A stretch of DNA of 64,000 nt from Gemmatimonadota bacterium (lineage in GTDB: Bacteria > JAAXHH01), in the NCBI GenBank assembly GCA_026702745.1, contig JAPPBT010000066.1, positions 1-64,000 on the forward strand, written 5' to 3'. Positions 1 to 64,000 of the stretch are shown one piece after another. Every line of letters starts with the position of its first letter. Within the stretch, counting starts at the first letter, position 1. Under the pieces are notes generated by a model. That model saw only the letters and a program-made list of their open reading frames with translations, ran no database searches and was not told the origin of the DNA. The position numbers and the translations under genes were made by a program.

Positions 1-119
1 CCGACGGCGCCTTTTTCGTCCGCGTTACCGTGGGGGACGTGGAAAAGCAGAAGACGCGCCGCTTCGATCTCGAACGGGGTATCGTGGAGATCGACGACCG
101 CGCGGCGCGCACCGGATAG
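1..119 (+). CDS. C-terminal end of an unidentified protein (partial)
   Basis: An open frame enters from the left edge and reads about 38 codons to a TAG stop at 117-119. The translation is charged and soluble-looking, ending in DDRAARTG. It shares the codon bias of the neighbouring genes, so it is probably the real tail of a gene whose body lies outside the window. The fragment is too short to assign to a family. Confidence 0.5.
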   Translation, partial: DGAFFVRVTVGDVEKQKTRRFDLERGIVEIDDRAARTG

Positions 120-197
120 GCGCCTCGACCCGCGGTCTGTGCCCGGCTTCACGGCGCAAGCCCGTTCCCGTCCACCTAATCAGTCGTTGGTCGACCT

Positions 198-1151
198 ATG
201 TCTGCCCCCGATCTGAAAACCGGACCAGCCCCGGTAAAACCCACCGATATCGTTCCGCCGGACCGGCTGAGCGAACTGCTGTGTCGACGCAACCTGCCGG
301 GCTTCGTTTTCCTGACCGGGCATCTGGCGGCCACCTTGCTCACCGGATTCCTGGTGTCGCTCTCCCTGGGCACCTGGTGGCTGGCGCCGGCCCTCCTAGC
401 CCATGGCGCCGTCGTGGTGCACTGGTTCGCGCCCTTCCATGAATGCTCCCACGGCACGGCCTTCAGAAGCGCGGCGATGAACCGGATCGTCGGCTGGATC
501 ACCGGCACCGGGCTGTTTCTCATCCCCGCGTACTTCCGCTACGAGCACCTGGCCCATCATTCCCACACGCAGATCACGGGGGACGACCCCGAGATGATCC
601 CCATGGCGGAAAGCCTGGGAGGCTATCTCTGGTACGCGACGGGGATTCCCTATTTCTACAGCAACCTGACCGCCCTGGTACGGATGCTCTTCGGGCGGTT
701 CAACGCGGTCGAGCGGAAGTTCCTGCCGCGGCGGGAACGGGGCAACGTGGTGATGGAGGCCTGGAGCATGGTCCTGGCCTACGGCGCGCTGGCGGCCGTT
801 TCGGTCTGGTTCGACACGATGGCCGTGGTCCTGTACTGGCTGGCGCCCCGGTTCCTGGGCGAGCCCGTCATGCGTCTCATCCGCATGTCCGAGCACACGG
901 GCTGCCCCCGCATCCGCCATATCCTGCTCAACACGCGCACCGTGCTGACCATCCCCCTGGTCCGGTGGCTGAACTGGAACAACGCGTACCACGCCGAACA
1001 CCACGCCATTCCTACCGTACCCTTCCATGCCCTGGGCGATCTGCACCGGATCATGGGCCCCCACTTCGAGGAAGTACGGCCGGGATACGTGAATACGCAA
1101 CTCCACCTGATGGCAAATGGGATGAAGAACAGCGCTGCGAAGGGCGGGTGA
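198..1151 (+). CDS. Fatty acid desaturase family membrane diiron enzyme
   Basis: This 317-residue protein carries the three histidine clusters of membrane fatty acid desaturases: HECSH at residues 81-85, HLAHHSH at 117-123 and HAEHH at about 265-269. Hydrophobic segments at about 35-75 and 100-112, and between boxes two and three, fit a four-helix inner-membrane enzyme. The family uses a diiron centre and O2 to desaturate or hydroxylate acyl chains, carotenoids or related lipids; the substrate cannot be told from sequence. The ATG at 198 has no strong Shine-Dalgarno sequence. The stop codon lies inside a 20-bp tandem repeat. The gene converges on the cupin/ferritin-like pair. Confidence 0.85.
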   Translation: MSAPDLKTGPAPVKPTDIVPPDRLSELLCRRNLPGFVFLTGHLAATLLTGFLVSLSLGTWWLAPALLAHGAVVVHWFAPFHECSHGTAFRSAAMNRIVGWITGTGLFLIPAYFRYEHLAHHSHTQITGDDPEMIPMAESLGGYLWYATGIPYFYSNLTALVRMLFGRFNAVERKFLPRRERGNVVMEAWSMVLAYGALAAVSVWFDTMAVVLYWLAPRFLGEPVMRLIRMSEHTGCPRIRHILLNTRTVLTIPLVRWLNWNNAYHAEHHAIPTVPFHALGDLHRIMGPHFEEVRPGYVNTQLHLMANGMKNSAAKGG

Positions 1152-1197
1152 CCGGCGCGAAGGGCGGCTGGCCGGCACGAAGGGCGGGTGACTGGTG
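1138..1197. repeat. 20-bp minisatellite, 3 copies, over the desaturase stop
   Basis: Three adjacent 20-bp units begin at 1138, 1158 and 1178, each starting CGAAGGGCGG and differing by a few bases. The first unit holds the TGA stop of the desaturase gene, so the array forms the 3' end of that gene and most of the gap to the convergent cupin gene. Confidence 0.8.
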
Positions 1198-1269
1198 GCT
1201 AGCCGTCGGCCGGTTCCGGGGAATCTCCTTTGGGCGTCAGAGGGTCAGCCGACACCAGGTCCGGAGGGC

Positions 1270-1638
1270 TCACTTCGGCGGCACGACGCACAGGAACCCG
1301 AGCGGTTCCTCGCCGATGCTTTCGAACTGGTGCTGTTCGTTGGGGGCGATGTATACCACGTCGCCCGGACCCACGTCGTGCACGTCCCACCCGATGAGCA
1401 CCTTCGCCCGCCCCCGGAGGATGTAGATGCCGTGGTCGTGGGGATGGCGGTCGAAGGATGACTGTCCGCCCGGTTCGATTTCGAAGTAGCGGACGGAGAA
1501 ATTGTTCGCCCCGTCGTCGGGACCGATGACCACCCGCACCGATCCGCCCACCGCCCCACCTTTGCTGTAGGGCTGCTTCTCCACGCCGGACCAGTCGTTC
1601 GCGCCTTGCTGTCCCTGGTGCTTATGGACGACACCCAT
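1270..1638 (-). CDS. Small cupin-domain protein
   Basis: A 122-residue single-domain cupin. Motif 1 is visible as HPHDHG (His65, His67, His69) followed by IYILRGRAKV, and motif 2 as GPGDVVYIAPNEQHQFE with His103. These histidines normally bind one metal ion (Fe, Mn, Zn or Ni) in a small beta-barrel. Members range from dioxygenases and isomerases to sensors, so no reaction is assigned. The ATG at 1638 follows a GAGAGG ribosome site. It lies 46 bases downstream of the ferritin-like gene on the same strand, so the two are probably co-transcribed, an association of two metalloproteins. Confidence 0.8.
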   Translation of the reverse strand: MGVVHKHQGQQGANDWSGVEKQPYSKGGAVGGSVRVVIGPDDGANNFSVRYFEIEPGGQSSFDRHPHDHGIYILRGRAKVLIGWDVHDVGPGDVVYIAPNEQHQFESIGEEPLGFLCVVPPK

Positions 1639-1684
1639 TTCAAGCCTCTCCCAAAGACGGGCTATTCACGATGTAGTGAACGGA

Positions 1685-2830
1685 TTACATGAAGTTCCGC
1701 ACGCCGCTGCCGTGCAGTTCCGATATGCGTTCGGCATCCTTGCGGTCGAATCCGATGGCCACCAGTTCGCGCACACGCTTGCTGTGCATCTCTTCGTAGA
1801 GACCCATCACCGCGTCCCGCCCCCGCGCCAGTTGCTCCGGGTGCGAGCCGCCGCCGGCCAGCGTCATCATGGCTTTCAGCACGAAGGGACTGGAACCGGA
1901 AGCCTGCTGAAGGAACAGGGTCCGTTCCTCGGCCGCCCGCATCAGATCGTCCTTTATCGACGGGTCCTGCTCGATGTGGTAGGCGAAATGGGATATGCCG
2001 TACCCGACGTGCCGGCCCTCGTCCTGGCGCGCCAGCTTGAAGGTACGGGCGGTCACCGGGTCAGGCGCGACCTGCTCCAGGAACATGAGGAGTTCCATGA
2101 AGGTCCCCTCGCCCAGGACGTGCATGAGAAAGGAACCGTTGGAGTAATCGTCCTGCGCCAGCAGGCTGCGCAGGGACCATTCGGTCGCGGCCGAGACGTA
2201 CTGCAGGCCGCCGCCGTTGGCGAGGGCGCGCTTGGTGAACACCTCCGCGTGCCGCGCCTCGTCCATGACCTGCGTGGCCAGGAAGAGGACCACTTCGGAG
2301 AACTGGGGATCGATGCGGTTCATGAACTTGGCGGGCAGGTACATGGCCAGGTATTCGTTCTGGATGAGGAAGGTCATGACCTGGCACACCGCCTGCTCCA
2401 GGTCGTCCGGCAATACGGGCAGGTCATCCCACGGGATGTCCGTCGTGGCGTCCCACTGCCCCGCCTTGCCCTGCTCGTACAGATCCGCGATGTTATCGGC
2501 CCAGACCAGCTTCTTTTCCCGGATGGCGAATCCGAAATCGGGCGTTCCGGGATCGACGACCGAACCCCGCTGCGCCAGGCCGTGTCCGTCGAGCGCCACT
2601 TCCGGCACTTCGCCCGCCCTGCCGACCTGGCAGTCCCGCATGAGGATGCCGCGGCCGTCCGCGGGTTTCACGCGGATGTCTCGGTCGGGCTCGCCCCAAT
2701 CGGTCGTATCGGGCAGTGGAATAGCGAAGTCGGAAGGTTTGTGCTCGTCGGGCTTGGATTCTTCGGACACGGGGTCTTCGGACACGGGGTCTTCGGACAC
2801 GGGGTCTTCGGACTTGTAGTTTTCGGACAT
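1685..2830 (-). CDS. Ferritin-like diiron protein (R2/AurF-like oxidase)
   Basis: A 381-residue protein with a ferritin-like four-helix diiron signature. Likely ligands are Glu159 (QNEY), Glu191/His194 (DEARH), Glu241 or Glu246 (GEGTFMELL) and Glu271/His274 (DEGRH). This E, ExxH, E, ExxH pattern is that of ribonucleotide reductase R2, R2-like ligand-binding oxidases and N-oxygenases of the AurF type. The region from about 150 to 300 is the core. The first 30 residues are a low-complexity acidic leader made of SEDPV repeats, encoded by a 15-bp DNA tandem repeat. A true R2 is unlikely because no R1 gene is adjacent; an oxidase or oxygenase role is more probable. It heads a two-gene unit with the cupin. 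Confidence 0.7.
   Translation of the reverse strand: MSENYKSEDPVSEDPVSEDPVSEESKPDEHKPSDFAIPLPDTTDWGEPDRDIRVKPADGRGILMRDCQVGRAGEVPEVALDGHGLAQRGSVVDPGTPDFGFAIREKKLVWADNIADLYEQGKAGQWDATTDIPWDDLPVLPDDLEQAVCQVMTFLIQNEYLAMYLPAKFMNRIDPQFSEVVLFLATQVMDEARHAEVFTKRALANGGGLQYVSAATEWSLRSLLAQDDYSNGSFLMHVLGEGTFMELLMFLEQVAPDPVTARTFKLARQDEGRHVGYGISHFAYHIEQDPSIKDDLMRAAEERTLFLQQASGSSPFVLKAMMTLAGGGSHPEQLARGRDAVMGLYEEMHSKRVRELVAIGFDRKDAERISELHGSGVRNFM
2761..2820. repeat. 15-bp in-frame minisatellite in the ferritin-like gene
   Basis: Three perfect 15-bp units (2761-2775, 2776-2790, 2791-2805) and one degenerate unit (2806-2820) encode the SEDPV pentapeptide repeats on the minus strand. The unit length is a multiple of three, so copy-number changes would keep the reading frame. 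Confidence 0.85.
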
Positions 2831-2936
2831 GTTCAGGCCTGTTCCCGAGCGAAAATTGACTTAATGATTCTCGGCAAGTATATGTATGATACTGGGTTTG
2901 CCGTTCGATGACAAGATGAAGGTAGAAAGGCGCATC

Positions 2937-5039
2937 ATGAATCTGTCGAGGCTCCGGGTGTTTCGTCTCTGGCGCGTGATGGCGAGGCGCTTCAGGCAGC
3001 GCCTGCACGCCAATATCGAGCGCATGCGGACGACCGACCAGGTCTTCGTGATCAGCGCCGCGGTACTGATCGGCGTGCTGGGCGCGGGAGGCGCCATCGC
3101 ATTCCGCGAACTGATCCTGTTCATCGAGTCCGTGGCCTGGGGCGGTGGATTGTCCGATCGTGTTTCGCTCACCACGCTGGCGGTGCTCACGGTGCCCACG
3201 GCCGGGGGCCTGATCGTGGGCATCCTGATCTACTTCAGCACCCGGGAAGCCCGCGGGCTGCCGGACGTCATGGAAGCCGTGGCCCTTCGCGGCGGACGCA
3301 TCAGACCCCGGGTCGCCGTGGAGACCTCGCTGGCTACCGCCATCAGCATCGGCACGGGGCTGTCGGTGGGCCGCGAAGGCCCCATCGCCCAGATCGGCGC
3401 CGCCATCGGCTCCACCTTTGGCCGGCTGTCGCACGTCAACGTCCATCGCATGCGGACCTTCGTGGGGTGCGGCGCGGCCGCGGGCATCGCGGCGACCTTC
3501 AACACGCCGATCGCCGGCGCGCTGTTCGCCCTCGAAGTCATCCTGGGAAATTTCTCCTTCAGCCGGTTCAGTCCCATCGTGATCTCTTCGGTGGTGGCTA
3601 CCGCCATATCCCGCTATTTTCTGGGCAACCAGCCGGCCATCATCGTGCCCCCGCACGGCGTGAACCACCCGCTCGAATTCGCCCTGTACGCCATACTGGG
3701 CATCCTGGCCGCTATCGTGGGCACCCTCTTCGTCCGGGCGTTATATGGCGTGGAGGACCTCTACGGAAAGGTGCCGCTTCCGGATTACCTGAAGCCCATG
3801 ACCGGCGGTCTGCTTGTCGGCGCCCTGGCCCTGCTCTATCCCCAGATCCTCGGGGTGGGATACGATACCATGGACCGGGTCCTGTTCTCCGAACTGGAGT
3901 GGCAGTTTCTGCTCATCCTGGTCTTCATGAAAATCGCCGCCACGTCCTTTTCCCTGGGATCGGGCGCCTCGGGCGGCGTGATTGCCCCCTCCCTGTTCGT
4001 CGGTTGCATGCTGGGCGGTGCTTACGGCGCCCTGGTCAACCACCTGCTGCCCGGAACGAGCGCATCCGGGGGCGCATACGCGCTGGTGGCCATGGGTGCA
4101 CTGGTTTCTTCGACCATCCGGACCCCCATGACGTCGATACTGATGATCTTCGAAATGACCGGCAACTACGAACTGATCCTGCCGCTGGCGATATCCGTCA
4201 TCGTCAGTACGGCACTGTCCGCCTACCTGCTCAAGCCTTCCGTATACACAATGCGCCTCCTTAGGAGAAACGTGGACCTGGAAAAGGGCGAGGAGACGAA
4301 CATCCTCAGATCGTTGAACGTGGGGCAGGCCCGGGCGGGCTCGTTCGAGACGATACCGCCCCAGGCGCCGCTCGACGACCTGATGTCCCGCCTGGCCGAG
4401 AGTACGGACACGGAGTTTTACATCACGGACGATGCGGAGCGTTACCAGGGCACGGTCACATTCGACCGCATCCGAAGTCTCGTCGCGTACGGTGAGGATC
4501 TCGAAGGCGTCGTCGTGGCCCACGACATCGCCCAGTTCGACCTGCCGACGGTCACCGACGGCGACACGCTGGACCGGGTCATGCTGCTCTTCGGTAGGCA
4601 CCAGGTGAACGCCTTTCCCGTCGTCGATCCGGACTCGGGCCGCCTGGTCGGCGTCATCAGCCGCGAGCACGTCATGGACGCCTATAACCGGGAGACGGCC
4701 AGACGGGACCTGGCCGGTGAATTCGGGAGCATGGTCGACACGCTGAGCGAAGGACGGGTCGTACAGCTGGGGGACGACTACGCCATGGTCGAAATCAACG
4801 CGCCCCGGCAGTTCACGGGCCGTAGCATCCGGCGCCTTCAGATCCGCAGCCGGCACGGGGTTCAGATCCTGCTCATCAGGAAACGGGAGCACCGGGCCGG
4901 CCAGGCGAACCAGGCAGAACAATCCGACCGGGACGGCCAGGCGCACTTCGTCCCTGAACCGGACTATGTGATCCGGGAGGAAGACGTCCTGCTCGTCGCC
5001 GGAGAACGCGACTGTATAGAACGTATCGTTAACCTGTAA
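2937..5039 (+). CDS. ClC-family chloride channel/antiporter with CBS and TrkA-C domains
   Basis: About 700 residues. The membrane part has the ClC hallmarks GREGP (in GTGLSVGREGPIAQIG) and GSGASGGVIAPSLF, which build the chloride-selectivity sites, within some ten or more hydrophobic segments. A pair of CBS domains follows at roughly residues 450-590 and usually senses nucleotides. A TrkA-C/RCK_C-type domain ends the protein. The ATG at 2937 has a GAAAGG site six bases upstream and is preferred; ATGs at 2886 and 2916 are also in frame. The Glu of GREGP is present, as in proton-coupled antiporters, so Cl-/H+ exchange is possible. It stands alone, divergent from the ferritin-like gene. Confidence 0.9.
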   Translation: MNLSRLRVFRLWRVMARRFRQRLHANIERMRTTDQVFVISAAVLIGVLGAGGAIAFRELILFIESVAWGGGLSDRVSLTTLAVLTVPTAGGLIVGILIYFSTREARGLPDVMEAVALRGGRIRPRVAVETSLATAISIGTGLSVGREGPIAQIGAAIGSTFGRLSHVNVHRMRTFVGCGAAAGIAATFNTPIAGALFALEVILGNFSFSRFSPIVISSVVATAISRYFLGNQPAIIVPPHGVNHPLEFALYAILGILAAIVGTLFVRALYGVEDLYGKVPLPDYLKPMTGGLLVGALALLYPQILGVGYDTMDRVLFSELEWQFLLILVFMKIAATSFSLGSGASGGVIAPSLFVGCMLGGAYGALVNHLLPGTSASGGAYALVAMGALVSSTIRTPMTSILMIFEMTGNYELILPLAISVIVSTALSAYLLKPSVYTMRLLRRNVDLEKGEETNILRSLNVGQARAGSFETIPPQAPLDDLMSRLAESTDTEFYITDDAERYQGTVTFDRIRSLVAYGEDLEGVVVAHDIAQFDLPTVTDGDTLDRVMLLFGRHQVNAFPVVDPDSGRLVGVISREHVMDAYNRETARRDLAGEFGSMVDTLSEGRVVQLGDDYAMVEINAPRQFTGRSIRRLQIRSRHGVQILLIRKREHRAGQANQAEQSDRDGQAHFVPEPDYVIREEDVLLVAGERDCIERIVNL

Positions 5040-5046
5040 TATCTAC

Positions 5047-5075
5047 TTGACAAATGTTTAGTTAGACAGTATATT
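5047..5075 (+). promoter_or_regulatory. Sigma-70-type promoter for the porin pair
   Basis: A perfect -35 box TTGACA at 5047-5052 and a near-consensus -10 box TATATT at 5070-5075 are separated by 17 bases. The site lies about 90 bases upstream of the first porin start, in an AT-rich gap after the ClC gene. It is one of the best promoter matches in the window, fitting an abundant outer-membrane protein. Confidence 0.7.
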
Positions 5076-5167
5076 AGTGGGCTGTATTGTATCGATCGTA
5101 TTAGCTCGATGAATCGTTGACATCAAGAGGTTCCTTATATACCACATCACATCATGGGAGCGCGAAA

Positions 5168-6262
5168 ATGGGTACCTTTTTGTTACGCAGATTCCCCGCC
5201 TGGCTGACGGTCCTGATGCTCGCGGCGATCCCGGCCGCCGCCCAGGAGAATGGAGATTCGACCGTTTCCAGCCTGGTCGAAATCTCGGGGTTCGTCGACG
5301 CCAGTTACACCTACTCCAATCTTGACGATGCGAACACCTTCGGTCTCGATCAGGTGGAGATCGATCTGTCGAGGAACCTGGGCGATATCGGCTCGTTGCG
5401 TGCGGACCTGGAATGGGTGAGCGACGGCGAAGGCGGGTTCACCCTCGACGCGGAGCAGGGGTACGTGACCCTGGATCTCGGCCTGGGCCGCAGTGAGGGA
5501 AACTATCCGACGCTCACGTTCGGCAAGTTCAACGCGCCCATCGGGTTCGAGCTTCTGGACGCGCCGGACATGTACCAGTACTCCCACGCGCTGGTCTTCG
5601 ATCTGGGACTGCCCACCAACCTCACCGGCGCCATGCTGTCCATGGACCTGGGCGGCGGTATCGACGTGTTGGTCCACCTGTCCAACGGATGGGACCGGAA
5701 TGTCGACGAAAATACCAACAAGATGATCGGTGGCAGACTCGGTTACAGCCACGAGGATATGGGCGGGATCGGCTTCTCAGCCATGCGTGGCGACGAATCG
5801 GGCTTCACGGGAAACCTGACAGTCTACGACATCGACCTGACCCTGACGCCGACGCCGGGACTCCTCATAGGCGGGGAGTTCAACAACGGCCGGACGGACC
5901 TGGACGAGGCACTCAAGCAGGAATCCAGCTGGAACGGCTACATGGTCATGGCTCACTTCAGTGTGAACGACGTCATGGGGATTACCGGACGATACGACTA
6001 CTTCACTAGAGAGGTCGAAAGCAATTATCCGAGTTTTCGGGTTGCGGCGCGTCGCAGCGGAGCGCAGGACCACCCGGTCAGACTGGAAGAAACCCGCCAG
6101 GCCCTCACCATCGCCCCGACGTTCGCGCTGACCGACGGCCTGGGGTTCCTCATGGAACTCCGCCGGGATTTCTCCGACGATGAGATTTTCGGGGATCCGG
6201 AAGACGGCACATTAGAGAAGTCGATGGTCAATTTCGCCTTCGAGATGACCTATTCGTTCTGA
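5168..6262 (+). CDS. OmpL-like beta-barrel porin, copy 1
   Basis: A 364-residue exported protein with a classic signal peptide (MGTFLLRRFPAWLTVLMLAAIPAAAQ). The mature part has alternating hydrophobic and polar residues ending in a terminal Phe (MTYSF), as expected for a BamA-recognised outer-membrane barrel. The stretch FGKFNAPIGFELLDAPDMYQ resembles the putative beta-barrel porin-2 (OmpL-like) family. It should act as a passive or substrate-specific channel; the substrate is unknown. The start at ATG 5168 is chosen because it opens directly onto the signal peptide and follows a GGGAG site. It is highly similar to the next gene and probably shares its promoter at 5047. Confidence 0.8.
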   Translation: MGTFLLRRFPAWLTVLMLAAIPAAAQENGDSTVSSLVEISGFVDASYTYSNLDDANTFGLDQVEIDLSRNLGDIGSLRADLEWVSDGEGGFTLDAEQGYVTLDLGLGRSEGNYPTLTFGKFNAPIGFELLDAPDMYQYSHALVFDLGLPTNLTGAMLSMDLGGGIDVLVHLSNGWDRNVDENTNKMIGGRLGYSHEDMGGIGFSAMRGDESGFTGNLTVYDIDLTLTPTPGLLIGGEFNNGRTDLDEALKQESSWNGYMVMAHFSVNDVMGITGRYDYFTREVESNYPSFRVAARRSGAQDHPVRLEETRQALTIAPTFALTDGLGFLMELRRDFSDDEIFGDPEDGTLEKSMVNFAFEMTYSF

Positions 6263-6310
6263 GTCGAAACGGATCCGCAGGTTTTGCCATCCCATCATGG
6301 GATCATGAAA

Positions 6311-7420
6311 ATGGGTACCTTTGTGTTACGCAGATTCCACGTCTTGCTGACGGTCCTGATGCTCGCCGCCTTCCCGGCCGCCGCGCAGGAAAACGGCGGG
6401 GATGACATGGAGACGGAAGGCGGTGGCACCGCCATCTCCGGCCTGGTCGAAATCTCGGGGTTCGTAGACGCCAGCTACACCTACAACAGTACGGATGATG
6501 CAAACTCATTCGGCCTCGACCAGGTGGAGATCGATCTCTCGAGGAACCTGGGCGATATCGGCTCGTTGCGCACGGATCTGGAGTGGGTGAGTGACGGCGA
6601 GGGCGGGTTCACCCTCGACGCCGAACAGGGGTACGTGACCCTGGATCTCGGGCTGGGCCGCGGGGAGGGGAACTACCCGACCCTGACCTTCGGTAAGTTC
6701 AACGCGCCCATCGGGTTCGAACTCCTGGACGCCCCGGACATGTACCAGTATTCCCACTCGCTGGTCTTCAATAATGGACTGCCCACCAATCTGACCGGCG
6801 CCATGCTGTCCATGGACTTGGGAGGAGGTTTCGACGTGGTGGTTCACCTTACGAACGGATGGGACCAGAACGTCGACACCAATACCAACAAGATGATCGG
6901 CGGCAGACTCGGATATAGCCATGACGATATGGGCGGCATCGGCTTCTCGGCGATGCGCGGCGACCACGAGGACCCGGTATACGGCTCGGACTTCGTACTG
7001 GTCAGCAATCTGACCGTATACGACATCGATCTGACCCTGACGCCGATCCCGAGATTCATCATCGGAGGGGAGTACAACAACGGTAAAAAAGAACTGGCTG
7101 TGTCTGAAACAGTACTCAACTGGAACGGCTACTTGGTGATGGCGCACTACCGTCTGACCGACGTCATGGGGTTAACGGGCAGGTACGACTATTTCAACAC
7201 CTACTCCACCATTACGACACGAGGGGGCAGAATGAACGTTTTTTCAATAACCCGTCAGGCCCTCACCATAGCACCGACGTTCGCGCTGACCGACGGCCTG
7301 GGGTTCCTCATGGAACTCCGCCGGGATTTCTCCTTCTATGAGCGCGATAAGGGTTCCGGCGAACGTGAGGATGAGGAGTCGATGGTCAATTTCGCCTTCG
7401 AGATGACCTATTCGTTCTGA
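6311..7420 (+). CDS. OmpL-like beta-barrel porin, copy 2
   Basis: A 369-residue paralogue of the preceding porin, 48 bases downstream and probably co-transcribed. The signal peptide, the long N-terminal part and the C-terminal MTYSF are nearly identical to copy 1. The differences concentrate in an insertion after the signal peptide (GGDDMETEGGG) and in the parts that would form later strands and loops, such as around residues 220-310. The start at ATG 6311 matches copy 1 by DNA alignment; ATG 6305 is also possible. The pattern fits recent tandem duplication with loop diversification, which could change solute preference or antigenicity. Confidence 0.8.
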   Translation: MGTFVLRRFHVLLTVLMLAAFPAAAQENGGDDMETEGGGTAISGLVEISGFVDASYTYNSTDDANSFGLDQVEIDLSRNLGDIGSLRTDLEWVSDGEGGFTLDAEQGYVTLDLGLGRGEGNYPTLTFGKFNAPIGFELLDAPDMYQYSHSLVFNNGLPTNLTGAMLSMDLGGGFDVVVHLTNGWDQNVDTNTNKMIGGRLGYSHDDMGGIGFSAMRGDHEDPVYGSDFVLVSNLTVYDIDLTLTPIPRFIIGGEYNNGKKELAVSETVLNWNGYLVMAHYRLTDVMGLTGRYDYFNTYSTITTRGGRMNVFSITRQALTIAPTFALTDGLGFLMELRRDFSFYERDKGSGEREDEESMVNFAFEMTYSF

Positions 7421-7430
7421 TCCGGACGAT

Positions 7431-7475
7431 CCGCCTGGTCCGCCTGGTCCCGCCCGGTCCGTCCGGTCCGCCCTA
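7431..7475. repeat. Imperfect 9-bp GC-rich repeat after porin 2
   Basis: The gap between the convergent porin 2 and TsaC-type genes holds several imperfect CCGCCTGGT/CCGTCCGGT units. The same CCGG/GGTCC-type core recurs in other minisatellites of this window. No clear hairpin with a T tract is seen. Confidence 0.55.
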
Positions 7476-7532
7476 CCTGAAAGGTTTGATACCTCCGCCC
7501 CGGACTGAACGGGACGACTCCTCGGGACCGCT

Positions 7533-8165
7533 TCAGTACAGATCGGCTTCGCCGGCACTCGCCCGCAGGATCTCGGGCTCCTCGCCGGTCAGATCGACCA
7601 CCGTGGACGGCTCCGGAACAATGACGCCGCCGTCCACGATGACGTCCACGACCTTGCCGTACCGGGCCGCGATGGAATCGGCGTCGTTCATATCGCTTCC
7701 GTTAGCTGAGGCCTCAATACCGGAAGGCGCGATGCTGGTACTCAGCACGGGCCGGCCGAGCGCCTGCACGATTTCGAGGCATATCCGGTTGTCCGGCACC
7801 CGGATACCCACCGTCCGGCGCTTGCCGATCATGAACTTCGGCACGTCTCTCGAGGCCTCCAGAATGAAGGTGTAGGGGCCGGGCAGCAGGCGCTTCATCA
7901 TGCGGTAGGCCGCGTTGGAGATGTTCTTCGCGTACCGTGCGAGATCCTTCAGATCCGAACAGACGAAACTGAGCGGCTTCCCGGCGGGAGCTTGCTTGAT
8001 CTGGTAGATCCGGTTGATGGCCTTGCGGTTGAAGATATCGCAGCCCAGTCCGTAGACCGTGTCGGTCGGATACACGATCACGCCACCCCGATGCAGGGCT
8101 TCGACGACCCGGTCGACATGCCGTTTCTGGGGATGTTCGGGATGGAGTTGGAGGATAGCGGCCAT
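7533..8165 (-). CDS. L-threonylcarbamoyladenylate synthase family (TsaC/Sua5/YciO)
   Basis: A 210-residue YrdC-fold protein. The family motif YPTDTVYGLGCD is at residues 33-44 and KxxPxGKPLSF-type residues follow (QAPAGKPLSFVC). SxPPSG-like residues appear as STSIAPSG. TsaC makes threonylcarbamoyl-AMP from threonine, bicarbonate and ATP for the t6A37 modification of ANN-decoding tRNAs. The length and motif variants also allow the YciO subgroup, which may not do this as the main job. It is the last gene of a minus-strand set behind the threonine aldolase, so both products act on threonine. Confidence 0.85.
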   Translation of the reverse strand: MAAILQLHPEHPQKRHVDRVVEALHRGGVIVYPTDTVYGLGCDIFNRKAINRIYQIKQAPAGKPLSFVCSDLKDLARYAKNISNAAYRMMKRLLPGPYTFILEASRDVPKFMIGKRRTVGIRVPDNRICLEIVQALGRPVLSTSIAPSGIEASANGSDMNDADSIAARYGKVVDVIVDGGVIVPEPSTVVDLTGEEPEILRASAGEADLY

Positions 8166-8199
8166 GGCGGGTCGGGAATCGCTGGTCGGGAATCGCTGG

Positions 8200-9240
8200 T
8201 CAGGAAACGCGGGTCAGCACTTTCCTGCAGACTTCGATGGCCAGATCGATCTGTTCGCCGCTTACGTCCAGGTGCGTAACGGCGCGGATGATGCCGGGTT
8301 TCATGGCGAGCATCCGCACGCCTTCCACAGACAGGCGATCGACGGCTTCGAAGGGGTCGAGGCCGTTCCGCAGGCTGAAGAAGATCATGTTACTGTGGAT
8401 CTCGTCCAGGTCGATCTCGACGTTCTCCAGGTCGGCGAGCGCCTCCGCCAGCCGGGTGGCATGGCCGTGGTCCTCGGACAGCCGGGAGATGTTGTGTTCC
8501 ATGGCGTATAGACCGGCCGCCGCCAGGACGCCCGCCTGGCGCATTCCGCCTCCCAGCATCTTCCGGTAGTAGCGCGCCGCGTCGATCGTGGCCTGGTCGC
8601 CCGCCAGCACGCTGCCGACCGGCGCGCCCAGGCCCTTGGACAGGCACACGGATACGGAATCGACATGCTGCGTGTAGGTCTGTGCGGTCAGGCCCGTCGC
8701 CGCGCAGGCGTTGAACAGCCTGGCGCCGTCCATGTGGACGCGCAGGTTGTTTGACCTTCCGCATTCTCCTACCCGGGACAGCGCCTCCACGGGCCACGGA
8801 TATCCGCCGGACTTGTTGTGGGTGTTCTCCACGGCGACCAGCGCTGTCCTGCCGTAGTGCACGTTGTCGCCCCGCTGGATCACTTCCTCCATCTGCGCCG
8901 GCGTGAATACACCCCGTTCTCCCGTCAGCAGGCGGACCTGCACGCCCGACAGTGCGCCGAGTGCACCGGCTTCCGCGTTGAACATGTGGCAGTACTTTTC
9001 CGCGATGACATCGTTGCCGTGATGGGTCTGCGACCGGACGGCGAGTTGGTTGCCCTGCGTGCCGCTCGTGACGAAGAGCCCAGCCTCCTTTCCGAGCAGT
9101 GCGGCCATGGCTTCTTCCAGCCGGTTGACCGATGGGTCTTCGCCGAAACAGTCGTCGCCGACCTCGGCGTTCGCCATGGCGCGGCGCATGGCTGGCGTCG
9201 GCCGAGTCATGGTGTCGCTGCGAAGTTCGACGATTTGCAT
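8200..9240 (-). CDS. ltaE: Low-specificity L-threonine aldolase
   Basis: A 346-residue fold-type I PLP enzyme. The N-terminus (ELRSDTMTRPTPAMRRAM) and the pyridoxal lysine in SVCLSKGLGAPVGS match threonine aldolases, which split threonine or allo-threonine into glycine and acetaldehyde. Length is typical. Gaps of 9 bases upstream and 34 bases downstream place it in an operon with the anti-sigma factor and TsaC-like genes. The gap to the TsaC-type start contains a twice-repeated 14-bp GGTCGGGAATCGCT unit. Confidence 0.9.
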   Translation of the reverse strand: MQIVELRSDTMTRPTPAMRRAMANAEVGDDCFGEDPSVNRLEEAMAALLGKEAGLFVTSGTQGNQLAVRSQTHHGNDVIAEKYCHMFNAEAGALGALSGVQVRLLTGERGVFTPAQMEEVIQRGDNVHYGRTALVAVENTHNKSGGYPWPVEALSRVGECGRSNNLRVHMDGARLFNACAATGLTAQTYTQHVDSVSVCLSKGLGAPVGSVLAGDQATIDAARYYRKMLGGGMRQAGVLAAAGLYAMEHNISRLSEDHGHATRLAEALADLENVEIDLDEIHSNMIFFSLRNGLDPFEAVDRLSVEGVRMLAMKPGIIRAVTHLDVSGEQIDLAIEVCRKVLTRVS

Positions 9241-9249
9241 GGACGCTCC

Positions 9250-9690
9250 TCAGTGGCCGTACTTGATCAGGGTCACGCTCGTGCCGTGCTCCGTGATATC
9301 GAACTCGACTTCGTCCATAAGGGCCTTGATCATCAGTATGCCCCGGCCATTCTCCTTGAGCAGGTTGTCCGGGTTACGCGGGTCCGGAAGGCCGTCGGGA
9401 TCGAAACCACCGCCACAGTCGCATATGTGTATACGGAACAACGTCGAACTGCATTTGCAGGAGATAATGACCTGCTTGGACTCGTCGCACCGGTTTCCAT
9501 GGAGTATCGCGTTCTTGACCGCTTCGTTCACGGCGATCATGATGTCGCCCCGCGTTCCCTGGTCGAAGCCGGTCTGCGCAGTCAACTCCTCAATGCGGCG
9601 GTCCACCTCCGCGGTCAGATCGGGATTGCTCGGGATCGTCAGTTCCAGCGTCACGCCGCTATCCGCCCCGTCCTGTCGAGTTTCGCCCAT
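9250..9690 (-). CDS. RsbW-like anti-sigma factor / HATPase_c_2 serine kinase
   Basis: About 146 residues making a single GHKL ATPase fold. The N box reads AVNEAVKNAILHGN and the G1 region DCGGGFDPDGLPDP with NGRGILMIKALMDEVEF after it. Such proteins bind and block sigma factors or phosphorylate anti-anti-sigma (STAS) partners in stress signalling. No sigma factor or STAS gene is adjacent, so its partner is elsewhere. ATG 9690 is preferred because it follows a GGAG ribosome site; the frame opens nine codons earlier. It heads the threonine aldolase operon, perhaps only by read-through. Confidence 0.85.
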   Translation of the reverse strand: MGETRQDGADSGVTLELTIPSNPDLTAEVDRRIEELTAQTGFDQGTRGDIMIAVNEAVKNAILHGNRCDESKQVIISCKCSSTLFRIHICDCGGGFDPDGLPDPRNPDNLLKENGRGILMIKALMDEVEFDITEHGTSVTLIKYGH

Positions 9691-9895
9691 GCAAGAAACT
9701 CCATGATTCCACCGCACGAACGGCCTGCGTACGGCCCGGATCCTGCCGGAACGATGCGTACAATCCGCACGATCCAGGATACACGGTATCTACCTTTCGA
9801 ACTCAATCAAGGTATGAGGTGGGTAGTGTCGTGTCAAGCCGTGTCAAGTGAAGGGGATGGGATACGGCGCAAGGACGACATCCATTCAAGACGGA

Positions 9896-10762
9896 TCAAT
9901 CTTCCCGCTCGGCGTCACGAACCATCTTGAGGTAGGCGTCGCGTATTTTGTTCTTGAAGGGCCTTCGCGCCTGCCGGGGAGCGCGCAATTCGCACGGCTC
10001 CCACCAGGCCAGTTCGTTGAGGTGGTCGGCGGGGACGGGAAAGGCTTCCTGGCGTACTGTTTTCGAACCCAGTCGGTCCGTCCACGCGGCCGAGGTCACA
10101 GACACCAGCCCATCGTTGTCTCCTTCGCGTCTGGCGATGTATTTCCAGGGCAGCTTCAGCGGGGTGAATATCCGCCCATGCCTTTGGTGGGCGGCATAGG
10201 TGGCATACCTGACGTGGTTTTGCGCTTCGGCGTTCAGCGCACGCTCGTTGAAGGCTGCGGCAGCCTCGGTACTGAGATCGCGGAAGCCCTCGAGATTAAG
10301 GCCGAAGAGGCTGGTGAAGCCGATCAGCCAGTTCACTTTGGCAAGACCGAAGTCTGCGAAGCAAGTCCCGCAGTGCGGCGTGCCAATGGTCGTCAGCGTT
10401 GCGACGTGATCGGCCATGTCGAAATCAACGATCATGTGGCGGGCGTCGAGACCACCCATACTGTGGGCGATGATGTGAACCCGGTCAGCTCCGGTGCTTT
10501 CGAGGATGACTTCGATGCGGCGTTTCAGGGCCAGCGCGCGCTTATGTACCTGGGCTGCGAAGGGTACGCGGGGGGCGAAGACGGTGTAACCGTGGTTTTC
10601 GAGATGACCGGCGATCCCGCTGAAGTAGTCGTACTTGTCGGGCTGGCGAAGGAGTCGGCGCAGCCCCGCCTGGAGGAGCGGCCGGTAAAGCGCGTCGAAG
10701 GGCACGATGCCGTGGGCGAGGATGATCGGAAGACTTATGGCGTACACTCCCTCGACGTTCAA
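9896..10762 (-). CDS. Alpha/beta-hydrolase, lipase-like
   Basis: The protein contains an oxyanion-type HG strand (LPIILAHGIVPFD), the nucleophile elbow AHSMGG, and a late acid/His region (GDNDGLVSV and PADHLNEL), as in triacylglycerol lipase and PGAP1-like hydrolases. The substrate is probably an ester lipid. Start assignment is poor: the frame is open back to 10969 with an ATG at 10906, but the first 65 or so codons are AT-rich and do not look coding. A TTG at 10762 with an AAGG site upstream gives a sensible N-terminus just before the first beta strand. The AT-rich DNA at 10800-10910 probably holds its promoter. Confidence 0.7.
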   Translation of the reverse strand: MNVEGVYAISLPIILAHGIVPFDALYRPLLQAGLRRLLRQPDKYDYFSGIAGHLENHGYTVFAPRVPFAAQVHKRALALKRRIEVILESTGADRVHIIAHSMGGLDARHMIVDFDMADHVATLTTIGTPHCGTCFADFGLAKVNWLIGFTSLFGLNLEGFRDLSTEAAAAFNERALNAEAQNHVRYATYAAHQRHGRIFTPLKLPWKYIARREGDNDGLVSVTSAAWTDRLGSKTVRQEAFPVPADHLNELAWWEPCELRAPRQARRPFKNKIRDAYLKMVRDAERED

Positions 10763-11081
10763 ACTGACCTTCAAGTTTTCACAAGACAACTCGCGTCGGG
10801 TTACGTTCCACGTGCAATCGTGACCTTTTACTTGTACAGTATTCGGTATAGCGAAAATATACCATAATTTAACATTTCTTTTAAAACAATAGGATTTTGA
10901 ATGCATATGGAATCTCGTCTGAACCGTATGGAATGCCTTTATGCAGGCATGCAAGCTACACCGGCACAAGATATCACATGGCCGGAACGACTTCCTGCTC
11001 GCCGGAGATCATCGGGACGGGGCAAAGTATCGAGTCAGATGACTGGATTTGGGGGTATGTAACTTAATGACCTTAAGAGAC

Positions 11082-12890
11082 TTACGAGGACCTGTTGAAT
11101 CTGCGTTCGATCTCTTCGAGTGGCATGCGGACCACGGTGGGTCGCCCGCGGGGCGTTACATAGGGCATTTCCGTGGCGAACAGATCGTTGACGAGTCCGT
11201 TCATCTCCTGCTGGGACAACGGGTCGCCCTTCCTGATACCGGCATGGCCGGAGAAAGTAAGGGCGATACGTTCTTCCGTTTTGAGGTTCTTTTCCGGCAT
11301 CTCCTGCAGGTTTTCAATCATCCGGTGAAACAATGTGTCTACTTCCTGGCTGCTTGCCATGCAGGGTACGGCGTCGACGACCACGGTCTGCTCGCCGAAT
11401 AGTTTCACATTGAACCCCAGCCGGGCGAAGTGATCGAAATGTTCCCGGACCAGCGCGATCTGCGGCACCATGAGATCGAGGGTAACCGGAAACAGCAACT
11501 GCCGGGAGGGCGCGGATTCGTGGTCCATCGTCTTCAGCGCCCGTTCGAAAAGCACGCGTTCGTGGGCGGCGTGCTGATCGATGAGCATGAAACCGCCTTT
11601 GACCTGGGCCAGTATGTAGGCGTTGTGCAGTTGCCATAGCGACACCATTTCCGCGTCGCTGTGCTCCCTGACCGTTCCCTGTCCCCCTTCGTCGCGTTCC
11701 CCGCGATCCGTGCCGGCCGGGGTGTAGGTCCACTCGCCCGAAGGATCGCCGCCGTTTCCGCGCACGGGACCGAACAGGTCTATCTGGGTTCTGCGCGCCG
11801 TGCCCGGATCGTGGTCGGGCATATGCGCGCCGCCGGACGCCGCGGCCGGCGTCATTCCGGTGATGTCCGGCGTGTCCGTTTCGAAAACGGGCACCACGTC
11901 CGAGTTCTGTAACGACAGCCGAACGGCCCGCAGGAGCCGCTCATATACCCCGGACTCGTCGGAGAACCGGACCTCTCGCTTTGCGGGATGGACATTGACG
12001 TCCACCTGGTCGAGATCGATGTTCAGGAAAACGATGGATACGGGAAACCGTTCTTTGGGTAGAATCGAACCATACCCTTCGAACACGGCGCGGTTCAGGG
12101 CGCGGCTGGATACCGGTCTGAGGTTGATGTACAGATGCTGGTGGGTGCGGGAAACCCTGGCGGCGTCGGGCCGGCTGATGAACCCGTGTATCTTGACGAG
12201 ATCGTCGTCGAACGTGACCGGGATCATCTGGTTCATGAGCGTGTTGCCCATGACGGCCTGCGCGCGGGTATAGGTGTTGGACACGGCGGGCAGGGACAGG
12301 GTATCCCGGCCGTCGACCGTCAGCGTGATCGCGATCCCGGGATAGGCCATGGCGATGGCGGAAACCACGGAAACGACATGGCGCGTCTCCGTACCCGTCG
12401 TCCTCAGGAACTTCCGGCGGGCGGGCACGTTGTAGAACAGCTGCGATACGGCGATCGTCGTACCCGCTGCCCGGCCGGCGTCCGTAACTTTCGGCGCCGA
12501 ACCCCCGTCGATGCGGACGCGGGTCCCGGCCGCTTCGCCTTTCGTATTCGTCGTCAGGTCTACCCGGGCCACGGAGGCGATGCTGGCCAGCGCTTCGCCC
12601 CGAAAGCCGAAGGTACCGATGCGGTAGAGGTCGTCTTCGCCGGTGATCTTGCTGGTCGCATGCCGCTCGAAGGCCAGTACCGCGTCCTCCCGGGACATGC
12701 CTGCGCCGTCGTCCATGACGCGGATGAGCTGCTTTCCGCCCGCCTTGATCTCCACGGAAATGCGCTTGCCACCGGCGTCGATCGCGTTCTCGGCCAGTTC
12801 CTTCACGACCGAGGCGGGGCGTTCGATCACCTCGCCCGCGGCGATCATGTTCGCCAGCTTCTCGGGCAACACCTTGATCTGATCAGCCAT
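11082..12890 (-). CDS. mutL: DNA mismatch repair protein MutL
   Basis: A 602-residue MutL. The N-terminal GHKL ATPase shows ENAIDAG, DDGAGM and FGFRGEAL motifs, and the transducer domain follows. The C-terminal dimerisation part carries DQHAAHERVLFE (around residue 437), which matches the DQHA(X)2E(X)4E metal-binding motif of MutL proteins with latent endonuclease activity, as in bacteria without MutH. It would nick the new strand after MutS recognises a mismatch. It lies 22 bases downstream of the sorbosone-dehydrogenase-like gene. The middle linker is short and variable. Confidence 0.95.
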   Translation of the reverse strand: MADQIKVLPEKLANMIAAGEVIERPASVVKELAENAIDAGGKRISVEIKAGGKQLIRVMDDGAGMSREDAVLAFERHATSKITGEDDLYRIGTFGFRGEALASIASVARVDLTTNTKGEAAGTRVRIDGGSAPKVTDAGRAAGTTIAVSQLFYNVPARRKFLRTTGTETRHVVSVVSAIAMAYPGIAITLTVDGRDTLSLPAVSNTYTRAQAVMGNTLMNQMIPVTFDDDLVKIHGFISRPDAARVSRTHQHLYINLRPVSSRALNRAVFEGYGSILPKERFPVSIVFLNIDLDQVDVNVHPAKREVRFSDESGVYERLLRAVRLSLQNSDVVPVFETDTPDITGMTPAAASGGAHMPDHDPGTARRTQIDLFGPVRGNGGDPSGEWTYTPAGTDRGERDEGGQGTVREHSDAEMVSLWQLHNAYILAQVKGGFMLIDQHAAHERVLFERALKTMDHESAPSRQLLFPVTLDLMVPQIALVREHFDHFARLGFNVKLFGEQTVVVDAVPCMASSQEVDTLFHRMIENLQEMPEKNLKTEERIALTFSGHAGIRKGDPLSQQEMNGLVNDLFATEMPYVTPRGRPTVVRMPLEEIERRFNRSS

Positions 12891-12912
12891 TCGTCACCGG
12901 AGTTACCAACGT

Positions 12913-14055
12913 TTATTCGCCGTACGTGATCCGGTAGATCACCCCGGCGTAATCATCAGAAACGAGCAGGGACTCGTCCGGCATGACCTCCACGTCGGCC
13001 GGTCGCCCGGAGTACTCCTCGTCCACGAGCCAGCCCGCGGCGAAATCCTCGTAACTCACGGCCTCGTTGCCGTCCAGGCGCACCAGGGTGACCCGGTACC
13101 CGATCCGATTGTCCCGGTTCCAGGACCCGTGTTCCGCGATCAATACCTGGTGACGGTACTCGGGCGGGAACATGTCGCCGGTGTAGAACCGCATGCCCAC
13201 CGCGGCCACGTGCGGACCGAGGTCCTGCACGGGGGGCACCAGGGAGTCCAGCGGACGCCTGCCGCCGAATTCGGGATCCGGTATATCCGTGCCGTGGTGA
13301 TAGGGGAAGCCGAAATGCTGCCCTGCTTCGGTCACGCGGTTCAATTCGTCCGGCGGGATGTCGTTGCCCATGAGGTCCCGCCCGTTGTCGGAGAACCACA
13401 GTTCGCCCGTGTCCGGGTGCCAGTCGAAGCCCACGGTATTGCGTACACCGCTCGCGTAGACTTCCAGGTCCGTTCCGTCCGGGTTCATGCGCATGATGGT
13501 CGCGTAACGCGGATCGGCGCGTTCGCAGACGTTGCACGGTGCCCCCACGGGAACGTAGAGCTTGCCGTCGGGGCCGAACCGGATGAACTTCCAGCCGTGA
13601 TGGCGGTCGGTCGGGAAGCCCCGGCTGACCACAACGGGATCGGGGGGATCGTAGAGCCTGTTTTCGATGTCGTCGTACCGGAGCACCACGTTGATATCGG
13701 CGACGTAGAGTGCTCCTTCGCGAAAAGCGATGCCACTCGGCATCTTGAGCCCGCTGTCGAGGGTCAGCACCTCGTCGGCGACGAAATCTCCGTTCAAGTC
13801 CCTGACGGCGTACACGTTCCCGGCGCGCCGGGAACCCACGAAGAGGGTGCCGCCGGGGCCCATCGCCATGGCCCGCGCATTGCGGACGCCGCTGGCGTAA
13901 ACGGAAATCCTGAAGCCTTCCGGCAACTGGATTCGGGACAGGACGGGATCGGATTCAGAGGATTCGCCACCGGGCGCGGGTGTCGTCCCGCATGCGGCGC
14001 CCAGCAGGAAGCCCAGTAGGAACAGACGTGGTGTCCAAATGCGGATCGCGGTCAT
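12913..14055 (-). CDS. Glucose/sorbosone dehydrogenase-like lipoprotein (PQQ-type beta-propeller)
   Basis: 380 residues. The N-terminal hydrophobic stretch ends in LLGAAC and the cysteine is followed by a Gly/Pro/Ser-rich linker, suggesting a lipoprotein signal. The rest matches the GSDH six-bladed propeller family (for example GFRISVYASGVRNARAM, FGPDGKLYVPVGAPCN, WFSDNGRD, AEHGSWNRD). Relatives oxidise aldoses with PQQ, but many bacterial members have no known substrate and PQQ dependence is not proven here. Likely periplasmic or outer-membrane attached. It is upstream of mutL on the same strand, probably by chance. Confidence 0.8.
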   Translation of the reverse strand: MTAIRIWTPRLFLLGFLLGAACGTTPAPGGESSESDPVLSRIQLPEGFRISVYASGVRNARAMAMGPGGTLFVGSRRAGNVYAVRDLNGDFVADEVLTLDSGLKMPSGIAFREGALYVADINVVLRYDDIENRLYDPPDPVVVSRGFPTDRHHGWKFIRFGPDGKLYVPVGAPCNVCERADPRYATIMRMNPDGTDLEVYASGVRNTVGFDWHPDTGELWFSDNGRDLMGNDIPPDELNRVTEAGQHFGFPYHHGTDIPDPEFGGRRPLDSLVPPVQDLGPHVAAVGMRFYTGDMFPPEYRHQVLIAEHGSWNRDNRIGYRVTLVRLDGNEAVSYEDFAAGWLVDEEYSGRPADVEVMPDESLLVSDDYAGVIYRITYGE

Positions 14056-14262
14056 TGAATCGGGCCGGCGGTGATCGTTGCGGGCGTGAATTTCGGCCGG
14101 AGACGCGCCGAGCGCGCCAGGGTCCTGAAGTACGTTACGGTTCCTTCCATGGTAATGATCCGGGGGAGGCAGATCAAGGACAAACTGATGCTTGCTTTTG
14201 ATGAAATCGACCGTTAATGTTTACCACGAGTTTGCCTGAAGGAATCCACTGGAAGGCCGGCC

Positions 14263-15654
14263 ATGTCGCGTATCGAACGCCTCCACAGCCAGGGTATTCA
14301 AGCGTATCCCGCCCGGACCGGCCGGACGCACACGGTGCGGCGGGCGCGGGAATCCGGAATCGCCGGAAACGCAACCGTTATCGCAGGCCGGCTGGTCCAG
14401 CTGGATACACGGACCGGGAGCGGCGCGCTCGAGGACTGGACGGGTACCGTCGACCTCGTCCTGGACGATCCGGCCTTGTCCTGCATGCTCCGCCGGGTCC
14501 GCGCCGGCGACCTCGTGGAATGCGCGGGTACATGGGAGAGCGACGTATACACCGTTACCGGTCTCAAACTCCTGGCGCCCTGCCTGCGCGGCGCGCCCGA
14601 ACCGGATGCGACCGGCGGTGCGCCCGAACCGGATGCGACCGGCGGCGCGCCTGAACCGGAAGCGACCGGCGCCGTGCGTATCCGGGCGCGTATCATGGCC
14701 GGGACCCGTGCCTACTTCGAATCCCGCGGTTTCATCGCCGTGGATACGCCGACCTTCATGACCGTTCCGGACCTGACGCCGGCCCTGAGTTCGTTTCGAA
14801 CGGAATACGTGGACAGCGAAGGCGGAACGCGGACCCTGTACCTGCAGACCTCGCCAGAACACTACATGAAACGCCTGCTGGCGGCGGGCTGCGAACGGAT
14901 CTACCAGATTTGCCGGTTCTACCGCAACGGGGAACGGTTCGACACCCACCATCCGGAATTCACCGGACTGGAGTGGTACGAGGCCTACGCCGACTACGAG
15001 ACGGTCATGGCCACTACGGAAGATTATGTGACCTCGCTGGCTAAAACGCTTAACCATGCCGGCGGACTGACCTACCGCGGTTCCACGATCGATCTCCGGC
15101 CTCCCTGGCCGAGGTACAGGGTGCGAGACTGCTTCCTGGACCGGTCGGGGATCGACCTGGATGCCTGCGACGACCTGGAGGCGTTCGCGTCCGCGGCCCG
15201 GTCCATCGGTTACGAGGTTCGGGAAGACGATGACTGGGACGACCTGTTCCACCGCGTTTTCCTGACGGCCGTGGAACCCGCGCTGCCCTCGGACCGGCCG
15301 GTCTTTCTTACCGAGTATCCCGCCCGGCTGCCGTCGCTGGCGCGCCGCGTTCCCGGCAACCCCAGGTACGTGGAACGATTCGAACTGTATATGGGCGGGC
15401 TGGAGCTGGCCAATGCCTTCACGGAGCTGAACGATCCGGTGGAACAGCGTGCCCGTTTCGAGGCGGAACTGGAAATCAAGCGATCGAAGAAAGGACCGGA
15501 CCGCTACGACGGCGGGGTGGACGAAGCGCTGCTGGCGGCGCTCGAATACGGGATGCCTCCTTCGGGCGGCATCGCCCTCGGACTGGACCGGCTGGCGATG
15601 TTGTTCGCCGACGTCGATACGATCGATCCCGTGATCATGTTCAGGAACTACTGA
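14263..15654 (+). CDS. EpmA/LysRS-like class II ligase with N-terminal OB-like domain
   Basis: 463 residues. The C-terminal part from about residue 137 is a class II aminoacyl-tRNA-synthetase catalytic core most like EpmA (EF-P lysine ligase). Motif 2 is near residue 222 (FYRNGERFDTHHPEFTGLEW) and motif 3 near 438 (GLDRLAML). Residues 30-108 resemble the OB-fold anticodon domain of LysRS (GRLVQLDTRTGSGALEDWTG), which normal EpmA of about 325 residues lacks. The two parts are joined by three 9-residue GAPEPDATG repeats. Possible roles are beta-lysylation of EF-P, a lysyl-tRNA function, or lysylation of another acceptor. Its own start is an ATG at 14263. Confidence 0.75.
   Translation: MSRIERLHSQGIQAYPARTGRTHTVRRARESGIAGNATVIAGRLVQLDTRTGSGALEDWTGTVDLVLDDPALSCMLRRVRAGDLVECAGTWESDVYTVTGLKLLAPCLRGAPEPDATGGAPEPDATGGAPEPEATGAVRIRARIMAGTRAYFESRGFIAVDTPTFMTVPDLTPALSSFRTEYVDSEGGTRTLYLQTSPEHYMKRLLAAGCERIYQICRFYRNGERFDTHHPEFTGLEWYEAYADYETVMATTEDYVTSLAKTLNHAGGLTYRGSTIDLRPPWPRYRVRDCFLDRSGIDLDACDDLEAFASAARSIGYEVREDDDWDDLFHRVFLTAVEPALPSDRPVFLTEYPARLPSLARRVPGNPRYVERFELYMGGLELANAFTELNDPVEQRARFEAELEIKRSKKGPDRYDGGVDEALLAALEYGMPPSGGIALGLDRLAMLFADVDTIDPVIMFRNY
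14590..14670. repeat. 27-bp in-frame repeat encoding the domain linker
   Basis: Three 27-bp units (14590, 14617, 14644) each encode GAPEPDATG or GAPEPEATG. They lie exactly between the OB-like and catalytic domains of the EpmA-like ligase and make a flexible Pro/Ala/Gly linker. Confidence 0.85.
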
Positions 15655-15726
15655 CCGATGCCGGGGGATCTGAAACACACCGGCCGTGCGTTATGAAAGT
15701 TGCCGGCCGTACTCAAGGAGGAAGGC

Positions 15727-16752
15727 ATGCAGGCACTGATGTATCTGGGAACGCGCCAGATGGAAATGCAGGAGGTTGAAGAGCCCACGGTCACGCCCGG
15801 CCACGCCGTGCTGAAGGTCGGCGCGGCGAGCATATGCGGTTCGGACCTGCACGGCTTTCTGGGCAAGAGCGCAAAGCGGGTCCCGCCGCTGATCATGGGA
15901 CACGAATTCACCGGCGAGGTGGTGGACCTGGACCGTGGCGCGGAAGGGTTGTCCGTCGGCGACCGGGTCACGATCAACCCGATCCTCTCCTGCGGCCGGT
16001 GCGACGAGTGCCTCCGGGGACGCACCAGTATCTGCCCCCATCGAACGGTCATCGGCATCGAGCATCCCGGAGCCTTCGCCAACTACGTTTCCGTGCCAGC
16101 GGCGTCCTGCTTCAGGCTGCCGGACCATGTGGGCGACCTCGAGGGCAGCATGGTCGAATCCCTCTCGAACGCACTGCATATCTTCGACCGAAGCCTGCAC
16201 GGGTTCATCCGGAGCGTGGCCGTCATCGGCGCGGGCACCCAGGGGCTCCTCGCCCTGCAGGTGGCCCGGCACATCGGGGCGACCCGCATCGCGGTGACGG
16301 ACAGGGTGCCCTCGCGCCTGGCGCTGGCCACTTCGATGGGCGCGACCCACGCCATCGACGTCCATGCGGACGACCCCGTGGAAGCCGTGTTCGACATGAC
16401 GGACGGCCAGGGGGTGGATCTGGCGGTCGAAGCGGTGGGCCACACGGCGACGCAGGAACAGGCCGTGCGGATGCTGCGGCAGGGCGGCGAGGCCGTGCTG
16501 CTGGGCCTCGGCGCCGAAGCGCCCATGGCCATCGACGGCGTAGCCATGGTGAACAGGGAACTGGTCGTGCGCGGTTCCTATGCCTACACGAGCGTGGACT
16601 TCGCCTATTCCCTCGAACTCATCTCCACGGGAAGGATCGACGTCGCCTCCATGGTCGTCGAAAGGGACCTGGAGCAGGGACCCGGGATTTTTACGAAACT
16701 GGTGGACGACCCCGGCGACCTGATCAAGGTGGCGCTGGTGCCGGGTTCCTGA
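15727..16752 (+). CDS. Zinc-dependent medium-chain dehydrogenase (sorbitol/threonine DH type)
   Basis: 341 residues starting at ATG 15727, which has an excellent AAGGAGG site; the frame is open nine codons further upstream. The catalytic zinc region reads ICGSDLHG and GHEFTGEV. A structural zinc site is present as four cysteines in CGRCDECLRGRTSIC. The NAD(P) site is AVIGAGTQGLLALQVARH. The family oxidises polyols, sugar alcohols or threonine; substrate cannot be set. It follows the EpmA-like gene by about 70 bases and may be expressed with it. Confidence 0.85.
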   Translation: MQALMYLGTRQMEMQEVEEPTVTPGHAVLKVGAASICGSDLHGFLGKSAKRVPPLIMGHEFTGEVVDLDRGAEGLSVGDRVTINPILSCGRCDECLRGRTSICPHRTVIGIEHPGAFANYVSVPAASCFRLPDHVGDLEGSMVESLSNALHIFDRSLHGFIRSVAVIGAGTQGLLALQVARHIGATRIAVTDRVPSRLALATSMGATHAIDVHADDPVEAVFDMTDGQGVDLAVEAVGHTATQEQAVRMLRQGGEAVLLGLGAEAPMAIDGVAMVNRELVVRGSYAYTSVDFAYSLELISTGRIDVASMVVERDLEQGPGIFTKLVDDPGDLIKVALVPGS

Positions 16753-16821
16753 AGCGAGCCGCCTTGCGCCCTGCGACGGAGGAAGGGGCAACGTTCCGTG
16801 ACCCCGCGGCCGGAATAAGGA

Positions 16822-19800
16822 TCAGCGGTCCGGACCGTGCAGCCGCAGGGCATTTCTGAAGCGCTCCTGGGAGACCCAGCGCGTGTTGTATGCACTTCGG
16901 TACGCGCGAAGGCCGGTATCGTCCGGATAAAGGGATGCCGGACCGTAAGGGTAGCCGGCCATCCCGTGGAAGGGCAGCGGTTCGATCGTGGCGGCCGTCG
17001 CCGTGTTCAGATCGCCCTCCTTCAACCAGCCGTCGGTGTGCAGGATAAAGTCCCTCGTCCAGCCAGGCGGCGGTTCAGGCAGGTCGGCCGCATCGAAGGT
17101 CACCTTGATTTCCTCGCCCGAACTGTAGATGACATAACGGTTGTCGGATGCCCGTAGCAGGGGCGTCACGTCGCCGTACCGCGTCCGGTATCCCGCGAAG
17201 GGCAACCACTGGGGTTCGCCGCTCAGCACCTGGTAGTCCCGGATAAACGGGCCATATAGCGCGGTCCGGTACTCCCGCGAGTAGCCGCGGTAGTGCAGAT
17301 CCGCGGTATCGGGCGACAGCCGGGTGATGCGGTTTTCGACCCGCTTGGGTTCGTCGACGGTGAAAAAGGCCTCGCTCCAGTACAACTCCAGGTTCGTGGT
17401 CAGCCTGACCCGGTAGTCTTCGGCGGGAAAACGGTCCGTCACATCGATGAAAACGGTCTTGTGTTCTCCCGATGGAAAGCCGGTGTACGGTATCACGGTC
17501 CTCCACTGCCCCTCACCGTCCGGCACTTCCAGGTACGGAGGGACCACGGCGGCGTCGCTGCGCTGAGACAGGGCCAGGTTGGAACTGGGCTCGATCGGCA
17601 TGATCCAGCCGCACAGGTACAGGTGGATCCGGTCCGCACCTTTCAGGTCGCCAAGGTCCATCGTGATGGAATGCACTTCGGGAACGCCCTGGAAGTCGCC
17701 GAGTCGGTAGTCACCAACGTACAGGCTGTCCCGGGCGGCGAGGGCGGGCAGGATGTCGTTGCCGCGGTGGTCGCGGGCCGCTACGGGCAGGCGCGGGTCC
17801 GTCACCGTATGGATTTCGAGATCCGGGTAGGGCGGCGGGAGGTACTTCTCATCCACGAAGATATCCGTCTCCGCCGGGTGGTCGACGACCAGCAATTCCA
17901 TTTTGTCCATGTACACGGCGTCCCACAGTTCCTCCACGACCCGGACCTCGAACTTCCCGTTTCGCATCCGCAACTGGTCGCCCCGGATTTTCACATAGTC
18001 GTTCGCGGCGTCCGGCCAGGCCGGCGCGCCGGTTTCCGTCAGGGCGCCGATGGCGCTCCGGGTCATCAGGTGGGTGACGAATACATACCGGTCGCCGTTC
18101 CAGGTGTACAGCGACGGGCACGATCCCTTGAGCCGCTGCGGTTCGACGACGAGCGTCCGGGATTCCGGATCGATCCGGTTCTGGGGGACGCCGTTGCTCC
18201 AGACGACCCGGATCACGTCGGCCGTATCCCGGCTACCGAGACCGACGTGGGTGACGGCCGCGTCGACCCGCAGAGACTGGTAATGCGACCCGGCGTTTAC
18301 CTCTATGGTCGATCCTATGCCATAGAAATTGTTCTTCCCGCTTCCTTCCAGGGCCGCGGCGAGCTGTACCTTGAGCCAGCCGTTCGCGTTGCCGCCGTCG
18401 TTCCGCAGCACCAGGGGACGGCCATCGGAAAGCACTGCGAGATCCAAGTCGCCGTCGTCGTCCAGGTCGCCGACCTCCACGTCAGCGACGTTCCCGGGCA
18501 GACGGGGTAGCAGGTCGGCCCGTTCTTCAAATGCACCGTTGCCCAGGTTCCTGACCAGCCTGAGTCCCGACAGGTCCGGCACCGAAGCGCCGGCGAGCGC
18601 GAGATCGATGAATCCGTCATTGTCGAAATCGAAGGGCCGGACGACAACGACATCGAGGCCGTCACAGGCGTCGCCGAACGCCGGGGGCGTGTCCTCCCCG
18701 TCGAATCCGCGCCCGTTGTCGTTCCACAACAGCCGGCAGCCGTCGGCGGCAGTCCCCGCCATGAAGAGATCCAGTGCACCGTCGTTATTTAAATCGGCCG
18801 CGGCGACCGTCTTCGCGCCGCCCCACCGGATTCCGCGGAAACGTTCCGTCCAGTCCACCCACCTGCCCTGCCGCAGGTTCCGGTAGTACCGGTGCGCGCC
18901 GTCGTCGAACAACGCGATTACGTCCACGGCCCCGTCCATGTCGAAGTCGCCCCAGGCCAGCGACTGGCCGGACCGCAACCTGGAATCACCAGCAGAGGAA
19001 ACACCATCAGCGTTCCGGCCGAGAGCGCCAGACGCCGATTCGAGGAAACCCGTGGCGGATGTAGCTTCTTCAAAAACCCCGTCCTCGGTGTGTCGATAGA
19101 ACCGAAGTGAGCCCATATTGGATTCCAGGATATCCAGGTCCCCGTCGTGGTCGAAATCCGCCCGGGAGGCGGAGGTGAAGGACTCCGGATTCTCCCCGGG
19201 GTCCAGGGTCTGTGCCAGGCCGAATGTCCCATCCCCATCGTTGCGGTACAACTGGGGTGACGGTGTGCCGGCTACCAGCATGTCCATATCGCCGTCATTG
19301 TCGAAGTCTCCCGTGGCCAGTTGAAAAACCGCGTCTCCCTGTGCCGGTATCGATTCCTCCCGACCCGACCATGGACTCGAAACGGTCTCCCGGCTGTCCA
19401 GGGGGCTGCGCAGTACGAACAGCCCTTGCCGACCCGCCAGTGCCAGGTCCAGCCGCCCGTCCCCGTCAACGTCCGCCAGTGCCAGGTCCGTCCATTGCTC
19501 CTCTTCAGGCAGGATACTATCAATCCATACGTCGCCCGCATCCACGAACTGTATATCAACGAGGGAATCCGCGGCCACTACCGCCAGGTTGGGCGGCGCC
19601 GTCCGGAAATCGTAGAGCGGGGGCGACTGCTGCGAAGGATCCCCCAGGCGGTCCCGCGAGGCCCGGTAGGCCGGGTCCACCACCAGCAGGTTGCCCAGGA
19701 TGCCCGCGCTGGATTCGGCTTCCGCTCCATCCCCGCGATCCAATGCATCTAACGTCCGGTCCAACCAGGTTTGAATGTCTTCTGGAACGGGTTCGAGCAA

Positions 19801-20421
19801 CCCGGACATCCGCCGGTACCCGGCCGATGCTTCCTGCGACCGCCCCAGCCGGACCAGGGTGGCGTTCAATTCAACGAGCACGGCCAGGTTTTCCGGTTCG
19901 TATTCGAGCATGGCCTGCAGCTCTTCCAGGGCATCCTCCTCCTGGAGATCCGGACCCCGCAACCTTCTCAACTCGGTGAGGTACTTGTACCGGAGCACCA
20001 CGTCGGACGCGTTGAGGCCAACGGCATGGGCCAGCAGGCCCAGGGCGGCTTCGCGATCTCCCCGCGCCGCCACGATGTCGGATTTGATGGAAAGGACTTC
20101 ACCGTCTTCCGGGGCAAGATCCACGGCCCGGTCGACGGAGGCGGCGGCCTGCTCGTAGTCTCGAAGTTTCAACAGCGCCAGGGCCCGGTTCGCGTGACCG
20201 AGCGGCTCGCGAGGCACCAGCCGGGCTACCGACTCGAAGGAACCCGCCGCGCCTTCCAGGTCATTCCGATACAGGTAGGCCAGCCCGGTGTGCTTCGCGG
20301 AAAGGGCTTCCTCCCACACTTCGCGGGAAGGGGCGGACTCACCACAGCCCGCGAGCAGGCACGCGGCCATCGTTATCCACGCGGTCATCGACATTCCCGT
20401 AACGCCGTTTACCATCCGCAT
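16822..20421 (-). CDS. Giant TPR + FG-GAP/VCBS + ASPIC/UnbV lipoprotein
   Basis: 1,199 residues. The start at 20421 follows a GAGGT site, and a signal peptide ends in the lipobox LLAGC. Residues about 30-220 are TPR-like helical repeats. Residues about 285-660 contain FG-GAP/VCBS repeats with calcium-binding DxDxDGxxD loops (for example DVDGDGRLD, DFDNDGDMD, DLNNDGALD). An ASPIC/UnbV module follows (NNFYGIGSTIEV, SLRVDAAVTHVGLG). The last 430 or so residues are not recognised. Such proteins are thought to be cell-surface or periplasmic propellers binding partners or carbohydrates. It is the last gene of a long minus-strand string, 26 bases after the IMP cyclohydrolase gene. Confidence 0.85.
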   Translation of the reverse strand: MRMVNGVTGMSMTAWITMAACLLAGCGESAPSREVWEEALSAKHTGLAYLYRNDLEGAAGSFESVARLVPREPLGHANRALALLKLRDYEQAAASVDRAVDLAPEDGEVLSIKSDIVAARGDREAALGLLAHAVGLNASDVVLRYKYLTELRRLRGPDLQEEDALEELQAMLEYEPENLAVLVELNATLVRLGRSQEASAGYRRMSGLLEPVPEDIQTWLDRTLDALDRGDGAEAESSAGILGNLLVVDPAYRASRDRLGDPSQQSPPLYDFRTAPPNLAVVAADSLVDIQFVDAGDVWIDSILPEEEQWTDLALADVDGDGRLDLALAGRQGLFVLRSPLDSRETVSSPWSGREESIPAQGDAVFQLATGDFDNDGDMDMLVAGTPSPQLYRNDGDGTFGLAQTLDPGENPESFTSASRADFDHDGDLDILESNMGSLRFYRHTEDGVFEEATSATGFLESASGALGRNADGVSSAGDSRLRSGQSLAWGDFDMDGAVDVIALFDDGAHRYYRNLRQGRWVDWTERFRGIRWGGAKTVAAADLNNDGALDLFMAGTAADGCRLLWNDNGRGFDGEDTPPAFGDACDGLDVVVVRPFDFDNDGFIDLALAGASVPDLSGLRLVRNLGNGAFEERADLLPRLPGNVADVEVGDLDDDGDLDLAVLSDGRPLVLRNDGGNANGWLKVQLAAALEGSGKNNFYGIGSTIEVNAGSHYQSLRVDAAVTHVGLGSRDTADVIRVVWSNGVPQNRIDPESRTLVVEPQRLKGSCPSLYTWNGDRYVFVTHLMTRSAIGALTETGAPAWPDAANDYVKIRGDQLRMRNGKFEVRVVEELWDAVYMDKMELLVVDHPAETDIFVDEKYLPPPYPDLEIHTVTDPRLPVAARDHRGNDILPALAARDSLYVGDYRLGDFQGVPEVHSITMDLGDLKGADRIHLYLCGWIMPIEPSSNLALSQRSDAAVVPPYLEVPDGEGQWRTVIPYTGFPSGEHKTVFIDVTDRFPAEDYRVRLTTNLELYWSEAFFTVDEPKRVENRITRLSPDTADLHYRGYSREYRTALYGPFIRDYQVLSGEPQWLPFAGYRTRYGDVTPLLRASDNRYVIYSSGEEIKVTFDAADLPEPPPGWTRDFILHTDGWLKEGDLNTATAATIEPLPFHGMAGYPYGPASLYPDDTGLRAYRSAYNTRWVSQERFRNALRLHGPDR

Positions 20422-20447
20422 TGAGCGTCACCTCGTATTGGAAAGGA

Positions 20448-21194
20448 CTAAAACCGGTTGCTGGCCATCAGTTCGCTGTTTCCGTCCCGCGTCACCCATT
20501 TCAGGGCGATGGCCACCCGGTTTTCTTCGTCGAGTGCGTCCCAGTACGTCTCCATGACCTCTTCCGGTCCGCCTCCCAGGGGCATGAGCAGGGGATCGTC
20601 CGAAAACGCCGGCAGCGGTTCGCCGTCTCCCATGTAGGTCGTCAGGCACAGTCCCAGACCGGGTGGAGGAGGGTCCGGACGGTACGTCAGCCGGTCGGTA
20701 TGGGCGGGATCGGCCGGATTCGCCCGGAGTACGCTCAGGGACAGGGCGGGCGGCCCGTTCAGGTCCAGCATTCCGCTGATGCGGGGTGTGTAGTTCGGCG
20801 CGTCGGGCTCCCGCTCCCGGGTGGCCAGGGCGGCTTCGAAGGTCCCGCCGCCGCGCAGTGCGTCGTGAATCGTCCGCGACTGGTCACCGTTGGCAACGAT
20901 GTATATCCCCGGCAGTTCGAGCATGGCCGGATAGATGATCAGTTCCGGCGCGTCCAGTTTCGCGGGATCGACCGGTTCCGTGCGGAGCACAGACCCCTCG
21001 ATCGCGAACCGCCGGTTCCGGCTGCTGTCGCTGCGGCCCATGATCCAGTAGAGCAGGAACCATGCGTCGTCAGCGGCCGACCGACCGATGATCAGCCCCC
21101 GCCCCGGATATCGGTTCGAGGCGATATGCCTTGCGAAATTCCGGGCCGGGATTCCAGTGTCGTTCATGGGGCGTACCCGAACCGATCCCTTCAT
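20448..21194 (-). CDS. PurO-type IMP cyclohydrolase family protein
   Basis: 248 residues. Diagnostic stretches of the IMP_cyclohyd (PF07826) family are visible: NRYPGRGLIIG, YWIMGRSDSSRNR and DAPNYTPRISGM. The archaeal enzyme PurO closes FAICAR to IMP, the last step of purine synthesis; bacteria normally use PurH. The start ATG at 21194 overlaps the stop of the ATPase gene in an ATGA, so the two are translationally coupled. An internal ATG lies at 21167. Whether this organism also has PurH cannot be seen. A moonlighting or nucleotide-sensing role linked to the ATPase is possible but inferred. Confidence 0.75.
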   Translation of the reverse strand: MKGSVRVRPMNDTGIPARNFARHIASNRYPGRGLIIGRSAADDAWFLLYWIMGRSDSSRNRRFAIEGSVLRTEPVDPAKLDAPELIIYPAMLELPGIYIVANGDQSRTIHDALRGGGTFEAALATREREPDAPNYTPRISGMLDLNGPPALSLSVLRANPADPAHTDRLTYRPDPPPPGLGLCLTTYMGDGEPLPAFSDDPLLMPLGGGPEEVMETYWDALDEENRVAIALKWVTRDGNSELMASNRF

Positions 21195-22345
21195 TCGAAC
21201 AGACTCAACTGATTCGGGTCTTTCTCGAGGGTCCTTTCCCGGGGCGCCTGTTCCTCGGCAACGTCGCGGTCCAGGAGGAGCAGCGCGTCCGACACGTCGC
21301 CGGCCACTTCCGCTGCCGAACCCTCGTGATCGGGTTTCAGCAGCAAAACTTCCTCCGGTTCGATATCGGGATCGGACAACAGCGCCGCGCTGTGCGTGCT
21401 GACCAACACCTGCCGGCCGGTGTTCCGCTGCATGCGCCGGATCAAGGCGGCAAGCCGGTTGACGATGCCCGGGTGCAGGCAGAGCTCGGGTTCCTCCAGG
21501 AACAGCAGGGATTCCCCGTCGAGAAGTGCCCACAACATGCCGATGAGCCGCAATGTCCCATCGGAGAACTGGTCCTCCCGCTGGATGCCCGCCCTGGGCC
21601 GCCAGTGGGCGTACAGCGCCTGGAGATGGGGGCGTCCGGTCTCCGGGTCCCGAATGAACTCGAGCTGCTCGAGCCGCGGCACGACCGCCTTGAGCACCGC
21701 TTCGATCCGGGACAGGCGGGCTCTTCGGGTCCGGTCGTGTTCCCGGGCTATACGGTCCAGGAAGTCCTGCCCGTAGGGGTCGCCCTCGAGCGTCCGGCCG
21801 CCGATCAGGTCCGCATGGCGGAGCAGCGAAGGGACCAGGTGATGGTATGTGATGGCCTGAAAGTACCGGGCTATCTCCCGGAACGCCCGGTTGGCGGTGA
21901 TCTGTTCCAGGTAGGTCTGGGTCAGCCGTACGATGTCTTCCCGGTCCTCCTCGTTCGGCCGTTCGAGAATGACGGTCTCGTCCCGGCTCACCCGCTCATA
22001 GGTAATCAGCGTGTGCCGGTTTCCCCTGGCCTGCTGCTTGAGTCCGAGCTCATAGCGCCAGGTTTCACGCCCGTTCACCGGGTCGCAGAAGCGCACCTCG
22101 ATGGCGATATCCGGATCCCTGCGCGCGGCGAGATTCCGGATCTTGGTCATGCCGCCCCGGTCCGCGACGGCCTTCTGGAGACCCCCGCCCTCGACCTTGG
22201 CGATATCCCGGAGAAACCGGAACACGTCCATCAGGTTGGACTTCCCGGACGCGTTGGGGCCTACGACGAACTGCCGCTTTTGCAGGTCGACGCTGATCCG
22301 CGAGAAATTCCGCCAGTTTCTGACTTTCAGATGGCGCACATACAT
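21191..22345 (-). CDS. RecF/SMC-like AAA ATPase (AAA_21 type)
   Basis: 384 residues from ATG 22345; the longer open frame upstream overlaps the dehydratase and is not coding. Walker A is GPNASGKSN near residue 29, a signature-like QFSDGTLRLIG sits near 270, and Walker B is LLFLEEPELCLHP, with a switch His in STHSAAL. The fold is that of ABC-type chromosomal or defence ATPases without transmembrane parts. There is no TOPRIM or nuclease domain, so it is not an OLD nuclease. Many relatives work with a small downstream effector; here the coupled partner is a PurO-like enzyme, which is odd. Confidence 0.85.
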   Translation of the reverse strand: MYVRHLKVRNWRNFSRISVDLQKRQFVVGPNASGKSNLMDVFRFLRDIAKVEGGGLQKAVADRGGMTKIRNLAARRDPDIAIEVRFCDPVNGRETWRYELGLKQQARGNRHTLITYERVSRDETVILERPNEEDREDIVRLTQTYLEQITANRAFREIARYFQAITYHHLVPSLLRHADLIGGRTLEGDPYGQDFLDRIAREHDRTRRARLSRIEAVLKAVVPRLEQLEFIRDPETGRPHLQALYAHWRPRAGIQREDQFSDGTLRLIGMLWALLDGESLLFLEEPELCLHPGIVNRLAALIRRMQRNTGRQVLVSTHSAALLSDPDIEPEEVLLLKPDHEGSAAEVAGDVSDALLLLDRDVAEEQAPRERTLEKDPNQLSLFE

Positions 22346-22371
22346 GGTCCGCTCCGGCGATCCACGGTGTA

Positions 22372-23562
22372 CTAGTCGAAAAAGCCCTGGTCTTCTTCCT
22401 TCAGGTAGGGCAGTGCCCTGTCCGGCACCAGGTCGACCCCCAGGCCGGGACTGTCCCACACGTCGATGAAGCCGTCTTTCACAATCGTTTCCGGCAATCC
22501 CTCCACGATATCGTACCACCAGGCCGGGTTGCCGACGGGGTATTCGAAGGCAATGTAATTGGGCGGCATGGCGGCCGAGGCGTGCACCAGGGCGGCCAGG
22601 CCGATCAGGCCGTCTATGACGCCGTGGGGCGCCATGAGCACGCCGTGGAGGTCGGCGTATTCCGCGATCCACTTCAGTTCCGCGATCCCGCCCACGTCGG
22701 CCGGATCGGGGCCTACCACGTCCACGGCCCTTTTTTCGATGAGATCGACGAAGTTCTCCCGAAGATAGATCTGCTCCCCCGTGTGAATCGGCGTGGAAGT
22801 CTTCGAATTCACTTCCCGGTAGAGGTCGGCCAGGACGAAGGGCGTATAGTCGCCGGTAATCATGTCTTCCAGCCACATGATGTGCAGGTGTTCCACGGCT
22901 TTCGCCAGGCGCAGGGCGTCCGGCACGAGCATGCCGGGGCCGCAGTCGAGGGCCAGGCCGACTTCATCGCCGAGGACCGCCTTCATGGCCTCGATGCAGG
23001 CTACGAGGTGCTTCAGGCCCTTCTCGGTGAGCGGCCCCCGATTGCCGTGAAAGCCCTGCTTCTGCAGGTCGCCGTAGAAGAAGTCGGGGACCTGCGACGG
23101 CATCTGGCTGTGAAAGCTGATGCCCTGCTTGATGATGGTAAACCCCTCGGGCGCTGCCTTCATCCGGGCCATGTCCTCCGCGTAGTCCTCCACGGTGGCC
23201 CCCTTCATGGGAAACCGCACGGCGCCGTTGTACACCCGCACCCGGTCCCGCATCTTGCCCCCAAGCAGCTTGTACACCGGCAGTCCGGCCGCCTTGCCCG
23301 CGATATCCCACAGGGCCATCTCGATGGCGCTAACCGCGCTGCCCCAGGGCTTGAAGCTGCCCAACCGCCGTATGCTCGAGATCACGCGGTTCACATCCGT
23401 CGGGTCCTGGCCGATAATGTGGTCCCGGTAGAACAGGACGTGGGGCTTCATGTAGGGCTTGGAGTTCTCGATCTGTCCCAGCCCGTGGATCCCCTCGTCC
23501 GTCGTGATCCGTACCACGGGGTTCTGGCCGATTACGGCGCATCTCAGGTCGGTGATCTTCAT
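22372..23562 (-). CDS. Enolase-superfamily mandelate racemase/galactonate dehydratase-like enzyme
   Basis: 396 residues starting at ATG 23562, which overlaps the stop of the PhyH gene (ATGA) and follows GGGAG. The capping domain and TIM barrel are complete. Metal ligands are likely the Asp of ALDCGPGM, Glu of WLEDM and Glu of HTGEQI; a general base His is in LMAPHG and a Lys in FTIIKQG. The family abstracts the proton next to a carboxylate, typically dehydrating sugar acids. Coupling to a PhyH dioxygenase and an aminotransferase suggests a small catabolic route, with the substrate unknown. Confidence 0.85.
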   Translation of the reverse strand: MKITDLRCAVIGQNPVVRITTDEGIHGLGQIENSKPYMKPHVLFYRDHIIGQDPTDVNRVISSIRRLGSFKPWGSAVSAIEMALWDIAGKAAGLPVYKLLGGKMRDRVRVYNGAVRFPMKGATVEDYAEDMARMKAAPEGFTIIKQGISFHSQMPSQVPDFFYGDLQKQGFHGNRGPLTEKGLKHLVACIEAMKAVLGDEVGLALDCGPGMLVPDALRLAKAVEHLHIMWLEDMITGDYTPFVLADLYREVNSKTSTPIHTGEQIYLRENFVDLIEKRAVDVVGPDPADVGGIAELKWIAEYADLHGVLMAPHGVIDGLIGLAALVHASAAMPPNYIAFEYPVGNPAWWYDIVEGLPETIVKDGFIDVWDSPGLGVDLVPDRALPYLKEEDQGFFD

Positions 23563-24449
23563 GCGGGACTCCCAGTACTCCCTGTGGTCTGTTGCAGCCG
23601 GCGCTCCCATCCCGCCGGCCGGCCGGCCGCCTCCCACGCCTTCATTTCGTCCAGCAGACGTTCGACGATGTCTTTCGGCCCCTGGAATCCGCCCTGACGT
23701 TTCATTTCGCAAACGCCGTCGGACAGCAGGTGCCGGTGCTCCTCGATGGGACCCGCACCGGGCGTCCAGGACGCGTAGGACGTGCAGTATCTTTGAAACA
23801 TGGTGCGCCGCGGCGGGTCACGCAAGGGCCAGGGCAGCGCACCGTGACAGAGCGCTTCGGTAAAGACGACGGCGTCCCCGGCGTTGATGGGCACGTTGAC
23901 GACCGTCGGCGGTCCGGAGCGGATGTCGATGGGTGCAGGCCGTTCGAAATAGGTCTTGTGGCTGCCGGGAATGCACACGAATCCGGCCCCTTCGGGCACG
24001 TCCACCAGGGAAATGGCCGCGTTGATGAAGGTGGCGAACACTTCGCCGTCCGCGGCCTGGTAGTCGTTGGCCGGGTTTCTCCACGCCCCGGTGGCGCCGT
24101 TGTGCAGCGTGATCTCGTCGCTGTCCGGCCTGTTCACCGTAAGGGCCGACAGCAGGTGCTGGGGCCGTTCCCTCGTCAGGGCGAGCACGAGGCGCATGAT
24201 CGGCAGGTTCAGTATGAGCCGGTCGAATACCGGGTCGGCGTACTCGGAGTGGAGAATGGCTCGCGCGGCCGTCGGGTTTTCACCGGGATTCTCATAGGAA
24301 CAGAGCGGCTGCGGCAGTTCCTCCTCTTCCATCCCGTGCCATTCGTCGCACCGCGCGATCATGCGATCCAGGTCATCGGGCGTGACGACCTTGCGAAGGA
24401 CGAGATAACCGTGCAGATCGAAAAGCCACTTCTCTCTATCCGAAAGCAT
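23559..24449 (-). CDS. Phytanoyl-CoA dioxygenase family protein, copy 1
   Basis: 296 residues from ATG 24449, which has a GGGGTGGG site; a GTG three codons upstream is also possible. The fold is a PhyH-type Fe(II)/2-oxoglutarate oxygenase. The distal His lies in FTEALCHGALPW and the oxoglutarate-binding Arg in PPRRTMFQRY. GAGFVCIPGSHKTYF is a typical PhyH segment. The proximal metal site is not a clear HxD (LHNGATG is closest), so activity as a hydroxylase is not certain. It lies 13 bases behind the aminotransferase stop and overlaps the enolase-superfamily gene, so it is part of the same operon. Confidence 0.8.
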   Translation of the reverse strand: MLSDREKWLFDLHGYLVLRKVVTPDDLDRMIARCDEWHGMEEEELPQPLCSYENPGENPTAARAILHSEYADPVFDRLILNLPIMRLVLALTRERPQHLLSALTVNRPDSDEITLHNGATGAWRNPANDYQAADGEVFATFINAAISLVDVPEGAGFVCIPGSHKTYFERPAPIDIRSGPPTVVNVPINAGDAVVFTEALCHGALPWPLRDPPRRTMFQRYCTSYASWTPGAGPIEEHRHLLSDGVCEMKRQGGFQGPKDIVERLLDEMKAWEAAGRPAGWERRLQQTTGSTGSPA

Positions 24450-24462
24450 GCGACCCACCCCG

Positions 24463-25965
24463 TCAGTTCACATAAGCGTTGTGGAACGCGATCCACTTCG
24501 GCAGGACTTCCTCGATCACCTCCCTGGGCGGCAGGAACGCGATCCTCAAGTGACTGGTGCCCGGCTGCTGCCCGAATCCCTCGCCGTTGACCGTGACCAG
24601 TCCGGTCCGCTCCAGAAGTTCCATGCAGTAGTCGAAGTCGTTCGTACCTTCCGGCAGCTTGTCCAGCCTGGGGAAGAGGTACATCGCCCCGGTTCGCCCG
24701 AAACAGGAAACACCTTCCATCTGATCGAAACCCGACCTGATCATGACCGCCTTATCGTGGAGATCTTCGAGGATCGTCCTGCGTTCATTCGTGAAGCGGC
24801 GGTAGGGCTCGGCGTTCTCGGGTGGCGGATTGACGAGCAGGTACATCATCAGTTGGCCGACCGTGTTCGAACAGATGTTCACCGACGCCTGTTTGAGCAC
24901 GAGATCGGTAAACGACAGTTCGGTGTTCCGAACGCGCGGAGCATTCCTGATCTCGAGATATCCGCCCCGGTGGCCGCACTCGCCGTAGAAACCCTTCGAG
25001 GTGCTGTGCACGCTGAACAGCGGCACACCGCTACGACCCAGCACCCGGGCGAAGGACACGAACCCCGCATCCCCACCGTAGACGTTCTCCTGGTAGACCT
25101 CGTCGGCGATGATGGCCAGACCGTTGTCGCCGGCAAAGGCGACCACCTCCCTGACGGTCTCTTCGGCCAGCACCGCGCCGGTCGGGTTACCCGGGTTGAT
25201 CACCACGATGGCCTTGACGTCCACGCCGCGCCCGCGTGCGTCTTCCAGGGAAGATTCCAGCAGGTCCCGATCCAGGGCCCAACCCGAGTCCTCATTTAGG
25301 AAATAATCGACCTGCACGCCGCCGCAGCGCTTGATAGCCGCCGAGTACAGCGGATACTGGGGAATGGGGATCATGATGCCGTCCGACGCGTCGTCGATCA
25401 ACAGGTCGATGACGTACCGCACACCTTCGCTGGCGCCGTTGGTGATGAATACCTGCTCCGGATCGGAACGGGGAACGGCGCCGCGGTCCGCATCGTCCGC
25501 ACCGTCTCTGCGGTCTATGAATGCCGCCACGGCTTCCCGGATGAACCGCGGTCCGCTGCTGTCCGAGTAGGCGCCCATGCCGGTCTCCATCTGCGACAGG
25601 TAGCGTTCGCTGAGATCGAGCACGTAGTCCGAGTGGAAGTCGTCATGTTCCAGTCCGCCTGGCCCGCCTGGTCCGCCTGCTCCACCTGGGCCGCACGATC
25701 GGTCCAGGGCGCCGCCGTTAAACAACGCTTTGAGTCTGCGTTCGCGCTCAATGCGAACGGGATGCTCGACCAGGCTCAGCACCTCACGATAAAAGGAGAT
25801 GGGTCGCTGGCCAAGGGCCTGGGGATTGCCGAGATTGCACGGGATGATGCGTCTTCCCTGTTGCTTCAGTTCGGCCGCCCGCAGGGGAATCGGTCCCCGC
25901 ACGGCGTACTCCATTTCGAGTATCCTGCGATTGACCGCCATGTCCCAGGGCGCTTTTAATTGCAT
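24463..25965 (-). CDS. Class I/II PLP aminotransferase, alanine aminotransferase-like
   Basis: 500 residues. It resembles the ALT branch of fold-type I aminotransferases: CNLGNPQALGQ near the N-terminus, GASEGVRYVIDLL, VVINPGNPTGAVL, IIADEVYQENVYG, and the pyridoxal lysine in HSTSKGFYGECGHRGGY. Relatives exchange alanine and 2-oxoglutarate for pyruvate and glutamate. An inserted glycine/proline run (GPGGAGGPGGPGG, about residues 92-104) is encoded by a GC-rich repeat and is not a family feature. It heads the minus-strand operon; a good promoter lies just upstream. Confidence 0.85.
   Translation of the reverse strand: MQLKAPWDMAVNRRILEMEYAVRGPIPLRAAELKQQGRRIIPCNLGNPQALGQRPISFYREVLSLVEHPVRIERERRLKALFNGGALDRSCGPGGAGGPGGPGGLEHDDFHSDYVLDLSERYLSQMETGMGAYSDSSGPRFIREAVAAFIDRRDGADDADRGAVPRSDPEQVFITNGASEGVRYVIDLLIDDASDGIMIPIPQYPLYSAAIKRCGGVQVDYFLNEDSGWALDRDLLESSLEDARGRGVDVKAIVVINPGNPTGAVLAEETVREVVAFAGDNGLAIIADEVYQENVYGGDAGFVSFARVLGRSGVPLFSVHSTSKGFYGECGHRGGYLEIRNAPRVRNTELSFTDLVLKQASVNICSNTVGQLMMYLLVNPPPENAEPYRRFTNERRTILEDLHDKAVMIRSGFDQMEGVSCFGRTGAMYLFPRLDKLPEGTNDFDYCMELLERTGLVTVNGEGFGQQPGTSHLRIAFLPPREVIEEVLPKWIAFHNAYVN
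25655..25695. repeat. Imperfect 9-bp in-frame repeat (Gly/Pro insert) in the aminotransferase
   Basis: Short CCGCCTGGT/CCGCCTGCT-type units encode a GPGG-rich insertion on the minus strand. The core matches the repeat after porin 2 at 7431-7475, showing that the same element occurs in coding and non-coding DNA. Confidence 0.65.
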
Positions 25966-26298
25966 GGTTCCCGGTTCCGGTGGGTTGCGTTTTCAGATTC
26001 ACTTAGATTATAGAATCACGCTACGTATTTGTCGATGTATAAATGACCGGCCCCGCGATCGTATTTGGCGATTATTGCTTGACCACCCTTTGGCCACGGG
26101 GTAACTTCGCCTCATACCGACAATCTATGCAGACCGAGAAAGGTACGAACTTTCCATCTTCGCCTGCAGGCAGACTGCCGCCATACCAGACAGCCCGTCG
26201 AATCGCGCCGGCTATACGGCCGGACTTCAAATGAATACCGGCGAAGGGCGTGTGCTGGATAAATGCGGAACGAGCGCAGGAGAAACCCGGGAGGAATC
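25966..26298. other. Divergent intergenic region
   Basis: About 330 bases separate the divergent aminotransferase and NHL-lipoprotein genes. It holds the minus-strand promoter above and the GGGAGG ribosome site for the NHL gene at its right end. No convincing ORF or RNA was found in the rest. Confidence 0.5.
26007..26035 (-). promoter_or_regulatory. Promoter for the aminotransferase operon
   Basis: Read on the minus strand, TCGACA (26035-26030) and a perfect TATAAT (26012-26007) are separated by 17 bases. The site is about 40 bases upstream of the aminotransferase ATG and would drive the six-gene minus-strand string down to 16822. Confidence 0.65.
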
Positions 26299-27546
26299 AT
26301 GATTCGAAGGTCCTTTATACACATGGCTACGAGTGCCCTGGCCGCGACAGGAATTGCGTTCCTTGCGGTCGCGTGCGCGGACATGGAGGTGGCTGAACAG
26401 ACCGCTGACGCTGACGCTGACGCCGACGCCGTGATGGCGCCGATGTTCGAGGTGGACCCCCTGTGGCCCAAGCCGCTGCCCAACCACTGGATCCTGGGTT
26501 CCGCCATCGGCGTAACCGTCGACGCCAACGACAACATCTGGATCATACACCGCGGAAACGGTAACCCGAGCACGGAACTGGGCGCTGCGCAGGACCCGCC
26601 CGTGGCCGAATGCTGCATTCCCGCGCCGCCGGTACTCCAGTTCAGTCCCGAGGGCGATCTGTTGAACCATTGGGGCGGACCGGGAGAAGGATACGACTGG
26701 CCGGGTTCGAATCACGGGATTACCGTCGACCCGATGGGTAATCTATGGATCGGCGGCAACGGGGGCGACGACGCCCACATCCTGGTTTTCGCCCAGGACG
26801 GCACCTTCCTGAAGCAGTTCGGCGAACCGGGCGCGCGAAGGGCCGATGGCTTTGACGAGGCCGATCCGGCGTGGAGTGGCAACAGCATGGATCCGGGGAA
26901 TTTCGGACGTGTGGCCAAGATCTCCTTCGATGCCTCCGCGAACGAAGCCTATGTGGCCGATGGGTACCTGAACAAGCGCGTTGCGGTGCTCGACATCGAG
27001 ACCGGGGCCCTGAAGCGGTACTGGGGCGCTTACGGCAATGAACCTGATGACGCCAATATCGGTAGATACGATCCCAAGGCGCCGCCGGCCCAGCAGTTCC
27101 GCAATCCCGTCCACGCGGCCGATCCCTCGAACGACGGTCACGTATACGTCTGCGACCGGCCCAACAACCGTGTCCAGGTTTTCCGGACGGACGGCACCTT
27201 CGTGATGGAGAAAGTCCTCTCCGGCAACACGCTGGGCGCCGGGTCTACCTGGGACGTCGCCTTTTCAAAGGACGCGGACCAGAAATACCTGTACGTGGCG
27301 GACGGCCAGAACATGAAGGTGTACGTGCTGTTGCGGGAGACCATGGAAGTGCTGACCACTTTCGGAGACGGTGGCCGCCAGCCGGGCCAGTTCTTCGGCA
27401 CCCATAGCATCGCGACCGATTCGAAGGGCAATATCTACACCACGGAGACCTACGAAGGCAAGCGCGTGCAGAAGTTCACCTATATGGGTGAGGGCCCGGT
27501 CGATCAGCAGGACCAGGGCGTGATATGGCCCTCCGCATCCCGGTAG
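26299..27546 (+). CDS. NHL-repeat lipoprotein (peptidyl-amidating-lyase-like propeller)
   Basis: 415 residues. ATG 26299 follows a GGGAGG site. The signal peptide ends in the lipobox FLAVAC, followed by an acidic ADADADADA linker encoded by a 6-bp DNA repeat. The rest is an NHL-type beta-propeller (blades such as NHGITVDPMGNLWIGG, VYVCDRPNNRVQVF, SIATDSKGNIYTTETYEGKR), like the lyase domain of peptidyl-glycine alpha-amidating enzymes. In bacteria these are common secreted propellers of unknown substrate. Its end overlaps the next gene by 22 bases, so translation of the two may be coupled. Confidence 0.8.
   Translation: MIRRSFIHMATSALAATGIAFLAVACADMEVAEQTADADADADAVMAPMFEVDPLWPKPLPNHWILGSAIGVTVDANDNIWIIHRGNGNPSTELGAAQDPPVAECCIPAPPVLQFSPEGDLLNHWGGPGEGYDWPGSNHGITVDPMGNLWIGGNGGDDAHILVFAQDGTFLKQFGEPGARRADGFDEADPAWSGNSMDPGNFGRVAKISFDASANEAYVADGYLNKRVAVLDIETGALKRYWGAYGNEPDDANIGRYDPKAPPAQQFRNPVHAADPSNDGHVYVCDRPNNRVQVFRTDGTFVMEKVLSGNTLGAGSTWDVAFSKDADQKYLYVADGQNMKVYVLLRETMEVLTTFGDGGRQPGQFFGTHSIATDSKGNIYTTETYEGKRVQKFTYMGEGPVDQQDQGVIWPSASR
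26401..26432. repeat. 6-bp in-frame repeat encoding an Ala-Asp linker
   Basis: Repeated GCTGAC/GCCGAC hexamers encode alternating Ala-Asp right after the lipoprotein cysteine region of the NHL protein, giving a flexible acidic tether. Confidence 0.7.
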
Positions 27547-29000
27547 GCACGACGGATCGGGTCTCTCCTCTTACGGGACGACGGACGGCGACCAGCCGGG
27601 TTGCCGTCCGCGTCCTGCTTTTCCTGGCCATAGCCGGACTCACGGCAGCCGTGCCGTCACCCGGCGCCTTCGGCCACGACATCCCCTCCGACATCACGGT
27701 ACGCGCTTTCATCAAGCCGGAAGGCCAGCGCCTCAGGATGCTCGTGCGCGTACCCCTCGAGGCCATGGTCGACGTCACCTTTCCTCTGACCGGCCCCGGC
27801 TACCTCGACCTGTCCCGCGCCGACGAGTCCCTGCGTGACGCCGCCATGCTGTGGCTCGGGCAGGAGGTGGCGATCTACGAAGACGGATCGCGCCTGGCCG
27901 TGCCCGAACTGATGGCCGTCAGGGCCTCCCTGCCTTCCGATCCATCCTTTCAAGCGTACGATTCCGCGCTGGTTGCCACCCGGGGGCCGCCGCTCCCGGC
28001 CGGTACACAGATCTTCTGGCAGCAGGTCATGCTGGACGTGCTCTTCGAGTACCGGATCACATCGGATCGTTCGGAGTTTTCGATTCTCCCCGGACTCGAA
28101 AGGCTGGGTATGCGGGTCTCGACCGTGCTGCGCTTCCTGCCTGTTTCAGGGGGCGAACGTCTCTACCAGTATACCGGTAATCCGGGCCTTGTCGTACTCG
28201 ATCCCCGCTGGCACCAGGCCGCGTTTCGTTTCGTGCAACTCGGTTTCACCCACATCCTCGACGGCATGGACCATCTCCTGTTCCTGCTGTGCCTGATCAT
28301 CCCCTTTCAGCGGCTGCGCGTACTCGTGATCCTCGTTACGGCCTTTACCGTTGCGCACTCGGTCACGCTGGTCGCTGCCACGCTGGGCCTGACGCCCGCC
28401 GCCCTTTGGTTCGTCCCCCTCGTGGAAACGGTGATCGCCGCCTCCATCGTCTACATGGCACTGGAGAACATCGTTTCGCCCGGCCTGCGCCGGCGCTGGA
28501 TGGCCGTATTCGGGTTCGGACTCGTGCACGGATTCGGATTCGCCTACGCGCTGCGGGACATGCTGCCTTTCGGCGGAGATCACCTGGTGGTCTCGCTGCT
28601 GGCGTTCAATGTGGGGGTCGAGATCGGTCAGCTACTCGTGATTCTGATCTGTGTCCCGATACTGCGTTTACTCTTCAGGTACCTTCCGGGTGAGCAACCC
28701 AGGCAAAGTATGCAGGCCGGCAAGATCGGGCAGACCGGACGGACCGGATGGACCGGATGGACCGGGCATCCCAGGCGGATCGCCGCGGTCATCCTCTCGG
28801 TCCTCGCGGGTCATACGGCCTGGCACTGGCTGGTGGAGCGCGGCGCCGTGTTGTGGGAATACGATGTGCTGGCCACGACGCCGGACAGCGCGCTGTATGG
28901 AGTGGCGGGACTCCTGGTACTGATGTTGATCATCGCCGCCTTCGCGGGATGGGCGTTCCTTCGTTCTGACCGGGCGGACCGGACGAACCGGTCTGATTAG
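27525..29000 (+). CDS. HupE/UreJ-2 family membrane protein
   Basis: 491 residues. A signal-like hydrophobic segment (about 27-45) precedes a 200-residue extracytoplasmic domain. The C-terminal half has six or more membrane helices with the HupE/UreJ_2 hallmarks FTHILDGMDHLLFLLCLI and GLVHGFGFAYALRDM. Histidine-rich relatives take up nickel or cobalt for hydrogenase or urease, but this long two-part form is mostly uncharacterised and no metalloenzyme gene is nearby. The loop GRTGWTGWTG and the C-terminal DRADRTNRSD are both made of minisatellite DNA; the stop codon lies within the first copy of the 49-bp array. Confidence 0.8.
   Translation: MALRIPVGTTDRVSPLTGRRTATSRVAVRVLLFLAIAGLTAAVPSPGAFGHDIPSDITVRAFIKPEGQRLRMLVRVPLEAMVDVTFPLTGPGYLDLSRADESLRDAAMLWLGQEVAIYEDGSRLAVPELMAVRASLPSDPSFQAYDSALVATRGPPLPAGTQIFWQQVMLDVLFEYRITSDRSEFSILPGLERLGMRVSTVLRFLPVSGGERLYQYTGNPGLVVLDPRWHQAAFRFVQLGFTHILDGMDHLLFLLCLIIPFQRLRVLVILVTAFTVAHSVTLVAATLGLTPAALWFVPLVETVIAASIVYMALENIVSPGLRRRWMAVFGFGLVHGFGFAYALRDMLPFGGDHLVVSLLAFNVGVEIGQLLVILICVPILRLLFRYLPGEQPRQSMQAGKIGQTGRTGWTGWTGHPRRIAAVILSVLAGHTAWHWLVERGAVLWEYDVLATTPDSALYGVAGLLVLMLIIAAFAGWAFLRSDRADRTNRSD
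28735..28770. repeat. 9-bp in-frame repeat (Thr-Gly-Arg/Trp)
   Basis: Imperfect ACCGGACGG/ACCGGATGG units encode TGRTGWTGWTG in a loop between membrane helices of the HupE/UreJ-like protein. Confidence 0.65.
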
Positions 29001-29163
29001 GCGGGCTGGCCAGGCTGACCGGGCGGACCGGACGAACCGGTCTGATTAGGCGGGCTGGCCAGGCTGACCGGGCGGACCGGACGAACCGGTCTGATTAGGC
29101 GGGCTGGCCAGGCTGACCGGGCGGACCGGACGAACCGGTCTGATTAGGCGGGCTGGCCAGGCT
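28968..29163. repeat. 49-bp minisatellite, 4 perfect copies, between convergent genes
   Basis: Four identical 49-bp units start at 28968, 29017, 29066 and 29115, and an 8-base partial unit follows at 29164. Each begins GACCGGGCGGACC. The first unit encodes the last residues and TAG stop of the HupE/UreJ-like gene on the plus strand. The last unit encodes the last residues (PGQPGQPA) and stop of the unknown gene on the minus strand. The two middle copies are non-coding. Confidence 0.95.
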
Positions 29164-29752
29164 GACCGGGCACTTCAATGAAGGCTTCGGACAGCGCGAA
29201 CACGCAGGAGCTGCGCTCTCCGCCGAGACTGGGCTTCCATATATCGACCGGATAGGGTTCGCCCGGAATCATGTGACCGTTGAACATGATCTGGGCGGAC
29301 CGTGCAAAGTACAGGCAGGAGAAAACGTCCCATCCTTCCCGGAATCTCGGAGCGGGCGCTTCGAGCAGTTCGGGAGACCGCAGGCCGCCCCAGCGGGCGA
29401 TGACCTGGTCTTCCTCCGTTTCGATCGTCCACGCGGGCGCGTCGAGCACGTTGCCGCTCCGCGTGAAGGAAGCCGGCACCACCTCCAGTTCCATGTCGTA
29501 CATGCCGCCCCGGCCGCTCATCCAGGTCTGAATGAATGTAGTCATCTCCGGGTTGTCGGTGCAGATCCTGTGATACGAGAATCCATCCTCGATAAGGACA
29601 TAGGCCACGGTCCCTTCGCCGGCCGAACAGTAGTGCGTATGCCAAAGGCTGACCATCGCACTGTTCTCCCCGGCACCCGCGGGACGAACATAGTTGATCC
29701 AGTGCTGTCCCGTCCAGAACAGCCTGCCCGGGTTGACGATCGGCCTGTTCAT
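29144..29752 (-). CDS. Conserved-looking protein of unknown function
   Basis: About 202 residues from ATG 29752, chosen for its GGAGG site eight bases upstream; the longer frame runs into the 20-bp repeat array and is not coding. No signal peptide or membrane helix is seen. The sequence is rich in Trp, His and Tyr (LFWTGQHWINYV, WHTHYCSAGEGTVAYVLIED), has a YHRICTDNPEM segment and an MFNGHMIPGEPYP segment, and looks like a compact mixed or beta fold. I do not recognise the family. Its C-terminal residues come from the 49-bp minisatellite. Confidence 0.6.
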   Translation of the reverse strand: MNRPIVNPGRLFWTGQHWINYVRPAGAGENSAMVSLWHTHYCSAGEGTVAYVLIEDGFSYHRICTDNPEMTTFIQTWMSGRGGMYDMELEVVPASFTRSGNVLDAPAWTIETEEDQVIARWGGLRSPELLEAPAPRFREGWDVFSCLYFARSAQIMFNGHMIPGEPYPVDIWKPSLGGERSSCVFALSEAFIEVPGQPGQPA

Positions 29753-29771
29753 CCGGTTCCTCCAATACCCA

Positions 29772-29851
29772 GCGTAGCCGGTCCACGGTCCGCGTAGCCG
29801 GTCCACGGTCCGCGTAGCCGGTCCACGGTCCGCGTAGCCGGCCCATGATCC
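29772..29851. repeat. 20-bp minisatellite, 3 perfect + 1 degenerate copies
   Basis: Units starting GCGTAGCCGGTCC lie at 29772, 29792 and 29812; a degenerate copy follows at 29832. The array is directly upstream of the unknown gene at 29144-29752, where promoter or leader signals would be expected, so copy number could alter its expression. Confidence 0.85.
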
Positions 29852-30101
29852 GCGAAATCGCTCACGGCCCGAATCCATGTAAACTGATCCGGGTGGGGCC
29901 GGACGTCAAGGGCGGACTGGGAGACCGGCCGGCGAGGCCCTTGCGAGCGGCACTTCCTCTCAGACCTTCCGCATAAATCGCTTGCCCGGTTTCGGTCCGT
30001 CCTGTACATTTTCCGCATCGGGTCTTACAATCGGGAGGCCGGGCAATAAGGTTAGTTCAAGCAAGCGGGCGGTCTTTCTCTCACTCCAGGAGCCAAACGG
30101 C

Positions 30102-30332
30102 ATGATCGGCGATATCGGCATGCAGGAACTGATGGTGATCTTCCTGATCGTCCTGCTCTTGTTCGGCGCGGACCGGATCCCGGCCCTGGCGAGGGGACTG
30201 GGCAAGGGCGTGCGGGAGTTCAAGCGGGTCGTGAACAATGCGAATACTGAAATCCAGCGCGCCATCGACATCGACGAGAAGGAACCGCCCCCGCGAAAGC
30301 CACCGCCGACAAAGGAACTGGACCGGTCATAG
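30102..30332 (+). CDS. tatA: Twin-arginine translocase subunit TatA
   Basis: 76 residues. A short N-terminal membrane helix (IGMQELMVIFLIVLLLFGA) is followed by the hinge GADRIPALARGLGKGVREFKR amphipathic helix and a charged Pro/Lys tail, exactly the TatA/TatB layout. Homo-oligomers of TatA form the export pore for folded, RR-signal proteins with TatC. ATG 30102 follows an AGGAG site. It is not next to tatC, which lies about 24 kb away in this window. Confidence 0.9.
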   Translation: MIGDIGMQELMVIFLIVLLLFGADRIPALARGLGKGVREFKRVVNNANTEIQRAIDIDEKEPPPRKPPPTKELDRS

Positions 30333-30434
30333 GACAACGGAACAGCAGGCTTGACGAATGGGCGTGCCGGCCGGTGGACGGTGCGCCCGTTTTGCATGAT
30401 CCGGAGCCCGCAGCGCTATCCACGACTACAGGAC

Positions 30435-31763
30435 ATGTCCACTGCCGCCCTTCGCAATGACGCACGGTGCATTTTCGACGCGGCCCTTCAAGCTGTAGAT
30501 CCAGCGTCGGCCATCCGGCGCCATGTCGTACGTGAAGGAAGCCGGCTGAAAGTCGGCGGCCGCGGTTACGACCTGGACCAGTTCGAGAACGTCTACGTCG
30601 TCGGTGCCGGCAAAGCGGGTTCCGTGATGGCCGGCGCCATGGAATCGCTACTCGGCGACCAGCTAACCGGGGGCGTGGTCAACGTCAAGTACGGACATGC
30701 TACGCCGCTGCGGCGCGTGGAGGTGGTCGAAGCGGGCCATCCCATTCCCGACGCGGCGGGCTTGGTCGGAACGCAGAAAATCGTTGAGCTCCTGGCGCCT
30801 GTCGGGGAAGACGACCTGGTGTTCTGCCTGCTTTCGGGTGGGGGATCCGCGCTCCTGCCGCTACCTGCCGATGGGGTGACGCTGGAGGAGAAACAGGCGG
30901 TCACGGAGCTGCTGCTTCAGTGCGGCGCGACGATCAACGAAACCAACACGATCCGCAAGCATATCTCGCGGGTAAAGGGTGGACAATTGGCCAGGCTGGC
31001 CTCGCCCGCGCGGGTGGTGAGCCTGGTCCTTTCGGACGTCATCGGGGACCCGCTCGATATCATCGCGTCGGGGCCCACGGTGCCGGATGAAAGCACTTTT
31101 GCCGATTGCCGGTCTATTCTTGATCGGTACGGTCTGCAGGATAGACTGCCTGTTGCGGTGATTCGCCACCTGGATGCGGGGTCGAAGGGAATCGTACCGG
31201 AAACACCGGACTCCGGCGACCCGGTCTTCCATCGAATGCAGACGGTCACTGTCGCCAACAACCGCCAGGCACTGGATTCCGCCCGGATCGAGGCGGAAAA
31301 GAGAGGATACAACCCGCTCGTGCTGTCCAGTTCGATCGACGGCGAGACCCGCGAGGTCGCTCGTATCTACGCCGCCATGGCCCGGGAGATCGAAGGGTAT
31401 GGCGATCCGGTTAGGCGCCCGGCGTGCGTAATTTCCGGCGGCGAGACCACGGTAACGCTGAAGGGCGGCGGCAAAGGCGGACGTAACCAGGAATTCGTAC
31501 TGGCCACCGTATCGGGCATCGAGGGACTGGAACGAACCGTCGTATTCAGCGCCGGAACGGACGGGACGGACGGTCCTACCGACGCCGCGGGCGCGGTGGC
31601 GGACGGACATACGCAGGCCCGGGCCGTCGAAATGGGGCTGGACGCCGACGCCTGCATGGACCGCAGCGACGCCTATCACTTTTTCGAACCGCTGGGTGAC
31701 CTCGTCATGACGGGCCCTACCCATACCAATGTCATGGACCTGCGACTGTTACTCGTCGGTTGA
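30435..31763 (+). CDS. Type-2 glycerate kinase (DUF4147/MOFRL)
   Basis: About 442 residues from ATG 30435; an in-frame ATG at 30396 is an alternative. The N-terminal DUF4147 domain shows VVGAGKAGSVMAGAMES and CLLSGGGSALLPLP; the C-terminal MOFRL domain shows GGETTVTLKGGGKGGRNQE and SAGTDGTDGPTDAAGA. The enzyme phosphorylates D-glycerate, usually to 2-phosphoglycerate, linking glyoxylate, serine or sugar-acid breakdown to glycolysis. It is the first of a run of metabolic genes on the plus strand. Confidence 0.9.
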   Translation: MSTAALRNDARCIFDAALQAVDPASAIRRHVVREGSRLKVGGRGYDLDQFENVYVVGAGKAGSVMAGAMESLLGDQLTGGVVNVKYGHATPLRRVEVVEAGHPIPDAAGLVGTQKIVELLAPVGEDDLVFCLLSGGGSALLPLPADGVTLEEKQAVTELLLQCGATINETNTIRKHISRVKGGQLARLASPARVVSLVLSDVIGDPLDIIASGPTVPDESTFADCRSILDRYGLQDRLPVAVIRHLDAGSKGIVPETPDSGDPVFHRMQTVTVANNRQALDSARIEAEKRGYNPLVLSSSIDGETREVARIYAAMAREIEGYGDPVRRPACVISGGETTVTLKGGGKGGRNQEFVLATVSGIEGLERTVVFSAGTDGTDGPTDAAGAVADGHTQARAVEMGLDADACMDRSDAYHFFEPLGDLVMTGPTHTNVMDLRLLLVG

Positions 31764-31787
31764 GGACACATAAGGCTGGGATCGACC

Positions 31788-32594
31788 ATGATGACCGAAG
31801 CGCAAAGGTACCTGTTCGACCTGACCGGTTTTCTGCACCTGGATGGCGCCCTTGGAGAAACGGCGCTCGCCGAGGCGCTTGATGCTGCGGAGCGGTATAT
31901 CCGGACGCCCGCCGAAGACCTCCCGCCGGACTTCGGGAGCAGAGACGGCCGCATCTACGACAACGGATTCGCCTTCGACAAGTCACTGGAGCGGCTGGTC
32001 TTCGAGCCAAGCTACTGGCCCATCGTAAAGGAGTTCACGTCCGGCAAACCCCGTTTCGTCCGGGGGTCCATGCTCGTGAACCAGCCCGGCGGAGTCGTCG
32101 ATCCAGGATCGCTCCACTGCGCACGCGAAGCCTACGGTTGGCAAAGCACGCGCTACGATTGCCGGGACGGCCGTATTTACTGCGATGATTTCGTCGTATT
32201 CATTTATCTCACCGACGTGAATCCCGGCGACGGCGGACTCGTGGTCGTGCCCGGGTCGCACAAGTGCAATTTCGACCGCCCCGATTCGGTCTTCGACGGG
32301 GGTGACCTGGAAGACGACGCGCCACCAGGCACGATAAACGTCACCCCCAGGGCGGGCGACGCGGTGATCATCTCCGAGTTGCTCACGCACGGTACCCTCC
32401 GGTGGAAGCCAACCGACCGGAAGCGTATCGTGCTCGTGCTGCGGTACGCACCCCAGTACAGCGGTGGCGGACCGTGGACGACGGACACGCTCAAGGCCCG
32501 GCTTTCTCCCGAGACTAATGAATTGATGGCCCTGGCCTCCTTTACGGAGGTCAAGGACGTCGCCCAGAGGGAAGTGGTCACGTTAACCGAATGA
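31788..32594 (+). CDS. Phytanoyl-CoA dioxygenase family protein, copy 2
   Basis: 268 residues with the PhyH-type fold. LVVVPGSHKCNFDRP, the distal His in SELLTHGTLRW and Arg in DRKRIVLVLRY mark the Fe/2-oxoglutarate site. The proximal His is probably in DPGSLHCAREAYG; a clear HxD pair is not visible. It is only distantly similar to copy 1. It follows the glycerate kinase by 24 bases and may share its transcript. A hydroxylation reaction on a small acid or lipid is plausible; substrate unknown. Confidence 0.8.
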   Translation: MMTEAQRYLFDLTGFLHLDGALGETALAEALDAAERYIRTPAEDLPPDFGSRDGRIYDNGFAFDKSLERLVFEPSYWPIVKEFTSGKPRFVRGSMLVNQPGGVVDPGSLHCAREAYGWQSTRYDCRDGRIYCDDFVVFIYLTDVNPGDGGLVVVPGSHKCNFDRPDSVFDGGDLEDDAPPGTINVTPRAGDAVIISELLTHGTLRWKPTDRKRIVLVLRYAPQYSGGGPWTTDTLKARLSPETNELMALASFTEVKDVAQREVVTLTE

Positions 32595-32613
32595 TCCGTT
32601 CGCGTCTTCCATA

Positions 32614-32665
32614 ACGGCCCTGACCCGGCAGCGGCCCTGACCTGGCGGCCCTGACCCGGCACCGC
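32614..32665. repeat. Imperfect 14-17-bp repeat before the FAD/Fe-S oxidase
   Basis: Three CGGCCCTGACCCGGCA-like units of 17, 14 and 17 bases lie between the second PhyH gene and the FAD/Fe-S oxidase, where leader sequence would be. Confidence 0.6.
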
Positions 32666-32690
32666 CCGGAGCGGCGCAAAGGCAAGGTAC

Positions 32691-35588
32691 ATGGACTCAG
32701 CCTGGCAGGAACAGATCGCGAAAGAGACCGACTGCGCGTTCCGATTCGACGAAACGGCCAGGGTCCTGTACAGCACGGACGCCAGCATCTACGAAATCCA
32801 GCCGCTGGGCGTCGCCTATCCAGCCCACGCGGACCAGGTCTCCCGCATCCTCCGTTTCGCCTACGAAAGAGGCATCCCCGTCACGCCCCGCGGCGGGGGC
32901 ACCAGCCTGGGCGGCCAGGCGGTAGGCCGCAGCATCCAGGTCGACTTCTCCCGGCACATGAACCGGATCCTCGAGGTCAACGTCGAGGAACAGTGGGCCA
33001 GGATCCAGCCCGGCGTGGTGCTCGACGAACTGAACGACCACCTGAAACCTATGGGACTGCTCTTCGCCCCGGACGTCTCCCCGAGCAACCGGGCGAACGT
33101 CGGCGGCATGATCGGCAACAACTCCTGCGGTTCCCATTCCATCATATACGGCAAAACGATCGACCACGTCCTGGAACTCGACGTGGTCCTGAGCGACGGC
33201 ACCCAGACGGTCTTCAAGCCGGTTGGCGACCGTGAATACGGCCAGAAGGCCGCACTCGGCGGACTGGAGGGCCGGATCTACCGCGAAATCCGCCGCATCG
33301 CCCACGAAAACCGGGACGAGATCGCGGCCCGGTACCCCCGGATCATGCGGCGCGTGGGCGGATACAACCTGGACGAGTTTACCGGAGAAGGTCCCTTCGA
33401 CCCCTGCAAGATGATCGTCGGGTCCGAGGGCACCCTGGCGGCCGTGACCGAGGCGCGCGTCAACCTGGTGCCGCTTCCTGCCCACAAGGCCCTCGGTATC
33501 TGTCACTTCTCGGACCTGATCGAATCCATGGAAGCGACGGTGGAGATCCTGAAGACCGATCCCTCCGCCGTGGAACTCACCGACAAGACCATACTGGATC
33601 TGGCCAAGGAATCTCCCGCGGCCGCCCATCAGCGGGACTTCATCGACGGCGACCCGGAAGCCATCCTCATGGTCGAGTATTACGGGGAGACGGAAGGCGA
33701 GGTCACGGACCGCCTGGACGCCCTCGAATCCCTGCTTCGGGAGAAGCACCTGGGCTACGCCTGCGTCCGTGCCTCGACTCCTGCCGCCCAGTCGAACGCC
33801 TGGACCATCCGGAAGGCGGGACTCGGGTTGCTGATGGGCATGAAGGGGGATACCAAGCCGGCGACTTTCGTGGAGGACACGGCGGTGTCGCCGGAGAAGC
33901 TTCCGGACTACATCCGCGACTTCCGCGACATCGTCCACAAGCACGGCACGGTGGCGTCCTACTACGCCCACGCCAGCGTGGGCACGATCCACATCCGGCC
34001 GCTCATCAATCTCAAGGAAGCCGAGGGCATCGCGCGCATGCGGGTCATCGCCGAAGAAATCCGCGACCTGGTCCTGGCCTACGGCGGCGCGGTCAGTTCC
34101 GAGCACGGCGACGGACTCGTGCGGAGCGAGTGGAACGAAAAGGTGTTCGGCCCGCGGCTGTACGAGGCCTTTAAGGCGGTCAAGGCCGTGTTCGACCCGA
34201 ACGGCATCATGAATCCAGGCAAGATCATCGCGAACCAGAAGATGACCGACAACCTGCGATTCGGCCCGGCATACCAGGCGGAGGAGATCAACACGTATTT
34301 CGATTTCTCGGGCGACGGCGGGTTCTCGCGGTCCATCGAGCTCTGCAACGGGGTCGGCGCCTGCCGCAAGAAGCTGGTGGGAACCATGTGCCCGTCCTAT
34401 ATCGCCACGCTCGACGAGGAGCACAGCACCCGGGGCCGCGCAAACGTGCTCCGGGCAGCCCTGTCGGGGAAACTGGACGACGAGGGGTTCACAAGCGACC
34501 GGGTCTACGAAGCCCTCGACCTCTGCCTGGAGTGCAAGGGCTGCAAAGGCGAGTGCCCCTCCAACGTCGACATGGCCAAGATGAAGTACGAATTCCTCGC
34601 CCACTACTACGAGAAACACGGGCTGCCCCTGCGCAACCGCCTGTTCGGCCGTATCGAAACGCTCAACCGGCTCGGTTCCGCCTTTGCGCCGCTGAGCAAC
34701 CGGATCGTGAACCATCCCTGGCACAAGCGGATCCTGGAACGGACGATCGGCGTGGACAGGCGGCGGTCCCTTCCGGAGTTCGCCGAAGTCACGTTCGAAC
34801 AGTGGTTCTATCAGCGCGGTTCCGGTAGCGCCGAGAACCGTGATCGACCGACCGTCGTCTTCTTCCCGGACACCTTCGTCAACTACAGCGAGCCCCATAT
34901 CGGGATTGCCGCCGTGGAGGTACTCGAAAGCGCCGGATACCGCGTGGTGCTGGCCGAACCCCGCGCCTGCTGCGGCAGGCCCCTCATCTCGAAGGGCATG
35001 CTGCGCCAGGCCCGGGAGGCCGCCGAATACAACATCACCCAGCTTGTCCGGTACGTGGACCGCGGATGGACCATCGTGGGCTGTGAACCCAGTTGTGTCA
35101 TGACGTTTCGGGACGACTACCGCGACCTCGTGGACGACCCGCGTGCCGACCGGCTCGCAGAGGGCATGCTCATGATCGACGAGTTCCTGGCCCGGGAGCA
35201 CGGGGCCGGTCGTCTATCGCTTCCGGTCCGGCCCACTGGCCGGTCGATCAGTCTGCACGGGCACTGCCAGCAGAAGGCCATCGCTGGTACCAACTCCACT
35301 GTGGCCGCCCTGGAACTGGTGCCCGGGTACGAGGTCACGACGTTGAACACCGGGTGCTGCGGCATGGCCGGCAGCTTCGGCTACGAACGAGAGCACTACG
35401 ACCTGTCTATGAAAATCGGCGAAGACCGCCTCTTCCCCGCTGTCCGCGCCGCCGACGAAGGGACGGAACTCGCCGCGACGGGGACCTCCTGCCGGCACCA
35501 GATCGCCGACGGCACGGGCAGGACGGCCTTCCATCCTATCGAACTGATCAGAAATGCCCTCGGCGACCGGCGGAGCATCCAGCGTTGA
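32691..35588 (+). CDS. YdiJ-type FAD-linked oxidase fused to a Fe-S/CCG subunit
   Basis: 965 residues. The N-terminal FAD_binding_4 domain (residues 40-180) has TPRGGGTSLGGQAVG and NVGGMIGNNSCGSHS. FAD-oxidase_C follows to about 500 (SSEHGDGLVRSEW). A Fe-S part carries CNGVGACRKKLVGTMCPS and CLECKGCKGECPSN, and two CCG motifs follow (ACCGRPLISKGM and GCCGMAGSFGY). The layout equals a GlcD-GlcF fusion such as E. coli YdiJ, oxidising a D-2-hydroxyacid (lactate, hydroxyglutarate or similar) and passing electrons towards quinones. Its stop overlaps the TTG start of the next gene. Confidence 0.9.
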   Translation: MDSAWQEQIAKETDCAFRFDETARVLYSTDASIYEIQPLGVAYPAHADQVSRILRFAYERGIPVTPRGGGTSLGGQAVGRSIQVDFSRHMNRILEVNVEEQWARIQPGVVLDELNDHLKPMGLLFAPDVSPSNRANVGGMIGNNSCGSHSIIYGKTIDHVLELDVVLSDGTQTVFKPVGDREYGQKAALGGLEGRIYREIRRIAHENRDEIAARYPRIMRRVGGYNLDEFTGEGPFDPCKMIVGSEGTLAAVTEARVNLVPLPAHKALGICHFSDLIESMEATVEILKTDPSAVELTDKTILDLAKESPAAAHQRDFIDGDPEAILMVEYYGETEGEVTDRLDALESLLREKHLGYACVRASTPAAQSNAWTIRKAGLGLLMGMKGDTKPATFVEDTAVSPEKLPDYIRDFRDIVHKHGTVASYYAHASVGTIHIRPLINLKEAEGIARMRVIAEEIRDLVLAYGGAVSSEHGDGLVRSEWNEKVFGPRLYEAFKAVKAVFDPNGIMNPGKIIANQKMTDNLRFGPAYQAEEINTYFDFSGDGGFSRSIELCNGVGACRKKLVGTMCPSYIATLDEEHSTRGRANVLRAALSGKLDDEGFTSDRVYEALDLCLECKGCKGECPSNVDMAKMKYEFLAHYYEKHGLPLRNRLFGRIETLNRLGSAFAPLSNRIVNHPWHKRILERTIGVDRRRSLPEFAEVTFEQWFYQRGSGSAENRDRPTVVFFPDTFVNYSEPHIGIAAVEVLESAGYRVVLAEPRACCGRPLISKGMLRQAREAAEYNITQLVRYVDRGWTIVGCEPSCVMTFRDDYRDLVDDPRADRLAEGMLMIDEFLAREHGAGRLSLPVRPTGRSISLHGHCQQKAIAGTNSTVAALELVPGYEVTTLNTGCCGMAGSFGYEREHYDLSMKIGEDRLFPAVRAADEGTELAATGTSCRHQIADGTGRTAFHPIELIRNALGDRRSIQR

Positions 35589-36235
35589 ACCGCGCCCCCT
35601 GTTTCTCCACTTTTTCCATCGTCGCCCTGGACCCCGATACGGGGGATCTCGGCGTGGCGACCCAGTCTAAGTATCTCGCCGTTGGATCCGTGGTCCCCTG
35701 GGCGCGGTTCAACGCCGGCGCCATCGCCACGCAGGCCTGGGCCAACGCGTCCTTCGGCCCCAGGGGGCTCGACCTGCTCGAACAGGACGTTGGCGCCATC
35801 GACACCCTCGAACGCCTGATCGATTCCGATGCCGGCCGGCAGTCCCGCCAGGTCGGCGTGGTGGATCTCGACGGCACGGCGGCGGCCTTCACGGGTACGG
35901 CATGCCAGGAGTGGGCGGGGCACGTAACCGGACCGGGCCACGTCTGCCTGGGCAACATCCTCGCGGGTGAAGAGGTGGTCGAGTCCATGGCGGCAACCTT
36001 CGAGGCACCCGGTGCGGAGGATTTTGCGGCGAAACTGCTCACTGTACTCACGGCCGGCCAGGATGCCGGCGGCGACCAGCGGGGCATGCAGTCGGCCGCC
36101 CTGCTCGTGGCAAGGAAAGGCGGAGGTTGTGGCGGCACCTCCGATTTCCTCGTGGACCTGCGGGTCGACGACCATGCCGAGCCCATCGAGGAATTGAAGC
36201 GCCTGTACCTGCTCCATGGAAGGCTCAGTCCATGA
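35585..36235 (+). CDS. DUF1028 Ntn-hydrolase-like protein
   Basis: 216 residues beginning at a TTG that overlaps the preceding stop (TTGA). The family pattern is clear: STFSIVALDPDTGDLGVATQ, FNAGAIATQAWAN, RQVGVVDLDGTAAAFTGTAC and NILAGEEVVESMAATFE. DUF1028 proteins have an N-terminal-nucleophile-hydrolase-like fold and no settled function. The coupling to the FAD/Fe-S oxidase upstream and the MFS gene downstream (ATGA overlap) suggests a shared role in acquiring or processing an organic acid or its conjugate. Confidence 0.85.
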   Translation: MNRAPCFSTFSIVALDPDTGDLGVATQSKYLAVGSVVPWARFNAGAIATQAWANASFGPRGLDLLEQDVGAIDTLERLIDSDAGRQSRQVGVVDLDGTAAAFTGTACQEWAGHVTGPGHVCLGNILAGEEVVESMAATFEAPGAEDFAAKLLTVLTAGQDAGGDQRGMQSAALLVARKGGGCGGTSDFLVDLRVDDHAEPIEELKRLYLLHGRLSP

Positions 36236-37437
36236 AGTCCGACATGCAGCGCGCCAAACTCGCACTGCTCACCGTGGTTCACTTCCTGGTGGACCTCTTC
36301 TCCTCCCTGCTGACGCCCATTCTTCCCGCGCTCGTTTCGCGACTGCAGCTTTCCCTCACGCAGGCCGGCCTCCTCGCCGGCCTTCCGGCCATGACCTCCT
36401 CCCTGGTCCAGCCACTGATGGGCATCCTCGGGGACCGGATGGAGAAACGCTATTTCATCATCCTCGGTCCGGTGTTCTGCGCCGTCTTCATGTCCGCCGT
36501 GGGACTGGCGCCCTCCTTTCTCGTCCTGCTGCTGTTCATCATCCTGGGCGGGTTCGGCACTGCCAGTTTCCACCCGCAGAGTGTTTCCATGGCCGGTGAT
36601 GTCAGCGGATCGAGACGCGGATACGGCGTATCGCTTTTTATCGTCGGGGGAACTGCGGGGCTGGCTGCGAGTCCCTTCGTGGTGCCTCGCATCGTGGAGC
36701 GCTACGGTCTCGAAAGCCTGGTCTGGCTCGCCGTTCCCACGGTGATTGCCGTACTGGCCATGGCCCGGGTCATCCCCATCCGGAACGAGGACCGGCGGGT
36801 AACCCGGTTGGCTGATGTAGGCGCTTCGTTCCGGCCGAATCTGTGGCCCATGGTCAATCTCACGGTGGTGGGCATCATCCGGACCATCTCCGGGGTCGGG
36901 TTCGCCACTTTTTTCGTGTTGCTGCTCAAGGACCGTGGCCTTACCCTGCAGCAGGGGGGCGACCTGCTCTTCGTCTTCCAGGGCGGTGCGGTGATCGGCG
37001 GGTTCGTCGGCGGGTGGCTTTCGGACCGGTTGGGACGGAGTCGCGTGATCTGGTCCACGATACTGCTTTCCACCCCCTTCCTGTTCGCTTCGCTCTACGA
37101 TACCGGTCCACTGCTCCCCGTCTGGCTGTTCCTGGGCGGCTTCATGAACATGGCGTCAAATTCCGTTTCCGTCGCCATGGCCCAGGAGCTCGTTCCGGAC
37201 AGCGCGGGAACGGCCTCCAGTTTCCCTATGGGCTTCAGCTGGGGCGCGGCGGGTGGCGCGCTGATCGTCTTCGGCGGTATCGCGGACCGAATCGGCGTGG
37301 TGGCGACGCTTGAAGTGCTGGCACTGATCCCGCTGGCCGCCGTGGCACTGGCCCTGATGCTGCCGCGGGACCGGGAATTCCGAAGGGCCGTTACCCAGGT
37401 GCGCAAGGCGGCTGCGGCCGTAGAGGAAGTGAACTGA
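36232..37437 (+). CDS. MFS transporter, fosmidomycin-resistance-protein-like
   Basis: 401 residues with about twelve membrane segments. The short loop GILGDRMEKRY between helices 2 and 3 and GGWLSDRLGRSR in the second half are MFS signature A sites. FGTASFHPQSVSMAGDVSG resembles the Fsr group, many of which are drug or organic-acid exporters. The start overlaps the DUF1028 stop (ATGA), so the pair is translationally coupled. Transport of the oxidase substrate or a product is the simplest reading. Confidence 0.8.
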   Translation: MKSDMQRAKLALLTVVHFLVDLFSSLLTPILPALVSRLQLSLTQAGLLAGLPAMTSSLVQPLMGILGDRMEKRYFIILGPVFCAVFMSAVGLAPSFLVLLLFIILGGFGTASFHPQSVSMAGDVSGSRRGYGVSLFIVGGTAGLAASPFVVPRIVERYGLESLVWLAVPTVIAVLAMARVIPIRNEDRRVTRLADVGASFRPNLWPMVNLTVVGIIRTISGVGFATFFVLLLKDRGLTLQQGGDLLFVFQGGAVIGGFVGGWLSDRLGRSRVIWSTILLSTPFLFASLYDTGPLLPVWLFLGGFMNMASNSVSVAMAQELVPDSAGTASSFPMGFSWGAAGGALIVFGGIADRIGVVATLEVLALIPLAAVALALMLPRDREFRRAVTQVRKAAAAVEEVN

Positions 37438-37526
37438 TCTCTGCTGGATGTGGATGCGGGGGTCGTTGTATCGAAATCGAATCCGGGGATGACTGGCAGA
37501 ACCCCGGTGTTTCAAGGAGACCCATC

Positions 37527-37901
37527 ATGTCCGAACGTGTCGTGCGCCTGACCGAACTTGCGGCGCTGGACGAGGCCATCGCCTCGTCGTCCGAACGTCC
37601 CGTGTTCGTCTACAAGCACAGTACGGTGTGCCCGGTGAGCGCCCGGGCCGCCGATCATTACCACGACTTCGCGGACGAACACGCGGACGGAGATACCACC
37701 GAGGAGGCGTCCACGCCCCCGCCGCTGTTCACCCAGGTCATGGTCATAGAAAACCGTGATCTTTCCAATGAGATCGAATCCCGCCTTGGGGTCCGGCACG
37801 AATCGCCGCAGCTGTTGCTGATCCGGGACGGGAAGGTTGCCTGGCATGCTTCCCATTTTTCCATCACGAGTAAGGACATAAGGAACGCACTGGAGGACTG
37901 A
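37527..37901 (+). CDS. ytxJ: YtxJ/BrxC-like monothiol bacilliredoxin
   Basis: 124 residues, thioredoxin-like. The segment VYKHSTVCPVSARAADHY matches the single-cysteine TxCPxS site of YtxJ (BrxC), which removes bacillithiol from oxidised protein thiols. The C-terminal strand QLLLIRDGKVAWHASH is typical. AAGGAGA precedes ATG 37527. The presence of YtxJ suggests that the organism uses bacillithiol or a similar thiol. The next gene starts three bases after the stop. Confidence 0.85.
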   Translation: MSERVVRLTELAALDEAIASSSERPVFVYKHSTVCPVSARAADHYHDFADEHADGDTTEEASTPPPLFTQVMVIENRDLSNEIESRLGVRHESPQLLLIRDGKVAWHASHFSITSKDIRNALED

Positions 37902-37904
37902 GCC

Positions 37905-39128
37905 ATGTCGAGACGAGCCGTCATCGTCGGCGCGGGGGTGACCGGTCTCAGCACGGCCTACCATCTCGCCCGCAAGTCGTACGGAAGCGTCACGGTCGTC
38001 GAGAAGGGACGCGTGGGAGACGGCGCCAGCAGCCGGGCCGCAGGGATCGTTACGGGACTGCTCTGGTCGGAAACCGGCGTTCTGGCTCGCAAGATCAGCC
38101 TGGCCCGGTTCAGGGAACTGTCCGGAGAACTGGATGGCTACAGGTTCCAGGACGTAGGTTGCCTGAACCTGTTCGATGCGGCGAGCTGGCCGGAACGGGA
38201 ACGGCTGTTGCCCCTGTACGACCGCCTGGGTGTGGATTACACGGTCATGGACCGGACCGAGATGGCCGCGGCCTGGCCGGACCTGGCGCTGTCCGGTGAG
38301 CTGGTCGGGCTCTTCGATCCCCTGGGCGGCTACAGCGAACCGGACCACTACCTCCCGGCCCTGGCGGACGGATGCCGCGCCCTGGGTGTGGAGATCAGGG
38401 AGGGCTGCATGGTCTCCGACTTCATCGTGGATGGGGGACGCATGGCGGGCGTCGTCGCCGATGGCAGGCGCATCGAGGCCGATGCCGTGGTGAGTACGGT
38501 TCACGTCTGGACCCTTAAGGTTCTGGAAACCATCGGACTGCAACTGCCCTTGAAGTCGTTCGTGCACCAGCGTTACGTCACGGCGCCGCTACCCGCCCCG
38601 GTCCGGATCCCCGCGGTCAATGCCAATCCTTACGGCGGATACCTCCGGCCGCATTACGGACAGCGCTTGCTGGCGGGCATTGAGAACCCCGAAGCGACGG
38701 AGTTCCGCGTACCCGACCGCAAATTCCTGATGTCGACGATTACCCCGCCGCCCGGGCTCGACGAGGCCGCGCGGGAAAACCTGCTCCCGCTCGTACCCGG
38801 GGCCGGTCAGGCTGGCCAGACCGGCCTTATCGGCTGGGAAATAGAGAAGGCGGGACTGCTGTCCTTCTCCGCGGACGGCGAACCGGTACTCGGACCCGTG
38901 GAGTGCTTTCCGGGGCTGTACGTGGGCGTCGCCTTCCATTCCGGTGGCTTCGCCTACAACCCGGCGGCAGGCGTATTGCTGGCGGGATGTGTCGCAGACG
39001 GGCGGCCAGAAATCGATATCGGGGATTTCTCGCCGAACCGTTTCGATCCCCAGGAGACGGAAGCCTACAACCGGACCCGGATCACCCACGGAAAATACAG
39101 CATGCCCGGCCTTACCCGCCGGCATTGA
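37905..39128 (+). CDS. DAO-family FAD-dependent amine/amino-acid oxidoreductase
   Basis: 407 residues. A Rossmann dinucleotide motif opens the protein (VIVGAGVTGLSTAYHLARKS) with a following Glu in VVEKG, and GVAFHSGGFAYNPAAGVLL closes the FAD site near the C-terminus. It resembles sarcosine-oxidase beta, glycine oxidase and dimethylglycine dehydrogenase relatives, so a secondary amine or amino acid is the likely substrate. A GGAGG site and a three-base gap tie it to ytxJ. GQAGQTG near residue 305 is another small Gly/Gln repeat. Confidence 0.85.
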   Translation: MSRRAVIVGAGVTGLSTAYHLARKSYGSVTVVEKGRVGDGASSRAAGIVTGLLWSETGVLARKISLARFRELSGELDGYRFQDVGCLNLFDAASWPERERLLPLYDRLGVDYTVMDRTEMAAAWPDLALSGELVGLFDPLGGYSEPDHYLPALADGCRALGVEIREGCMVSDFIVDGGRMAGVVADGRRIEADAVVSTVHVWTLKVLETIGLQLPLKSFVHQRYVTAPLPAPVRIPAVNANPYGGYLRPHYGQRLLAGIENPEATEFRVPDRKFLMSTITPPPGLDEAARENLLPLVPGAGQAGQTGLIGWEIEKAGLLSFSADGEPVLGPVECFPGLYVGVAFHSGGFAYNPAAGVLLAGCVADGRPEIDIGDFSPNRFDPQETEAYNRTRITHGKYSMPGLTRRH

Positions 39129-39145
39129 CAGGAAGGCGCCTGACC

Positions 39146-40276
39146 ATGGACACGAACGCGGAGAACCGGCTGGACGCCAAACAGGTCGACGCGTTCCGCC
39201 GCGCCCTGCTCGACTGGTACGGCGAGAACCAGCGGGATTTACCGTGGCGGAGTGTCCGCGACCCTTACGCGGTCTGGATCTCGGAGATCATGCTCCAGCA
39301 GACGCGGGTAGACCAGGTACGGCCCTACTACGACCGGTTCATGGAACGTTTTCCCACGGTAGCGCACCTGGGCAAGGCCCCGCTCGAGGATGTCCTGAAG
39401 GCGTGGGAAGGCATGGGATACTACGCCAGGGCGAGGAACCTGCATCGCGCCGCCCGCCGGGTCGTCGACGAACACGGCGGGCAGATACCCGATGATCCCG
39501 CGCGGATCTCCGATCTGCCGGGCATCGGACCCTACACGGCTGCCGCCATATTGAGTATTGCCTTCGGGAGGGACTGTCCGGTCGTCGACGGCAACGTCGT
39601 TCGCGTATTGAGCCGCCTTTTCCACCTCACCGACAACCCGTCTTCCTCAGCGGCCAGAAAGAGAATGGATGGCCACGCCGGGCGACTCCTCGCCCGAGGG
39701 CGGGCGGGCGACTTCAACCAGGCCATGATGGAACTGGGGGCCACGATTTGCACGCCGCGCAACCCCCGCTGCGATGAATGTCCTGTGAATACTTTTTGCG
39801 AAGCCCTCAAGTTGCTTCCGGACCCTTCCGTGCTGCCGCGAAAACGGCCGCGCGCGCACCGGCCTCACCGTCATGTCGCGGCCGGCATCGTACGCCGGAA
39901 CGACAAGGTGCTGATCGTCCGGCGGCCGACGGACGGCCTGCTGGGTGGACTGTGGGAGTTCCCGGGAGGAACCGTCAGTAAAGGGGTCGAAGGGGAAAAG
40001 TTTCTGGCTGAAGAAATGAAAAACACGATGGGGATTGATATCCGTGTCGATCGCGCCGTGGCCACCCTCAGGCATGCCTTTACGCATTTCGAAATGACGC
40101 TACAGGGCTACAGCTGTTCATACCTGGAAGGGGTAGCCCGCCATCGCGACGGAAACGAATGCCGATGGGTTCGATTCGACGACCTCGGCCGTTTCGCTTT
40201 CCCCAGGGCTTATCAGCGCTTGATTGAAGCCTCGGCGATGGTCCGAGAAGACCGGCAGCCTGCCGGTTACGCGTAA
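39146..40276 (+). CDS. mutY: A/G-specific adenine DNA glycosylase MutY
   Basis: 376 residues from ATG 39146 (AGGAAGG upstream). The catalytic Glu lies in ISEIMLQQTRV; the helix-hairpin-helix is LPGIGPYTAAAIL and the catalytic Asp is in VVDGNVVRVL. The 4Fe-4S ligands are four cysteines in CTPRNPRCDECPVNTFC. The C-terminal MutT-like domain (about 240-365) contacts 8-oxoguanine. It removes adenine paired with 8-oxoG. It converges on recA. Confidence 0.95.
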   Translation: MDTNAENRLDAKQVDAFRRALLDWYGENQRDLPWRSVRDPYAVWISEIMLQQTRVDQVRPYYDRFMERFPTVAHLGKAPLEDVLKAWEGMGYYARARNLHRAARRVVDEHGGQIPDDPARISDLPGIGPYTAAAILSIAFGRDCPVVDGNVVRVLSRLFHLTDNPSSSAARKRMDGHAGRLLARGRAGDFNQAMMELGATICTPRNPRCDECPVNTFCEALKLLPDPSVLPRKRPRAHRPHRHVAAGIVRRNDKVLIVRRPTDGLLGGLWEFPGGTVSKGVEGEKFLAEEMKNTMGIDIRVDRAVATLRHAFTHFEMTLQGYSCSYLEGVARHRDGNECRWVRFDDLGRFAFPRAYQRLIEASAMVREDRQPAGYA

Positions 40277-40281
40277 CGTGC

Positions 40282-40310
40282 GCGCCGGACGGGTGCTACC
40301 CATCCGGCGC
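40282..40310. terminator. Strong hairpin between convergent mutY and recA
   Basis: GCGCCGGACGGG and CCCATCCGGCGC can form a 12-pair stem with one mismatch around a five-base loop. It lies just after the mutY stop. There is no T tract, so it may act as a bidirectional or Rho-assisted terminator, not a classic intrinsic one. Confidence 0.45.
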
Positions 40311-40330
40311 AATCCCGTCCGGCACGGCAT

Positions 40331-40370
40331 ACTACCGGGCGCTACCGGGCGCTGCCGGGCGCTACCGGGC
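40331..40370. repeat. 10-bp minisatellite, 4 copies
   Basis: GCTACCGGGC units, two of them with one substitution, run from 40331 to 40370 between the convergent mutY and recA genes. The CCGG core is shared with other arrays in the window. Confidence 0.75.
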
Positions 40371-40382
40371 GCCGACGCCGAT

Positions 40383-41462
40383 TCAGCGCCGCTTCGCCGA
40401 CGATTCGGGACGGGCGGCCGGTTTCCCGGCGACGCCGTTGTTTTCGACGGATTCGTCCTGACCCGGCGGTGCGAAGATCGCACGGACTTTCTCTTCGATC
40501 TCACCGGCGAGATCCCGCTGTTCCCTGAGCAACTGCCGCACGTTCTCGCGGCCCTGCCCGAGCCTTTCGTCATTGTAGGAAAACCAGGTCCCGCTCTTTT
40601 CTATGATACCGTTGTTGACCCCGAGTTCGATCAGGTCGCTCTCTTTGGAGATCCCTTCCCCGTAGATGATATCGAACTGCGCTTCGCGGAAGGGCGCCGC
40701 CAGCTTGTTCTTTTTCACGGTACCCCGTACCTGGATGCCCGCCGAGGCGTCGTCTCCCTTGATGTTCCCGATCCTGCGCACCTCGATCCGGACCGAGGAA
40801 TAGAACTTCAGGGCCAGCCCTCCGGTCGTCGTTTCCGGATTGCCGTACATTACCCCGATTTTCTGTCGGATCTGGTTAATGAAGATCAGGCAGGTCCTGG
40901 ACCGGTTGATAACCGAGGTCAGCTTCCGGAGTGCCTGCGACATCAGTCGGGCCTGCAGGCCTACATGGGAATCGCCCATTTCTCCTTCTATTTCGGCCCT
41001 CGGGACCAGCGCGGCGACCGAGTCGATGACGATCACGTCCACTCCGCCGCTGCGGACCAGGATCTCGGCCACGTCGAGGGCCTGCTCACCCGTATCCGGC
41101 TGATGGATGAGCAGTTTGTCCATGTCCACGCCGAGGGCCCGCGCATAGCGGATGTCCAGCGCGTGTTCCGCGTCGATGAAGGCGGCCATCCCGCCCAGTT
41201 TCTGCGCCTCGGCCACGATATGCTTGGCCAGCGTGGTCTTTCCGGAGGACTCGTTACCGTATATTTCCACCACGCGACCGCGCGGCACGCCGCCGATACC
41301 CAACGCCAGATCGAGGGTCAGGGATCCCGTTGGTATGGACTCGACGGACAGTTGGGGGTTCTCGTCTCCCATCCTGATGATGGAACCCTTGCCGAACTGC
41401 CGCTCAATCTGCGATATGGCGCCGCTCAGCGCCTTCTCCCTTCCCGGATCGTTATCGTTCAT
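40383..41462 (-). CDS. recA: Recombinase RecA
   Basis: 359 residues from ATG 41462, preceded by GGGGAGA. The core is typical ([66 protein letters not shown]). The P loop is GNESSGKTT instead of the near-universal GPESSGKTT, a Pro-to-Asn change just before the nucleotide loop. RecA drives strand exchange and SOS induction. The C-terminal tail is longer on basic and Ala/Pro residues than the acidic tail of E. coli RecA. Confidence 0.95.
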
Positions 41463-41516
41463 GTCCGCGATCTCCCCTTCGTTGATGCAAGTGAACGTCC
41501 TTTTGGCATACCCTGT

Positions 41517-41546
41517 CCAATATGCCAAACATTTGTGTAGTGTCAA
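41517..41546 (-). promoter_or_regulatory. Promoter for recA
   Basis: On the minus strand a perfect TTGACA (41546-41541) is followed after 17-18 bases by ATATTG/TATTGG. The spacer contains CAAATGTTTG, a short dyad that could bind a repressor such as LexA, but it does not match a known LexA consensus well enough to call. Confidence 0.5.
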
Positions 41547-41568
41547 GCGAATTTCGCCTGACTATAAT
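41540..41568 (+). promoter_or_regulatory. Divergent promoter for the TPR lipoprotein gene
   Basis: A perfect TATAAT at 41563-41568 has a partial -35 (GTGTCA, 41540-41545) 17 bases upstream. It overlaps the recA -35 element on the other strand, so the two genes may compete for polymerase or share a regulator. Confidence 0.5.
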
Positions 41569-41766
41569 GAAATGGTCGTAAACCGGGTGAGGAAACTTGG
41601 AAAAAAGTATTTCAGAACGACCCGAAAGTAAAGTAATTTCGCGCCGAACCGGCCTGTTGCCCTGCACATGGAAAAAAACCGGAGAGGAAGGGCTTCGAAA
41701 GCCGTATATTATGACTATACACCCCCGTCTCCGTCGCTGGACCAGTCGACTAATGCGGAGCGTGAA

Positions 41767-44001
41767 ATGATTGCTTTCAGGAAAATCTTCTGTCTCGGCG
41801 CAGCGGCCGTCTGCCTCCAGTGGGCATCATCGGGCTGTGCGGGAGCGGGTGCGCCGAGAACCATTTCCGACGACGCCGACAGCGCGAGCGTAAAAGCAAC
41901 CGGTCTCGCGTTGATGAACGAAGGTGACTACGAAGGCGCCATCGCATACTACCGTCGGGCGCTGGCCCTGGACCTGACGGACTCCGAGGCCTTCGGAAAC
42001 CTGAGCGTGGCCTTCTACTACCTGGGCAGATACGACGAGGCGTTGCGGGAAGCGCTGCAGGCCGTCGTTCTTTCACCCGACGAGATCAACTGGCGGCTCA
42101 ACCTGGGCGCGATCTATACCCGCAAGGGGAACCAGGAAGGAGCGGCGAGAGCCTATGGCGCAGCCGTCGGTATCGCCCGCGGCCTGCCGGAGGAAAGCCG
42201 CTATCAACTCCGGAACGCCCTGATGGGCCTGGGCCGGTCCAGCGAACTGTCCGGTGCGTACGACCAGGCGCTGGACGCGTACGAGGAGGCGCTGGTATTT
42301 GCACCCGATGACGTGGCGCTGCTGACCGGGGTCGGCAACATTTACTTCCGCCAGGGACGGTTGGAAGAGGCCGAAGCGGCGTATCACCGGACGTTGGCAC
42401 AGGATTCGACGCACACCGTGGCCAGGTACAATATGGCGCTGGTCTATTCCAGGACGGGGCGATACGACGAGGCGTTCGGACTGCTGGCGGACAACCCCGT
42501 TCTGGACCGGCGGCTCGAGAGCGCACTGGAAGGCAGTACCGTAAGCGCCGTGGACCGGTCGAGGACCCAGAGCATCGCGGCTTACCGCGCCAGGTTCGGG
42601 AGGATGGGCGGACCCCCGTCTCCCGGCAGCCGGCAGGGACGCCGGCCGCCGCCCTATGTCCATGTGAGGGGGCTGACCTATTACGAACAGGGCGCGTACG
42701 CGGAGGCGATGCAGGCCTTCGAACAGGCTCTGGCCGAGGATCCCGGGCTTGCGGAGGCGCATCTGTACATCGGAAACATCTTTGCACTGCAGGACCGCCA
42801 GGTGGAAGCGGTCGAAGCCTATGAAACGGCGATCGCCGTCGACGGGCAGTTCTTCGAAGCCTACAACAACCTGGGTACCATGTATGCCAACATGGACCGG
42901 ACCGAAGATGCCATGGACGCCTACGGGAAGGCGCTCGCGTTGAACGACCGTTTCTACGACGCCCGTACCAACCTCGGGCTGCTGTACGCGGAGGCGGGCA
43001 GACTGGACGAAGCGGTCGAGGAGTTCAAGAAGGTCATCCGCGCCGAAGTAGGCATCGCCGAGGTCCACAACAACCTCGGCATCGTGTATCTCAGGCAGGG
43101 GAAGAATGAAGAGGCCAGCGAACAGTTCAAAAGGGCTATCGAGCTTCGCGGCGATTTCCCGGAAGCCTACAACAACCTGGCGCTCTCCTACAGCCGGGAC
43201 GCCGGCCTGGACGACGTGATCGAGACCTGGCACGGACTCGCGGCCGGATGGGCAGGCCGCGATACCTCGAACCGCGCTGGCTTCGACCGGATGCCGCTCC
43301 GGCGGGTGGCCGCCCGTTCCTCCGCCGTTGGGGGGGAAGCGCGGTCGGCGTACCGGGACGGGGTCGAAGCCGCCTTCGGTTACGATCTAGAAACCGCGCT
43401 TTCACACTTCCGGGAAGCCCTTGCGGCACGGCCTGGGTGGAATGCCGCGCAGCTGGCCGTGGCCGCCGTATTGCTGGCCCAGGGGAAGTGGGAGGATGCG
43501 GCGACATCGGTCGAGCAGGCGATTGACCTGGAGGCCGCGGACCCGCTGCCCAACGCCATCCTGGCCATCGCAAGGGTTTCCGGCGGCGATTTCGAGTCTG
43601 CACTCGAAGCATGGGGGGATGCGGTACGCCTGTCCGGTGAGCAGGACGGCTCCGCCCCGTTCGAGGCGCTGACGGCGATGCGTGCGAGGACGGAAGCCGC
43701 GGACCGGGTGTTGCGCGCCCTGGACCAGGCTGTGTCGCTGCGACCGCGGTTTACGACCGCGCATTTCAATATTGGTCTTGTCAATGATATGCTCCATCGC
43801 TACCATCAGGCCATACAAAGCTACCGGGAAGTCGTCCGTTTCGCTCCGGAGCTGGGCGCCGGGCATTTCCGCCTGGGTATCGCGTACTTCCGGATAGGCG
43901 ATTTCGAGAACGCCCGGGATTCGCTGCGTGCGTACATTCGACTCTCCCAGGACCCCATGCTTCTTCCCCAGGTGGAGACTTTTCTGAACAGATCGGGATA
44001 A
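41767..44001 (+). CDS. Multi-TPR lipoprotein
   Basis: About 744 residues from ATG 41767; an upstream ATG at 41668 lacks a signal peptide. The signal ends in the lipobox WASSGC. At least ten TPR units follow (for example GDYEGAIAYYRRALALDLTD, QFFEAYNNLGTMYANMDRTE, AEVHNNLGIVYLRQGKNEEA), in two blocks separated by a low-complexity linker near residues 275-300. TPR lipoproteins commonly scaffold envelope assembly or secretion. The neighbouring downstream gene starts 13 bases later. Confidence 0.85.
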   Translation: MIAFRKIFCLGAAAVCLQWASSGCAGAGAPRTISDDADSASVKATGLALMNEGDYEGAIAYYRRALALDLTDSEAFGNLSVAFYYLGRYDEALREALQAVVLSPDEINWRLNLGAIYTRKGNQEGAARAYGAAVGIARGLPEESRYQLRNALMGLGRSSELSGAYDQALDAYEEALVFAPDDVALLTGVGNIYFRQGRLEEAEAAYHRTLAQDSTHTVARYNMALVYSRTGRYDEAFGLLADNPVLDRRLESALEGSTVSAVDRSRTQSIAAYRARFGRMGGPPSPGSRQGRRPPPYVHVRGLTYYEQGAYAEAMQAFEQALAEDPGLAEAHLYIGNIFALQDRQVEAVEAYETAIAVDGQFFEAYNNLGTMYANMDRTEDAMDAYGKALALNDRFYDARTNLGLLYAEAGRLDEAVEEFKKVIRAEVGIAEVHNNLGIVYLRQGKNEEASEQFKRAIELRGDFPEAYNNLALSYSRDAGLDDVIETWHGLAAGWAGRDTSNRAGFDRMPLRRVAARSSAVGGEARSAYRDGVEAAFGYDLETALSHFREALAARPGWNAAQLAVAAVLLAQGKWEDAATSVEQAIDLEAADPLPNAILAIARVSGGDFESALEAWGDAVRLSGEQDGSAPFEALTAMRARTEAADRVLRALDQAVSLRPRFTTAHFNIGLVNDMLHRYHQAIQSYREVVRFAPELGAGHFRLGIAYFRIGDFENARDSLRAYIRLSQDPMLLPQVETFLNRSG

Positions 44002-44014
44002 CCGGCGTGGCCGT

Positions 44015-44881
44015 ATGCCCGGAAGAGAAACCTTCACGCCAATGACGGAAAAAACGCTCGAACAGGTCGTCGGGGAGAGACCGTTCCCCGAGTATGCTGC
44101 CTGGTGGCCGGTAGGGAGCGCATTCACCGCGTTCATGTCCGATGCCATCGTCGGCGAGTGGAAGGCGCTGGAACCCGACAGCGGTGCGCTGAACGACGTC
44201 CGGGAAGATGCCGAAAAGTACATCCGGACGGTTTACGGCAGGCCGGCCAGGCAGGAGTTGGTGGAAGCCTTCGTTCACCGGGACGGTGATTCGGCGCTGC
44301 AGTCGGGCGAATTCGACGCCCTTTCCTATGCCTTCTACAGATCCGCGTTCCGGCACATCGAAAGGCATACGGACCGCTTCTATGAGGGACTGGAAAGGGA
44401 ACGCCGGCTGTTCACCATCCGGGTGGGCAAGCTGTTCTTCGACCGCCTGAATCGCCACCTCGCGCTGGACCTGCCCGATGGCCTGAACACGCCGGGGCAG
44501 CTCGAAAGGTTGTCCGCCGCCATCGACCGCGTCGGCCGTTTCCTGCACGACCAGGGATATCTCCGCAGTCATTTCGCCTTCAGATTCGACGTGGACATCG
44601 AGCAGGGAGCATCTCGAACCATCCAGCATGCCGGTGAAGTCGTCTCCCGTCTGAGGGAGGGTCGACTGGCTTACGCGCTGTACGAGATGGGCTATCCCGT
44701 CATCCTCCCCTCCGCGGTTTATCTCTACCACACGATCGGGGAAGCGCAGCATCATTCTTCCCGGACCATCGAGAACCTGTTCGGGGAAGTGGGGTACGAC
44801 GCGAGGGAGACGGACGACTTCGATCCCATCGGTTATCCATCGGACATGGTGGTGGAACTCTGGGAGATCCGCAGCCTGTAG
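44015..44881 (+). CDS. Soluble protein of unknown function
   Basis: 288 residues from ATG 44015, or 279 from ATG 44042. It is charged, probably mostly alpha-helical, with no signal peptide or membrane helix. Notable stretches are YAAWWPVGSAFTAFMSDAIV, FEGLERERRLFTIRVGKLFF-like helices and YLYHTIGEAQHHSSRTIENL. I do not recognise the family. It sits between the TPR lipoprotein and the 2OG-oxygenase-like gene with small gaps, so it may be part of that transcript. Confidence 0.65.
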   Translation: MPGRETFTPMTEKTLEQVVGERPFPEYAAWWPVGSAFTAFMSDAIVGEWKALEPDSGALNDVREDAEKYIRTVYGRPARQELVEAFVHRDGDSALQSGEFDALSYAFYRSAFRHIERHTDRFYEGLERERRLFTIRVGKLFFDRLNRHLALDLPDGLNTPGQLERLSAAIDRVGRFLHDQGYLRSHFAFRFDVDIEQGASRTIQHAGEVVSRLREGRLAYALYEMGYPVILPSAVYLYHTIGEAQHHSSRTIENLFGEVGYDARETDDFDPIGYPSDMVVELWEIRSL

Positions 44882-44933
44882 AGCCGATCGGTCGACGCGA
44901 TCCGGGCGGCCCCGCACAGGGAGTACCAGTACC

Positions 44934-45761
44934 ATGAAAACCACAAGTCCCGCCGCGCTGGTGGATGTCCGCCGGTACCCGTTGGAAGACCTTGGCAGCC
45001 GCGACGGCCAGGCATTCCTCGAGTCCTGCCGATCCGAGCTCGAGGAGAAATCCATTTGTGTACTCGAAGGGTTCTTGAATTCGCGTACGGTGGCCGGCAT
45101 GGTGCGGGAGACCAGCGCCTTGATCCCGCTCGGTTACTACTACGACCGGCCGCGCACCAGTTACGAAGGAAACGACAACGTCGACCGGACCTGGCCCGCC
45201 GGCCATCCCCGGACCGTCGAGCATGTCAATCGATACCGCCAGGTCCTCAACTACCAGATCCCCAACGACAGTCTCGTGCGCAGCGTGTTCCACTGGCCGG
45301 CCCTGACCGAATTCGTGCGGAGTGTGCTCGGTTTCGACACCCTGTATACGAGCGCCTGTCCCCATCTCGCCCTGACGTTGCAGATCGCGCACGAGGGAGA
45401 CAGCAACGGGTGGCACTTCGATTCCAATAACGGCAATATCACGCTGCTGATCCAGGCGCCCGATGCCGGCGGGGTATTCGAATACGTACCGGACCTCAGA
45501 GCGGACCACGACGAGCACTACGACGACGTGCGCGCCGTCTTCGAAGCGCCGGGGAAACGCGTTCGCCGCACGGACATCCGGCCGGGGACGCTGGTGCTGT
45601 TCAACGGCAAGTACGCCCTGCACCGGGTGTCACCGGTCGGTCAGACGAAACGGCCCCGGATCATCGCGATCTTCAGCTACGACAAGCGTCCGGACCAGCT
45701 ATTCTCCCGGGACTATATCGAGATGGTACGCGGCTTCAGGCAGGACGCGCCCACGGGCTGA
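44934..45761 (+). CDS. Fe(II)/2-oxoglutarate oxygenase-like protein (BesD/HalD-like)
   Basis: 275 residues. A double-stranded beta-helix oxygenase site is suggested by GWHFDSNNGNITLLIQ (His-x-Asp) and a distal LFNGKYALHRVSPV with a following Arg (RPRIIAIFSYD). The pattern resembles the group containing the amino-acid halogenases BesD and HalD. Those replace the metal-binding Asp by Gly to make room for chloride; here the Asp is kept, so hydroxylation is more likely than halogenation. Substrate unknown, perhaps a free amino acid given the AGCS symporter 65 bases downstream. Confidence 0.6.
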   Translation: MKTTSPAALVDVRRYPLEDLGSRDGQAFLESCRSELEEKSICVLEGFLNSRTVAGMVRETSALIPLGYYYDRPRTSYEGNDNVDRTWPAGHPRTVEHVNRYRQVLNYQIPNDSLVRSVFHWPALTEFVRSVLGFDTLYTSACPHLALTLQIAHEGDSNGWHFDSNNGNITLLIQAPDAGGVFEYVPDLRADHDEHYDDVRAVFEAPGKRVRRTDIRPGTLVLFNGKYALHRVSPVGQTKRPRIIAIFSYDKRPDQLFSRDYIEMVRGFRQDAPTG

Positions 45762-45826
45762 GCCCGCGTCCGGCAAGCGTAACGCTCGTCTGGTCGCGCA
45801 AGACCTAAAGACCGGAGCGCCTGGCC

Positions 45827-47218
45827 ATGGTTTCCATAGAACCCTACGTGGTCGCCTTTTCCGACCTGGCCTGGTCCTACGTATTCTACCTGGTCATCGG
45901 CGGCGGTGCCCTCCTGCTGCTCTACAGCCGCTTCATGCCGTTCCGGTATTTGAAGCACGCCATCGACCTGGTACGCGGCAAGTACGATAATCCCGACGAC
46001 CCCGGCGACGTCTCCCATTTCAAGGCGCTGGTCGCCGCCCTCTCCGCCACGATCGGCATGGGGAACATATCCGGCGTGGCCATCGCCATCACCACGGGCG
46101 GCCCCGGGGCGATCTTCTGGATGTGGGTCAGCGCCTTCGTAGGTATGACGACCAAGTTCTTCACCTGCTCGCTGGCCGTCATGTACCGTGGGCGGGATAC
46201 CGCGGGCCGCATCCAGGGCGGGCCGATGTACGTGATTTCCGAAGGCCTGGGGGGCATCTGGAAACCGCTGGCCGTCCTCTTCGCCGTCGCCGGCGTCATC
46301 GGCTGTCTCCCGCTCCTGCAGCCCAACCAACTGATTCAGATCGTCCGGGACGTCGTTTTTTCGCCGTATCTGTCCTTCGAAGGCGGTCACTTCCGGTTCG
46401 ATCTCGTCGCCGGCCTGATCCTGTCCGGTCTTGTGGCCACTGTGATTTTCGGCGGGATCACCCGCATTGCCGAAGTCGCCTCCCGCGCCGTGCCGGCCAT
46501 GGTGGTCCTGTACATGGTCGCGACGCTTTGGATCATCCTGTACAACGTGGAGGAGGTTCCAGGATACCTCGCACGAATCGTTACGGATGCCTTCACCGGT
46601 GCGGCGGTGGCGGGTGGGGTAGTCGGCACGACCATCGTCACGGGGGTCAGGCGCGCGGCCTTTTCCAACGAGGCCGGCATCGGCACGGAAGCGTTGGCTC
46701 ACGGCGCCGCGAAGACCGGAGAGCCGGTTCGGGAAGGCCTGGTCGCCATGATGGGCCCCGTTATCGATACGATGATCGTCTGTACGTGCACGGCCCTCGT
46801 GATCCTCATGACGGGCGTCTGGCAGACGACCGCGGACAACGGGGTGACGCTGACTGCAAGCGCTTTCGAAGCGGCCATGCCCGGTTACGGTGCTTACGTC
46901 CTGACCGTGTGCGTCTTCTTTTTCGCCGTAACCACGCTGTTGACCTACTCCTACTACGGCGCCAAGTGCCTGAGCTTTCTGATCGGCGCCGGGTATGCAA
47001 AATACTACAACGCGGCCTACGTGGTATTCGTCGTAGTCGCATCCGTCGCTTCGATCGACGCGGTGATCAGTTTCGCCGATGGACTGTTTGCCCTCATGGC
47101 GATTCCTACCATGACTTCCGCCTTGCGGCTCGCGCCACGGGTAATGAAGGCGTTTCGGAAGTACAACCCTTCCGCATCTACTGGTGGAACCCCGATCGGC
47201 CGGCCTTCTCCGGCATAA
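45827..47218 (+). CDS. AGCS family sodium:alanine/glycine symporter
   Basis: 463 residues, ten or more membrane helices. Family segments include ALSATIGMGNISGVAIAITT, GGPMYVISEGLGG, RAAFSNEAGIGTEALAHGAA and TYSYYGAKCLSFLIG. Such carriers import alanine, glycine or D-alanine with sodium. The ribosome site is weak. Pairing with the oxygenase-like gene hints at uptake of its amino-acid substrate or precursor. The C-terminus is about 20 residues of hydrophilic tail. Confidence 0.9.
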   Translation: MVSIEPYVVAFSDLAWSYVFYLVIGGGALLLLYSRFMPFRYLKHAIDLVRGKYDNPDDPGDVSHFKALVAALSATIGMGNISGVAIAITTGGPGAIFWMWVSAFVGMTTKFFTCSLAVMYRGRDTAGRIQGGPMYVISEGLGGIWKPLAVLFAVAGVIGCLPLLQPNQLIQIVRDVVFSPYLSFEGGHFRFDLVAGLILSGLVATVIFGGITRIAEVASRAVPAMVVLYMVATLWIILYNVEEVPGYLARIVTDAFTGAAVAGGVVGTTIVTGVRRAAFSNEAGIGTEALAHGAAKTGEPVREGLVAMMGPVIDTMIVCTCTALVILMTGVWQTTADNGVTLTASAFEAAMPGYGAYVLTVCVFFFAVTTLLTYSYYGAKCLSFLIGAGYAKYYNAAYVVFVVVASVASIDAVISFADGLFALMAIPTMTSALRLAPRVMKAFRKYNPSASTGGTPIGRPSPA

Positions 47219-47296
47219 TGATGTGCATCCGGAAAATGCCGGATTTGGTCAAACCCGCCTGATGGTCGGTTTACTAAAAAAACCAAACAATTTGTA

Positions 47297-47325
47297 TTTA
47301 CAACTTCACCTGATTACGACATATT
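47297..47325 (+). promoter_or_regulatory. Candidate promoter for the TonB receptor genes
   Basis: TTTACA at 47297-47302 and CATATT at 47320-47325 are 17 bases apart in the AT-rich gap before the first TonB receptor. An AAGGAG ribosome site at about 47404 follows the leader. Confidence 0.4.
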
Positions 47326-47417
47326 GTAGTTACTACCTGTATCCCACGCCAATTCACTCTCACAAATAGGAGGAGGAATACTATCGATTCCACCATCTAA
47401 TCGTAAGGAGAATCGTC

Positions 47418-50222
47418 ATGAGACACCGCAAGTACCTTTCCTGGTTGGCCATTGGGCTGTTCGCCCTGGTTTCGACCGACGCCATGGCCCAGCAGGAAGA
47501 GGAATTGGAAGGCGTCGATTTCGTCGCTGAAGAAGTGACCGTAACCGGTTCCCGCATCAGGGGCGAAGCCGCAGAATCCACCGCCCCCGTTGTCATCCTT
47601 GCCAAGACCGAGATTCAGGAAAAGGGGCTCGCGTCCATCGGCGACGTGCTCCAGACCCTCACCGTCCAATCCAATGCCATCAATACCCAGGCCAATAACG
47701 GCGGCGACGGATCCACCCGGATCAGCCTCCGCGGACTGGGTGCCGGTCGAACACTTGTTCTGGTCAACGGCCGCCGTTTCGTGCCGGGCGGTACCGGGGC
47801 GAACTCGTCCGTCGACCTGAATTCCATTCCGGCATCCGTCATAGAACGGATCGAGGTGCTCAAGGACGGCGCTTCGGCCGTGTACGGTTCCGATGCCGTC
47901 GGTGGTGTAGTTAACGTGATCACGCGGTCCGACCTGGAAGGCGTGGAGTTCGAGTACTACCAGGGTGTCTCGGGCGCGGGCGACGGTGACGTGATCGACG
48001 CCAGTTTAACCGCCGGTCTGCGAAGCGGCCGGGGCAGCATCCTGTTCTCCGCGGGATACCACAACCGCAAGCCCGTCTGGACCGGCGATCGCGATTTCAG
48101 TAATGCGGACAAGGCCTACGACTGGGAGGCGAACGACGGTACCTTCGCGACGAACGGCAGTTCGGCCACACCTGAAGGAACGATCATCGACCGGCTGGGG
48201 GCGGAAGGCAACGCGGCCTGGCAGTCGATCGTACAAAGAGCCGGCGAGGACGCCGGGGTCTACTTTAACGCCCCATCGGGCGGATGGCGACCCATGAATT
48301 TCGGCGGTAACTCGGACGATGGCTCCGGCGACCTGTACAATTACCAGCCCGCGAATTACCTGTATACACCGCAGACCCGGTATTCCGCGTTCCTCAGCGG
48401 GAACTACCTGTTCAACGACTACCTGACCGGATTCTTCGAGGTGTCCTATACCAACCGGCAGTCGGACCAGAAGCTGGCGCCGACCCCGCTGTTTATATTC
48501 TTCGAAGATGATGTCTCGGTGTCGGCCGAGAACCAGTACAACGAATACGGACGCGACTTTCTCGACGTGCGCCGGCGCTTCGTCGAGGCGAGCAACCGCA
48601 ATTTTCTGCAGGACCTGGACACCTACCGGATCGTCCTCGGAATGGAACATGAGTTCCAGGGATTTTCCGGGGACCTGGCCTTCTCTTACGGCCGTACCAG
48701 CGGAACCAACGTCAACGAAGGCCGGTTCATCCTGAGCAATGTAAGAAGGGCGCTGGGACCCGATTCGGAATGTGTGGCACCCTGCGTACCCCTGGACCTG
48801 CTGCATGGTCCGGGTACGATTACAGAGGACATGCTTAATTACATCTCGTATACCGGAATCGCAAGGGGATATACGACCCAGAGGGTCCTGCAGTACAACC
48901 TGACCGGCGACCTGTACGACTTGCCGGCGGGGCCCCTCGCAGTGGCCGTAGGGGCATCGTCCCGGTGGGAAGCGGGTGGCTCCATTCCTGATCCCATTAC
49001 CGCCACAGGCAATACCACGGGTAACAAGGAAGAAGCGACCGAGGGCGACTACTCGGTCCGCGCGGTCTACGCCGAAACCAGCATTCCCGTTTATCAGAAT
49101 GATATGGGCGGCCTGAACATTTCCGCCGCCGGCCGGCTGTTCAATTACGACACCTTCGGGTCGGACTTCACATACGAAGCGGGCGCCCGGCTCGAGCTGC
49201 CTCGAGGCCTGGCCTTCCGTTCCACGTACTCGAAGGCATTCCGCGCGCCAAGCATCGCCGAGATGTTTCTGGGCCAGAGCGACAGCTTCCCGCTGGTCAG
49301 CGATCCCTGCAGCGTCGTGGACGAAGCCGGCAATCCACGCAACCTGACCTCGCAGCAGATGCGCAACTGCGCTTCAGCGGGCGTACCGTCTGATTACGAA
49401 GACACCCGTGCACAACTCAGGGCCAGGGTCGGCGGTTCTACGGATCTCGATCCCGAGCGAGCCAACACAATGACGGCCGGTCTGGTGTACCAGCCCGAGT
49501 TCCTGGATAACCTCGACATTGCGGTCAGTTACTACACCACCAAGATCGAGGATGAAATCGGCGCGCTCGGTGCGGGCCTGATCCTGAGCAACTGCTACTC
49601 TCAGGACAGCCCTTCGGACTGCGACAAAGTCCAGCGTGACCAGAACGGCGTGATCAGAAACATCTTCTCGACCGCCACTAACATCGGCGAGACGGAAACA
49701 AACGGGTTGGACATCGAACTGAACTACATCGACGACACGCCCCTCGGTCTGCTATCGGCGCGGCTCGAGTCTAATTACCTCTTCGCCTACGACGTAATGC
49801 TGCCTGTAGCGGGTGGTTTCGAACTGGTACAGGGCAGGGGTTATTACGACCTGGGCGTATTCCCGAACTGGCAGCACAATGCCAATGTCGGGCTGAAGTG
49901 GGGCCGGGCATCGGCAGGTGTGAACTGGCAGTACATCGGTAGTTTCCAGGAGTGCGAGGACGACGACTGCAAGGGCCTGTACCGTGACGATGTGGGTACG
50001 GCCCCTCCGGTCCGGGACGTGGACGCGAACCACAGGTTCGGTATACAGGGATCCTACCGGTTCTTCACCGGCGCCGGTGGCACCGTGCTGACGGTCGGGG
50101 TGAACAACGTGTTTGACACACCGCCCTCGGTGATCTACAATGGATTCCTTGGCACGTCGGACGCTTCGACGTACGACTACCTGGGAAGGTACTTGTACGT
50201 CAGGCTGTCCCACTTCCTGTAG
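47418..50222 (+). CDS. TonB-dependent outer-membrane receptor, copy 1
   Basis: 934 residues. A signal peptide ends around AMAQ. The plug domain follows (VTVTGSRIRGEAAESTAPVV, GDVLQTLTVQSNA, STRISLRGLGAGRTLVLVNG, KDGASAVYGSDAVGGVVNVI), then a long barrel ending with YLYVRLSHFL. It should import a large or scarce nutrient using energy from TonB-ExbBD, none of which is in the window. Two paired cysteines in long extracellular loops (CVAPC and ECEDDDCKG) may form disulfides. It is adjacent to a close paralogue. Confidence 0.9.
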   Translation: MRHRKYLSWLAIGLFALVSTDAMAQQEEELEGVDFVAEEVTVTGSRIRGEAAESTAPVVILAKTEIQEKGLASIGDVLQTLTVQSNAINTQANNGGDGSTRISLRGLGAGRTLVLVNGRRFVPGGTGANSSVDLNSIPASVIERIEVLKDGASAVYGSDAVGGVVNVITRSDLEGVEFEYYQGVSGAGDGDVIDASLTAGLRSGRGSILFSAGYHNRKPVWTGDRDFSNADKAYDWEANDGTFATNGSSATPEGTIIDRLGAEGNAAWQSIVQRAGEDAGVYFNAPSGGWRPMNFGGNSDDGSGDLYNYQPANYLYTPQTRYSAFLSGNYLFNDYLTGFFEVSYTNRQSDQKLAPTPLFIFFEDDVSVSAENQYNEYGRDFLDVRRRFVEASNRNFLQDLDTYRIVLGMEHEFQGFSGDLAFSYGRTSGTNVNEGRFILSNVRRALGPDSECVAPCVPLDLLHGPGTITEDMLNYISYTGIARGYTTQRVLQYNLTGDLYDLPAGPLAVAVGASSRWEAGGSIPDPITATGNTTGNKEEATEGDYSVRAVYAETSIPVYQNDMGGLNISAAGRLFNYDTFGSDFTYEAGARLELPRGLAFRSTYSKAFRAPSIAEMFLGQSDSFPLVSDPCSVVDEAGNPRNLTSQQMRNCASAGVPSDYEDTRAQLRARVGGSTDLDPERANTMTAGLVYQPEFLDNLDIAVSYYTTKIEDEIGALGAGLILSNCYSQDSPSDCDKVQRDQNGVIRNIFSTATNIGETETNGLDIELNYIDDTPLGLLSARLESNYLFAYDVMLPVAGGFELVQGRGYYDLGVFPNWQHNANVGLKWGRASAGVNWQYIGSFQECEDDDCKGLYRDDVGTAPPVRDVDANHRFGIQGSYRFFTGAGGTVLTVGVNNVFDTPPSVIYNGFLGTSDASTYDYLGRYLYVRLSHFL

Positions 50223-50255
50223 GCTGACTGAACGGTAAACAGACGGGTCCCGGTA

Positions 50256-53075
50256 TTGATCTACGGACGAACATGGCTGTTGGCACTGTTGGCGGCGTGT
50301 TTATTCGTGGCGCCCACCAGTACCGGGATCCTCGCCCAGGACGCGGACGACCCGGACTCCCTTCAGATCGAATACGTCTTCGAAGAATTGACGGTGACCG
50401 GTTCCCGAATCCGGGGCGAGGCGGAAGGTTCGACGGCCCCGGTGGTCATCCTCGCCCGCGAGGAGATCCGGGCCCGGGGGCTCGCCTCCGTGGGGGACGT
50501 CCTCCAGTCGCTCACGGTCCAATCAAACGCCACCAACACCCAGGCGAATTACAGCGGTGACGGGGCCACCCGCATCAGCCTCCGCGGACTCGGCGCCCAA
50601 AGGACGCTGGTCCTGGTCAATGGCCGCAGGTTCGTGCCCGGCGGCCTCGGCGCGGACGGCGCGGTCGATCTGAATTCCCTCCCATCCACTGTCATTGAAC
50701 GGATCGAAGTGCTTAAGGACGGTGCCTCCGCGGTCTACGGCTCCGACGCCGTTGGCGGAGTCGTCAACGTCATCACACGATCGGACCTGGACGGCGTGGA
50801 ATTCGAGGCCTACCAGGGCGTATCGGGTGCTGGAGACGGCGCGGCCATAGACCTGGCTTTTTCCGCGGGCATCGGAAGAGACCGGGGAAACATCCTGTTT
50901 TCCGCGGGGTACCACGACCAACGGCCGGTCTGGACCTACGAGCGTAGTTTCAGCGAAGCCGACAAAAGCTACAACTGGACGAAAAACGACGGATCCTTCA
51001 CGACGAGCGGCAGTTCGGCGACGCCGGAAGGCCATATCATCGACCGTTCGGGCGCGGCGGGGAACGACGCGTGGAAGGCGGTCAACACGGCGGCTGGTGA
51101 CGAAGCCGGCGACTACTTCCTCGATCCGTCCATGGGCTGGCGGCCCTTCAATTACGCGGGGAACTCACTGGACGGCACCGGCGACCTCTACAACTACCAG
51201 CCCGAAAACTACATCTTTACGCCACAAAAACGGTACACCACGTTCCTCGGCGGCACGCACCGGTTAAGCGACCGGCTGCGGCCGTTCTTCGAGGTGGTGT
51301 ATACCAACCGGCAGTCCGAACAGAAGCTTGCGCCGACCCCGCTCTTCACCATCGAAGAAGGCACGCCGGTCTCGGCGGGCAACCGGTACAATGCGTTCGG
51401 GCGGGACTTCGTGGACGTGCGGCGCCGCTTCGTGGAAGCCGGCAACCGGATCTTCAACCAGGACCTCAGCACCTTCCGCATCGTACTGGGCGTCAAGAGC
51501 CGCCTCGCAAGCTTCGACTCGGACGTCTTCTATGCCTTCGGGCGCACCTCCGGAACCACGGTCAACCGGGGCCGGTTCATCCGGAGCAATCTCACGAGGG
51601 CGCTGGGGCCGGACGAGGAATGCACGGGGAACTGCGTCCCCCTCGATATATTGCACGGCGCCGGGACCATCACGCCGGAGATGCTGGCCTATATCCAGTA
51701 CACCGGCGTTGCCCGGGGCTACACGCAGCAGAAGATCCTGCAGTGGAACCTGACGGGCGACCTGGCGGAACTCACGCACGGTCCGCTGTCCGTGGCCGCG
51801 GGCGTGTCCTCGCGCTGGGAGTCCGGCGCCTATACGCCCGATCCCGTTACGGCTTCGGGCAACACCACAGGGTTTCGAACCGAAGCGACCGAGGGGGACT
51901 TCTCGGTCCGCGCCCTGTACGGTGAGTCCCGGCTGCCGGTTTACCGCGGGAACGGCATCGGGTTCCACCTGAACGCAGCGGGAAGGGCGTTTCACTACGA
52001 TTCCTTCGGTGCAGGGCTGACCTACGAGACCGGAGCGGGGGTGGAACTGCCCCGGGGCCTGACGCTGCGGGCCACCTACTCCAACGCCTTCCGTGCTCCC
52101 GGCATCGCCGAGATGTTCCTCGGTGCGAACGACGTGTTTCCCCTGGTGAGCGACCCCTGCAGCGTGGTGGACGAAGCGGGCAACCCGAGGGAGCTTACCT
52201 CGCAGCAGCGGCGGAACTGCGCCGCCGCGGGCGTCCCGTCAGGGTTGAGGGACACCCGCGCCCAGTTGCGGGCACGGGAGGGCGGGTCGACCGAACTCGA
52301 ACCGGAGCGCGCGGGGATGATCACGGCAGGCATGCGCTACCGCCCCGGTTTCGCACCGGACCTCCAGCTCGACCTGAACTACTACCGGAACCGGATCGAG
52401 GACGAGATCGGATCCCTCCCCGCGGGCGTCATCCTGAGCAATTGCTACTCGCAGGACAACCCCGCCAGTTGCGGTCAGATCGTCCGGGACCCCGCTACGA
52501 AGCTGATCTCCCACATCGTGCAGACCAATACCAACGTCGGCGAGACCGAGACCGCCGGACTGGACCTGGAAGCTGCATACAACGGAAACACCTCCTGGGG
52601 CATCCTGTCGGCGCGGCTGGAGGCCAACCTGCTGTTCCGGTACGACCAGTTCATTCCCGCGGCCGGCGGCACGGAGGTGATCAAGGCCAGGGGATACTAC
52701 GACGTGGGCGTGTTTCCCCGGTGGCGCCACAGCGCCGCGCTGGACCTCAAGTGGCGGCGCGCCTCGGCGGGACTCACGTGGGAATACACCGGTGGTTTCG
52801 TGGAGTGCGAGGACAACGACTGCAAGGGCCTGTACCGGGCTGACGTCGTCGAGACGCCGGCCTACAGGGATGTGGAGTCCAACAGCGTACTCGGCCTTCG
52901 AGGAACGTACAGACTGTTTACCGGGGCGGGCGGTACCGTGCTGACCCTGGGGATGAACAACGTGTTCAACCAGCCGCCCGCGGTGGTCTTCAACGGGCTG
53001 CTGGGGACCTCGGATTTCTCCACCTACGATTACATGGGCCGGTACCTGTACCTGCGGGTGTCGCACTTTCTGTGA
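50256..53075 (+). CDS. TonB-dependent outer-membrane receptor, copy 2
   Basis: 939 residues starting at a TTG codon 33 bases after copy 1. A signal peptide ends near GILAQ. Plug and barrel align with copy 1 along the whole length, with the strongest identity in the plug (SRIRGEAEGSTAPVVIL) and in loops with paired cysteines. Codon choice is more GC-rich than in copy 1, so the duplication is not very recent. The weak start and ribosome site suggest lower or coupled expression relative to copy 1. Confidence 0.85.
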   Translation: MIYGRTWLLALLAACLFVAPTSTGILAQDADDPDSLQIEYVFEELTVTGSRIRGEAEGSTAPVVILAREEIRARGLASVGDVLQSLTVQSNATNTQANYSGDGATRISLRGLGAQRTLVLVNGRRFVPGGLGADGAVDLNSLPSTVIERIEVLKDGASAVYGSDAVGGVVNVITRSDLDGVEFEAYQGVSGAGDGAAIDLAFSAGIGRDRGNILFSAGYHDQRPVWTYERSFSEADKSYNWTKNDGSFTTSGSSATPEGHIIDRSGAAGNDAWKAVNTAAGDEAGDYFLDPSMGWRPFNYAGNSLDGTGDLYNYQPENYIFTPQKRYTTFLGGTHRLSDRLRPFFEVVYTNRQSEQKLAPTPLFTIEEGTPVSAGNRYNAFGRDFVDVRRRFVEAGNRIFNQDLSTFRIVLGVKSRLASFDSDVFYAFGRTSGTTVNRGRFIRSNLTRALGPDEECTGNCVPLDILHGAGTITPEMLAYIQYTGVARGYTQQKILQWNLTGDLAELTHGPLSVAAGVSSRWESGAYTPDPVTASGNTTGFRTEATEGDFSVRALYGESRLPVYRGNGIGFHLNAAGRAFHYDSFGAGLTYETGAGVELPRGLTLRATYSNAFRAPGIAEMFLGANDVFPLVSDPCSVVDEAGNPRELTSQQRRNCAAAGVPSGLRDTRAQLRAREGGSTELEPERAGMITAGMRYRPGFAPDLQLDLNYYRNRIEDEIGSLPAGVILSNCYSQDNPASCGQIVRDPATKLISHIVQTNTNVGETETAGLDLEAAYNGNTSWGILSARLEANLLFRYDQFIPAAGGTEVIKARGYYDVGVFPRWRHSAALDLKWRRASAGLTWEYTGGFVECEDNDCKGLYRADVVETPAYRDVESNSVLGLRGTYRLFTGAGGTVLTLGMNNVFNQPPAVVFNGLLGTSDFSTYDYMGRYLYLRVSHFL

Positions 53076-53240
53076 GCGGTGGGAGGACTTGGTGTTGGAG
53101 ACAAATCACTGAAATCCTACTTGAGTACGTTGGTGACTGATCTGCAGGCCCGTTAACTCGAACTTCGTTTCTTCACAACTTCTGCTATGCTTCCGAAATC
53201 TGAGGGATGAGTACGCTTAAGTATCTGAACGCCGATTCTA

Positions 53241-54620
53241 TCACTGCCTTTCCGCATCAGACGATATGGTCTCTGTAATCATACTAGTATCATCACCCTC
53301 TGCTTCATCAGGAGTCTGTTTAGGATCACGTTTATCAATAGATGGTGGAGGGGGTACCCACTTACGTAGGTTCTGGCCGATGCGGTCATAGAATCCGGGA
53401 ATCGCTTTTTCGAGGTCTTCAATGAATGTTGACCGGCCGGAAAACCGACCCGCTAGATCTGAAATGACCAAAACCTCAAAAGAAACCGGAACAGCGCCAG
53501 GTCGATCTATTTCCAAACTTCCTGGATTTTCTTGAACCTTCTGCAAAACAGCCTGCGTAGACTGACTACGTCCTGACCAGTACGCACGAACGAATACATC
53601 ATCTCCTTCAACATTGCGCAATTGGCGTAAAATCCAGTTAACCCTTGATATGGCTCTCTTCCTATCGCCGGGGGCCGCCAACTTCATCGAACAAGAAATC
53701 GTCCTTCTTTGAAGATTCACGACAACTTCTAAGTCACTGGCGGCATTAGGAATCGAGAATCCGGATGTTAACTCGTTGTCACTAACAAGAGAATCACAGG
53801 CGTCCCTTAGTCTAAGTGCTGTATCGGTTCGGTATTTACGAGGAAGGCGTATATCGACCCGTTCACCGATACGGCGTGTCAGTATCAAGCAGACATCTCT
53901 TTCCTCCTGATGCCAACTTGCAACAGTGTTTTCAATCTCAGGCGATGTTCTTTGAAACTGTTCGCCATGTCTGATACCTAGAACGAGTTGACGCCACTCC
54001 CTGTTCATTTGGTCAAATCGCTTGACTCCTGAATTCGAATGTTCGAAGTATCGAACCATTTCCTCCAAGATGAAACGTTGTTCCGCAGTCAGATCCTCAC
54101 TGTCTTTTAACGTCAGCATGGCTTGCGTACGAATGCTCGTCCACGAAACGTGATAAAACTCCAGTTTTCGAGACAGGCGCTTGGGAACGGAATAGGGAAT
54201 ATGTGTAGGCAACGGGACGAGTTGATTTGAAAGTGTAATCACTGTGTTGATCCCATGCGAACGTGCGACCTCGCCATATCTAAGGACTTGTTCTTCGTCA
54301 ATCTCTGCATTATCAACTTTCGCCTCAAACAACGCAGTCCATTGTACGTTGCTGCGACTAGTAACATTTAAAACACCATCTGGCCGTTCAGTACGATTCG
54401 GGTCTGACGTTGGAAAGACTACCTCCGTGTAACTGTCAACATCTGAAGTCTTTCCAACTCTGACACCACAGAATCCTAGTAATTGCGCGGCGAACGGTCT
54501 TACAGCACCTAACACTGCCAGCAATACCGATACCAACTTCTCTTCTTTTCGAGACTCAGCGAGACTAGGGATCAACCTCGCACGTTTGGCATTGCACAAG
54601 ACTTCATCGAGCGAATTCAT
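53241..54620 (-). CDS. PD-(D/E)XK nuclease-like protein in AT-richer DNA
   Basis: 459 residues, soluble, from ATG 54620 with a GGAG site. Residues about 75-135 give a possible PD-(D/E)XK core: an early acidic helix, Asp in ERPDGVL, FEAKV, then a helix with EEQVLRYGEVARSHG and strand NTVITLSN. The remainder is unrecognised. Base composition is visibly more AT-rich and codon use differs from all flanking genes, suggesting horizontal transfer. It has no neighbour forming an obvious restriction or toxin pair. It may be a solitary defence or DNA-processing nuclease; activity is not proven. Confidence 0.55.
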   Translation of the reverse strand: MNSLDEVLCNAKRARLIPSLAESRKEEKLVSVLLAVLGAVRPFAAQLLGFCGVRVGKTSDVDSYTEVVFPTSDPNRTERPDGVLNVTSRSNVQWTALFEAKVDNAEIDEEQVLRYGEVARSHGINTVITLSNQLVPLPTHIPYSVPKRLSRKLEFYHVSWTSIRTQAMLTLKDSEDLTAEQRFILEEMVRYFEHSNSGVKRFDQMNREWRQLVLGIRHGEQFQRTSPEIENTVASWHQEERDVCLILTRRIGERVDIRLPRKYRTDTALRLRDACDSLVSDNELTSGFSIPNAASDLEVVVNLQRRTISCSMKLAAPGDRKRAISRVNWILRQLRNVEGDDVFVRAYWSGRSQSTQAVLQKVQENPGSLEIDRPGAVPVSFEVLVISDLAGRFSGRSTFIEDLEKAIPGFYDRIGQNLRKWVPPPPSIDKRDPKQTPDEAEGDDTSMITETISSDAERQ

Positions 54621-54716
54621 AGATACTCCAATCGTTTGAATCGAGTTAGGAGTCTATTGTGTAGACGGAACAAACATCACACTAACTACCGCAATTCCAA
54701 GTAGTTAATCCTTAAA

Positions 54717-54735
54717 CGATCCTGCAGGTGGATCG
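54717..54735 (-). terminator. Weak hairpin after tatC
   Basis: CGATCC and GGATCG pair around a seven-base loop just past the tatC stop, followed on the minus strand by a short TTT. It is a weak intrinsic terminator candidate. Confidence 0.3.
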
Positions 54736-54740
54736 GACTT

Positions 54741-56024
54741 TTAATCTCGATTTGGTGGAGTTTGCTCTTCATCAGGTTTGATTCCCAAGCTGTCCTTTGA
54801 GTCTTTATCATTTTCCGGAGTCTTACTATCCGATTCTGTGGACGACTCCGGCTTTTCCCGACCTTCTTCAGTCCCTTCCCCTTCATCGTCGGTATCCCGC
54901 CCGACGGACTCGTCAGATCCGCCGGTCTCGTCCGCACTGGTCTCGTCCGTTTCCGCCTCTTCCTGATCTACCTCGTCACTCTCCGCAGGGCCATCATCGC
55001 CTTTTTGGCCGTCCTGGTCCGGCTTGTCAGGCTTGTCCTCCGGCTCTTCGGAGTACCCCATCTCGACATCGTAGTCGTAGATGAACTCGTCGTCATCAGG
55101 CCAGTAGCCTCTGCCGGTACGCTGCTCGCCAGCCGGGGTCGACGCATCGCGGGGAAGGGTCGGGGTATCGGGCTCGCCGGTGGTCAGCGCGGGCCGCTCC
55201 CCGTCGTCTTCACCGCCACCGCCTTCTCCACCACCGTCACCGTCGTCATCCCCCTCCTCCTCCTCTTCCGCCTCTTCGGCTTTCCTGCGGCTGCGGCCGA
55301 TCAGCGCGGCGATCCCCATGCTGATGAAATACAGCACCACCAGCGGAATCGCCACGAGGGTCTGGGTGTAGGGATCGCCGGTGGGCGTGATGACGGCCGC
55401 GGCGATGAATATGACGACCAGCGCGATGCGCCACACCCGTTTGAGCACGCCGGCATTCAGGATGCGAAGCCAGGTCAGAAAGGCCACCACGGCCGGCATC
55501 TGGAACACGACGCCCATGATGAGTACCATCTTGTTTACGAGTCCGATATAGAACCCGATGTCCCACTGGGGCTTGATGTCCGGTACATGGAGCTGCACGA
55601 AAAACCGGACCATGACCGGAATCAGGACGTAAAAGGCGAAGGCCGCGCCGACGAGGAACAGGACGCAGCAGAAGAAGATGACGAGGGGAACGTACTTCTT
55701 CTCCTTGTCAAGCAGGCCGGGCGATATGAATGTCCAGAGCTGGTAGAGGACGTAGGGCAGTACGAGGGCGAATCCCAGCAGCAGCGAGATGTTCACCCTG
55801 GCCGTGAACATGCCGGCCGGCCGGATGGCCTGAATTTCGATCTCGGTCTTGAGGTTTTCCTGGAAGGTCGGCGAGAGCAGAAAATTGATGATGTAGTCGG
55901 CAAAGGTGAAGCAGAGGACCATGCCGACCAGGATGGCGAGTACGGACTTCAGTATGGCCCTGCGAAGCTCTTCGAGATGTTCCAGGAAGGACATCTCGCC
56001 GCTGCGGATTTTCGCTGGGGACAT
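54741..56024 (-). CDS. tatC: Twin-arginine translocase TatC with a long acidic C-terminal tail
   Basis: 427 residues from ATG 56024 (AGAGG upstream). Residues 1-245 are a normal six-helix TatC (FLEHLEELRRAIL, WTFISPGLLDKEKKYVP, ITPTGDPYTQ), the RR-signal receptor. Typical TatC proteins end there. Here about 180 more residues follow, extremely rich in Asp, Glu, Ser and Gly, with an EEEEEGDDDG start and DEVDQEEAETDE-like stretches. The tail should lie in the cytoplasm and look disordered. It may bind cationic partners such as RR-signals or TatA helices, or just be drifted low-complexity sequence. Confidence 0.9.
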   Translation of the reverse strand: MSPAKIRSGEMSFLEHLEELRRAILKSVLAILVGMVLCFTFADYIINFLLSPTFQENLKTEIEIQAIRPAGMFTARVNISLLLGFALVLPYVLYQLWTFISPGLLDKEKKYVPLVIFFCCVLFLVGAAFAFYVLIPVMVRFFVQLHVPDIKPQWDIGFYIGLVNKMVLIMGVVFQMPAVVAFLTWLRILNAGVLKRVWRIALVVIFIAAAVITPTGDPYTQTLVAIPLVVLYFISMGIAALIGRSRRKAEEAEEEEEGDDDGDGGGEGGGGEDDGERPALTTGEPDTPTLPRDASTPAGEQRTGRGYWPDDDEFIYDYDVEMGYSEEPEDKPDKPDQDGQKGDDGPAESDEVDQEEAETDETSADETGGSDESVGRDTDDEGEGTEEGREKPESSTESDSKTPENDKDSKDSLGIKPDEEQTPPNRD

Positions 56025-56207
56025 GGCTGATCCTCTCGCCGGCAAGTACTTGCGATAACGCGCGGTAAGTAAGCCAGGACAATGGTTCCTGTCAAGCAAA
56101 TCCCCCGTATCCTCCGCCTCCAACGGCCTTGACGAGGACAGGTTTCGAACATAGTTTTATCGAGTCGTTTCAGAGGATTCCGCAGGGGTTGCAGCGGGCT
56201 GCGGATC

Positions 56208-57293
56208 ATGGACTCCGACAGGTCTCGATCTGCCGCCGGGAGCCGCCGAAGCATGGACGACAACGGGTTGGTCAGAGGCGTCATTCTGATTGCGAACTGC
56301 GATGAAACCGGGCCTTCCGAATGGGATGGCCGCCCGGATCTGCTCCTTCCCCTGGCCAACAAGCCGCTTGTCGAGTGGATGCTGTCTGAATATGCACGGG
56401 CCGGGATTCGGGAAACGCTCATCGCGGCCGGACGGGACACCGGGGAAATCGCGGCGCGGTGTGGCAACGGAGCGCGGTGGGGCATGTCCCTCGCCTATCT
56501 GGATGCTCGGGATGCACGAGACGCACGGGATGCCCGGGACGCACGGGATGCACCGGCCGGGCGGCGCCTGCATGAACGCATCAGGGAAGTGGTGGAGTTT
56601 GCGGAAGACGCGCCGATCCTGGTATCTTCCGGTCCTCTGCTGCTGGAATCCGAGGTTTACGGGCAACTTGTACAAACGTATTGCGAGCGCCGACCATGTG
56701 GGATCCGTGCGGGGCGAAGTTCCGGGCACTCCTCCGGAACGTCGCGAGAGGCCGCTGAGCATACCCATATCTATGTAATGACGCCCCGGATCTGCGAAGC
56801 CCTGGAAGACTTTGACGTCCACAACTATACATTGAATAGTCTGTTTGACGTGGCGCTTGATGGTCTCGCCGATCGCGGCGAAACCGTGCTGAGTATAAAT
56901 GTCGACCATCCGCCTTACGACGTGAGATCGCCTGAGGCGTACCTGGCATCGAACGAACGGCTTCTTGCATCACGCCCGGAATGCATGAGGACGGGATTGC
57001 CGGAGATCATGGACGACAACTTCTCGTCTCCGAATCTCGTGATGCGACCGCCGGTTATCGTCGACGATTCCGCCGAACTCGAACGTTGCCGCATCGGCCC
57101 CGGCGTCAGTATCGGCCCCGAAGCTCGCATCGGTCACGGCGCGGCCATCGAACACAGCGTCATCATGGCGGGCTCGGATATCGGCGACGGCGCATCGATC
57201 TCCTATGCGGTCATCGGCAGAAACGCCGGCGTCGAGAACCGGGCCATCCTGCATGGAAGGGCGGACCGCGTGATCGTCGTCCGGTCCGATTAG
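56208..57293 (+). CDS. Degenerate nucleotidyltransferase-like protein with hexapeptide repeats
   Basis: 361 residues from ATG 56208; ATG 56253 (MDDNGLVRG) is a good alternative. The N-terminal half looks like an NDP-sugar pyrophosphorylase or eIF2B-gamma fold (LLLPLANKPLVEWMLSEYARAGI), but the usual GxGTRL phosphate loop is replaced by ILIANCDETGPS. The middle holds a DAR repeat. The C-terminal third is a left-handed beta-helix of hexapeptides (IGPGVSIGPEARIGHGAAI). It is probably a regulatory or inactive relative, not a working pyrophosphorylase. Confidence 0.65.
   Translation: MDSDRSRSAAGSRRSMDDNGLVRGVILIANCDETGPSEWDGRPDLLLPLANKPLVEWMLSEYARAGIRETLIAAGRDTGEIAARCGNGARWGMSLAYLDARDARDARDARDARDAPAGRRLHERIREVVEFAEDAPILVSSGPLLLESEVYGQLVQTYCERRPCGIRAGRSSGHSSGTSREAAEHTHIYVMTPRICEALEDFDVHNYTLNSLFDVALDGLADRGETVLSINVDHPPYDVRSPEAYLASNERLLASRPECMRTGLPEIMDDNFSSPNLVMRPPVIVDDSAELERCRIGPGVSIGPEARIGHGAAIEHSVIMAGSDIGDGASISYAVIGRNAGVENRAILHGRADRVIVVRSD
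56501..56552. repeat. 9-bp in-frame repeat encoding Asp-Ala-Arg
   Basis: GATGCTCGG/GATGCACGA/GACGCACGG-type units encode about five DAR tripeptides plus a partial one in the nucleotidyltransferase-like protein. Confidence 0.8.
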
Positions 57294-57343
57294 ATCAAAT
57301 CGTCCATTCACACTACCGTCACAACCACGATCCTCAAGCAACC

Positions 57344-59302
57344 ATGTCCCATCTCACCCTAGGCACGGCCGGACATGTCGACCACGGCAAGAGCGCCCTG
57401 GTGGAAGCGCTGACCGGCGTTCATCCCGATCGCCTCAAGGAGGAACGTGACCGGGGCATGACGATCGACCTCGGTTTCGCCTTCATGCCCCTGAGCGACG
57501 GGCGGGAAGTCCCCATCGTCGACGTCCCGGGCCACGAGCGGTTTCTCAAGACCATGGTCGCCGGAGTGAGCGGCATACACCTCGTCCTCTTCGTCGTGGC
57601 CGCCGACGAGGGCGTCATGCCCCAGACTGTTGAACACCTGGGCACGGTAAGGTACATGGGCGTCGATGCGGGCATCGTCGTCCTGACGAAATGCGACCTG
57701 GTCGACGAGGAATGGCTGATGCTCGTGGAGGACGACGTGAAGTCGCTCGTGACCGGCTCGTTCCTGGAGGACGCGCCGGTCGTCCGGGTTTCGTCGGTAA
57801 CGGGCCAGGGGATCGGCCGGCTGAAGGAGATCATCGAAGACCGGCTTGCCGGACTGTCCGTCGAAGAGGACGCCGGATACTTCCGCATGCCCGTGGATCG
57901 GGTTTTCAGCATGAAGGGCTTCGGCACGGTCATCGCCGGTACCGTCCTGTCGGGAAGCCTGGCGCGGGATTCGAACGCGGAATTGCTTCCGGCCGGGACG
58001 CCTTTGCGGATCCGGGGCATGCAGACCCACAACGACACCGTGGACCGCGCCGTCAAAGGACAGCGGGTCGCGCTGAACGTCTCGAATGTCAAGACGGCCG
58101 ACATTCAGCGTGGCGATGAGCTGGGCGCGCCGGGTTATCTGCTCCCGACCATGATGACCGATTCCACGATGCAGTGCCTGGAGTCTCTGGAAGCACCGCT
58201 GAAGAACCGGCAGCGCGTTCGCCTGCACAAGGGCACGAGCGAGACCATCGGCAGGCTGATCCTGCTCGACCGCGACGAACTCGCACCGGGCGAGACGGGA
58301 TACGTGCAGCTTCGCCTGGAGAATCCCATCGTGGCCGAACGCAACGAGCGCTTTATCATTCGCGGGTTTTCATCCATGCGGCTGCTCGGTGGCGGCCGTT
58401 TCGTGGAGGTCTATCCTCAGAAGAATCGCCGTTTCCGCCGGCCCGTGCTGGACTACCTGGAAGCGGTGACCGGCGCGGAGCCGGATGTCCTGATCGAACG
58501 GGTCATGGGGCATGCGCACGGCGCACAGGGGCTTAAGTCCATGGAGGACCTCGTTCGATCCACGAACCTGAATGCCGAAGTGCTGAAACAATGCCTGACG
58601 CGGCTGGTGGTAAAGGGCGAACTCATCCGGTTCCCGGACCACCGGTTTCTCCACCGGGAGGGATACGCGGGCCTGAAGGACGAACTGGTCAAACTGCTCG
58701 AAAAGATGCACCGCACCCAACGGCTGAAGGAAACGCTGCCCAAGGACGCCCCCAGGCTGCAGCTGTCCTGGGAACCTTCCGATGCCGTCTACGACGGGCT
58801 GCTCAACGACCTCGACGCGGAAGGCCGGATCGCGCTGTCCGGCCGGTCGGTCCGCCTGTCCACTCACACGGTCAAGCTGAACGCCCGGGAGAAACGCATA
58901 CTCGAGGCGTTCGAGGAACTGGGCGCGGTCGAGCCTCCTGTCGTTTTCTCCATGAACGATCTGGTGCAGGTCATGGAGGATCGGTCGATGATCACCCAGG
59001 ATTTACGGGTTGATCTGAAAGCGGACGCGGATATGATTAGAAGCATGGCCGGGTATGCACAGGATCAGGAGATTTTCGTCGAGTTCGCGGACCGGCAGGT
59101 CATGCATCACCGGGCGCTCGATTCGGTCAGGCAACGGTTGGTGACCTACTTGGAATCTCACGGCACCGTACGCGCGTCCGAGTTCCGCGGTCACCTGGGC
59201 ATCTCCAGGGCACACGCCACCGCGTTGCTGGATTACTTCTGCGACCTGGGCGTCACCAACCGGGAGTCCGGCACCCACAGGCTGGCGGAAGGGACTGAGT
59301 GA
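57344..59302 (+). CDS. selB: Selenocysteine-specific elongation factor SelB
   Basis: 652 residues from ATG 57344. The GTPase domain has GTAGHVDHGKSALVEALTG, the RGMTIDLGF switch, DVPGHERFLKTMVAG and the guanine motif TKCD. Two EF-Tu-like barrels follow (FSMKGFGTVIAGTV), and the C-terminal third is a run of winged helices that bind the SECIS hairpin in selenoprotein mRNAs. It delivers Sec-tRNA to UGA. The tRNA-Sec gene lies 21 bases downstream and may be on the same transcript. An N-terminal extension of the frame overlaps the previous gene and is not used. Confidence 0.95.
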   Translation: MSHLTLGTAGHVDHGKSALVEALTGVHPDRLKEERDRGMTIDLGFAFMPLSDGREVPIVDVPGHERFLKTMVAGVSGIHLVLFVVAADEGVMPQTVEHLGTVRYMGVDAGIVVLTKCDLVDEEWLMLVEDDVKSLVTGSFLEDAPVVRVSSVTGQGIGRLKEIIEDRLAGLSVEEDAGYFRMPVDRVFSMKGFGTVIAGTVLSGSLARDSNAELLPAGTPLRIRGMQTHNDTVDRAVKGQRVALNVSNVKTADIQRGDELGAPGYLLPTMMTDSTMQCLESLEAPLKNRQRVRLHKGTSETIGRLILLDRDELAPGETGYVQLRLENPIVAERNERFIIRGFSSMRLLGGGRFVEVYPQKNRRFRRPVLDYLEAVTGAEPDVLIERVMGHAHGAQGLKSMEDLVRSTNLNAEVLKQCLTRLVVKGELIRFPDHRFLHREGYAGLKDELVKLLEKMHRTQRLKETLPKDAPRLQLSWEPSDAVYDGLLNDLDAEGRIALSGRSVRLSTHTVKLNAREKRILEAFEELGAVEPPVVFSMNDLVQVMEDRSMITQDLRVDLKADADMIRSMAGYAQDQEIFVEFADRQVMHHRALDSVRQRLVTYLESHGTVRASEFRGHLGISRAHATALLDYFCDLGVTNRESGTHRLAEGTE

Positions 59303-59323
59303 GATAGCAGAAGCAGCATGCAG

Positions 59324-59421
59324 GGGAGTGTATGGGTTGCTGGTGCGCCTCACGGACTTCAAATCCGATGGCGGGCCCTAAACAGGTCCGTGGTGGGTTC
59401 GATTCCCACACGCTCCCCCCA
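59324..59421 (+). tRNA. selC: tRNA-Sec (UCA anticodon)
   Basis: 98 nucleotides including an encoded 3' CCA. An eight-pair acceptor stem (GGGAGTGT with ACGCTCCC) and five-pair T stem (GTGGG/CCCAC) give the 8+5 form of bacterial tRNA-Sec. The anticodon loop CTTCAAA carries TCA at 59359-59361, matching E. coli selC closely around the loop. A long variable arm (CGGGCC/GGTCCG) is present. The discriminator base reads C, which is unusual for tRNA-Sec (G is normal). It is directly followed by the degraded integrase region. Confidence 0.95.
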
Positions 59422-59608
59422 AATATAGGTTTTCCTGCCTCTTCCTTTATCTTCTTAAGTGATTCTATAACTTCCCCGAATAGCCCATTAAATAGGGTAG
59501 TTCGGGGTTTTTCTTTTTTCATTTATTTACGTGCTTGTTCCTTAGGATATTCGTATATGCCAGGAAGAATCGCTGGGACAATTTTGGTACAGAACTGGAG
59601 GTAGCCTC
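59422..59608 (+). other. Gap between tRNA-Sec and integrase relic
   Basis: This AT-richer 187-base stretch follows the tRNA. It holds one strong terminator and, at its right end, a GGAGG ribosome site for the relic ATG at 59609. The layout tRNA - terminator - integrase is typical of genomic-island attachment sites. No second copy of the tRNA 3' end was found further right. Confidence 0.55.
59474..59519 (+). terminator. Intrinsic terminator after selB-selC
   Basis: CCCCGAA pairs with TTCGGGG, with an inner CCC/GGG pair, and is followed by a run of T (TTTTTCTTTTTT). It is the clearest Rho-independent terminator in the window and would end the selB-selC transcript. Confidence 0.85.
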
Positions 59609-59720
59609 ATGAAAACACTCACCGCAACCCAGGTGAAATCACTAAAGTAGCCTGGCCTGCCTGCATCGTGCCGATGTTGGGCTGTATCTGAGCATTAATT
59701 CATCCGGCTGTCGTTCATGG
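59609..59720 (+). pseudogene. Decayed 5' end of a tyrosine integrase (DUF4102 arm domain)
   Basis: ATG 59609, after a GGAGG site, begins MKTLTATQVKSLK, the typical start of phage and island tyrosine integrases. The next codon is TAG (59648-59650). After it, deleting one of two tandem CCTG copies (59656-59663) restores a frame reading PGLHRADVGLYLS and NSSGCRSW, which matches the DUF4102 arm-binding pattern (KPGxxxDGxGLYLxV...SGxxSW). So a nonsense change and a 4-bp duplication have killed the gene, and the catalytic part is absent. Confidence 0.7.
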
Positions 59721-59878
59721 AACCAGCGGGAAAAATCCACGGGAAACGGCGATACCGCGTCGTACTGCGTTACGATCCATCTGAATGACCGCCACGGCCG
59801 AGAGGATAACGACCAGGGCCAGGGCGAATCCCACACGAGCCTGATTCTGTTCGGCACTTAATGTTGCGTTCTGGCCAT
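59715..59878 (-). pseudogene. Small single-helix membrane protein gene, frameshifted
   Basis: One minus-strand frame encodes RVGFALALVVILSAVAVIQM (a perfect transmembrane helix) followed by DRNAVRRG and a stop at 59715-59717. An ATG at 59878 with a GAGGTGG site upstream opens MARTQH then stops; adding one base would join it to the helix frame through TLSAEQNQ. This looks like a roughly 55-residue membrane protein broken by a single-base deletion (or a sequencing error). Confidence 0.45.
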
Positions 59879-59929
59879 GCTCACCACCTCAAAGGTTTCA
59901 ATGGCTCTCCGTGGAGTATCCCAAGACGG

Positions 59930-60091
59930 TTAACAGCTCTGCACGGTCTCGTTGATCTCGGCGATCTGCGCCTTGACGGCGGCGATGCGCTCGCACGCGG
60001 CGCGAGGGTCGATCGTGGATTCGTAGGTGTTGAAGGTGTGGACTTCGATTCTTCTCATCAGGTCCTGGTTACGTTCCATCAGAAGCTGCAT
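59930..60091 (-). CDS. Small coiled-coil-like protein
   Basis: 53 residues from ATG 60091 to TAA at 59930-59932. The C-terminal half (AACERIAAVKAQIAEINETV) has heptad-like spacing of a short coiled coil; the first half is MQLLMERNQDLMRRIEV. It precedes the small membrane-protein ORF on the same strand by about 50 bases. No family is recognised. The reading frame has good codon bias for this genome, which supports it being real. Confidence 0.45.
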   Translation of the reverse strand: MQLLMERNQDLMRRIEVHTFNTYESTIDPRAACERIAAVKAQIAEINETVQSC

Positions 60092-60416
60092 GTACCCAAC
60101 TTCAAATTCAGCATCCCCGTCCTTGAATACTCCACCAATTCGCGGTTTTACTTAAATGTAAAAACCGCCTGCCCCTTTCAGTGAGCAACTCAAGTTGCTT
60201 CCTACTTGGGACAGGCGGGAAGGTTGTTCCATGGTGACCAGATACAAATGCACTGGGGCGACAGGTTTTACTATACAGCCCCGTGTCGGGATCTCTCCGG
60301 GGGCCACCCGGGAACGCGGCTGGCGGCTTTAACCCTGGCGGACTATCGCCGCCAGCCAATCCGGACTCTGTCAGCGCCCTTTCTACGGGCCCGGATTATC
60401 CCGAATGCTTACGGCG
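60092..60416. other. Structured non-coding stretch
   Basis: About 325 bases without a convincing gene. It contains several inverted repeats: CCGCCTG...CAGGCGG around 60156-60217, GCAACT/AGTTGC inside it, GGGGC...GCCCC around 60254-60286, and the perfect 10-bp pair noted separately. The dense pairing suggests a structured RNA or a terminator complex for the collagen-like gene on the minus strand. Confidence 0.4.
60318..60357. repeat. 10-bp perfect inverted repeat
   Basis: GGCTGGCGGC (60318-60327) and GCCGCCAGCC (60348-60357) form a perfect stem around a 20-base loop, about 60 bases past the stop of the collagen-like gene. Confidence 0.6.
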
Positions 60417-61853
60417 TCAGTTCGGTGCCGCTTTGACCGTCGTATTGAAACGCAAGCGAACAGGCTTAGCACCTGTCGACATTAACGTAATGATAGTCGA
60501 CCGTGTACCAGCGCTCAAAGCAGTATCGCCGGTCAACGCCCCAACAGGAGTAACAGTGACTACAGCACCCGCTTCAGTCGTAGGGGCTACTGGTGTGTTA
60601 ACAGTGGCCACGGTTTCGTCAGACGACATTACGGTAACAGACCCCGCGATGCGTTCTGATGATATTGCGTCATAGAGATCCACTGTAAAGGTAATCGTCG
60701 CCGGATCCCAAGCAGGCGCATCATCACCAAGATCGGCTTCAAAAGTGTTGTTGGGCACAGACGAATCAGACGCTGTTATAAGCCTGGTCGTAACCTGGCC
60801 ACTGACTACTACGTCGATGTCTTTGCTTGCAGGGTCGCCGAGTTCGCCTTCACCCATGACCATAACCGTGACCATAGTTTCGCCAGCCCCCCTGCCGGTA
60901 ATGATAGCAGAATGGGTCTTTATATCCTTGGCGGGCTTGTAGTTGTGGTCCCGGAGTGCGACGGTGGCCACAGAACCGTTGCCGTGTGTCCACTTGAAAC
61001 CGCCGCGCGGCGTAAGCGGATCGTTATTCTTATCACGGGCTACAGCCTGAATCACGTTATAAGATTCGTCCGCAGCCAAGAACAACTCTGCGTCCTGAGG
61101 CGCGAGGTCATCTTCCGCGACGGTTTTGGTCTTGTCAGCGTCGCCCTGATGGAGGGTGATCTTCGTGATGGGATTGGTGACCGTGTAGTTAAGGTCGCCA
61201 GCTATGCCAACGAGCGCAGCCGTGGCCCTGATGACGGTATTACCCACCTTGGCGGCCTCCAGCATGGCCATGCTGGAGTCGTCTGCGTCCACTTCCGTGT
61301 TTACGGCGTTGTCCGGGTCCTTGTGCTCGGTCATCGTAACTTCGATACTCTCAAGTATCTTTTCACTCTGAGAGCGGACAACGGCACGGACCATGCGCTC
61401 TTCGCCGATTCTTAGGGTCTTCTGAAAGCCTCCACCTACATCGGCTTCCGCGGCCTTCGCGTCACCTATAATAAAGGCGATATGGTCAGCTTGAGCGATT
61501 TCGGTAATGTCGATGCCCGGTATTCCTGTCTCACCGGGTTCACCCGCCGGACCCTGAGGACCTGCCGGACCCGTTTCACCCGTGTCGCCCTTTTCACCTT
61601 GAGGACCCTGAGGACCTGCCGGACCCGTTTCACCCGTTTCACCCGTGTCGCCCTTTTCACCTTGAGGACCCTGGGGACCTGCCGGACCCTGCGGACCTGC
61701 TGGGCCTGCTGCACCATCATGTCCATCATGGCCAGCCGGACCCGCCGGACCTGCCGGACCAGTCGCACCTGCCGGACCGGTTGCACCCGTCTTGCCTTCG
61801 CATCCCATTATGGACAATGCAAACGCAATAAATATGACTATGAGGTAGTGCAT
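60417..61853 (-). CDS. Collagen-like lipoprotein with Ig-like domains
   Basis: 478 residues from ATG 61853 (AGGAG upstream). The signal peptide ends in the lipobox SIMGC (Cys18). Residues 20 to about 112 are uninterrupted Gly-X-Y collagen repeats ([19 protein letters not shown] units, repeated in blocks at DNA level). The remaining 365 residues look like two or three bacterial Ig-like (Big_2) domains ([32 protein letters not shown]). It should stand on the cell surface as a stalk or adhesin. Base composition is lower in GC than most of the window. Confidence 0.8.
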
Positions 61854-62669
61854 TATCTTCTCCTCGTTACGTGAAAAATCAGTACTTGAAGTTCAATTAC
61901 GGCGCTGCTCAAACATTTACCATAGGCCCTCCATGTGAGTTTAGAAATTTCGATAAAGCCAGTTAATGACTGCTGTACAACTTCTGATTGAACGACATGT
62001 TGCACTTGGCATAATCACTTATTGGAACATCAAACTCGTGCATCGAACTTCTCAGTTAGGCGCCTGGCACGTACATGACTGAAAAACCCTGTCGTCGCTT
62101 TGAACTGATGGCTGTGCTTAATGGTATTAAATAACTGTGACATTATTGGCACCGCCACATAAAAAAACGTCTATTTATTAATTTTTTATAACCATATTGC
62201 GATTTTGGTGAATTTCTTATTAACACTCTGAATTGATGTCAATTTCGGCACGGCCTGCCGGGCGTTTTTCCTGGGTCCATTTAGCCGCTGGCGGACCACG
62301 ATCTGCCTCTGGACTGCGATTTATATGGCATCTTCCGGAACCTTGTCGCTGACGCACCAAGAGCACGACCGTACCTGGGTGTTATGTGTCGCTAAGAACC
62401 GACTGCAATCCGTGCCATATAAAATACGTGTAACTACGGGGTCGTGGGCGGTAAAATCATATTATTTTATAAATTTATTGTAATCTTTTTGTCGAATTAG
62501 TGTATATATTGTAAACAACCTGGGATGGAGTCCGAAATCAGCATGACTCTCGTGTGCCGTTTACTGGTTTGCACCGAATGGCTCCGATATGATCGGGAGC
62601 TGTAATTAGGTCACTTAACAGGGGTTATTAACGACTGAAGACCAGAAACCACAAATCCAAGGCGGGGAG
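61854..62669. other. Long AT-rich intergenic region
   Basis: About 815 bases with no supported gene on either strand, far more AT-rich than the rest of the window. It separates the divergent collagen-like and kinase genes and probably holds promoters for both. No tRNA, clear riboswitch or repeat array was found. Confidence 0.5.
62478..62506 (+). promoter_or_regulatory. Candidate promoter for the histidine kinase
   Basis: TTGTAA (62478-62483) and TGTATA (62501-62506) are 17 bases apart, about 165 bases upstream of the kinase ATG. Confidence 0.4.
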
Positions 62670-64000
62670 ATGGAAAACTCGGACACGTTGAAGTCGGAGA
62701 TAAAGGCGCTCAGGGAACGGCTCTCCAGATTGCGCAAGGCGAGCCAGCGCATCAGCGAGAGCCCCGACACGGGTGCCGTCCTTCGAGAGGTCGTAATGGA
62801 CGCCTGTACACTGACGGGTGCCGGAATCGGCGGGATAACGACTCGGGACGGCTCGGGAAAGATGTTTGATTTCGTCACCCACGGCCTGAGCCCCAACGAG
62901 CAGCGGAAGCTTGTGGACCTGCCCCAGTGGGCAAGGCTTTGGGATTACCTGAGAGCTTTGCCGGTGCCGCTCAGGTTGAAAGATCTGGCGTCTCACCTGG
63001 CATCACTCGAGTTGCCCGGGCATGCCCTCATGGAACGGAGCTTTATGAGCATGCCCGTACGCCATCAGGGCGAGCCCGTTGGCATCTTCTATTTGCTCGG
63101 TAAGGAAGACGCCCAGGAGTTCACCATAGAGGACGAAGAGATCTTTGTGCTTTTCGCGTCCCTGTCCGGTGCGGCGATTGCTAACTCGTGCAAGCTTTTG
63201 GACGAACAGCAGGCAAGGGCCAAGCTGGAAGCGCTGATAGAGACCACCCCCGTTGGCGTCGTGGTCATCGACGCCCGGAGCGGGACGCTGTTGTCGATCA
63301 ACCGGGAATCGCGCCGCATCGTCGGCGATCTGTGCAAGCCGGGACAACCGGCCGAGGAGTTGCTGAAAGTCGTAGAGGTGCATCGGGCGAACGGGTACGA
63401 GATCGTAAATGAAGGGTATCTGCTCGATTGGCTCCTGGGCGATGCCGAGACGATCCGCGCGGAGGAGATCACCATCAAGGTCCCGGACGGCAGAAAGGTC
63501 ACGGCCCTGATCAACGCGACCGCCATCGTTTCGGATACGGGCGAGGTGGCGTCCGTCGTGGTCACGATGCAGGACATGACGCCGCTGGAAGAACTGGAGC
63601 GGCAGCGCAGTGAGTTCATGAGCTTGGTGAGCCACGAACTGACGGCTCCGCTCTCCACGATCAAGGGATGTACCACCACGGCGGTGGATTCCTCGTCCAT
63701 ACTGAGCACGGCCGAGTCGGAACTGTTCTTTCGCATCATAGACATCCAGGCCGATCACATGCGCAAGCTGATCAGGGACCTGATGGACTCGACGAAGATT
63801 GAGACGGGTTCGCTTACATTGTCTACCGAACCGGAAGAGCTGGTCGCCATGGTGGAAAAGGCCCGGAACAAATTCATTGAAGGCGGCCGACGGAATCCAG
63901 TGCAGATCGACCTGTCTCCCGACCTGCCGAGGGTACGGGCGGACCAGCACCGCATCGTCCAGGTGCTCGTGAACCTGCTGACCAATGCGGCGAGGCATTC
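62670..64000 (+). CDS. GAF/PAS sensor histidine kinase (partial, runs off the window)
   Basis: 443 codons are visible, open to the edge. ATG 62670 follows AAGG and a GGGGAG. A short coiled coil opens the protein; residues about 35-180 look like a GAF domain (FMSMPVRHQGEPVGIFYLLG), 185-310 like a PAS domain (ETTPVGVVVIDARSGTLLSI), and the HisKA phospho-acceptor is in MSLVSHELTAPLSTIKG. The N box of the ATPase (VLVNLLTNAARHS) is at the edge. No membrane helix, so it is a soluble sensor of an intracellular signal. The partner regulator would lie to the right. Confidence 0.9.
   Translation, partial: MENSDTLKSEIKALRERLSRLRKASQRISESPDTGAVLREVVMDACTLTGAGIGGITTRDGSGKMFDFVTHGLSPNEQRKLVDLPQWARLWDYLRALPVPLRLKDLASHLASLELPGHALMERSFMSMPVRHQGEPVGIFYLLGKEDAQEFTIEDEEIFVLFASLSGAAIANSCKLLDEQQARAKLEALIETTPVGVVVIDARSGTLLSINRESRRIVGDLCKPGQPAEELLKVVEVHRANGYEIVNEGYLLDWLLGDAETIRAEEITIKVPDGRKVTALINATAIVSDTGEVASVVVTMQDMTPLEELERQRSEFMSLVSHELTAPLSTIKGCTTTAVDSSSILSTAESELFFRIIDIQADHMRKLIRDLMDSTKIETGSLTLSTEPEELVAMVEKARNKFIEGGRRNPVQIDLSPDLPRVRADQHRIVQVLVNLLTNAARH

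Follow-up and report, generated by a model that had tools for sequence, protein, structure and literature searches.

The window analyzed in this study, a stretch of 64,000 nucleotides from a Gemmatimonadota genome, contains a HupE/UreJ-type gene and a converging gene for a conserved uncharacterized protein, between which a perfect 49-bp tandem repeat supplies the stop codons of both. This array is, with a probability of about 0.78, a protein-neutral minisatellite; tandem duplication would have produced it at a place where the tails of the two genes overlapped in the ancestor.

The array was detected by TRF at positions 28966-29171, with no strand assigned (period 49, 4.2 copies, 100% match, score 412), and comprises four full copies (28966-29161) followed by a 10-bp partial copy. 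Its unit, CTGACCGGGCGGACCGGACGAACCGGTCTGATTAGGCGGGCTGGCCAGG, can be read as a row of five degenerate nonamers with 4 bp left over, and inverted copies of it were not found. With head-to-tail tandem copies and a unit length inside the range of about 10-100 bp (49 bp x 4.2, 100%), it has the structure of a minisatellite, and its TRF score is the highest in the 464 kb sampled from the genome of the window. The four perfect copies given at 28968-29163 in a preliminary description of this DNA are this array, its 4 x 49 bp being framed in a different register. The copies had also been called tail-to-tail, but this term applies to the genes, whereas the copies are head-to-tail direct repeats.

The plus-strand gene (27525-29000) is an open reading frame coding for a HupE/UreJ-type membrane protein of 491 amino acids (Pfam HupE_UreJ_2, E = 1.1e-43) with orthologues in the same genus. 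Its final residues, about ten (DRADRTNRSD), and its TAG stop codon are encoded by copy 1 of the repeat. The minus-strand gene (29144-29752) encodes the uncharacterized conserved protein, which has 202 amino acids counted from the ATG at 29752 and obtains its final residues, about eight (PGQPGQPA), and its stop codon from copy 4, so the earlier statement that the outer copies encode both C-termini and both stops was correct. The tetramer TTAG recurs every 49 bp, at 28997, 29046, 29095, and 29144. In copy 1 (28997-29000) it contains the HupE stop TAG (28998-29000), and in copy 4 (29144-29147) its TTA (29144-29146), read on the opposite strand, gives the TAA with which the minus-strand gene stops.

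The start of the minus-strand gene is most likely the ATG at 29752 rather than the one at 29878, because homology and coding score begin at MNRPIVNPG and the region 29772-29854 is a separate 20-bp repeat. This repeat (4.2 copies by TRF) lies directly upstream of the gene, and similar 20-bp arrays of 2.3-2.5 copies lie upstream in the relatives G005, G001, and G002. The protein showed no match in Pfam or NCBIfam and no significant sequence match in the PDB. HupE itself contains a variable linker (28700-28790, plus strand), in which TRF reported a period of 9 (28733-28765). The linker is composed of TGQ/TGR/AGQ-like triplets and ranges from 4 to 40 residues across the genus, with 10 of 11 lengths being equal modulo 3, i.e., differing in 3-residue (9-bp) steps.

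The effect of copy number on the two proteins was simulated in silico. From one to seven copies, the proteins of 491 and 202 amino acids remained unchanged, and only the gap between the stops varied (-4, 45, 94, 143, 192, 241, and 290 nt), the value at the present four copies being 143 nt. Copy number is irrelevant to the proteins because each unit carries TTAG, which is a stop on both strands (TAG on the plus strand, TAA on the minus strand). A single copy is enough to end both genes; in this simulated state they end in one TTAG (gap -4). At zero copies, both proteins are altered: HupE has 486 amino acids ending in RSDRALQ, the other protein has 208 amino acids ending in GQNEGTPIPRRRR, and the genes overlap by 56 nt. 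The neutrality claimed beforehand consequently applies as long as one copy is present and is lost with the last one. The zero-copy simulation leaves a junction of 73 nt, which is the length found in relatives. The relative G008 has precisely this layout today, with 486 and 208 amino acids, an overlap of 56 nt, and the ending GQNEGTPIPRRRR, which is also present in G002. Since removal of all copies recreates the G008 layout, the array is a clean 196-bp addition to a 73-nt junction of the ancestral type.

The junction was compared in 11 genomes of the genus, namely that of the window and 10 relatives, in all of which the gene pair is syntenic; its length was measured between conserved protein anchors. 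It amounts to 73 nt in G003, G004, G007, and G008, to 82 nt in G002 and G006, to 91 nt in G011, to 136 nt in G010, to 167 nt in G001, to 194 nt in G005, and to 269 nt in the genome of the window. In eight of the 11 genomes the genes overlap by 29-65 nt, and the excess over 73 nt is 0, 9, 18, or 63, always a multiple of 9. The remaining three (G001, G005, and the genome of the window) show an excess of 94, 121, and 196 nt, each being 1 modulo 3. Both genes of G001 and G005 end in one CTAG with a 4-nt overlap (gap -4). Such a convergent overlap, formed by a single YTAR tetramer, was seen in these two genomes, whereas the stops lie 143 nt apart at the four copies of the window. The expansions at this junction in the relatives are long and non-identical.

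In the preliminary description, relatives which lack the array and in which both genes end in unrelated ways had been named as evidence against its reading. Relatives do lack the array, and their HupE ends within the other gene, where TTGAATGAAGG supplies a TGA; this shows the array to be derived rather than absent. A shared origin of the three double-stop genomes was considered as well and set aside, as the single-locus tree of the two proteins, which is weakly supported, does not group or resolve them. There may have been several origins of the 1-modulo-3 shift, or a loss of it.

The following course of events would account for the locus. Comparison with the relatives shows a 73-nt junction of the ancestral type with genes overlapping by 29-56 nt, which the relatives have enlarged mostly by multiples of 9 bp. 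Tandem duplication acting throughout the genus, often in 9-bp steps, would have enlarged the overlap at this locus, too, before a unit with both stops was amplified. In the lineage of the window, an addition of 49 bp (five degenerate nonamers plus 4 bp, 1 modulo 3) would have shifted the reading frames, after which both genes would have ended on one TTAG with a 4-nt overlap, similar to the CTAG of G001 and G005. We infer this one-copy ancestor, a state which was not seen. Slippage or unequal exchange would then have raised the unit to four identical copies. A ribosome should stop in the first copy which it enters on either strand, so that only the distance between the genes would change. As every unit has a stop for both strands, selection on the proteins is not opposed to changes in copy number.

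The genome of the window (G000) was sampled over 464 kb and relatives over 80 kb each to obtain genome-wide figures. In G000, 117 merged arrays were found, compared with 4 TRF rows in simulated sequence of equal length and the same dinucleotide content. Six genomes of the genus carry 10-29 TRF arrays for every 100 kb, versus 3.5 and 8.5 in two sister genera, which have a lower G+C content. A period divisible by 9 occurs in 41 of the 117 arrays of G000 but in none of the 24 arrays of the two sister genera. In the non-coding DNA of G000, self-identity is slightly raised at lags of 9, 18, and 27; the smaller samples of the relatives are too noisy to bear this out. Sequences resembling the nonamer were detected throughout the genus (12 of 12 genomes) and in 0 of 27 other genomes searched. 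A search for an over-represented nonamer word against a Markov model yielded nothing striking, the nonamer being degenerate.

The same step size is found in coding regions. Among indels of at least 3 amino acids in five relatives and the window, 91 of 134 distinct inserted segments have a length divisible by 3 amino acids (binomial p = 4e-16 if independent, which is only indicative, as related pairs are non-independent). The favoured indel lengths across the genus are 3, 6, 9, 12, 15, and 18 residues, i.e., 9-bp steps, and the inserted segments consist of degenerate triplets, such as TDETDRTDR, QVNRTGQANRAD, and ARDARDARD. Given this mutational habit, a locus like the one described here is to be expected, and it seems to be a side effect of a genome inclined to form repeats, not a new device. 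A mutational or insertion process specific to the genus which adds DNA in 9-bp steps, in genes as whole 3-residue blocks and also between genes, and which repeatedly resolves convergent overlaps via double-stop units, is conceivable, but we regard this wider idea as tentative and rather doubtful.

Repeat arrays are located at stop codons elsewhere, too. At co-directional junctions of G000, 17 arrays contain a stop and 5 the downstream start (p = 0.017), a count affected by the gene calls, which come from an in-house dicodon script instead of a published caller and are less sure for starts than for stops. A duplication straddling a stop leaves the protein intact at any length, and at a convergent junction it is neutral for both genes if both end together; such duplications persist because they are protein-neutral. 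The arrangement had been called unusual, but it is not unique, since stop-spanning arrays are common in the genus and G001 has a convergent double-stop array at another junction. That array (L068:4410-4501, 35 bp x 2.6) contains both stops of a convergent pair which is orthologous to the window genes 15700-16752 and 16822-20370. A preference of arrays for convergent junctions was examined and rejected, as their share per junction (11/52) is not significantly different from that at co-directional (36/261) and divergent (9/47) ones. Per spacer base, arrays are densest at convergent junctions in the sample of G000.

Further repeats and junctions of the window were recorded. At 1137-1192, a 20-bp array of 2.8 copies contains the stop of the gene 198-1151, which faces a convergent gene; relatives show gaps of 7 to 159 nt at this junction, and G001 has a similar 20-bp array. 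The convergent gap at 7420-7533 measures 99-132 nt in G000, G001, and G002 versus about 1.17 kb in G005, G008, and G007, which suggests that a gene may have been gained or lost there. Finally, tandem repeats with periods of 9, 18, and 63 bp are found at 61549-61787 inside the minus-strand gene 60417-61853, with a unit that, on this strand, looks collagen-like (Gly-Pro-X).

Instead of being neutral, the array might have been selected as a two-way terminator or insulator, the hairpins of which halt RNA polymerase arriving from either gene, so that collisions and antisense RNA between the two convergent genes are avoided. Its position between convergent genes agrees with this function, each 49-bp unit holds GACCGG-ACGAA-CCGGTC, and the plus strand of the array shows stronger folding than a control made of shuffled units in tandem (z = -3.6, 0/150). 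However, the minus strand is not clearly above the same control (z = -1.75, 8/150), and one unit by itself has only a slight advantage over its shuffles (z = -1.5 and -1.8). A z of -7.8 for the full array against plain shuffles was discarded, because that control ignores the repetition, for which the tandem shuffled units allow. An intrinsic terminator consists of a G+C-rich hairpin followed by a T run, and neither a T run nor a terminator-like site was found in 28700-29500. Moreover, most relatives have no spacer at this place, and their genes overlap. The folding of the plus strand could reflect selection on an RNA hairpin, but it might just as well promote slippage. We consider a selected terminator or insulator improbable and find no reason to assign a function to the array.

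A mobile repeat element of the MIRU or REP kind, inserted at the junction and then multiplied, would explain why removal of all copies is exact and leaves the junction length of the relatives, and nonamer-like sequences are indeed dispersed in all genomes of the genus. Yet no near full-length unit occurs elsewhere in the genome, where the other matches are partial, mostly of 70-77% with short pieces of higher identity, and follow the shared nonamer. In addition, the junction sizes of the relatives are mostly stepwise multiples of 9 and do not point to one element, which makes such an insertion very unlikely. The copy number could also be an artefact of a draft assembly consisting of 102 contigs, with fewer or more copies in the true genome, since a perfect repeat of 206 bp is about as long as a short read. 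This is likewise improbable: the 90-kb contig extends far beyond the junction on both sides, independent relatives also carry long, non-identical expansions there, and assemblers usually collapse perfect repeats rather than expand them.

As a neutral minisatellite, the array illustrates clearly how nature can pull an overlapping convergent pair apart while the proteins change only at their tips. Likely intermediates are found in sister species: from a plain overlap, the series leads over one that has grown in 9-bp steps and a single CTAG shared by both stops to the amplified unit. Of wider interest is the genus-wide excess of indels in 9-bp steps, as it suggests an unusual mutation process that is traceable across a dozen genomes.

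Among known systems, MIRUs are located at gene boundaries, have little effect on the genes, and show a 4-nt overlap of signals; they seem to be mobile elements with insertion sites at start codons, where translation becomes coupled to the gene downstream (PMC12548453). The repeat of the window resembles them in its position at a gene boundary, its small effect on the genes, and the 4-nt signal overlap within each unit. In contrast to MIRUs, whose homologous units are dispersed at many loci, the full 49-bp unit is confined to a single locus, and it spans the two stop codons of convergent genes instead of coupling translation at a start codon, so the assignment as a MIRU was rejected. Satellites of prokaryotes are lineage-specific tandem repeats, many of them amino-acid repeats with periods divisible by three (PMC6749651). 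The repeats of the genus are lineage-specific as well, and many have a period divisible by three, but they mix coding and non-coding arrays and favour 9-bp steps; the detection criteria differ, so densities are not directly comparable.

In the Mycobacterium tuberculosis complex, rnc and fpg1 are separated by MIRU-VNTR repeats, which are intergenic tandem repeats of variable length; the array is found in one lineage and extends from 40 bp past the stop of rnc to the start codon of fpg1, while in relatives the two genes are just a few bases apart (PMC2734929). Both loci are lineage-limited, repeat-expanded spacers at a junction that is tight in relatives. The locus of the window differs in that its genes are convergent and have overlapping orthologues, and in that both stops lie within the repeat. 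The locus works like a VNTR and is probably a neutral minisatellite of a known kind, represented here by one genome of the species; relatives belonging to other species vary in junction length. Four-nt convergent overlaps end in CTAA, TTAA, CTAG, or TTAG, the four possible tetramers (PMC2174442); the unit has TTAG from this set, and G001 and G005 have CTAG. Unlike in those overlaps, the tetramer of the window is part of a repeated unit, so that the overlap was turned into a gap.
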